From an uncultured Eubacterium sp. (lineage in GTDB: Bacteria; Bacillota; Clostridia; Lachnospirales; Lachnospiraceae), in contig CAJOPA010000102.1 in the NCBI GenBank assembly GCA_905236235.1, positions 1 to 36,216 of the forward strand: a stretch of DNA of 36,216 bases. The letters run 5' to 3'. Position numbers and translations under genes: made by a program. Positions 1 through 36,216 of this stretch are shown here, piece by piece; the first letter of the stretch is position 1; each line of letters opens with the position of its first letter. The notes under the pieces are model-generated. The model was not told the DNA's origin and searched no databases. It was given only the letters and a program-made list of their open reading frames with translations.

Positions 1-521
1 ACAACTTCCATGGCTGCGTCACCCTTACGGGGTCCGATCTTTACGATTCTGGTGTAACCACCGTTACGGCCTTCGTACTTCGGGCCATACTCATTGAAAA
101 GCTTGTCCACAAGATCAACCTGTACGGTATTCTTCTTGCGACCTGCTGCCTTGGTCGGAACCTCGGTCACGGGGTAAAGAACCTTTAACATCTGACGTCT
201 TGCGTGAAGTCTGGAAGGCATATCCTTCTTGATCTTCTTCTCGACCTCATCATAAACGGTTACTTTCTTGCCGTCTACGACCTCCTTCACTCTCTTGCCG
301 TCCTTGTCCTTACGAGCAACCTTCGCCTTTACGGTAACTTCCTCGTAATTGTCCTTTTCCTTTACTGCCAGAGCGATCAGGCTCTCTACCTGCTTGCGCA
401 CTTCCTTGGCTCTTGCCTCGGTGGTAATGATCTTGCCGTTATAAAGCAGAGCCGTTACCTGGTTGCGTAAAAGTGCCTTTCTCTGATCGGATGTTTTACC
501 TAATTTTCTGTACTTTGCCAT
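1..521 (-). CDS. rplQ: 50S ribosomal protein L17, C-terminus truncated by window edge
   Basis: Reverse-strand translation from ATG at 521: [43 protein letters not shown]...LHARRQ...[25 protein letters not shown] upstream; follows rpoA. Confidence 0.95.
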
Positions 522-649
522 AATGATTTACCTCCTTCATGTGGGATCTCCGGCAACGCCTGTGGTCTTATTTACCGAAAATCATACTTCCACCGGGGCG
601 CGACGTCTTCGCCCTTTGGTCTTACAAGAATGCCGCTTCCAGTTGATTT

Positions 650-1612
650 TTATTCCTCGGATGCACGAAGCTTTAAGCCAAGCTCATCCAATTTTGCGAG
701 AACTTCCTCCAAAGACTTCCGTCCGAGATTACGAACCTTCATCATGTCGTCCTGGCTGCGTCCTACCAATTCCTCAACGGTATTGATACCCGCTCTCTTC
801 AGGCAGTTGAAGGAACGAACGGAAAGCTCCAGCTCGTCGATGCTCATTTCAAGCACCTTTTCCTTGCTGTTATCGGATGTTTCCACCATGATCTCCGTAT
901 GCTGTGCAGTCTCGGAAAGATTTACAAATAATCCGAGATGCTCGCTCAAGATCTTTGCCGCAAGGCTGACTGCCTCATCCGGAGCAAGCGCGCCATTGGT
1001 ATGAATATCCAGAGTCAGCTTATCGTAGTCTGTAACCTGTCCGACACGCGTATTCTCCACATTCATATTCACACGCTCTACCGGCGTATAAATAGAATCG
1101 ATGGCGATCACGCCGATGGGCGTATTCTCACTCTTATTCATATCAGCACCGCTGTAGCCGCGGCCCTTGGTAATGGTAAGCTCCATGTTGAGCTTGCAAT
1201 CCGCACCACCGTCTAAGGTGGCAATCACCAAGTCCGGATTCACAACAACGATATCACTGTCTGCCTGAATATCTGCGCCGGTAACAACGCCTTCCCGTCC
1301 CTCGATTTCGATATATGCCGTCTTGGGCTCAAGGGAAGAAGAATTGTTCTGGATGGCCAGCTTCTTCAGATTCATAATGATCTCGGTAACGTCTTCCTTT
1401 ACACCCGGGATAGAACTGAATTCGTGCAGTACACCTTCAATCTTTACCTGGCTGACTGCAGCTCCGGGTAAAGAGGAAAGCATGATACGACGCAGGGAAT
1501 TGCCCAGCGTAATACCAAATCCTCTCTCCAAAGGCTCTACCACAAATTTGCCGTATTTTTTGTCCTCAGAAATCTCAATGATCTCAATATCGGGTCTGTC
1601 AAATTCGAACAC
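650..1612 (-). CDS. rpoA: DNA-directed RNA polymerase subunit alpha
   Basis: 320 aa; [13 protein letters not shown]...[24 protein letters not shown]-terminal alpha-CTD ([18 protein letters not shown]). Confidence 0.98.
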
Positions 1613-1667
1613 TACAAAGCCCCTCCTTCTTGGGTATTCATCTCATGCTGCCAATCTTGCGCACGGA

Positions 1668-2261
1668 TTACTTGGAATACAACTCGACGATGAGCATCTC
1701 GTTTACCGGAACATCGATATCCTCTCTGCGCGGTAATTCCTTAACGACACCCTTTAAGTTTTCCTGATCGACTTCCAGCCAATCGGGTACCAGTCTGCCG
1801 CCGGTTACTTCCAGGATTGCTTTGTATCTAACGGAAGATTTGCATTTTTCTTTGATCTCGATCGTATCACCGGCCTTTACAAGATAGGACGGGATATTTA
1901 CGCACTTGCCGTTTACAAGCACCTGCTTGTGATCAACGATCTGACGTGCCTCACGTCTGGTTCTTGCGAAACCGAGACGGAAGATAACATTGTCAAGTCT
2001 GGACTCAAGCATGATCATCAGGTTCTCACCGGTCATGCCCTTCATCTTATCAGCCTTGGTATAGTAGTTCCGGAAAGGCTTCTCCAGAACACCGTAAATA
2101 AATTTTGCTTTCTGTTTTTCTCTTAACTGAAGACCGTACTCGCTGACCTTTCTGCCGGATCTAACCAGTTTTCTCTTGGACTTCTTGTCCACACCGAGAT
2201 ATACCGGGTCAAGCCCCAGGGATCTGCATCTCTTCAGTACAGGAACTCTGTTTACTGCCAT
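1668..2261 (-). CDS. rpsD: 30S ribosomal protein S4
   Basis: [19 protein letters not shown]...; S4 domain [24 protein letters not shown]; start moved to MAVNRV, inside the longer listed ORF. Confidence 0.97.
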
Positions 2262-2324
2262 ATTCGATCTAACCTCCATAAACATACGCCGAATTTTCGC
2301 AAATCCGGGTACAAGTTATCTGCA

Positions 2325-2720
2325 TTACACTCTTCTGCGCTTCGGCGGACGACATCCGTTGTGCGGAACCGGAGTCACGTCACGGATACTTAAAACCTGG
2401 ATACCGCATGCGGCAAGCGCACGGATCGCAGCTTCTCTTCCGGAGCCCGGACCCTTTACCATAACATCAACGGTCTTCAAACCGTGCGGGATTGCAGCCT
2501 TTGCTGCGGTCTCTGCAGCCATCTGTGCTGCATACGGAGTAGATTTCTTTGAACCTCTGAATCCAAGACCACCGGCACTTGCCCAGGATAATGCGTTGCC
2601 CTGTGCATCCGTCAGCGTAACAATCGTATTGTTAAAGGAAGACTGAATATGTGCCTGTCCGTGTTCAACGTTTTTCTTTACACGCTTTTTTGCAACTTTC
2701 TTTGCAACTTTTTTAGCCAT
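2325..2720 (-). CDS. rpsK: 30S ribosomal protein S11
   Basis: [46 protein letters not shown]...CRPPKRRRV. Confidence 0.98.
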
Positions 2721-2747
2721 AATAAAACTAACCTACTTTCTCTAATC

Positions 2748-3116
2748 CTACTTCTTCTTATTTGCTACAGTTCTCTTCGGACCTTTTCTGGTTCTGGCAT
2801 TGGTCTTGGTCTTCTGACCGCGAACCGGCAGACCCTTTCTGTGGCGAATGCCACGATAGCATCCGATTTCCTGCAGACGCTTGATGTTCATGGCAACTTC
2901 TCTACGAAGATCACCTTCTACCATCTGCGTCTCATCGATCACAGCGCTGATACGCTTTACCTCATCATCCGTAAGGTCTCTGACACGTGTGTTCGGATCC
3001 ACATTCGCTGCTTCAAGAATGCGATTGGAGCTGACACGTCCGATACCATAGATATAGGTAAGGCCGATCTCAACGCGCTTTTCTCTTGGTAAATCTACAC
3101 CTGCAATACGAGCCAT
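2748..3116 (-). CDS. rpsM: 30S ribosomal protein S13
   Basis: [26 protein letters not shown]...[22 protein letters not shown]. Confidence 0.98.
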
Positions 3117-3160
3117 GTGTGTTTACACCTCCATCATTTCTTCAAAAATCAATAGTTTCC

Positions 3161-3253
3161 GACAAAGAACGTTCGGTATCCCATCCTTTGTCAGGCCATA
3201 AAGGCCTTTATTTTATACTCACGGATTCCGAGTGACGAGTTCATCCTCCGTGA
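3161..3253 (-). ncRNA. Candidate structured 5' leader of rpsM (three hairpins)
   Basis: By-eye stems (plus coordinates): GACAAAG 3161-3167 / CTTTGTC 3186-3192; AGGCC 3193-3197 / GGCCT 3203-3207; TCACGGA 3219-3225 / TCCGTGA 3247-3253, in a 171-nt rpmJ-rpsM gap. Confidence 0.45.
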
Positions 3254-3287
3254 CAGCCGCTTCAAAATAAATCAAACAAAAGACAAA

Positions 3288-3401
3288 TTAACCCTGTCTC
3301 TGTTTGTGCTTCGGGTTTTCGCAGATCACGCGAATGCTACCCTTTCTCTTGATAACCTTGCACTTTTCGCAAATCGGTTTCACTGAAGATCTTACCTTCA
3401 T
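3288..3401 (-). CDS. rpmJ: 50S ribosomal protein L36, zinc-ligand form
   Basis: [47 protein letters not shown] upstream. Confidence 0.97.
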
Positions 3402-3434
3402 TTTCCTAAACCTCCTTTCCCAAAACATCGTGCA

Positions 3435-3479
3435 AAACGCCGAAAAACGGCACTTTTGCCCGGCGTTTCTCCAAAAGTG
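3435..3479 (-). ncRNA. Candidate H-type pseudoknot in rpmJ 5' leader
   Basis: Minus-strand order: CACTTTTG-gag-AAACGCCG-gg-CAAAAGTG-ccgttttt-CGGCGTTT; two perfect 8-bp helices interleaved a-b-a'-b'. Confidence 0.5.
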
Positions 3480-3489
3480 TCCATTTGAC

Positions 3490-3518
3490 ATTATAACAAA
3501 GGGCTTACCCCTTTGCAA
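3490..3518 (-). promoter_or_regulatory. Sigma70-type promoter upstream of rpmJ/alpha operon
   Basis: Minus strand TTGCAA-N17-TATAAT; spacer region carries inverted repeat CAAAGGG-gtaag-CCCTTTG. Confidence 0.75.
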
Positions 3519-3526
3519 GCACTTTT

Positions 3527-3745
3527 TTATTTATCTCTCCAAATGATTCTGCCCTTGGTCAGATCATAGGGAGACATCTCGATGGTCACCTTATCTCCCG
3601 GAAGAATACGGATAAAATTCATTCTCAGCTTGCCGCTGATATGGGCCAGAATCTTGTGGCCGTTTTCCAATTCTACCTGGAACATGGCATTGGGGAGTTT
3701 CTCCACAACGGTGCCTTCAACTTCGATCACATCTGCTTTTGACAT
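3527..3745 (-). CDS. infA: Translation initiation factor IF-1
   Basis: 72 aa [67 protein letters not shown]. Confidence 0.98.
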
Positions 3746-3770
3746 TTCTAATCCTCCTTGGATGGTTGGT

Positions 3771-4046
3771 TTACTTATCCTGCCCTGTATCGCGCATCAT
3801 GCGATACTCCTTGAGGGCTCTGCGAATCCCTTCATTATAGAAGACATTCTCTCTGGTGCATTTTTCTCTTAACGTATCCGGCAGGTGGGAAATCACCTGC
3901 ACATGTTTGGCATTCTTTTTCTTCGGTTTCTCCAAGCCGCGCAGATGTCCGTCCGACAAGACCAGACGGTCTGCTTCTTCAGCAATAATCACATAAAGCT
4001 TTCCTTTATCGTGCCCCGATACGGAAAGAGCAAAATCGCCAACCAT
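3771..4046 (-). CDS. KOW-domain RNA-binding protein (L14e/L6e/L27e-like)
   Basis: 91 aa; [40 protein letters not shown]; map-infA location typical of this Firmicutes family. Confidence 0.8.
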
Positions 4047-4047
4047 A

Positions 4048-4830
4048 CTAGGCTCCTTTTCTCGCGGCGATCTCCGATGGTGTCAGCGTAAGGATCTCCG
4101 GTTCGCCGTCCGTAATCAGAATGGTATTTTCGTAATGTGCGGAAAGACTGCCGTCTAAGGTAACCACGGTCCAGTCGTCATCCAGCCACTCCACTTCCCA
4201 GGTTCCGACATTGATCATGGGCTCCACCGCGAGCGTCATGCCACGGGAAAGCTTCGGTCCTCTTCGAAGCATCCGATAGTTGGGAATCTGCGGATCCTCA
4301 TGCAGATGCGTTCCGATTCCGTGTCCCACCAGATCTCGGACAACGCCGTAGCCAAAACCTTCACAGTAAGCGGCAATGGCATTTGAGATATCATACAGGT
4401 GATTGCCTTCGCACGCCTGCTTAATGCCTTCAAAAAAGCTCTGTCTGGTGCGCTCGATCAAAAGCCTTGCTTCCTCGCTGATCTCTCCCACCGCTACGGT
4501 ACGCGCCATATCGGAATGGTATCCTTTATAGATGGCGCCCGCATCCAGGCTTACGATATCGCCTTCCTCAAGCACCCGGTCCTTGGTGGGGATACCGTGT
4601 ACCACCTCATCATTCACGGAAACGCAGATCGATGCGGGATAGCCGTTATAGTCCTTAAAAGAAGGAATGCATCCTGCTTTGCGGATCAGCTTTTCTCCCA
4701 TGTCGTCGATGTCCTTCGTGGTCATCCCCGGATGAACGGAATGCTCCAGCGTCTCCATCACATTGGCGAGAATCTTTGCAGACTCGCGCATCAACTCAAT
4801 CTCACGCTGTGATTTAATCGTTATCGCCAT
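4048..4830 (-). CDS. map: Type I methionine aminopeptidase
   Basis: MAITIKSQREIELMRESAKILANVM...GHGIGTHLHEDPQIPNY...TLAVEPMINVG. Confidence 0.97.
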   Translation of the reverse strand: MAITIKSQREIELMRESAKILANVMETLEHSVHPGMTTKDIDDMGEKLIRKAGCIPSFKDYNGYPASICVSVNDEVVHGIPTKDRVLEEGDIVSLDAGAIYKGYHSDMARTVAVGEISEEARLLIERTRQSFFEGIKQACEGNHLYDISNAIAAYCEGFGYGVVRDLVGHGIGTHLHEDPQIPNYRMLRRGPKLSRGMTLAVEPMINVGTWEVEWLDDDWTVVTLDGSLSAHYENTILITDGEPEILTLTPSEIAARKGA

Positions 4831-4832
4831 GA

Positions 4833-5477
4833 CTATGCCCCCAAGATCTTTTTGATGGCGGCAAAAACCTCCTCCATGGAGAGCATACCGTCTACTGCGT
4901 GAAGGATCCCCTGTTCTTTGTAGTAATCGATCAGGGGCTGGGTCTGCTCGTGGTAAACGGACAGACGCTTCTTGACCGTCTCCGGCTTATCGTCATCGCG
5001 AAGCACCAAAGCGCTGCCGCAACGATCGCAAATACCTTCCTTTGCGGGCGGAATATTCACGATATGATAGGTCGCACCGCACTCCGTGCAGGCACGTCTT
5101 CCACCCATTCTGGCGATGATGCTTTCATCATCCACCTCTACGTCAATGGCAAAATCCATGGACTGATCTATTTTTTGAAGAGCCTCGGTAAGTGCCTCTG
5201 CCTGCGGGATCGTACGGGGGAATCCGTCAAGTACGAATCCGTTTTTGCAATCCTCCTTGGCGATGCGATCCATAACCAGATCGCAGGTCAGAGCATCCGG
5301 TACAAGTTCACCCTTGTCCATATAGCTCTTGGCCTTTTTACCCAATTCCGTTCCTTCCTTGATATTTGCTCTGAAAATATCTCCGGTAGAAATATGCGGA
5401 ACCCCGTAATCATCGGCAATCATCTTTGCCTGGGTTCCTTTGCCCGCGCCGGGCGCTCCCAACATGATAATCTTCAT
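4833..5477 (-). CDS. adk: Adenylate kinase (zinc-binding LID)
   Basis: MKIIMLGAPGAGKGTQAKMIADDYGVPHISTGDIFRANI; CTECGATYH...CDRCGS. Confidence 0.98.
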   Translation of the reverse strand: MKIIMLGAPGAGKGTQAKMIADDYGVPHISTGDIFRANIKEGTELGKKAKSYMDKGELVPDALTCDLVMDRIAKEDCKNGFVLDGFPRTIPQAEALTEALQKIDQSMDFAIDVEVDDESIIARMGGRRACTECGATYHIVNIPPAKEGICDRCGSALVLRDDDKPETVKKRLSVYHEQTQPLIDYYKEQGILHAVDGMLSMEEVFAAIKKILGA

Positions 5478-5583
5478 GATAATCTCCTCGTTGTTTCCTT
5501 TTTAAACGAACGAAAAACCATAGGCCCTGATACGCTTATACAGAATGCTACCAAAGCCTACAGTTTTCAATTCTTTGACTGTT

Positions 5584-6903
5584 TTAATCTCCAAGGAATC
5601 CCTTGTTGTAATGACGGGTCACCATCTGCGATTCGATCTGCTTTAAGGTCTCGATGATAACGCCGACAATAATGATGATCGACGTACCGCCGAAGGATAC
5701 GCTGGCATTAAATACACCGTTAAAGAAGATCGGAAGGAATGCCACGATGGCAAGGCCTACCGCGCCGATGAAAATAATGTAGCCCGTGATCTGCGACAGA
5801 TAATCGCTGGTGGGACGTCCCGGACGGATACCCGGAATGAAACCACCCTGCTTCTTCATGTTGTCCGCTACTTCCAAAGGATTGAAGGTAATGGATGTAT
5901 AGAAGTAAGCAAATGCAATGATCAATACAATATAGAGTATCAGACCGATGGAATAGATCGGGTTCTGGATGTCACACCAGTTGGACTGGCTGAGCATCTT
6001 TAAGATCTTGCTACCGATCCCCGTTCCGTTGCCTTTGCCAAATGCGGACGCGATGATGACCGGAGTCTGCATCAGAGACTGTGCAAAAATGACCGGGATC
6101 ACGCCTGCGGTATTGACACGCAGCGGAATATGTGTGGTCTGGCCGCCGACCATACGGCGTCCCTGGATCTTTTTGGAATACTGCACCGGAATCCTGCGCT
6201 GTCCACCCTGAAGGATCACAACCAGAACAACCGTTGCAAGGATGACGGCAATGATGATGAGTCCTGCCACCACGCCCTTACCGATATTCTTTCCGCTGAT
6301 GAACTGTGCATACAGGGAAGTAATATCCTGGGGCAATCTGGATACGATGTTGATGACCAGGACGATGGAGATACCGTTACCTACACCGTTTTCCGTGATC
6401 CGCTCACCGATCCACATCAGTACGGCAGAACCTGCCGTAAGTGCAACCACGACGGTTGCCACATTTAAGAAATCAAATTTTTCAAGGTAGTTGCCGCGAC
6501 CGAAACCGATAGCAAGTGCAACGGATTCGATGAGCGCAAGTCCTACCGTCAGATAACGCGTGATCTCCGTGATCTTTTTACGTCCTTCCGCGCCTTCCTT
6601 CTGCATCTCCTCCAGCTTCGGGATCGCAATGGTCAGAAGCTGCATGATAATGGATGCGGTAATGTACGGCGTGATATTCAATGCAAATACGGACATCTGC
6701 ATGAAGGAACCACCCGTTACGGCATCAAAGAAATTGAATGCGTCGGAAGACTGGTTGGCAAACCAGTTGGCAAAGACATCTCTGTCCACACCCGGAATCG
6801 GCAACTGTGAACCGATTCTGATCACAACAAGCATTAAGAAGGTATAGAAAATTCTTTTTCTGATATCTTCGATCTTAAACGCATTACGGAGTGTTTGAAA
6901 CAT
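5584..6903 (-). CDS. secY: Preprotein translocase subunit SecY
   Basis: 439 aa multi-TM; TFLMLVVIRIGSQLPIPGVD...GIRPGRPTSDYLSQI. Confidence 0.98.
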   Translation of the reverse strand: MFQTLRNAFKIEDIRKRIFYTFLMLVVIRIGSQLPIPGVDRDVFANWFANQSSDAFNFFDAVTGGSFMQMSVFALNITPYITASIIMQLLTIAIPKLEEMQKEGAEGRKKITEITRYLTVGLALIESVALAIGFGRGNYLEKFDFLNVATVVVALTAGSAVLMWIGERITENGVGNGISIVLVINIVSRLPQDITSLYAQFISGKNIGKGVVAGLIIIAVILATVVLVVILQGGQRRIPVQYSKKIQGRRMVGGQTTHIPLRVNTAGVIPVIFAQSLMQTPVIIASAFGKGNGTGIGSKILKMLSQSNWCDIQNPIYSIGLILYIVLIIAFAYFYTSITFNPLEVADNMKKQGGFIPGIRPGRPTSDYLSQITGYIIFIGAVGLAIVAFLPIFFNGVFNASVSFGGTSIIIIVGVIIETLKQIESQMVTRHYNKGFLGD

Positions 6904-7343
6904 TAGATCACCTCTGTTTTTCCGCCAAGTGCCTCAATCTTCTCCACTGCGCTCTGGCTGAACGCATTGGCCTTTACAGTAAGCTTCTTTGTCAAGGTGC
7001 CGTTTCCGAGGATCTTAACACCATCCTTCGGATTCTTAACGATACCCTTCTCAAGAAGCGTCTCTACGCTGACTTCAGCACCATCATCAAACACTTCCAG
7101 TGCGGAAATATTAATTCCTACGATGGTCTTCGTATTGATATTGTGAAAACCTCTCTTCGGAATACGACGGTATAAAGGCATCTGACCGCCTTCAAAACCC
7201 GGTCTCGGAGCGCCGGAACGAGCCTTCTGACCCTTATGTCCCTTGCCGGCAGTCTTGCCGTTGCCTGATCCGTGGCCGCGTCCCCGTCTGAAATTATCGC
7301 TATGTTTAGAGCCTTCTGCAGGCTGTAAATTGGACAAATCCAT
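6903..7343 (-). CDS. rplO: 50S ribosomal protein L15
   Basis: [44 protein letters not shown]; start shortened from listed ORF. Confidence 0.96.
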
Positions 7344-7357
7344 AGTGACACCTCCCA

Positions 7358-7540
7358 TTACATCTCTTCTACTTTTACTAAATGTCTTACCTTCTGAACC
7401 ATACCGCGAACGGCATCGTTATCCGGCATTTCCACGGTCTTGTTGACCTTGCGAAGTCCCAGCGCCTCTACGGTCTTGCGGTTAGCCGGCGTAGCACCGA
7501 TGGGGGACTTAACGAGCGTAATCTTTAACTTTCCTGCCAT
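7358..7540 (-). CDS. rpmD: 50S ribosomal protein L30
   Basis: 60 aa [37 protein letters not shown]. Confidence 0.97.
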
Positions 7541-7553
7541 GTCTGCAACCCTC

Positions 7554-8063
7554 CTAACCTACGATCTCTTCTACGGACTTGCCGCGAGCTGCTGCAACTT
7601 CCTCGGGAGATTTCAACTGACTTAAAGCATCGATCGTTGCAAGAACGACATTCTGCTTATTGTTGGATCCCAAAGACTTGGTACGGATATTACGGATACC
7701 TGCGATCTCGCAAACGTTACGAGCCGGACCGCCGGCAATAACACCGGTACCTTCCGGAGCTCTCTTTAACAATACGGATGCGCCGGTATGCTTTCCGGTA
7801 ATATCATGTGTAATACTGTTATTTTCATCAAGCTTCACGGTGATCATGTTCTTCATGGCGTCTTCCTTGCCCTTGCGAATGGCTTCCGGAATTTCCGCAG
7901 CCTTTCCGAGGCCTGCGCCGACATGACCTGCACCGTCGCCTACAACGACCAAGGCTGTGAAGCGCATGTTACGACCACCCTTAACAACCTTCGTTACACG
8001 CTTGATTGATACTACTTTTTCCTGTAATTCCATTTGACTAGCATCAACAATTGTACGTTTCAT
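7554..8063 (-). CDS. rpsE: 30S ribosomal protein S5
   Basis: [44 protein letters not shown]. Confidence 0.98.
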
Positions 8064-8077
8064 GTGTTCTTTACCTC

Positions 8078-8440
8078 CTAGAATTCTAATCCGGCTTCTC
8101 TTGCTGCATCAGCCAAAGCCTTGATCTTACCCTGGTAGATAAATCCCCCACGGTCGAATACGACGGTAGTGATCCCCGCTGCCAAAGCTTTCTTTGCAAT
8201 AGCTTCACCTACATATGCTGCTGCCTCTACATTATTGGTCTTCTCCAAATTTGCATCCTTGTCCAGCGTGGAAGCTGCTGCAAGGGTCTTTCCGAGAGAG
8301 TCATCGATAATCTGGGCATACATATGATTATTGCTGCGGAAAACGCAAAGACGAGGTCTCTCAGCGGTTCCGGCTAAATGTGCACGAACTCTTCTGTGCT
8401 TATTTTCACGAACTTTCGTTCTTGATTCTTTACTAACCAT
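8078..8440 (-). CDS. rplR: 50S ribosomal protein L18
   Basis: [33 protein letters not shown]...[27 protein letters not shown]. Confidence 0.98.
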
Positions 8441-8457
8441 GCTTGTATCTCCTTTAA

Positions 8458-8997
8458 TTATTTCTTGCCGGCCTTACCAGCTTTGCGTCTGATGGTCTCA
8501 TCCGCATACTTGATACCCTTGCCCTTATAAGGCTCCGGACGACGCTTGTCGCGGATCTCCGCTGCGTACTGGCCTACTCTCTCTTTGTCGATACCTTTTA
8601 CGGTGATCTTATTGCCGTCTACAACGGCTTCGAGTCCTTCAGGGTCGATCATCTCCACCGGATGGGAATAACCGAGGTTTAACGTCAACTTGTTGCCGGA
8701 CTTGGCTGCTCTGTAACCTACACCGTTTACTTCCAGTTCCTTGGTATAACCCTCGGTTACACCGATGATCATGTTGTTGATCAGGGTTCTGGTCAGACCG
8801 TGTAAAGACTTCATTCTCTTTAAGTCGTTGGGTCTGGTTACAACAATCTGCTCACCTTCCTGCTTGATCTCCATCTCAGGCGCAAGCGCTCTCTCCAATG
8901 TGCCCTTCGGACCTTTTACAGTCACAAGATTATTTTCTGCAATTGTAACGGTGACACCGCCCGGAATTGCGATTGGCATTCTTCCTATACGTGACAT
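8458..8997 (-). CDS. rplF: 50S ribosomal protein L6
   Basis: [19 protein letters not shown]...[24 protein letters not shown]. Confidence 0.98.
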
Positions 8998-9049
8998 GCC
9001 CGTACCTCCTAAATCAAATCTGTTTTACGGTATCCTGCAAAAAACAAGA

Positions 9050-9451
9050 CTACCAGATAAATGCTAACACTTCACCGCCGACCTGAAGCTTTCTTGCCTG
9101 CTTGTCGGTCACGATGCCCTGGTTCGTGGAAAGGATGGCAATACCCAATCCTCCGAGAACCTTCGGAAGCTCATCCTTGCCGGCATACACACGAAGTCCC
9201 GGTTTGGAAATTCTCTTTAAGCCGGTGATGATCTTTTCATTCTTGTCCTTGCCATACTTCATGGTGATATGGATGGTCTTGAATTTGCCATCATCAAGGA
9301 CGTCATAAGCTTTAATATAACCTTCATCCAAGAGGATCTCGGCGATAGCGAGTTTCATCTTCGATGCCGGCACGTCTACCGTATCATGCTTCGCGATATT
9401 GGCATTACGGATTCTTGTAAGCATATCTGCGATCGGATCATTTGTAGTCAT
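9050..9451 (-). CDS. rpsH: 30S ribosomal protein S8
   Basis: [33 protein letters not shown]...[19 protein letters not shown]. Confidence 0.98.
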
Positions 9452-9469
9452 GATATGTCTCCTTTCTTT

Positions 9470-9655
9470 CTACCAGCTGGATTTCTTAACGCCCGGAATC
9501 TGTCCCTTGTAAGCCAGCTCACGGAAACAGATTCTGCAGATTCCGTACTTTCTCAAATACGCATGCGGACGGCCACAGATTCTGCATCTGTTGTATTCTC
9601 TGGTAGAGAATTTTGCAGGACGCTTCTGTTTTACTTTCATAGATGTTTTAGCCAT
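9470..9655 (-). CDS. rpsZ: 30S ribosomal protein S14 type Z
   Basis: 61 aa; [38 protein letters not shown] zinc motif. Confidence 0.97.
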
Positions 9656-9669
9656 GGAAAATTCCCTCC

Positions 9670-10209
9670 TTACTTCGTGAACGGCATATTGAACAATGTC
9701 AATAATTCGCGTGCTTCTTCATCCGTCTTGGCAGTCGTTACGATGATAACATCCATACCACGTACCTTATCCACCTTGTCATACTCGATCTCAGGGAAGA
9801 TCAACTGTTCCTTGATGCCGAGTGCATAGTTACCTCTGCCGTCAAAAGCATTGGGGTTGACACCACGGAAGTCACGTACACGGGGAAGTGCAAGGTTTAC
9901 GAGACGATCTAAGAATTCATACATCTTCTCGCCACGAAGGGTAACCTTGCATCCGATGGGCATGCCTTCACGAATCTTGAAGTTTGCTACGGAATTCTTT
10001 GCCTTGGTCACGATCGGCTTCTGGCCGGTGATGATCTCAAGATCACCCATGGCACTGTCAAGGATCTTTACGTTTTCCTTTGCTTCGCCGACACCCATGT
10101 TGACAACGATCTTGTCAAGCTTCGGTACCTGCATCTTATTCTTGTAACCAAACTTTTTGATCATAGCGTCTACGATCTCATTCTGGTAAGTTTCTTTTAA
10201 TCTGCTCAC
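9670..10209 (-). CDS. rplE: 50S ribosomal protein L5
   Basis: [20 protein letters not shown]...[23 protein letters not shown]. Confidence 0.98.
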
Positions 10210-10227
10210 TTTATCGGACCTCCTTCA

Positions 10228-10533
10228 TTAATCGATCACATCGCCCGTACGCTTTGCAACGCGGACCTTCTTGTCCCCCTCAAGCTTGAAGCCTACGCGG
10301 GTGGTCTGTCCCTTATGCACGTACATCACGTTGGAAATATCAATCGGTCCTTCCTGATGAACAATACCGCCGTTCTGGTTCTGCATGCTGGGCTTGGTAT
10401 GCTTGGTCAGCATATTGATACCCTCTACCAGAACACGATTGTTCTTTACATCGACGGAAATAACCTTTCCTTCTTTGTCTTTATCCTTGCCGGCGATCAC
10501 GCGAACGGTATCACCCTTTTTAATTTTCTGCAT
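10228..10533 (-). CDS. rplX: 50S ribosomal protein L24
   Basis: [27 protein letters not shown]...[16 protein letters not shown]. Confidence 0.97.
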
Positions 10534-10545
10534 GTTCGGTACCTC

Positions 10546-10914
10546 CTATAATACTTCCGGTGCCAGGGAAACGATCTTCATGAACTGCTTGTCACGAAGC
10601 TCTCTCGCAACCGGCCCGAAAATACGGGTTCCTCTCGGGGTCTTATCATCTTTGATAATCACTGCAGCATTCTCATCAAAACGGATGTAGGAGCCGTCTT
10701 TACGGCGGGTTCCGTTGACCGTACGTACAACCACTGCCTTGACTACGTCACCCTTCTTAACAACTCCGCCGGGTGTTGCATCTTTAACGGTAGCGGTGAT
10801 GATATCGCCGATGTTTGCATATCTTCTGGTTGAACCGCCCATCACACGGATACACAAGATCTCTTTTGCACCGGTGTTGTCGGCAACCTTAAGTCTACTT
10901 TCCTGCTGAATCAT
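10546..10914 (-). CDS. rplN: 50S ribosomal protein L14
   Basis: [39 protein letters not shown]. Confidence 0.98.
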
Positions 10915-10929
10915 TTGGACTGCCTCCTT

Positions 10930-11184
10930 TTACTTAGCTTTCTCAATAATTTCAACAAGTCTCCATCTCTTATCCTTGGAAAGAGGTCTTGTCTCCATTA
11001 CCTTTACGGTATCACCGATGTTGCATTCGTTGTTCTCATCGTGTGCCTTGAGCTTGTAGGTCTTCTTAACGACCTTATTGTAGAGCGGATGCTTTACATT
11101 GTTCTCAACCGCAACAACGATGGTCTTGTCCATTTTATCGCTGACTACACGTCCGGTACGTGTTTTTCTTAAATTTCTCTCCAC
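10930..11184 (-). CDS. rpsQ: 30S ribosomal protein S17 (GTG start)
   Basis: (V/M)[29 protein letters not shown] at 11184 has SD AAAGGAG with ~7-nt spacing, so a better start than the listed upstream codon. Confidence 0.93.
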
Positions 11185-11219
11185 AATTGTTCTCCTTTCA
11201 ATCAACTTCCAAATCCTGC

Positions 11220-11429
11220 TTACTCTGCGGCATTTGCCTTTTCGGTAATCACGGTCTGGATCCGGGCAATGTTCTTGCGAACCTCCTTGATCCTGCTCGT
11301 ATTATCCAACTGATTCGTAGCGTTCTGGAATCTCAAATTGAAAAGTTCCTTCTTGGCAGCAACAAGGCTTTCCTGCAACTGCGCCTCAGATTGTGATTTT
11401 AAATCTTTAACGTAGGTATTAGTCTTCAT
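11220..11429 (-). CDS. rpmC: 50S ribosomal protein L29
   Basis: [56 protein letters not shown]. Confidence 0.95.
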
Positions 11430-11856
11430 TTGATTCACCGCCTTCTAAATCTTCACGTGAAACGATCTTGCATTTGCAGGGAAGCTTGTGCATTGCAAGA
11501 CGAAGTGCCTCGCGTGCAACCTCTTCGGATACACCTGCAACCTCAAACATCACGCGGCCGGGCTTAACAACAGCTACCCAGTACTCCACGGTACCTTTAC
11601 CGGAACCCATTCGGGTCTCAGCCGGTTTTGCCGTAATGGGCTTGTCCGGGAAAATCTTGATCCAGACTTTACCACCACGCTTCATATGACGGGTCATGGC
11701 GATACGGGCTGCCTCGATCTGATTGGAACGGATCCAGCAGGGCTCGGTAGCCACAATGCCGTACTCACCGTAAACAATTGTATTTCCTCTCAGCGCCTTG
11801 CCTTTCATGCTTCCGCGGAACTGCTTACGACGCTTTACTCTTTTGGGCATTAACAT
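11419..11856 (-). CDS. rplP: 50S ribosomal protein L16
   Basis: [62 protein letters not shown]. Confidence 0.98.
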
Positions 11857-12515
11857 TATTTATCGCTCCCTTCCTTATTTCCTTTAGTAGGAAGTACTTC
11901 GCCTTTGTAAATCCAAACCTTAACGCCAACCTTGCCGTAGGTGGTATCTGCTTCCGCAAAACCGTAATCAATGTCTGCGCGAAGCGTCTGCAGCGGGATG
12001 GTGCCTTCGGAATAGAACTCCGTACGGGCCATATCCGCACCACCGAGACGTCCGGAAACGGAAGTCTTGATACCCAGGGCACCGGCCTTCATGCTGCGTC
12101 CCATGCAGGACTTCATAGCACGACGGAAGGATACACGTGCTTCCAGCTGCTGTGCGATGTTTTCCGCTACCAGCTGTGCATCCTTGTCCGGACGCTTTAC
12201 TTCCTTGATATCGATGGCCATCTTCTTGCCGGTCTGCTTCTCGAGCTGACCTCTGACCTTCTCGATCTCAGCGCCGCCCTTGCCGATGACAACACCCGGC
12301 TTTGCGGTGTAAAGGATCACCTTTACGCGATCGGTCTCACGCTCGATATCAATCTTGGAAATACCTGCGTTGTATAATTTCTTCTTCAGAAAATCTCTGA
12401 TCTCATAGTCCTCCACGAGGCAGTCCGCAAAATCCTTGCCTTCTGCATACCACTTGGAGTCCCAGTCTTTAATAATGCCGACTCTTAATCCATGCGGATT
12501 AACTTTCTGTCCCAT
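11856..12515 (-). CDS. rpsC: 30S ribosomal protein S3
   Basis: [24 protein letters not shown]...[15 protein letters not shown] (KH domain). Confidence 0.98.
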
Positions 12516-12525
12516 TCTTTACCTC

Positions 12526-12912
12526 CTATCTCTCATTGAGCACGATGGTGATGTGGCTTAATCTCTTCTCGATACGATAAGCTCTGCCCTGTGCTCTCGG
12601 TCTAACACGCTTCATGGTCGGTCCCTTGTTTGCGTAGCACTCTTCTACATACAGCTTGGTGATATCCATGCCGTTGTTGTTCTCTGCATTCGCAATCGCG
12701 GACTTGAGTAACTTCTCGATGACACTTGATGCGTATCTCGGATTATAGGTAACAATGGCCAGTGCTTCGTCTGCGTTCTTGCCTCGGATGGCATCCAATA
12801 CGAAACAAGCCTTCTGTACGGACATTCTTGCATAAGATAACTTTGCAGAAGGTCTCGTATCTTTTTGTTCATTTCTCTCTCTCTTAATCTGAGATCTATG
12901 TCCTTTCGCCAT
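12526..12912 (-). CDS. rplV: 50S ribosomal protein L22
   Basis: AKLSYARMSVQKACFVLDAIRGKNADEALAI...RVRPRAQGRAYRIEKRLSHITIVL. Confidence 0.97.
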   Translation of the reverse strand: MAKGHRSQIKRERNEQKDTRPSAKLSYARMSVQKACFVLDAIRGKNADEALAIVTYNPRYASSVIEKLLKSAIANAENNNGMDITKLYVEECYANKGPTMKRVRPRAQGRAYRIEKRLSHITIVLNER

Positions 12913-12930
12913 TACAAAAACCTCCTTAAA

Positions 12931-13212
12931 CTATCTTACCTTCGATTTCTTTTCGTCCTTACCGTGACCTCTGTAGGTTCTGGTTGCAACGAATTCACCG
13001 AGCTTATGTCCTACCATATCCTCGGTAACGTATACCGGGACATGCTTTCTTCCGTCATGTACGGCAAATGTAAGCCCGACCATCTGCGGGAAGATCGTAG
13101 AACGACGTGACCAGGTCTTGATGACCGACTTGTCACCGGATGCGTTCATAGCTTCTACCTTCTTCAGCAGACTTGCGTCGGCCAATGGTCCTTTTTTTAA
13201 TGAACGAGCCAT
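12931..13212 (-). CDS. rpsS: 30S ribosomal protein S19
   Basis: [23 protein letters not shown]...[42 protein letters not shown]. Confidence 0.98.
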
Positions 13213-13223
13213 AATTTTCCTCC

Positions 13224-14066
13224 TTATTTGATCGCTCTACCGTCTCTTCTTCTTACGATAAGCTTGTTCGACTTATTATGTTTCTTACGTGTCTTAAGGC
13301 CAAGTGCAGGCTTGCCCCAAGGAGTACTCGGGCCGGGACGACCGATCGGTGCACGTCCCTCGCCACCGCCGTGCGGATGGTCGTTGGGGTTCATAACGGA
13401 ACCGCGGACCGTAGGACGGATGCCCATATGGCGCTTTCTACCTGCCTTACCGATGTTGATCAGGTTGTGATCACCGTTACCGATCACACCGATGGTGGCG
13501 CGGCAGTTGCTGGGAACCATTCTCATCTCGCCGGAGGGAAGACGCAGGGTTGCGTACTTGCCTTCCTTTGCCATGAGCTGTGCGCTCAGACCTGCGGAAC
13601 GAACCATCTGGCCGCCCTTGCCGGGGTGAAGCTCGATATTATGGATCAAGGTACCTACCGGGATGTTCTCAAGCGGCAGGCAGTTGCCTACGCGAATCTC
13701 GGCGTTGGCACCGTTCATAACGGTCATGCCGTCGGTCAATCCCTGCGGTGCAAGGATGTATGCCTTCTCACCGTCTGCATAGCAGATCAGTGCGATGTTG
13801 GCGGTTCTGTTCGGATCGTACTCGATACCGATAACCTTTGCCGGAATATCATCTTTCTTTCTCTTGAAATCGATGATCCTGTATTTCTGTCTGTTGCCGC
13901 CGCCGTGATGTCTTACGGTAATCTTACCCTGGTTGTTACGGCCTGCGTTTTTCTTCTTGGTCGCAAGAAGGGATTTCTCCGGAGTCTCCTTGGTGATCTC
14001 GGAAAAATCGGAACCCGTCATGTGACGTCTGGAAGGTGTATATGGGTTATATGACTTAATTCCCAT
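13224..14066 (-). CDS. rplB: 50S ribosomal protein L2
   Basis: [21 protein letters not shown]...[14 protein letters not shown]...[33 protein letters not shown]. Confidence 0.98.
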
Positions 14067-14147
14067 GTTGTTTCTCCTTTCGATTGTTTTCCTTATCGCG
14101 TCTTTTCTGACGCATAGTTTTTACACGCGCGGTGTAAATCTTACGGC

Positions 14148-14447
14148 TTATAATCCTGCAAAGATCTCGATGTCCTTACTGTCTGCCGTCAACTGAACGA
14201 TGGCTTTCTTGGTCTTGGCGGTTCTGCCGTATACCATACCACGTCTCTTCTTCTTGCCGTCATTGTTCATGGTGTTGACGCTCTCAACCTTCACACCGTC
14301 GAACATCTTCTCAACAGCTTCCTTGATCATGGTCTTGTTTGCTTCCGGGTGTACAAGAAATGTGTATTTCTTCTCCGCCATAGCGTTCATACTCTTCTCG
14401 GTTACCACCGGCTTTAAGATCACGTCGTAATATTGAACGTTTGCCAT
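14148..14447 (-). CDS. rplW: 50S ribosomal protein L23
   Basis: [44 protein letters not shown]. Confidence 0.97.
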
Positions 14448-15067
14448 TATGCGTACACCTCCTCGATTGCTTCCACAGCGGCCTTCGTTACGATGACCGT
14501 GTTGTATTTCAGCACGTCGTATACATTGATGGTTCCAACCTGCGCCGTCTGTACCGTCGGAATGTTTCTTGCGGAAAGAATGGTGTTCTTGTCATTGGAA
14601 TCCAGCACAACGAGTGCCTTGTCAACCTTCAGATTGCCCAGGACTTCCGCAAACTTCTTTGTCTTGATCTCGTCGAATTTGAGCTCATCCACAACGATGA
14701 ATTTGCCTTCCTGAACTCTGCTCGTCAGCGCGCTCTTTAAAGCGGCCCTCTTTTCCTTCTTATTTAACTTGAAAGAATAATCTCTCGGTGTCGGAGCGAA
14801 TACCACGCCGCCGCCGGTCCACTGCGGAGCACGGATGGATCCCTGTCTTGCATGACCGGTACCCTTCTGTCTCCAGGGCTTTCTGCCGCCGCCGCGAACC
14901 TCGGAACGGGTCTTGGCCTTCTGCGTGCCCTGACGATTATTTGCAAGCTGCTGTACCACAGCCATGTGTACGAGATGCTCGTTGATCTCTACACCGAAGA
15001 CAGCATCGTTTAAGTCCATCTTGCCGACTTCCTTGCCTTCCATATTGTAAACAGATACGTTCGCCAT
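14447..15067 (-). CDS. rplD: 50S ribosomal protein L4
   Basis: [34 protein letters not shown]...[34 protein letters not shown]; start corrected. Confidence 0.97.
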
Positions 15068-15093
15068 CTGTATGTCCTCCTTTCCTAAAAGCA

Positions 15094-15771
15094 CTAGGCT
15101 TTTACAGATTCCTTGATCGTCACTAAAGATTTCTTCGGTCCCGGTACCGCGCCCTTTACAAGAAGCAGATTGCGCTCTGCATCCACGCGTACCACCTCAA
15201 GATTCTGGATGGTGATCCGCTTGCTTCCCATGTGGCCGGGCATCTTCTTGCCCTTGAATACCTTGCTCGGAGAGGAGCAGGCGCCGTTGGAACCTGCATG
15301 ACGATGGAACTTGGAGCCGTGTGCCATAGGTCCTCTGGACTGTCCGTGGCGCTTGATGGCACCCTGGAATCCTTTACCTTTGGAAATGGCGGTTGCGTCC
15401 ACCTTGTCGCCGCTCTCAAAAATGTCCGCCTTAATCTCCTGACCTAAGGTGTACTCCTCAACGTTGTCAAATTTGAACTCGCGTACAAATCTCTTTGCGG
15501 AAACACCGGCCTTGTCAAAGTGGCCCTTCTGCGGCTTATTCACGCCATGTCTGTTCTTGATCTCTTTCTTGCCGGTCGCATCCTTGACAACGATCTTTTC
15601 CTTCTTGTCGCCAAAGCCAACCTGCACTGCATTGTAGCCGTCCGTCTCTACGGTCTTGATCTGGGTTACGGCACAGGGGCCGGCCTCAAGGACCGTTACG
15701 GGCGTCAGCACGCCATCTTCGTTGAAGATCTGCGTCATGCCTACTTTCGTAGCTAAAATTGCTTTCTTCAT
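15094..15771 (-). CDS. rplC: 50S ribosomal protein L3
   Basis: [33 protein letters not shown]...[24 protein letters not shown]; start corrected. Confidence 0.97.
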
Positions 15772-15797
15772 TTTTTTCCTCCTGTTCATCTACAGCG

Positions 15798-15835
15798 GAA
15801 CACGATCATGCCCTTGGGGGTATCGGATCATGTTC
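15798..15835 (-). ncRNA. Stem-loop in the rpsJ-rplC intergenic spacer
   Basis: Minus: GAACATGATC ... GATCGTGTTC (10 bp incl. one G-U) with inner CCC/GGG. Confidence 0.45.
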
Positions 15836-15916
15836 ATCCTAGAGAAGCAGCATATAACCGAAACATGTTTTTCTTCTATATACAGTTCTTTCAGAATCAC
15901 TGTTACTTCGTTTGCC

Positions 15917-16237
15917 TTACTTCGCGTCCTTCATCTTGACAGAGCAATGAACGCCGGCGGGCATCTCCATCTTGGAAAGAAGATCTACCGTCTTCTGAGT
16001 CGGCGAGATGATGTCGATCAGTCTCTTGTGGGTTCTCTGCTCGAACTGCTCACGAGAGTCTTTGTACTTATGTACGGCTCTGATGATCGTAACCACTTCC
16101 TTCTTGGTCGGAAGGGGTACCGGTCCGCTCACGCGCGTTCCCGTCTTGGAAACAGCTTCGATGATCTTCTTCGCAGATGCATCCACCAACTCGTGGTCGT
16201 ACGCCTTCAATGTGATGCGCATAACTTGACTTGCCAT
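15917..16237 (-). CDS. rpsJ: 30S ribosomal protein S10
   Basis: [84 protein letters not shown]. Confidence 0.97.
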
Positions 16238-16460
16238 AAAAAAAGTCTCCTCCTTTTCGCACTTTGTGAAGTACGACAAGTGGTGACTGTACACTCTTCC
16301 GTGTGTGTCCTATAGACTTGCACACGGCGTTTCTACCGAATGTAGACCTATTGGTGATACAGTGACTTGTCGCCAGTTTCATAACATGACATTCGCTCCA
16401 CGGAAAACCTGCCACAAGGGGCAGCAACCTCACGCTTCACAGCTATCGATGTCACAGCAT
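16238..16460 (-). ncRNA. Candidate structured S10-operon 5' leader
   Basis: ~220 nt from predicted start to rpsJ; stems CTGCC/GGCAG (16409-16424), TCTAC/GTAGA (16332-16346), CCGTGTG/CACACGG (16299-16327), the last two enclosed by GACAAGT..ACTGT / ACAGT..ACTTGTC (16359-16371 with 16275-16290). Confidence 0.6.
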
Positions 16461-16465
16461 GGAAT

Positions 16466-16494
16466 ATTATACGACAGAGTTTTTGAAAATGCAA
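16466..16494 (-). promoter_or_regulatory. Sigma70-type promoter of the S10 operon
   Basis: Minus TTGCAT-N17-TATAAT. Confidence 0.8.
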
Positions 16495-16565
16495 GAGGGA
16501 AATTTATTTTTTGAAAAGAACGATTATAAGGATAAAACAGTAAATGGATATTGAAAAATTGCAAG

Positions 16566-16590
16566 AAAAAAGCAGCCCCCGCAGGCTGCT
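16566..16590 (-). terminator. Intrinsic terminator of the ABC transporter operon
   Basis: Minus AGCAGCC-tgcggg-GGCTGCT followed by T tract, just after the permease stop at 16609. Confidence 0.8.
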
Positions 16591-16608
16591 TTTTCATTTT
16601 CCTTTTCT

Positions 16609-17862
16609 TTACTCTCTCCTCAGCGCCTCCACCGGATCGAGGTTTGCCGCCTTCCTTGCGGGAAGCAGACCAAACAGGATACCGATGAACATGGAGAATA
16701 CCACGGCCAAGAGCGCTGCCGGAATGCTGATCGCCACCGGCGTCTCGGAGATTCGGGAAATCACCTGCGCCAGCACGATGCCCACGACCACACCAAAGAT
16801 ACCGCCGATGCTGGTCAGCACCGCTGCCTCCGTCAAAAACTGATGCATCAGTTTGCCTTTGCGCGCACCGATGGCCTTCTTTAAGCCGATCTCGGACGTA
16901 CGCTCCGTGACGGACACCAGCATGATGTTCATGACGCCGATACCGCCGACAAGAAGGGAAATCCCGGCAATGAACAAAAGCATGCGGTTTGTGGCCTCGG
17001 AAAGCTGCTGGATCTCCTTGGCCTGCTCCATCAGATCGATCGCCTTGTAGGTCAGGGTATCATCCTCGGATGTCACATAGCTGTTTAAGATCTCCGCCGC
17101 AGCCTTGCCGACATCGGTCATATCATCCACGCTGTTTACTTTTAAAACCACGTTTTGCGGTTCGTCAAAATTGTAGACGATCGCCCAGGCGCTCTCCGGG
17201 ATATACACCTTGCTTCCGTAACTGTAGGAATAAGTATAGTAATCCTCCACGGAATTGATCGTCGGCTCATAGGAATTCATCTCCTCAACAACACCGATCA
17301 CCGTAAAGGGCTCTCCCTTGATCTCGATGGTCTTACCCACGGCATCTTCGCCAGCAAAGAGCGTATTCGCCGATTCCTTGTCCAGTACCGCCACTTTTAA
17401 TTTTTGATCGATATCACGCTGGGTGATGGCTCTTCCTTCCATCACGGTATAGCCGCATAAGGACAGATAATTGGTATCGATCCCGTAGATGTAGCCGCCG
17501 GATAAAGATGTTGTCAGATAGGACACACCCTCATATACCTCACGATAATAGTAGGAAGCCACGTCGGAAACATTTTTAATGCTGCGAAGCTCCTCCAAAA
17601 TCGACTCCGTCATCTGGGGCACACCCTCCGGTACGCCGTTGTATTCGGTTTCGTACGTCCAGTCTCCCTGATACAGCATAACCTGTACGTTGCTGCTGCC
17701 GGATCCCACAAGATTCATCTTGATCTGTTCATTGGTCCCCTTGATCGTGGAAACAATGGCGATGATCGCCGCAATACCGATAATGATACCCAGCATTGTC
17801 AGGAAGGAACGCATCTTATGGGACAGGATCCCGCGAAATGCCAGTCGAATATTTTCTATCAT
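16609..17862 (-). CDS. MacB/FtsX-type ABC transporter permease
   Basis: 417 aa; MIENIRLAFRGILSHKMRSFLTMLGIIIGIAAIIAIVSTIKGTNEQI...GGIGVMNIMLVSVTERTSEIGLKKAIGARKG...LLPARKAANLDPVEALRRE. Confidence 0.93.
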   Translation of the reverse strand: MIENIRLAFRGILSHKMRSFLTMLGIIIGIAAIIAIVSTIKGTNEQIKMNLVGSGSSNVQVMLYQGDWTYETEYNGVPEGVPQMTESILEELRSIKNVSDVASYYYREVYEGVSYLTTSLSGGYIYGIDTNYLSLCGYTVMEGRAITQRDIDQKLKVAVLDKESANTLFAGEDAVGKTIEIKGEPFTVIGVVEEMNSYEPTINSVEDYYTYSYSYGSKVYIPESAWAIVYNFDEPQNVVLKVNSVDDMTDVGKAAAEILNSYVTSEDDTLTYKAIDLMEQAKEIQQLSEATNRMLLFIAGISLLVGGIGVMNIMLVSVTERTSEIGLKKAIGARKGKLMHQFLTEAAVLTSIGGIFGVVVGIVLAQVISRISETPVAISIPAALLAVVFSMFIGILFGLLPARKAANLDPVEALRRE

Positions 17863-17877
17863 TTCTTTTCCCTCCTA

Positions 17878-19029
17878 TCAATATCCTATGTAGTCCACTT
17901 CGGTGGTGGCAATGCCTTCCTTACCGGTCTTGCCGTACGGAAAGGCGATCAGGTCACTCTCGCTTAGGCCGGCCTTGATCTCGATATAACTGCCCCAGAG
18001 GCTCTTGCCGGTCTTGACGTACTGCTTCACAAGCGTTCCGTCCTCGCCCTGCTTTAGAACATAGGACTTGCCGTCCTCCTCGCGGACAAAATATTCATCT
18101 ATATAAATACCGCCCTCTTCCTCAGCACTGCCGGAAAAGGTCAGCTCCACGCCCTCGCCGTTTTGCAGTCCCGTGGTATCCGCGATAAACGCCGTAAAAG
18201 TATAATTGGACTCCGCCGCACCGGAACTGTAATACTCCTCATCCGTGGGGTAATCCGATATGGAAACCACCTCTGCCTCAAAGGAGGTACCGCTTTCCCA
18301 TGAAAATCCGGAGATAGCATCCCCTACGGAGATCGTATCCCGCTTTAATTCCGAGATATAGCCGGTCACGTAAAACCCTTCCGAAGCCGCAATGGTGATA
18401 AAGGCCGAGGTATCTTCCTTGCCGATGGTATTCACATCGCCCACTTTTTTGACCGTACCGTTGATGGTGGCCGTCACAACGCCGTCGTTAAGGGAAGACT
18501 CCAGGCTCGAAAGCTCCAACTGCGCCCTGCGCAGGGCAAGATTTAACGAAGAAATCTCCTGCTGTGCGGAAGCGATCATTCTCGCAAGCTCCTCCGCCGT
18601 ATATCCCACATCACCCGAAGCCGTCGGATCGATCGGGGTCGTTGCCTGGAGCCTTGCCAGCTTGGACTGCGCCAGCGCGATCTCATTTTGCTGCATGGCG
18701 ATATCGATCTTTTTTTGCTCTACATTGATCTGTGCTTCCTCTACGTCAAAGGCGATAATGGGATCGCCCACATGCACTTCCTGTCCCTCTTCCACATAGA
18801 TCTCCGATACCGTCTGCGACGACGACACAAAGATCTCCTGGTAATCATCCGCCGTAATGGAGCCGTAGGATGTCGTATCATCCCCCCAATACGTGATCAA
18901 TATATTGGATACGGGCACAACCTCCGCAACCAGATTTTTGGCACTGATCTTTACATATGCGTACACACCGCCCACGAGAATACCCACGGTCAGGAGAACG
19001 CCGATCAAAACTTTCCATATTGTTTTCAT
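17878..19029 (-). CDS. HlyD/MacA-type periplasmic-adaptor-like protein (second in operon)
   Basis: 383 aa; N-terminal TM; VSEIYVEEGQEVHVGDPIIAFDVEEAQ; coiled coil; GTVKKVGDVNTIG barrel. Confidence 0.85.
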   Translation of the reverse strand: MKTIWKVLIGVLLTVGILVGGVYAYVKISAKNLVAEVVPVSNILITYWGDDTTSYGSITADDYQEIFVSSSQTVSEIYVEEGQEVHVGDPIIAFDVEEAQINVEQKKIDIAMQQNEIALAQSKLARLQATTPIDPTASGDVGYTAEELARMIASAQQEISSLNLALRRAQLELSSLESSLNDGVVTATINGTVKKVGDVNTIGKEDTSAFITIAASEGFYVTGYISELKRDTISVGDAISGFSWESGTSFEAEVVSISDYPTDEEYYSSGAAESNYTFTAFIADTTGLQNGEGVELTFSGSAEEEGGIYIDEYFVREEDGKSYVLKQGEDGTLVKQYVKTGKSLWGSYIEIKAGLSESDLIAFPYGKTGKEGIATTEVDYIGY

Positions 19030-19030
19030 G

Positions 19031-19711
19031 CTATTCCCCTTTCCTTTCCTCGTGGATCATACCGTCGATGATATCCAGACGACGCTTCGCATGCGACGCG
19101 ATGCCCGCATCATGCGTGATCATGACGATGGTGGTCCCTTCCTCGTTTAATTTGGAAAACAATTCCATCACCTGTCTGCCGGATGCAGAATCGAGCGCAC
19201 CGGTAGGCTCGTCGGCCAAAACAATCTGCGGATGGTTTACAAGCGCTCTGGCGATCGCCACGCGCTGCTTTTGTCCACCCGAAAGCTGCGTCGGCTTAAA
19301 GTCCACGCGATCGGCCAGACCCACGCGTTCCAAGGCTTCGCGTGCTCTCTCCCGGCGTTCCTTCCTGTGGATGCCCGCATAGCTTAAGGGCAGCGCCACA
19401 TTTTCCAATGCCGTCTCCTGCGACAAAAGATGAAAACTCTGAAAAACGAAACCGATACTGTTGAGTCTCAGATCCGCCATCTGACGTTCGTTAAATTTGG
19501 AAACGTCCTTACCTTCAAACAGATACGTGCCGCTCGTTGCGCGGTCCATGCATCCGATGATGTTCATAAGCGTAGACTTCCCGGATCCGGAAGGCCCCAT
19601 GATGGCCACATACTCTCCGGAGTCCACGGCAAGCGATACATCCTTAAGGACAGGCACCACCAGTTTATCGGAGGTGTAATCCTTAAAGATCCCTTTCATA
19701 TCAAGAATCAT
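19031..19711 (-). CDS. ABC transporter ATP-binding protein (MacB/LolD-type)
   Basis: 226 aa; Walker A GPSGSGKST, signature LSGGQKQRVAIARAL, Walker B IVLADEPTGALD. Confidence 0.95.
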   Translation of the reverse strand: MILDMKGIFKDYTSDKLVVPVLKDVSLAVDSGEYVAIMGPSGSGKSTLMNIIGCMDRATSGTYLFEGKDVSKFNERQMADLRLNSIGFVFQSFHLLSQETALENVALPLSYAGIHRKERRERAREALERVGLADRVDFKPTQLSGGQKQRVAIARALVNHPQIVLADEPTGALDSASGRQVMELFSKLNEEGTTIVMITHDAGIASHAKRRLDIIDGMIHEERKGE

Positions 19712-21201
19712 TCCACTGCCTCCCCGTCGGTTGCGCCTTCGCCTTCCACAGTCTCACCGTCTGCGGCCTCGCCGTCTGCAAGTTCACCGTCCGCAAGCTC
19801 ACCGTCCGTGCTTTCAACGTCCGTGCTCTCGCCGTCCGTGGTAACGCCCAGCATTTCATCGATCTCTTCCTGCGTGAAGAGTTCCGTCAGATCATCCACG
19901 CCGTAAAGGAGCTTCAGATCATCCTCCGTCATCTGGTAGCCGTCTTCAAACATGTAATCGATATCCAGATCTTCCAGCTCGGAGGACATGTCACTGTACA
20001 TTTCCTCGTACATCGGCGAAGAATAATCCACTTCATCCTCACTGGTAACGCATATCACACCTTCATACAGGCAGGACATCGCCACGGCGATATAATCGGA
20101 TTCGCTTAAGCCCTCCAGGATCTCGTATCTGCCGGAATTTTCATCATAATTGCCGATCGTTACGTTACGCTTTTCAAGCTTACCGTTGTCATTGCGCGCC
20201 CAGACATAGGTCTCGTTCTCATCCATCACAAGATAGGACATATCCAGCCAGATGCCCTCGAGCGCCGTCGTGTCCTGACCGTAATCCAGCTCGATATACA
20301 CGTGCTGTCCCACAATCAATCCGTCCGTGCTGTCAAGCTCCACATAGAACGGGTACTTGCTGCTCGTGGTGGAGGAAGAGCTGTCACTTGAATAATACAT
20401 GCTTGATGAAGAACTATTCTCGGGATTTTCCGTATCGATCTCCGAGATCGTACCCGTCCAGGTAATACTCTCGTCCACTCTGGAGCGGATGATCACATCC
20501 TGTCCCGCGGACAGGCTCCAGATGTTCTGCTCGTTAATGGTGCCCTTCACCCGATAAGATCCCGTCGCCACAATGGTGATAAAGTCTCCGTCGCCGGTGC
20601 CGTTTGTCACATAGGACGTGTTTAACGTCTTGATCACGCCATCCATGGAAGCCGTGACTTCCACATTGGCGATGGAAGCCTGCAGTTTTTCGATCTCCAG
20701 GCTCTTTAATTTTTTATTGTTCTGTACCTGCTGGATGCTCATCTGCACGGACTGGATCTGGGTGGTGTATTCAAACTGCTCACCCTCCAGTGCCTGATCC
20801 CTCTGGGCCGCCAGCTCTGCGATCTGATTGTTGTATCCCGCGATCTCATTGTCATAGGATTCCAGATCAAGCTGCGCCTGCGCAAGCTCGCTCTCAAGCT
20901 CCGCGGTATCATACGTAAAGAGGATATCCCCTTCCTTTACTTCATCACCGACCGATACGTAAACCTCCGCGATCTTCCTGTCGCTTGCCGGATTTACCGC
21001 TACGGTCTTTTGCGTCTCCACAATACCCATGTAGGAATTTTGCGTTCCATAGGTCTGGTTAACAATGGAAGAAACGGATTGCACATAGACCTTATCCGAA
21101 GAGCTCTCTTCCAGAATGCCGGACTTATACACGCCAAAAGCGGCGGCTGCCACTACTGCTGCCGCAATTACGACACCCACGATCACTTTGACAACTTTCA
21201 T
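19708..21201 (-). CDS. HlyD/MacA-type adaptor with acidic pentapeptide-repeat C-terminal tail
   Basis: 497 aa; N-terminal TM; IAEVYVSVGDEVKEGDILFTYDTAELESELAQAQ; tail TDGESTDVESTDGELADGELADGEAADGET; stop/start overlap (ATGA) with ATPase gene. Confidence 0.85.
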   Translation of the reverse strand: MKVVKVIVGVVIAAAVVAAAAFGVYKSGILEESSSDKVYVQSVSSIVNQTYGTQNSYMGIVETQKTVAVNPASDRKIAEVYVSVGDEVKEGDILFTYDTAELESELAQAQLDLESYDNEIAGYNNQIAELAAQRDQALEGEQFEYTTQIQSVQMSIQQVQNNKKLKSLEIEKLQASIANVEVTASMDGVIKTLNTSYVTNGTGDGDFITIVATGSYRVKGTINEQNIWSLSAGQDVIIRSRVDESITWTGTISEIDTENPENSSSSSMYYSSDSSSSTTSSKYPFYVELDSTDGLIVGQHVYIELDYGQDTTALEGIWLDMSYLVMDENETYVWARNDNGKLEKRNVTIGNYDENSGRYEILEGLSESDYIAVAMSCLYEGVICVTSEDEVDYSSPMYEEMYSDMSSELEDLDIDYMFEDGYQMTEDDLKLLYGVDDLTELFTQEEIDEMLGVTTDGESTDVESTDGELADGELADGEAADGETVEGEGATDGEAVE

Positions 21202-21214
21202 ACATCATTCTCCT

Positions 21215-21253
21215 TATACTATCTGTATTAATTCTCTTAATACAGATAGTATA
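21215..21253. promoter_or_regulatory. Perfect 17-bp inverted repeat (putative operator)
   Basis: TATACTATCTGTATTAA-ttctc-TTAATACAGATAGTATA (plus strand), spanning from the -10 box to the SD of the HlyD gene. Confidence 0.7.
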
Positions 21254-21276
21254 GTACGGCAGCAAAAAAGTGTCAA
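21248..21276 (-). promoter_or_regulatory. Promoter of ABC transporter operon
   Basis: Minus TTGACA-N17-TATACT. Confidence 0.85.
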
Positions 21277-21300
21277 CCTGTCTTTTCCTTGAATTGTGCT

Positions 21301-21328
21301 TTTGCACCCATGGTTTTTTTGATATAAT
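21301..21328 (+). promoter_or_regulatory. Promoter of methyltransferase gene, extended -10
   Basis: TTTGCA-N16-TATAAT with TG at the extended -10 (TGATATAAT). Confidence 0.55.
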
Positions 21329-21358
21329 CTTTGGGAATAACAAGAGAAAGGCAAACCT

Positions 21359-22246
21359 ATGTGGATCACCGATACCTGGAAAGATTATGAAGTCCTCGAC
21401 ACGGGGGACGGAGAAAAACTGGAGCGCTGGGGCGACTATCTGCTGATACGTCCGGACCCCCAGGTCATCTGGCATGCCCCTCGCAAGGACCGCGAGTGGA
21501 AACATCCCAACGGACATTACCATCGCAGCAGTAAGGGCGGCGGATCTTGGGAGTTTTTTGATCTGCCGGAACAGTGGGACATCCGCTATGACCTCGCCAT
21601 AGGCAAGACGCTGACCTTTCGTTTAAAGCCCTTCCAGTTCAAGCATACGGGACTGTTCCCGGAGCAGGCTGCCAACTGGGATTGGTGCGGCAAGCGGATC
21701 GCAGACGCCGCACAAAGCGGCAGACAGATCAAGATCCTCAATCTCTTTGCCTATACCGGCGGCGCCACCCTGGCCGCTGCCGCAGCAGGTGCCCACGTGA
21801 CCCATGTGGATGCCTCCAAAGGCATGGTGACCTGGGCCAGAGAAAACGCTGCCGCCTCCGGTCTGGCCGAAGCGCCGATCCGCTGGCTCGTGGATGACTG
21901 CGTCAAATTTGTGGAGCGAGAGCTTCGTCGCGGCAATCACTACGACGGGATCATCATGGATCCGCCTTCCTACGGCAGAGGTCCCAAAGGGGAGCTCTGG
22001 AAGCTCGAGGACAACATTCACGATCTCATCCGCCTGTGCGCCGGGCTTTTATCCGAGGATGCCCTGTTTTATCTGATCAACTCCTATACCACCGGTCTGT
22101 CTCCGGCGGTGCTGACCTATATGCTCTCCACGGAGTTAAAGGCACGCGGCGGCCGGGTCGAAAGCAGCGATATCGGACTTCCGGTTACAAAAACCGGCCT
22201 TGTCCTTCCCTGCGGAAGCACCGGCCGGTGGGAAACAACGTCCTGA
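21359..22246 (+). CDS. Class I SAM-dependent methyltransferase (RlmI/RsmB-like fold, rRNA-MTase-like)
   Basis: 295 aa; KILNLFAYTGGATLAAAAAGAHVTHVDASKGMVTWARENA; DGIIMDPPSYGRGPKGE (DPPSY catalytic motif); SD AAAGG. Confidence 0.85.
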   Translation: MWITDTWKDYEVLDTGDGEKLERWGDYLLIRPDPQVIWHAPRKDREWKHPNGHYHRSSKGGGSWEFFDLPEQWDIRYDLAIGKTLTFRLKPFQFKHTGLFPEQAANWDWCGKRIADAAQSGRQIKILNLFAYTGGATLAAAAAGAHVTHVDASKGMVTWARENAAASGLAEAPIRWLVDDCVKFVERELRRGNHYDGIIMDPPSYGRGPKGELWKLEDNIHDLIRLCAGLLSEDALFYLINSYTTGLSPAVLTYMLSTELKARGGRVESSDIGLPVTKTGLVLPCGSTGRWETTS

Positions 22247-22282
22247 TCCCCTATTGAAATAATCGTATCCGTAACACCCTCC

Positions 22283-22522
22283 TCAGATGTCCGGTTCGTC
22301 AAACGTAACCGTGACAAAATATCCGCGGGGGGTGTTTTTTACATCTTTTACCACGCCTTCCCGCGATTGCAGACGTTCATAGATCCTGTAGTTGCCCGAC
22401 ATGGCCACCATGGGGATGATGGTATAGTAGTAGCTGGCGGCGATCTGTCCTTCCTCGATCTTGACCGTATCCCCTTCCTTGACCAGATTGGGGCGTTCCA
22501 TTTTGAATTCCATTTCTCGCAT
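22283..22522 (-). CDS. Conserved-looking small hypothetical protein (79 aa)
   Basis: ORF with SD GGAGG; VKEGDTVKIEEGQIAASYYYTIIPMVAMSGNYRIYERLQSREGVVKDVKNTPRGYFVTVTFDEPDI. Confidence 0.6.
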   Translation of the reverse strand: MREMEFKMERPNLVKEGDTVKIEEGQIAASYYYTIIPMVAMSGNYRIYERLQSREGVVKDVKNTPRGYFVTVTFDEPDI

Positions 22523-22587
22523 CCTGCATTTCCTCCGTATAAACTTCCTTTATTTTACCACAGCTTCCGTATAAAAATGCACAAAAA

Positions 22588-22623
22588 AAGAAGCGGCCAA
22601 AGATTTCTCCTGCGCCGCTTCTT
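22588..22623 (-). terminator. Intrinsic terminator downstream of 120-aa ORF
   Basis: Minus AAGAAGCGGC ... GCCGCTTCTT followed by a T-rich tract. Confidence 0.75.
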
Positions 22624-22652
22624 ACATGCATGCTCTGCTCATATACTTTCTC

Positions 22653-23015
22653 CTATGCTTTAAAATCAACGGAATGACCGAGGATCGGATTGTAAAGGAT
22701 CTCCTCCGGAACATCTTCATCTTCCGGTCGCCGCAGCCTTTTGGCTCTCAAGGTAACTTCCTGCGGTTTGTGATCCCTTATGGCGGTTTCTTTTTCCGAA
22801 GTTGCGACGGCTTTGATGCGGTTTTCTTTTTCTTTTTCCCGCTTCGTCTCTTCGTGACTGTAAACCACTGCCTTTTGCGTTTCCATGGCCTTTTCCATAA
22901 CGGAAACAAATCTTGCGATATTATTTCCGGCATTCGGCGATGCTTCGAGCGCCGTTTGCATCTGCACCGGATCATAGAATACGGGCGGACCGTTCAACTG
23001 TACTGTTGAGATCAT
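22653..23015 (-). CDS. Hypothetical protein (120 aa, highly charged)
   Basis: ORF with strong SD GGAGGGATTTTTATG and own terminator; no family recognised. Confidence 0.65.
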   Translation of the reverse strand: MISTVQLNGPPVFYDPVQMQTALEASPNAGNNIARFVSVMEKAMETQKAVVYSHEETKREKEKENRIKAVATSEKETAIRDHKPQEVTLRAKRLRRPEDEDVPEEILYNPILGHSVDFKA

Positions 23016-23016
23016 A

Positions 23017-23079
23017 AAAATCCCTCCTTTCTACCTTCTATATCGGCAAAACTTATGTAAAGTTAACAGGAGGGATTTT
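23017..23079 (-). promoter_or_regulatory. 12-bp inverted repeat masking SD of 120-aa ORF, with sigma28-like promoter in its loop
   Basis: Minus AAAATCCCTCCT - 39 nt - AGGAGGGATTTT; loop has TTAA-N15-GCCGATAT. Confidence 0.6.
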
Positions 23080-23118
23080 CTTTTTAACACGAGACTTACG
23101 AGCCCCGCTTAATAGCTT

Positions 23119-23772
23119 TTACATGATCTTGATGTTGGGATCCACTTCAAAATCCGCGCCGGTCCTTGCCCGGATCTCGGAAACGCTGACACCGTCTCTG
23201 CGCTCCCGGAGCATCAATCCCTTTTCTTTATCCACGGTAAAGACCGCAAGCTCGGTCACGATGGACTTGACCACGCCCACACCGGTTAACGGCAAAGAAC
23301 ATTCCTTTACGATCTTCGGCTCGCCGTCCTTGGTGCAATGATCCGTAGCAACGATAACATTTTTGATACCGCTGACAAGGTCCATGGCGCCGCCCATGCC
23401 CGGATAGGAACCGGGACGTGCCCAATTGGCCAGGTCTCCGTACTGGGATACCTCGAAGCATCCGAGCACCGTGTGTTTGATCCTGCCGCGGCGAATCATA
23501 CCAAAGGAGGTGCACATACCAAAGCAGCTGGCACCGATGACAAGCTCCACGGTATTGCCGGCAGCGTTAAAATACGGCTCCTCCGGCTCATTGCCGCCGA
23601 TCACCTTGCCGTAACCGAGGATCCCGTTCTCCGTCTGTACGGCAACGTCCTTGCTTAAATAATTGGCCACCTGCATGGGGATCCCCACGCCGAGGTTTAC
23701 AACATCACCGTCACTGAAATAGGTTGCTATCTTTCGTGCGATAAAATCGCGATTCATTTCTCTTTCCGTCAT
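23119..23772 (-). CDS. atoA: 3-oxoacid/butyrate-acetoacetate CoA-transferase subunit B
   Basis: MNRDFIARKIATYFSDGDVVNLGVGIPMQVANYL...VQTENGILGYG (ENG active-site glutamate); start corrected. Confidence 0.88.
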   Translation of the reverse strand: MTEREMNRDFIARKIATYFSDGDVVNLGVGIPMQVANYLSKDVAVQTENGILGYGKVIGGNEPEEPYFNAAGNTVELVIGASCFGMCTSFGMIRRGRIKHTVLGCFEVSQYGDLANWARPGSYPGMGGAMDLVSGIKNVIVATDHCTKDGEPKIVKECSLPLTGVGVVKSIVTELAVFTVDKEKGLMLRERRDGVSVSEIRARTGADFEVDPNIKIM

Positions 23773-23783
23773 GGCTTTTCTCC

Positions 23784-24425
23784 TTAAAGATTCGGATCTA
23801 AGATCATATCCACATAGATGCCCGGGGTGGTACATTCCTCAGGCTTTAACCCGCCGAGCGGTACGATCTCATCCACCTGTACGATGGTCTTATCCGCTGC
23901 CGTGGCAATGATGGGATTGGAATTTAAGTTGGTGCCGTTATAGGTCAGATTGCCGTAGTAATCCGCCTTGGAGGCTTTGATCAGCGCAATATCCGCCGTC
24001 AGCGCCGGCTCTAAGATATAGGTCTCCCCGTTTAATTCGATCTTTTCCTTGCCTTTCTCCGCAACGGTCCCGAAACCGACCTTCACAAGAATGCCGCCCA
24101 GGCCCACGCCGCCGGCGCGGATCCTCTCGGATAACGTGCCCATGGGGCAAAACTCCACGTCGAATTTGCCGGAGGAAACCGCGGCGAGATTTTCCTTCAC
24201 CGCACCCGCATGGGAAATAATCATCTTGTCAAAACGCCCCGTCAGCATCAGCTTGGATGCGCTGACATCGAGCGCGATATTGGTCAAATGCTTTGCACCG
24301 CTCTCCAGCACGCATTCGATCAAAAGTTCCGGACTGCCGTGATAGGCAAATCCGCCGGTCATGATGGTCTGTCCGTCATGAAATTGTGCAATGATCTCAT
24401 CCTTGGAATATCTTTTACTGATCAT
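23784..24425 (-). CDS. atoD: 3-oxoacid/butyrate-acetoacetate CoA-transferase subunit A
   Basis: FHDGQTIMTGGFAYHGSPELLIECVLESG...GTLSERIRAGGVGLGGILVKVGFGT...PALTADIALIKASKADYYGNLTY. Confidence 0.88.
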   Translation of the reverse strand: MISKRYSKDEIIAQFHDGQTIMTGGFAYHGSPELLIECVLESGAKHLTNIALDVSASKLMLTGRFDKMIISHAGAVKENLAAVSSGKFDVEFCPMGTLSERIRAGGVGLGGILVKVGFGTVAEKGKEKIELNGETYILEPALTADIALIKASKADYYGNLTYNGTNLNSNPIIATAADKTIVQVDEIVPLGGLKPEECTTPGIYVDMILDPNL

Positions 24426-24429
24426 AGTC

Positions 24430-25755
24430 TTACCTTTCCTTCATTTTATAACTGATATCTCGATCAATGAGCCCCACCATGATCTTGGAAAATCTGGGGT
24501 CAAACTGCTTGCCGTCTCCCTTGACGATCTCGGCGCGCACCACATCCTGCGGCAAAGGATCACGATAGCTTCGTTTGGAAGTCATAGCGTCATACGCATC
24601 CGCCACGGCGATAATCCTGGCATACTCCGGAATGTCCGTACCCGCAAGTCCCTCCGGATAGCCCCTGCCGTCGTAGCGCTCGTGGTGATAATTGGCGCCG
24701 ATGCTTAAGTACGGTGACTGGCTGATGGTCCCCAGGATATTTTTACCGATCACGGGATGGGATTTGATGATGTCAAATTCCTCATCCGTCAGGGATCCTT
24801 CTTTATTGATGATCTCATCGGGGACGCCGATCTTGCCCACGTCATGCAACAGCGCCGCAAAGTAGATCTCCTCGCATTCCTTCTCGTCCTTGCCGGCCTC
24901 CTCCGCGATCCTTCGGGAATACTCCGCCACTCTTGAGGAATGCCCGTGGGTATAACGGTCTTTTGCGTCGATGGCGCTGGCCAGAGCCTCCGCCGTCTGC
25001 GTAAACATCAGATGCATCCGTTTCTTTTCTTCGCGAAGCAGATCCATCTCCAGATGGTTGGACCGCTCAATGACCTCATCCATATTGAAGATCTCTAAAA
25101 TAAAAAACAGCGTACAGATCCCCACCAGCGTAAGATTGATGAGCGACAATCCGTAGAAAAAGATCTGCAAAACGGAGGCCACGATCGGTAACGTCAAAAA
25201 ACCGATCAGATAGATCTCCACCCGAAGGATAAAAACCTTTCGATATTGAATGACCACCGACATCATCAAAATGATCATGATAAAAGGGATCACATAGCAG
25301 ATCATAAATCCCGGGCCCCTCTGGTATCGGTTCTGCCCGTCAAAGGTATAATAAAACCCGGTAAACTGGGAAATGATCAGCATGATCTCTCCCAGCGAAA
25401 AGATGACCTCGGAAGCAACAAGCCGAGCCGGGGGGTTCTCAAGCTGCCCCTCTGTTCTGTACAGATCCATGAGATACAGATTGATGGCATGGACCACATG
25501 CAATGTCAGAAAGAAAACCGCGAAGTTGCTGATCCGCACCATATAATAGCCCATCGTACTCACGTCTCCGCGATAGGCATAGGCCAGGCGATCAAAGATC
25601 AAAAGCAGTGCCGCCGAAAGCTGCATCAAAAACAATGCACGCTTACGCTTGCGTCCCATACTCCTCGTCACAAGAGTAAGTATGCAAAGTACCAGACATC
25701 CGCCTGCAAATACAAGCATTACGCTCAGTTGCCATGTTTTTAATAATTCCAACAT
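24430..25755 (-). CDS. Membrane-anchored HD-GYP domain protein (putative c-di-GMP phosphodiesterase)
   Basis: Several N-terminal TM segments; HGHSSRVAEYSRRIAEE, ALLHDVGKIGVP, HHERYDGRGYPEGL, RIIAVADAYDAMTSKRSYR; start placed at MLELLKTW. Confidence 0.92.
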   Translation of the reverse strand: MLELLKTWQLSVMLVFAGGCLVLCILTLVTRSMGRKRKRALFLMQLSAALLLIFDRLAYAYRGDVSTMGYYMVRISNFAVFFLTLHVVHAINLYLMDLYRTEGQLENPPARLVASEVIFSLGEIMLIISQFTGFYYTFDGQNRYQRGPGFMICYVIPFIMIILMMSVVIQYRKVFILRVEIYLIGFLTLPIVASVLQIFFYGLSLINLTLVGICTLFFILEIFNMDEVIERSNHLEMDLLREEKKRMHLMFTQTAEALASAIDAKDRYTHGHSSRVAEYSRRIAEEAGKDEKECEEIYFAALLHDVGKIGVPDEIINKEGSLTDEEFDIIKSHPVIGKNILGTISQSPYLSIGANYHHERYDGRGYPEGLAGTDIPEYARIIAVADAYDAMTSKRSYRDPLPQDVVRAEIVKGDGKQFDPRFSKIMVGLIDRDISYKMKER

Positions 25756-25811
25756 GATAAAGGGACTCCCCGTTGCCAATCTCGTTCCGCCCCCCATTCT
25801 ATCACATTTTA

Positions 25812-28388
25812 TCAAGCATAGCAAAGCGCGCCGTCTTTGACATCGATCACGATCCTGCCGTCCTGTGCCACCGCATCCTCAAGGATGAGTTTCGCCGCCA
25901 TGGTCTCCACGGTCTTTTGCAGATAGCGCTTAAGCGGCCGTGCTCCGTAGATCGGATCGTAGGCTGCCTCGAGGATATGATCCTTGGCCGCATCGGTAAG
26001 CGATATCGTAAGTTCCCTGTCCCTGATCCGGGCATTAACATCCGCAAGCATAAGGTCGATGATCGCATAAAGATTTTCCCTTGCAAGGGGTCGAAACAGG
26101 ATCGTCTCATCCAGACGGTTTAAAAACTCCGGCCTAAAGGACGCCTTTAACTCCTCCGCAACCATCGCCTCACATGCCGGTGTGATCGTACCGCTTTCCT
26201 CGATGGAAGAAAGCATCGTCTGCGCACCAATATTGGAAGTCAAAATGATGATCGTGTTTTTAAAGTCCACGGTCCTTCCCTGGGAATCCGTGATCCGGCC
26301 GTCATCAAGCACCTGTAAAAGGACATTGAACACATCCGGATGCGCCTTTTCCACCTCGTCGAAAAGCACGACGCTGTACGGTTTTCTGCGTACGGCTTCC
26401 GTCAACTGTCCACCCTCTTCATAGCCCACATAGCCCGGAGGCGCTCCGATCAGGCGAGATACGGAATACTTCTCCATATACTCGCTCATATCGATACGCA
26501 CCATGTTGTTTTCGTCATCAAACAGTGCCTCCGCAAGGGATTTGGCAAGCTCGGTCTTGCCTACGCCCGTAGGTCCCAAGAACAGGAACGAACCGATCGG
26601 CTTCGTCGGATCCTTGATGCCGGCTTTGGAACGGATGATAGCATCACTGACACGCTCCGCCGCATCATCCTGTCCGATCACGCGCTTCTTGATCTTCGCA
26701 GACAGCTGCAACGTCTTCGTGCGCTCACTCTCGTTTAATTTGGTCACCGGGATCCCCGTCCAACGGGAAATGATCTTGGCGATCTCTTCCTCGCTGACAT
26801 TTTCATGCACCAGGGAAAGATCCTGATTTTTCAGTTCTTCCTCCGCTTCTTCGAGTTCCTTTTTTAACGCCGGAAGCTTGCCGTACTGCATCTCCGCGGC
26901 CTTCTCCAGGTTGTATTCCTGCTCCGCTTTCTTGATGGCGGAATTAACCTCCTCCAAGTCTTCGCGAAGCTTTGCGATACGGCTGACCGCCGTTTTTTCA
27001 TTGTCCCATTTGGCCTTTTGATTTTGAAACAGATCCCGCTGCTCCGCAAGTTCCTTTTGCAGATCCGCCAGGCGCTCACGGCTCAAACGGTCATCCTCTT
27101 TTTTCAGCGCCGCCTCTTCGATCTCCAACTGCATCACGCGGCGTTGCAGCTCATCAAGCTCCGCCGGCATGGAGTCAAGCTCCGTCTTGATCATGGCGCA
27201 GGCTTCATCCACCAGATCGATGGCCTTGTCCGGCAAAAACCGGTCGGAAATATAGCGATGGGAAAGCATCGCCGCCGACACCAGCGCGCCATCGGCGATC
27301 TTGACGCCGTGGTACACCTCATAGCGCTCCTTGAGTCCTCGCAGGATGGAAATGGTATCCTCCACGGTCGGTTCCTCGACATGGACCGGCTGGAAACGAC
27401 GCTCCAAGGCTGCATCCTTTTCGATATATTGACGGTATTCGTTTAAAGTCGTGGCACCGATGCAATGCAGCTCGCCTCTGGCAAGCATCGGTTTTAACAT
27501 ATTTCCCGCATCCATGGAGCCCTCCGTCTTGCCGGCGCCCACGATGGTATGCAGCTCATCGACAAAAAGAATGATCTCTCCCTCGCTGCGTTTGACTTCT
27601 TCGAGTACGGCTTTGAGTCGTTCCTCAAACTCTCCTCGATACATGGCTCCCGCAACAAGCGCACCCATGTCAAGTGCAAAGATCCGCTTGTTTTTGAGTC
27701 CTTCCGGCACGTCTCCGCGAACGATCCGCTGCGCCAGGCCTTCCACGACGGCGGTCTTGCCCACGCCGGGTTCCCCGATCAGCACCGGGTTGTTTTTAGT
27801 TTTTCTCGAAAGAATACGCACCACATTGCGGATCTCGCTGTCCCGACCGATGACCGGATCCAGCTTTTGCTCCCTGGCGCGTTCCACGAGATCGTAACCG
27901 TATTTTTCAAGCGTATCGTACGTCTCCTCCGGATGATCGCTCGTCACCTTGACGTTACCGCGCACTTCCTGCAAGGCTGCAAGAAAACGGTCTCTCGTGA
28001 TCCCGTACTCCTTAAAGATCGCCTTACACTCCTTGTTGGCATACTTCATCAACGCCAGGAAAAGATGTTCCACGGAGACATACTCATCCCCCATCTTCTT
28101 GGCTTCATCCTCCGCATGGATCAGAGCGTTGTTGAGGTTCTGCCCCACAAACACCTGTCCGCCCGATACCTTCGGACGTGCCTCCACCGCCCTGGTGACG
28201 CGGCGGGTCAACTCCGGCAGAGAGATCTCCATCTTTTCGACCAGCTTCGGAAGGAGTCCATCCTCCTGGCTGATCAAAGACAGCAGCATATGCTCCTGCT
28301 CCATCTCCTGATTGCCGTAATCATAAACCAGTTTTTCCGTATTGTTTAAAGCTTCCACGGACTTTTGCGTAAACTTTTGTATATTCAT
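25812..28388 (-). CDS. clpB: ATP-dependent disaggregase ClpB
   Basis: 858 aa; two AAA modules ([38 protein letters not shown]), middle coiled-coil domain, Clp N domain. Confidence 0.97.
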
Positions 28389-28420
28389 AAGAATGACCTC
28401 CTTTCCGTGTCTCTGCTTAT

Positions 28421-28449
28421 GTTATATCACTTTTGTTAGCACTCGTCAA
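28421..28449 (-). promoter_or_regulatory. clpB promoter
   Basis: Minus TTGACG-N17-TATAAC; -35 lies inside the CIRCE spacer/right arm. Confidence 0.7.
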
Positions 28450-28462
28450 TGGTGAGTGCTAA
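28436..28462. promoter_or_regulatory. CIRCE element (HrcA operator)
   Basis: Exact TTAGCACTC-N9-GAGTGCTAA. Confidence 0.97.
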
Positions 28463-28534
28463 TTTATTTTAGAGGAGCTTCGCTTTTGACTCTTGCGCAT
28501 CCAACGCAGGAAAAACCGCACACCCAATGCAGGC

Positions 28535-28568
28535 AAAAAAATCCCCGCACACCCAAAGGCGTGCAGGG
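28535..28568 (-). terminator. Intrinsic terminator downstream of citrate synthase
   Basis: Minus CCCTGCAC ... GTGCGGGG followed by ATTTTTTT. Confidence 0.8.
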
Positions 28569-28585
28569 ATATGAATTTCACGATC

Positions 28586-29962
28586 TTAGATCTTTGTCCG
28601 TTCCTCCATCGTCTCATACGCTCTGTGATGACCCACGTATTTGTACGCCGGACGGATGATCTTGCTGTTATTGCCAAGCTCTTCCAAACGATGGGCGCTC
28701 CACCCCGAAATTCTCGCAATGGCAAAGATCGGCGTGAACAGCTCCTTGGGAATGCCCAGCATGGAATATAAGAATCCGCTGTAAAAATCCACATTGGCGC
28801 AAACCGGTTTGCCGGAATTGCGATGGGAAAAGATCAGCTTCTTTGAGATGGCCTCGACATTTTCATACAGCTTAAACTCATCCATCCTGCCCTTTTCTTC
28901 CGCAAGAAGTCTGGTATATTCCTTTAATACCACTTCTCTGGGGTCGGATAAGGTGTAGACCGCATGTCCCATACCGTAGATCAGGCCGCTGCCGTCAAAT
29001 GCCTGCTTTGACAGGATCTTTTCCAGATAGTCCGTGATCTCCTCGCGATCGTTCCAATCCTTGACATTGGCCTTGATCTCGTCAAACATCTCCAGCACCT
29101 TCAGGTTCGCACCACCGTGCTTGGGCCCCTTTAAGGAGGCAATGGCCGCAGCCACCGCAGAGTAGGTGTCCGTTCCGGAGGAGGTTACCACGTGCGTGGT
29201 GAAGGTGGAGTTGTTACCACCGCCATGCTCCGCGTGAAGCACCAGTGCCACGTCCAAAACCTCCGCTTCAAGCTCGGAGAACGTTCCCTCCGGCCGGAGC
29301 ACACGCAGGATATTTTCCGCCGTGGAATACTCATTGCGCGGATTGCGGATCAAAAGACTGGCATCCATATGAAAATGATTATATGCATGATAAGCATAAA
29401 TGGACATAAGCGGCATCTTGGCGATCAGCTGCAAAGACTGGCGCAACACGTTGCGCATGCTCGTATCCTCCGGACGCTCATCATAGGAATACAGCGTGAT
29501 GATACTCTTTTGCAGGGAATTCATGATATTCGAGCTGGGCGCTTTCATGATCACGTCCCGGACAAAACCGCCGGCAAGCTCCTGCAGATCGCTTAAAATA
29601 TTGATAAACGCCGTCAGCTGACGCTCATTGGGAAGCGATCCGAATAAGAGCAGATACGTGATCTCCTCGAATTTATAACGCTGTCCCTTGCGGCCCTTGA
29701 TGAGATCCATCACATTATATCCCTGAAAATACAAAGAACCTTCATCCGGAACCTCCACGCCGTCTTCCATACGGGTAGCCACCACATCGGAGATCTCCGT
29801 CAGACCGGTCAGCACGCCCTTGCCGTTCTTGTCACGCAGTCCTCTTTTTACATCATATTCACGGTAAAGATCGGGATCGATCTGCACGGAATTCATGCAA
29901 TAAGTCACCAATCTGTCCAGTGCTTCGTTTAATTCTTCTTTTAAATCCATCATTCCGGCCAT
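28586..29962 (-). CDS. gltA: Citrate synthase
   Basis: 458 aa; LHAEHGGGNNSTFTTHVV, GPKHGGANLKVLEM, GMGHAVYTLSDPR, NVDFYSGFLYSMLGIP. Confidence 0.95.
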   Translation of the reverse strand: MAGMMDLKEELNEALDRLVTYCMNSVQIDPDLYREYDVKRGLRDKNGKGVLTGLTEISDVVATRMEDGVEVPDEGSLYFQGYNVMDLIKGRKGQRYKFEEITYLLLFGSLPNERQLTAFINILSDLQELAGGFVRDVIMKAPSSNIMNSLQKSIITLYSYDERPEDTSMRNVLRQSLQLIAKMPLMSIYAYHAYNHFHMDASLLIRNPRNEYSTAENILRVLRPEGTFSELEAEVLDVALVLHAEHGGGNNSTFTTHVVTSSGTDTYSAVAAAIASLKGPKHGGANLKVLEMFDEIKANVKDWNDREEITDYLEKILSKQAFDGSGLIYGMGHAVYTLSDPREVVLKEYTRLLAEEKGRMDEFKLYENVEAISKKLIFSHRNSGKPVCANVDFYSGFLYSMLGIPKELFTPIFAIARISGWSAHRLEELGNNSKIIRPAYKYVGHHRAYETMEERTKI

Positions 29963-29964
29963 GT

Positions 29965-31098
29965 CTATTCTCCTTCCTTCTCCCCATTTCCGTCATGCAA
30001 GAGCCCGCTGATATCATGTGCGATCTCCCGCAGACTCCACACGACTCCGTCAAAAGCCCCCGCTTTATAAAAATCGATCAGGATCATCCCCACCGGAATG
30101 GCGATGATCATACCCAATACGCCGTAAAATTTCCATCCGAGATACATAAAAAGGATCGCCGCAAAGGTATTCATCCCCATCTCGTCTCCGATCAGCTTCG
30201 GCTGGATGATATTCCTGATCACCTGGGTCAGCACGTATAAAAGCACCAGTCCCGCCGCCATCTTGTAATGGCCGGAAAAGACCTGCACAACGGCCCATGG
30301 GCAAAGGATCGTCCCCGTACCGAAGACCGGAAGCATATCCAGAAACGCCGCCAGGAAGGCAACCAGCCAGAACCAGTCCACCCCGAGGATCAACAATCCG
30401 ATCACAAGCAGGATATAAACGACCACCATGATCTTGATCTGGGCCTTGAAGTAAGCCACCACGCCGTCGATGATACTGTGATAGACCCGGCGCAGTTTTT
30501 CCTGTAAAAAAGCAGGCGCTTTCTCATGATAGTAATCCATCATTTTCTGTCGGTCAACAATGAAAAAATATGCCGACAAAAACATCATGATCACACCCAC
30601 GAGCAGGTTGGGCAGACTGCCGATGGCGCTTCCCGCGGAGGCGCCGTGCTCCGTTATGTATTCCTTGACGGAATCCCAAATGCTTGAAACGATGCTGCTT
30701 AGATCGATGGAGCTTGCAAACGGCAGGTTATTGAAAAAATTGTCAAGTGCAGAGGCCGCATCGGCGGTATCGCTCTCGATGCCGCTGAGCAGATTGGGCA
30801 GGATATCGGACAACCTTTGTGCCAGCGTAAACAGCAGCACACCCAGACCATACAAGAGAAAACCGATCAGGGCGATCACGGCCACGATCATGACTGCGGA
30901 GCCGATCTTGCGTCGGATCTTCACCTTGCTCTCCAAAAAACGTACGGCCGGTGCCGCAATGACCGAGATGATCAGTCCCACCACAAAAGGCCAAAAGAAC
31001 GCAAGAAGCTTTGGTACCAGAAAGAATATCGCCAAAAGTACCACGATCGTTACGATCAGATTGGTCCATATACTTTTATATTTTGCGGATATCTTCAT
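29965..31098 (-). CDS. AI-2E family (UPF0118) membrane transporter
   Basis: 377 aa multi-TM; PKLIGDEMGMNTFAAILFMYLGWKFYGVLGMIIAIPVGMI. Confidence 0.88.
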   Translation of the reverse strand: MKISAKYKSIWTNLIVTIVVLLAIFFLVPKLLAFFWPFVVGLIISVIAAPAVRFLESKVKIRRKIGSAVMIVAVIALIGFLLYGLGVLLFTLAQRLSDILPNLLSGIESDTADAASALDNFFNNLPFASSIDLSSIVSSIWDSVKEYITEHGASAGSAIGSLPNLLVGVIMMFLSAYFFIVDRQKMMDYYHEKAPAFLQEKLRRVYHSIIDGVVAYFKAQIKIMVVVYILLVIGLLILGVDWFWLVAFLAAFLDMLPVFGTGTILCPWAVVQVFSGHYKMAAGLVLLYVLTQVIRNIIQPKLIGDEMGMNTFAAILFMYLGWKFYGVLGMIIAIPVGMILIDFYKAGAFDGVVWSLREIAHDISGLLHDGNGEKEGE

Positions 31099-31123
31099 CG
31101 ATCTTTCTCCTTTTAAGACCCGC

Positions 31124-31771
31124 TTAAGATCCCTGCGTCGGATCCGTGTCGTCTACCATATCCGTGTCCGCATCTCCGGCATGTGCCTGATTAATCAGCC
31201 GCTCCGCCGTCTCCCAGATCTCTTCCCTCCCGGATTTGTTGAGGGCGGAAAACGGGATCACCACCGCCTCGGCGGGAAGGCCTAAGCCTGTACGGACCGC
31301 CTTTAGTTGCTTGGCTAGCTGGGATCGCTTGATCTTATCCGACTTGGTCGCGATGATCACGGGCGCATATCCCTGCGCACAGATCCATTCATACATCATG
31401 CGGTCGTTATCCGACGGATCATGCCGGATATCGATCAGCAAAAATACCGCCGCCAACTGCTTGGAGGAATGAAGATAGCGCTCGATGAGCTTTCCCCACT
31501 TCTCCTTTTCCGTCTTGGAAACCTTGGCATAGCCGTACCCCGGGAGGTCGACCAGATACAGCTCCCCGTTGATATTGTAATAATTGATGGTCTGCGTCTT
31601 GCCGGGCTGGGACGACGTCCTTGCCAGGCTCTTGCGATTCATGAGCGCATTGATCAGGGAGGACTTTCCCACGTTGGATTTACCGGCAAAAGCGATCTCC
31701 GGAAGATCATTATCCGGAAGTTTACTGGTATATCCGCAGACCGTTTCCAATTCCACTTGTTTTATGATCAT
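31124..31771 (-). CDS. engB: Ribosome biogenesis GTPase EngB/YsxC
   Basis: EIAFAGKSNVGKSSLINALMNRKSLARTSSQPGKTQTINYYNI; VDLPGYGYAKVSK. Confidence 0.96.
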   Translation of the reverse strand: MIIKQVELETVCGYTSKLPDNDLPEIAFAGKSNVGKSSLINALMNRKSLARTSSQPGKTQTINYYNINGELYLVDLPGYGYAKVSKTEKEKWGKLIERYLHSSKQLAAVFLLIDIRHDPSDNDRMMYEWICAQGYAPVIIATKSDKIKRSQLAKQLKAVRTGLGLPAEAVVIPFSALNKSGREEIWETAERLINQAHAGDADTDMVDDTDPTQGS

Positions 31772-34101
31772 TATTTTTTCTTATCCTGTACCAAAGCATG
31801 CGCAAGCACTTCTTCCATGGAAGATACATAGACGATCTCCAGACCTTCCAAAATCTCCTCCTCGATCTCCTCGATATCCGGACGGTTTTTCTCCGGCACC
31901 AGCACCGTTTTGATCTTGGCATTCTTGGCTGCAAGCGTCTTTTCCTTAAGCCCGCCGATCGGAAGCACCCTCCCGCGCAGCGTGATCTCTCCCGTCATGG
32001 CAACATCTGCCCGCACCGGCACATGGGTAATGGCCGAAAGCATCGCCGTTGCCATGGTGATGCCGGCACTGGGACCGTCCTTGGGCACAGCGCCCTCCGG
32101 AATGTGAATATGGATATCGTTCTCCTTAAAGAACTCCTTGGCGATCCCGTAACGCTCGCTGACCGAACGGATATAGCTCAAGCCCGCATGCGCACTCTCC
32201 TTCATGACATCGCCCAATTGTCCCGTCAGTGAGATCTCTCCCTTGCCGGGCATGATATTGACCTCGATCTGTAAGGTATCGCCGCCCACGCTGGTCCATG
32301 CCAGACCACGGACGATACCGATCTCGTTTTTGCGATTGGCCATATGGTAGGAGTATTTTTCTTTGCCGAGGTAGTCCTGCAGGTTTTTGTCCGTGATGAC
32401 CACCTTGGGCACATTCTCCTCCAAAAGCTCCCGCGCAGCCTTGCGGCAGATCTCGCCGATCTTGCGCTCTAAGGAACGCACACCCGCCTCCTTGGTGTAA
32501 TTGCGGATGATCTTGTCAAGCGCCCGCTTATGAATGGAAATCTGGCTCTTTTTGAGACCGTTCTTGGCGATCTGCTTGTCGATCAGATGCTCCAGAGCGA
32601 TATGCCTTTTCTCATTCTCGGTATAGCTTGAAACCTCGATGATCTCCATGCGGTCGAGAAGCGGTCGCGGGATCGTCTGCGTGGAGTTGGCCGTGCAGAT
32701 AAAAAGCACCTCGGACAGATCGATGGGGATCTCCAGATAATGATCCGAAAAACGGCTGTTCTGCTCAGAATCAAGCACCTCCAGCAGGGCGGAAGAAACA
32801 TCTCCCTTATAGTCGCTTGAGACCTTATCGATCTCATCAAGCAGCATCAGAGGATTTTTCACGCCGGCATTTTTTAATTCGGTGGCGATCCTTCCGGGCA
32901 TGGCGCCGATATACGTCCGACGATGTCCCCGGATCTCCGCCTCGTCCCGGACACCGCCGAGACTCAAACGAATGTATTTTTTCTCCAATGCTCTGGCCAC
33001 GGAACGCGCAATGGAAGTCTTGCCGGTACCCGGCGGCCCCACCAGACAAATGATGGGCGAATCTCCCTTTTTGGTCAGGGTACGCACCGCCAAAAACTCA
33101 AGCATGCGTTCCTTAACCTTCGTCAGACCGTAATGATCCTCATCCAGGATCCGTTTGGCATTGGCAAGGTCCTCATTGTCCACGGACATCTTATCCCAGG
33201 GCATCTCCAAAAGCGTCTCGATATACCCCCGGGAAACCGCCGCCTCGGAGGAACCGCTGCTTAAATTTTTAAAACGGCGGATCTCCTTGCGGATCTTCTC
33301 CTTGACCTCCTCGGGTGCAAGAAGCTCCTCTACGGACTTCTCAAATCCTTCCACTTCCTCATCGGTATTATCCTCTCCGAGCTCCTCACGGATCACCTTG
33401 ATCTGGGAGCGCAGAAAATAATCCCGCTGATTTTTCTCCATCTGCTCCTTGACCTTCTTGTCAAGCTGCAGACGGATCGCGTGCATTTCCATCTCCTCTT
33501 CCATCTTGGTCAAAAGGAACATGGCCGCACTGCGAAGCGTTGCCTTCTCCAAAAGTTCCTGCCTCTTGTCATAATCAAAGGGCAGATTGTTCGCAACATG
33601 ATAAATCGCACGATACAGATCGGTCATAGAAGCAATATCATGCAACAAAACGCCTTCAAGCTCACCCTTCATGGTGGAATACGCCGACACCGCATCCTTG
33701 ATGCTGCGCAGGTAAACCTTTTCCTCGTCATAAGTCAGGTCATTCATGCCCTCCGGCGTCAGACAGTAAACCTCCGCAGTGGCGTAGGTGCTGCCGTATT
33801 CCACCTCCCCGATCCTTGCGGCGGTCTTGCCTTCCACAAGTACACGGATGAGATTGTTCTGCAATTTGATAACCTGCTTTACAACGCAAACGACCCCGGT
33901 ACGATACAATCCCTCCACGGGAGGGTTCTCCTCGTCAGGGTCAACCTGGGTCACCAAAAAGATCTGTTCGTCCGAGAGCATCGCCTGCTCCACCGCCTTG
34001 ATGGAGCGCTCCCGGCTTACATTAAAGTGTGCCAGGGTACCCGGCAGTACCGTCAGGGACCGCAGGGCAACCATGGGCAGATTTTTCATTTCTTCGTTCA
34101 T
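31771..34101 (-). CDS. lon: Endopeptidase La (Lon)
   Basis: [40 protein letters not shown] (catalytic Ser); [16 protein letters not shown] (catalytic Lys); start corrected to [10 protein letters not shown]. Confidence 0.97.
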
Positions 34102-34109
34102 GCTTCTCC

Positions 34110-35351
34110 TTAAGCGCTTCTGGAAGTGATCACCGACTCTCCTCCGGTCTCCACCGTTTCCTCCGTGATCACGCATTCCTCGATCTGCTCATCGGAAGGA
34201 ATGTGATACATCAGATCCATCAGTACGCTTTCCATAATGGCGCGAAGTCCGCGGGCACCGGTCTTTCTCTCGATCGCAAGCTTTGCGATCTTTTCCAGCG
34301 CGCCCTTTTCAAACTTCAGCTTTACACCGTCAAGCTCAAACAATTTGGTATACTGCTTTACCAGAGAATTCTTCGGCTCCTTCAGGATCCTGACAAGCGC
34401 CTCCTCATCCAGCGAATCCAGTGATACCGTCACGGGCACACGGCCCACAAACTCGGGGATCATGCCGTATTTGACCAGATCCTGCGGAAGCAGGGATTTT
34501 AAAATCTTGGCATCATCCGTGTTATTCTTATCACGGATCTCTGCGCCGAATCCCATGGAACTGTTATCCATACGGCTGTCGATCAGTTTCTCGATGCCTT
34601 CAAACGCGCCGCCGCAGATAAACAGGATATTGGTGGTGTCAATCTGCAAAAGCTCCTGATGCGGATGCTTTCTGCCGCCCTGGGGCGGTACGGATGCCAC
34701 CGTTCCCTCAAGGATCTTTAAGAGCGCCTGCTGTACGCCTTCGCCGGAAACATCACGGGTGATGGAAGGATTCTCGCTTTTACGTGTGATCTTGTCGATC
34801 TCATCAATATAGATGATACCGCACTGCGCCTTCTCGATATCATAATCCGCCGCCTGGATCACCTTCAGCAAAATATTCTCCACGTCCTCGCCCACATAGC
34901 CGGCCTCCGTCAGCGCCGTCGCATCGGCAATGGCAAAGGGTACGTTTAACATTCTCGCCATGGTCTGCGCCAAAAGCGTCTTGCCACAACCCGTCGGCCC
35001 CAAAAGAAGGACATTCGATTTTTGCAATTCCACATCCAGCTCCTCGCCGGACATCACGCGCTTGTAATGATTGTAAACCGCCACGGAGAGTACCTTCTTG
35101 GCCTCATCCTGTCCGATGACATAATCATCCAGAAAAGCCTTCATCTCCTCCGGCTTCATCAGGTTGATCTCCAGGGAAGATTTGTTTTTATAATCCTGCT
35201 CAAATTCCTCATCCACGATCTCCGCGCAGATGTCCACGCATTCATCGCAGATGTATGCTCCGTTCGGGCCTGCGATCAGCCGCCTTACCTGCGACTGGGT
35301 CTTTCCGCAAAAGGAGCATCTTACGGTCTTGGAATCTGTTGTTTTCGGCAT
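34110..35351 (-). CDS. clpX: ATP-dependent protease ATP-binding subunit ClpX
   Basis: [33 protein letters not shown] zinc domain; [42 protein letters not shown]. Confidence 0.97.
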
Positions 35352-35375
35352 AATATCACCTCTTTTATAGATTTT

Positions 35376-35441
35376 GCAAGGAGTTTTCACCTTGCCCTTT
35401 GTATGACGACAGGGACAGCCGGTAAACCGTTCGCTGTCCCT
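35376..35441 (-). other. Two stem-loops in the clpP-clpX intergenic spacer
   Basis: AGGGACAGC (35411-35419)/GCTGTCCCT (35433-35441); GCAAGG (35376-35381)/CCTTGC (35390-35395). Confidence 0.5.
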
Positions 35442-35446
35442 TCATC

Positions 35447-36031
35447 TTAGGATCTGTTTGTAATTACACTGTCAATGATACCATACTGCAGAGCTTCCTC
35501 TGCCGTCATATAGTTGTCACGCTCGGTATCCGCGGCGATCACATCAAAAGGCTGTCCCGTATTCTCCGCAAGGATACGATTTAAACGTTCCTTGGTCGCA
35601 AGGATATTCTTGGCCACGATCTCGATATCCGTCGCCTGTCCCTTGGCACCGCCGGAAGGCTGATGAATCATGATCTCCGCATTGGGAAGAGCATAACGCT
35701 TGCCCTTGGCGCCGCCGGCAAGAAGGAACGCGCCCATGCTGGCTGCCAGACCGATACAGGTCGTGGAAACATCACACTTGATATAATTCATGGTATCATA
35801 GATCGCCAGTCCCGCCGTTACCTGTCCGCCCGGACTGTTGATATACAGATGGATATCCTTTGCCGGATCCTCCGACTCCAGATACAGCAACTGTGCTACG
35901 ATAAGGGCCGACGTCGTCTCGTTGACCTCCTCACCGAGAATGATGATCCTGTCCTTGAGCAACCGTGAGAAAATGTCGTAGGAACGTTCTCCGCGGCTGT
36001 TTTGCTCAATGACATAAGGCATACTGCTCAT
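35447..36031 (-). CDS. clpP: ATP-dependent Clp protease proteolytic subunit
   Basis: [33 protein letters not shown]...[37 protein letters not shown]. Confidence 0.98.
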
Positions 36032-36069
36032 AGATTTTCCTCCGTCCCGGGGATTGCCTTCCCCGTTCG

Positions 36070-36216
36070 TTATTCTGCTTTTTCGGCATCCGCTTTCTTG
36101 GTTGTCTTCTTTGCAGTGGTCTTCTTGGTTGCCGGCTTCTTGGTCTCTTTGCCGTCGGAAGCCTTATCGTCCTTGTCCGCTGCCTTCTCGGAAGCCTTCT
36201 TCGTCGTCTTCTTGGC
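36070..36216 (-). CDS. tig: C-terminal Lys/Ala-rich tail of a protein upstream of clpP, probably trigger factor (partial)
   Basis: Minus-strand open frame to window edge: [48 protein letters not shown]; identity rests on tig-clpP-clpX synteny only. Confidence 0.55.

Follow-up and report, generated by a model that had tools for sequence, protein, structure and literature searches.

A putative structured 5' leader of rpmJ, with a possible lineage-specific pseudoknot, at the head of the alpha operon in an uncultured Eubacterium sp. of the Lachnospiraceae

Introduction

The alpha-operon leader of E. coli (RF00140, Alpha_RBS) is an S4-binding pseudoknot that is located at the start of rpsM. The S4-Clostridia leader (RF03140), by comparison, lies between rpmJ and rpsM, upstream of the genes rpsM-rpsK-rpsD-rpoA-rplQ (PMC7247131), and the B. 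subtilis rpsD leader, which is not a pseudoknot, precedes a separate rpsD gene (PMC10931766). Our search of the literature found no description of an rpmJ leader.

The window considered in the present work is the whole 36,216-nucleotide stretch of DNA that was analysed, from an uncultured Eubacterium sp. For a segment between infA and rpmJ (3479-3435, minus strand), the original prediction proposed an H-type pseudoknot with S4 or L36 as its candidate ligand. Like the E. coli element, this segment lies 5' of alpha-operon genes and a pseudoknot topology is possible for it; unlike that element, it is upstream of rpmJ and gives no sequence or model match, and the S4 site is expected elsewhere. The S4-Clostridia leader is from the same operon and bacterial class, and its AUACCG loop is shared with a window hairpin at 3192-3161; however, it is placed between rpmJ and rpsM and not at 3479-3435, and the window hairpin is without the second hairpin of the model. 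With the B. subtilis rpsD leader the locus would have Firmicutes S4 autoregulation in common, but no match to that leader is found in the window.

Results

The rpmJ Promoter and the Two Helices

The segment lies in the 125-nt infA-rpmJ spacer, between the end of infA (3527) and rpmJ (3401-3288, minus strand), and it begins 11 nt below a TTGCAA-N17-TATAAT promoter. The features of this region are as follows:

3490..3518, minus strand: rpmJ promoter TTGCAA-N17-TATAAT, from a consensus scan, with counterparts in relatives
3472..3479, minus strand: 5' arm of helix a, CACUUUUG, a conserved transcript-start segment, from the sequence and the congeners
3461..3468, minus strand: 5' arm of helix b, AAACGCCG, from the sequence
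3451..3458, minus strand: 3' arm of helix a, CAAAAGUG, from the sequence, with a perfect counterpart in no congener
3435..3442, minus strand: 3' arm of helix b, CGGCGUUU, from the sequence
3411..3418, minus strand: rpmJ Shine-Dalgarno (SD) sequence AAAGGAGG, whose AAAGG pairs with CUUUU of the helix a 5' arm in the nested minimum-free-energy fold
3288..3401, minus strand: rpmJ, encoding bL36 in the form with zinc-binding Cys/His residues (Pfam PF00444, E 2.6e-19)

The promoter (3518-3490), the rpmJ start codon ATG at 3401 (minus strand) and the SD sequence AAAGGAGG at 3418-3411 all agree with the original prediction. The promoter is sigma-70-like, and transcription probably starts at about 3482-3481, 2-3 nt ahead of helix a; rpmJ is likely to be co-transcribed with rpsM and the genes that follow. 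Approximately 300 rpmJ upstream regions were gathered, mostly from one family, which the named hits identify as the Lachnospiraceae. Promoter counterparts score at least 12 in 263 of the 300 relatives' spacers, with TATAAT in 127 and a spacing of 17 in 224, and these figures describe recurrence and not a calibrated frequency, the best site having been picked in each spacer. The promoter is conserved across the family, and the proposal that a transcript driven by a dedicated rpmJ promoter begins with this segment is supported.

Between the -35 and -10 boxes, about 12 nt past infA, the window also carries a perfect 7-bp inverted repeat (CAAAGGG-gtaag-CCCTTTG; 3515-3497, minus strand), which is a weak, sub-threshold match to the Clostridiales-2 RNA (24 bits); among the relatives compared, it is not a family-wide feature. 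An expected known element, the S10-Clostridia ribosomal leader (RF03136, 87.8 bits), is found at 16448-16367 (minus strand).

On the minus strand, 3479-3435 reads CACTTTTG-gag-AAACGCCG-gg-CAAAAGTG-ccgttttt-CGGCGTTT, and the two perfect 8-bp helices predicted for it were reproduced exactly, in a-b-a'-b' order and with loops of 3, 2 and 8 nt that are feasible for an H-type pseudoknot. No other interleaved 8+8 (or 7+7) arrangement with short loops is present in the whole window. The number expected per dinucleotide-shuffled window is 0.07 (8+8) or 0.32 (7+7), and shuffling the spacer 20,000 times gave the 8+8 arrangement once, all of these figures applying to a helix pair that was chosen by eye from the entire window. 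The helix pairing is real and unusual.

Comparison with Congeners

Both helices together are present in none of the six other genomes that made up our comparison set within the genus, so that, among the genomes compared, the pseudoknot in this form is found in the present genome only. Three congeners (L031, L033, and L034) retain the 5' arm (GGACACUUUUG) without a perfect partner arm: L031 and L033 have ATGTCAAATGGACACTTTTGG in common with the window, followed directly by a short SD region, and L034 starts as the window does and has a different central hairpin. A comparable pseudoknot of different sequence could form in L034 (shuffle p 0.07-0.08), with GAGAAGC:GCUUUUU spanning an 11-bp helix. 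The leaders of L032, L017 and L020 differ from that of the window. Since two congeners carry a nearly unstructured leader of 48 nt and two others a leader of 36-39 nt, leader structure is not essential in the genus. A KOW-protein search of genome contigs found named relatives and no closer congeners.

Structured Leaders Across the Family

About 100 of 263 leaders are 30-39 nt long and more than 100 are longer than 58 nt. For 111 dereplicated long rpmJ leaders, each transcript start of ~18 nt was matched against its own leader body and against swapped ones. Pairing is stronger with its own body (z -5.8; 0 of 20,000 permutations), also within length-matched blocks (z -5.2) and when groups A and B are omitted (z -4.3); an earlier set of 76 leaders gave z -5.05. 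The 5' arm of the window finds its best pairing among the 111 bodies in its own, and the 13 window-like leaders taken alone give a non-significant result (z -1.3, p 0.10). A control segment deeper inside the leaders reaches equal significance, and therefore the signal is one of leader structure in general and not of the 5' end specifically. As in ribosomal-protein leaders, pairing in the homologous leaders exceeds that given by composition. The family's long rpmJ leaders are thus structured RNAs on which selection acts, and to this extent the original prediction is supported.

Sequence elements also recur in the long leaders, viz. UAUGCCC in 15 of 111 (0.3 in shuffles) and U(A/G)UGN(C/G)C in 33 of 111 (3.4 in shuffles). 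In relatives such as L043, L046, L055, L125 and L235, UAUGCCC or UGUGCCC is conserved ~30-50 nt into the long rpmJ leader. The 224-nt rpmJ leader of L067 contains three tandem copies of a unit with CTGCGGGGATACCTGGATGCCAT; stretches like this unit, which are reminiscent of the S4-Clostridia sequence, occur in L043, L055, L062, L185 and L195. For the pattern GGACRCTTTTGR, no clear excess over a reversed control was found across the family. Rfam scans of the window and the leaders returned no family that matches the rpmJ leader, and a covariance model (R1) built on the group A leaders found members in no more than a few genera and missed the window.

To see whether a crossing helix is general, we scored how well the loop pairs with the sequence 3' of the first helix. 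The family test gave z -2.1 and its length-matched form z -0.9, and a crossing helix is not established family-wide. Crossing-helix pairing in groups A and B gave z -1.7 (p 0.046), flank-to-loop pairing in the window-like group (group C) gave p 0.07, and covariation counts for group A contain one both-sided pair, with 76 of 500 shuffles equally high. With helices a and b kept together in none of the six congeners and the generic crossing helix non-significant after length matching, the expectation of covarying or kept helices in homologous leaders was not borne out. Read by eye, a helix between the loop and downstream sequence, with A-U/C-G exchange, could form in the leaders L056, L025, L070, L242 and L314, and helices of this kind were drawn by hand for L056, L025 and L070 (UAUGCC:GGCAUA, UCUGCU:GGCAGA); such exchange in individual leaders is suggestive only, as a hint of a crossing helix. 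A pseudoknotted rpmJ leader class in the family is possible but unproven; in the Lachnospiraceae class proposed, helix 1 would contain the first nucleotides of the transcript and the loop would pair just upstream of the SD sequence.

Energies and Competing Folds

Stacking sums are -11.3 kcal/mol for helix a and -15.5 kcal/mol for helix b. The pseudoknot is placed at about -15.5 kcal/mol by a hand estimate of summed stacks with a Dirks-Pierce-type penalty and not by a dedicated pseudoknot folder; the 45-nt core folded in nested form reaches -14.5 kcal/mol at best. For the full 84-nt UTR, the best nested fold comes to -24.7 kcal/mol, with a z-score versus shuffles of only -1.9. Because this fold is lower by estimate, the pseudoknot is feasible but is not the predicted end state. 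A hairpin that competes with it is:

3432..3459, minus strand: GCAAAAGUGCCG-UUUUU-CGGCGUUUUGC, -12.2 kcal/mol, from folding; excludes both pseudoknot helices

In the nested UTR fold, the GCAAAAGUGCCG-UUUUU-CGGCGUUUUGC hairpin lies inside further pairs and CUUUU of helix a is placed on AAAGG of the SD sequence, which is paired at 0.73-0.98 in the final fold. When prefixes of the leader were folded, as an equilibrium calculation and not a kinetic simulation, helix a stood alone at 32 nt (-7.7), helix b was possible from ~47 nt, and the SD-pairing fold appeared only from 68 nt.

The rpmJ-rpsM Spacer and S4

Our Rfam search placed the S4-Clostridia leader of relatives between rpmJ and rpsM, in agreement with its published position. 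RF03140 is not found above 37.5 bits in the window or in its congeners. An AUACC-loop hairpin like that of RF03140 is present in this spacer of the window and not at the reported segment:

3161..3192, minus strand: S4-Clostridia-like hairpin between rpmJ and rpsM, stem of 11 bp including G-U, loop GGAUACCGAA; below the RF03140 cut-off

This hairpin reads GACAAAGGAUG-GGAUACCGAA-CGUUCUUUGUC from 3192 to 3161 on the minus strand, with the loop AUACCG. The motif A(C/U)ACC(C/G) occurs in 71 of 144 rpmJ-rpsM spacers, versus 15 after one shuffle, and the flanks of the first motif in each spacer pair much better with their own than with swapped partners (z -8.9). Own-versus-swapped tests were used for these hairpins because MAFFT misaligned the unequal stems of the congeners and RNAalifold was unsuccessful. 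Eleven S4-Clostridia-type hairpins, in an alignment and structure of our own choosing, have both-sided changes in 5 of 6 pairs, with a slid control much lower, and a model built from them (R2) scores the window at 3184-3169 with 9.4 bits (E 1.1). By its loop, position and covarying stem the window hairpin can be described as S4-Clostridia-like, but by score it is not a member; it looks like the candidate S4-binding site of the operon. No match to Alpha_RBS was obtained at the leader at the gathering cut-off, and the only match elsewhere (3084-3193, 11.9 bits, where the cut-off is 38) is at chance level. The presence of the S4-Clostridia leader in relatives and of its look-alike in the window, both in the next spacer, makes S4 an unlikely ligand of 3479-3435, contrary to the original prediction, and nothing in our analysis favours L36.

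Discussion

The reading we prefer, at a probability of about 0.5, is that the segment belongs to a fast-evolving structured 5' leader, which is transcribed from the family-conserved infA-rpmJ promoter and acts as an element for translation initiation and/or 5'-end stability. Selection would keep the first ~18 nt paired with something in the leader and not in a single fold. The 5' arm CACUUUUG of the present genome has two possible, mutually exclusive partners, viz. CAAAAGUG and the SD sequence. Early in transcription it may pair with CAAAAGUG and, together with helix b, give an H-type pseudoknot that leaves the SD sequence free; in the complete leader, the more stable nested fold would put the same CUUUU on the SD sequence, and lower initiation of rpmJ is predicted. 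Both the folding order and the effect on translation are drawn from the folding model. The likeliest role is a putative one in translation initiation and/or mRNA 5'-end stability for rpmJ and its downstream genes, and the pseudoknot is possibly a lineage-specific conformer. What stands of the earlier interpretation is the 5' end of the transcript and selected pairing in the leader, whereas the conservation of this pseudoknot and S4 as its ligand do not.

A rather unlikely reading is that both helices arose by chance in a U-rich/A-rich spacer and do nothing by themselves: they are unconserved in the genus, 0.07 such arrangements are expected per shuffled window, and CAAAA/GUUUU and CGCCG/CGGCG repeats allow several alternative pairings, but the arrangement is rare in spacer shuffles and leaders are structured family-wide. 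The same rarity (1 in 20,000), along with the same topology being possible with other sequences in L034 and in the distant L056, L025 and L070, argues for the pseudoknot as the functional form, i.e., a lineage-specific H-type structure that would bind a ribosomal protein (e.g., L36) or serve as a switch. We consider this unlikely, since helices a and b are kept in no congener, the crossing-helix tests are weak family-wide, once length-matched, and in groups A/B and C, and estimated stability favours the nested fold. Less likely again is that pseudoknotted rpmJ leaders make up a class of their own in the Lachnospiraceae, so far undescribed, which would control rpmJ, and the alpha operon perhaps as well, through a ligand other than S4; the window would be an extreme, rapidly diverged case.

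An S4-binding regulator of the alpha operon analogous to the E. coli pseudoknot has its position in the operon in its favour and nothing else, and in view of the RF03140 leader in the rpmJ-rpsM spacer of relatives, the AUACCG-loop hairpin there in the window and a leader that Alpha_RBS does not match, we regard it as highly improbable. There is similarly very little likelihood that the segment is a transcription attenuator (terminator/antiterminator) of the alpha operon: GGCAAAAGUGCCGUUUUU resembles a weak hairpin with a U-run and GGGCAUAGUAUGCCCUUUUU is found in some relatives (L125), but a terminator scan makes no call at the segment in the window, and in many relatives the UGCCC element is followed by A-runs and not by U-runs.

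The present work carries the lesson that a perfect-looking pseudoknot may be private to a single genome. Control of the alpha operon in Clostridia-type Firmicutes has so far been only partly known. Two candidate elements are now separated, viz. a fast-evolving, structured rpmJ leader that has no Rfam family and an S4-Clostridia-like hairpin ahead of rpsM, which indicates the segment to be tested with each protein.

What the first reader, a model, noticed from the sequence alone, without database searches (positions are those of the whole stretch)
23017..23079. Perfect 12-bp repeat masks an SD and carries a sigma28-like promoter in its loop
Minus strand AAAATCCCTCCT-(39 nt)-AGGAGGGATTTT-TATG. 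The right arm is the Shine-Dalgarno of the 120-aa ORF (22653-23015). The loop contains TTAA-N15-GCCGATAT, and GCCGATAT matches the flagellar sigma28/SigD -10 consensus exactly. Inference: read-through RNA from the upstream CoA-transferase genes would hide the SD (and, since the right arm ends in TTTTT, could terminate), whereas transcripts starting at the internal promoter lack the left arm and leave the SD open. That would restrict translation to the dedicated promoter.
Basis: partly seen in the sequence, partly recalled or inferred. Interest (0 to 1): 0.75.

Follow-up and report, generated by a model that had tools for sequence, protein, structure and literature searches.

The report
Flagellar-type promoter inside SD-masking hairpin
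A small gene in a motile gut-type bacterium has its own flagellar-sigma-factor promoter placed inside an RNA hairpin that would hide its ribosome-binding site only in messages running in from the genes upstream; the promoter is well supported, but the hairpin is found in this genome alone and could equally be the upstream operon's terminator.

Summary
On the minus strand, AAAATCCCTCCT (23079-23068) and AGGAGGGATTTT (23028-23017) are perfect 12-bp arms around 39 nt. The right arm is the SD of the 120-aa ORF, and the loop holds TTAA-N15-GCCGATAT. It is the longest SD-overlapping stem among about 360 gene starts in 407 kb of this genome (about 0.04 expected). The sigma28 half is well supported: the genome encodes sigma28, its flagellin genes carry such boxes, and the only clear ortholog (G002, 46% identity) and a weak, partial relative (G336) have sigma28 boxes upstream of their SDs. 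The ORF also looks monocistronic. The masking half is plausible but weaker. Predicted cost of opening the SD is about 16 kcal/mol in read-through RNA and about 4 in sigma28-initiated RNA. However, the left arm is absent from the ortholog, no sister CoA-transferase operon has it, and 338 family genomes give no convincing second case. The hairpin also sits 39 nt after the CoA-transferase stop and has A/U-tract arms like this genome's terminators, though its loop is far longer. Best reading: a lineage-specific insulator that keeps the gene sigma28-only, by SD masking, termination or both. The logic is that of phage T4 gene e and I-TevI.

The parts
23119..23835 (-). CoA-transferase subunit ORF (238 aa), last gene of the upstream co-directional pair; its stop is 39 nt before the left arm
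   Evidence: PF01144 108.5 bits; coordinates
23784..24425 (-). CoA-transferase partner subunit ORF (213 aa)
   Evidence: PF01144 169 bits
23068..23079 (-). Left arm AAAATCCCTCCT; present only in RNA arriving from upstream
   Evidence: absent at the ortholog
23063..23066 (-). sigma28-like -35 element TTAA (consensus TAAA; extended TTAACTTT)
23040..23047 (-). sigma28-like -10 element GCCGATAT; predicted start about 23035-23032 (inferred from usual spacing)
   Evidence: matching boxes at L004 (TAAAGTTT-N11-TCCGATAT) and L007 (TAAACTTT-N11-GACGATAT)
23017..23028 (-). Right arm AGGAGGGATTTT = Shine-Dalgarno plus U-tract
   Evidence: AAAGGAGG-ATTTTTATG conserved in the ortholog
22653..23015 (-). 120-aa ORF, no confident family match; predicted mostly helical at low confidence
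   Evidence: ortholog at 46% identity
22588..22623 (-). Terminator-like hairpin (10-bp arms, then T run) after the ORF, consistent with a monocistronic unit
   Evidence: fold z -3.4

Best explanation
The 120-aa ORF is a monocistronic, sigma28-dependent (motility-regulon) gene. Its promoter lies inside the loop of a hairpin whose right arm is its own SD. RNA that runs in from the CoA-transferase genes carries both arms, so the SD is paired, and polymerase may also stop at the U5 tract; either way no protein is made. RNA started by sigma28 begins after the left arm, so the SD stays accessible. The hairpin is therefore an insulator that makes expression depend on sigma28. Shown by sequence: the arms, SD, promoter match, sigma28 gene, conserved box and predicted energies. 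Inferred: real read-through, the transcription start, the block itself, and that it is selected.
For: sigma28 gene at 261 bits, cut-off 189.6; six flagellin-domain genes and nine chemoreceptors in the genome; sigma28-like boxes upstream of flagellin and other flagellar genes. The box is conserved, with the same 23-24 nt to ATG, at the ortholog, and a box also precedes the weak relative. SD opening cost 16.0 kcal/mol in read-through RNA versus 3.4-4.5 for starts 5-9 nt after the box. Longest SD-overlapping stem among about 360 gene starts. Own terminator-like hairpin downstream. The upstream genes are co-directional, no other terminator-like site was found in the gap on this strand, and the left arm is 39 nt past the stop, beyond a terminating ribosome's reach (general knowledge).
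Against: The left arm is absent at the only clear ortholog, where opening the SD costs just 2.5 kcal/mol in a read-through RNA. The pattern anti-SD + sigma28 box + SD matched only this site and one other match, judged unrelated, in 338 family genomes. About 0.04 such stems are expected by chance in the 355 genes sampled. Geometry and position also fit a plain terminator. No RNA data.
Confidence: 0.5

Rival explanations
1. The hairpin is simply the intrinsic terminator of the CoA-transferase operon. Its right arm plus U5 happens to be shared with the SD of the next gene, and the sigma28 promoter happens to lie in its loop. SD masking would be incidental.
For: It lies 39 nt after the stop codon, in the range where most other long inverted repeats in this genome occur (about 7-54 nt after a stop, many with A-rich left arms). 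U5 closes the right arm. No other terminator-like site was found on this strand between the stop and the ATG. At the weak relative L007 a terminator-like hairpin also overlaps the sigma28 promoter.
Against: The 39-nt loop is far longer than the loops of 4-10 nt seen in most of the long stop-codon-proximal hairpins in this genome, and a long loop should fold slowly relative to a polymerase pause (general knowledge). The simple terminator scan did not call it (that scan allows loops only up to 8).
Confidence: 0.3
2. The left arm is a chance complement of the SD, with no function; only the sigma28 promoter and the SD are real features.
For: Not conserved in the ortholog or in sister CoA-transferase loci. 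About 0.04 such stems expected in 355 genes, roughly 0.2 per genome. The finding was picked out of a long window after the fact.
Against: Longest by 2 bp among about 360 gene starts, z -4.1, and at the place where an insulator or terminator is expected.
Confidence: 0.17
3. A conditional RNA switch: the hairpin in the read-through RNA is opened by a ligand, protein, small RNA or temperature, so that the gene is also expressed from upstream.
For: A stable SD-sequestering hairpin is the general form of such switches (general knowledge).
Against: No Rfam family near significance (best E 0.54); no alternative pairing partner seen at the ortholog; a 12-bp stem costing about 16 kcal/mol to open is too stable for a simple thermosensor (inference).
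Confidence: 0.03

Closest known systems
Phage T4 gene e (lysozyme) and I-TevI leader hairpins (PMC3014915, PMC2988022)
   Same: Long upstream transcripts form a hairpin that sequesters the SD; a promoter for an alternative sigma factor lies so that its transcripts lack the 5' arm and are translated.
   Different: Phage late genes with measured repression (about 100-fold for e) and with similar leaders in related phages; here a bacterial chromosome, sigma28, whole promoter within a 39-nt loop, no measurement, left arm not conserved.
Tn10/IS10 and IS200 protection from impinging transcription (IS200: PMC3196728; IS10 from general knowledge)
   Same: Hairpins form in RNA entering from outside and terminate it or hide the SD.
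   Different: Those are transposase genes of mobile elements; this ORF has no transposase match and the element is single-copy.
Lachnospiraceae-type sigma28 flagellin promoters (PMC3720852)
   Same: TAAA-N15/16-CCGATAT-type boxes in the Butyrivibrio/Roseburia/Eubacterium group.
   Different: Those drive flagellin from farther away (mean 139 bp to the start codon); this promoter is 24 nt from the ATG and sits in a hairpin.

Membership tests
sigma28 (FliA/SigD) promoter | -10 GCCGATAT-like and -35 TAAA-like with the usual spacing | tested here: met
   -10 exact; -35 TTAA (one mismatch); consensus in PMC3720852
sigma28 (FliA/SigD) promoter | Genome encodes sigma28 | tested here: met
   TIGR02479 261.4 bits over cut-off 189.6
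sigma28 (FliA/SigD) promoter | Box retained upstream of related genes | tested here: met
   L004 TCCGATAT and L007 GACGATAT with TAAA -35; only one clear ortholog, L007 is a weak homolog
sigma28 (FliA/SigD) promoter | Mapped start just downstream, lost without sigma28 | not testable with these tools
   needs 5'-end mapping
Start-site-dependent SD masking (T4 e / I-TevI type) | Hairpin pairs the SD in the long RNA | tested here: met
   opening cost 16.0 kcal/mol, prediction only
Start-site-dependent SD masking (T4 e / I-TevI type) | Dedicated promoter downstream of the 5' arm, short RNA leaves SD open | tested here: met
   promoter at 23066-23040 lies after the left arm; 3.4-4.5 kcal/mol in short RNA, prediction only
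Start-site-dependent SD masking (T4 e / I-TevI type) | Upstream transcription that reads into the gene | tested here: inconclusive
   co-directional CoA-transferase genes with no other terminator-like site found in the gap; no RNA data
Start-site-dependent SD masking (T4 e / I-TevI type) | Hairpin retained in relatives (supporting, not defining) | tested here: not met
   absent at G002/L004
Start-site-dependent SD masking (T4 e / I-TevI type) | Measured translational repression of the long RNA | not testable with these tools
   needs reporter fusions
Intrinsic terminator | GC-containing stem with U-tract, shortly after a stop codon | tested here: met
   39 nt after the stop, U5 at the end of the stem
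Intrinsic terminator | Short loop | tested here: not met
   39 nt, versus 4-10 nt in most long stop-proximal hairpins of this genome

The most novel reading that the evidence does not exclude
A cellular, chromosomal version of the T4 gene e device: an alternative-sigma promoter nested in the loop of a dual terminator/SD-masking hairpin, acquired when a motility gene landed behind a metabolic operon, so that the cell uses transcript start choice as a gate on translation. A similar start-dependent hairpin at the weak relative in G336 would make it a recurring solution.
Probability: 0.25. Interest if true: 0.6.

Novelty: new member of a known kind. Interest (0 to 1): 0.4.

Why it matters
If true, it would show that the promoter-inside-hairpin insulation known from phage T4 also guards a bacterial sigma28 gene against read-through from a neighbouring metabolic operon. 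It would also be a compact, testable case of an operon boundary enforced at the RNA level. Separately, it adds a small, rarely found protein to the likely sigma28 regulon of this lineage.

Tried and rejected
(1) More orthologs: 61 relatives, 397 family genomes with 2- and 3-row profiles, genome contigs and viral contigs gave only G002 and the weak G336 match; the E 0.02-1 hits were not pursued. (2), a family scan for masked sigma28 sites, used a spacer one base too short and missed the window itself; it is void and was redone. (3) Known RNA family: none. (4) Protein identity: no Pfam or NCBIfam match over cut-off; the AlphaFold model is low confidence (pLDDT 59, pTM 0.23), so no fold search was made. 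(5) Repeat or mobile element: single copy; the short secondary matches that were inspected fall in unrelated genes. (6) A partly matching AAAAATCC upstream of the ortholog's promoter was considered as a decayed left arm and rejected: it does not pair with the SD in the predicted folds.

Full report
Observation. The arms are perfect over 12 bp with 39 nt between them. The read-through RNA folds at -24.2 kcal/mol, z -4.1. Among 360 gene starts with an SD in 407 kb of the same genome this is the longest perfect stem that overlaps an SD; the runners-up are 10 and 9 bp. A control that pairs each SD with other genes' upstream regions expects 0.04 stems of this length in 355 genes. The feature is therefore unusual, but not so improbable that chance is excluded for a whole genome.

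Promoter. The genome (1.6 Mb, 134 contigs, 87% complete) encodes a sigma28 protein (261 bits), six flagellin-domain genes and nine chemoreceptor genes. Sigma28-like boxes stand upstream of flagellin and other flagellar genes in it, and such promoters are described for the Butyrivibrio/Roseburia/Eubacterium group (PMC3720852). The finding's box is the best-scoring one upstream of any sampled gene start. The single clear ortholog of the ORF (G002; the same sequence is in the MAG Eubacterium sp. RUI358) has TAAAGTTT-N11-TCCGATAT, 23 nt before its ATG, against 24 nt here. The -10-to-ATG stretch is nearly identical between the two, while the sequence upstream of the -35 is not. A weak, partial relative in another genus (G336, E 3.8e-4) has TAAACTTT-N11-GACGATAT. 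I regard the sigma28 promoter as very likely real. A terminator-like hairpin follows the ORF, so the unit looks monocistronic.

Hairpin. In a read-through RNA the cost of freeing the SD is about 16 kcal/mol. In RNA started 5-9 nt after the -10 box it is 3.4-4.5 kcal/mol, the remainder coming from pairing with other sequence near the start codon and in the coding region. At the ortholog the corresponding costs are 2.5 and 0.3-0.9, so there is no masking there. The left arm is absent at the ortholog. The sister CoA-transferase operons (G002, G005, G001, 80-86% identity) are followed by other sequence without the hairpin or this ORF. The simplest reading is that the ORF with its promoter and SD moves as a unit and that the left arm belongs to the present junction (inference from three genomes). 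A scan of 338 family genomes for anti-SD + sigma28 box + SD found this site and one other match that I judge unrelated. An unmasked form of the pattern, restricted to a TAAA -35, had a match in 105 of 338 genomes, part of which is background since the reversed control also matches. Masking is therefore not a family-wide design.

Terminator or mask. Most long inverted repeats in this genome lie within about 55 nt after a stop codon, many with A-rich left arms. This one lies 39 nt after the CoA-transferase stop, has A4 and U5, and fits that picture except for its 39-nt loop. It may terminate read-through, mask the SD in what escapes, or both. All three give the same outcome, that upstream transcription does not express the ORF. 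At the weak relative in G336 a terminator-like hairpin begins in or next to the sigma28 -10 box: the whole hairpin is worth -17.7 kcal/mol, but only -6.8 if transcription starts 6-8 nt after the box. This is a parallel, not proof.

Comparison. The logic is that of T4 gene e and I-TevI, where long early transcripts mask the SD and late-promoter transcripts lack the 5' arm (PMC3014915, PMC2988022). The present case works like these on paper, but repression, read-through and start site are unmeasured and the hairpin is not conserved.

Noticed in passing
window 21215-21253: Perfect 17-bp inverted repeat with a 5-nt loop (TATACTATCTGTATTAA) just upstream of the 497-aa ORF that starts at 21201 on the minus strand and near the divergent methyltransferase ORF at 21359; operator-like.
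   Followed up: no
L007 1731-1830 (G336): A terminator-like hairpin starts in or next to a sigma28 -10 box upstream of a weak relative of the ORF, so that sigma28-started RNA would keep only part of it.
   Followed up: partly
L087 3965-3990 (G000 C13): An 11-bp hairpin with a 4-nt loop lies upstream of a cheC-like gene near the sigma28 gene; it does not appear to include that gene's SD.
   Followed up: partly
window 22653-23015 and L004 1483-1860: The 120-aa protein is rare: one clear ortholog in hundreds of family genomes, with no Pfam or NCBIfam match over cut-off.
   Followed up: yes
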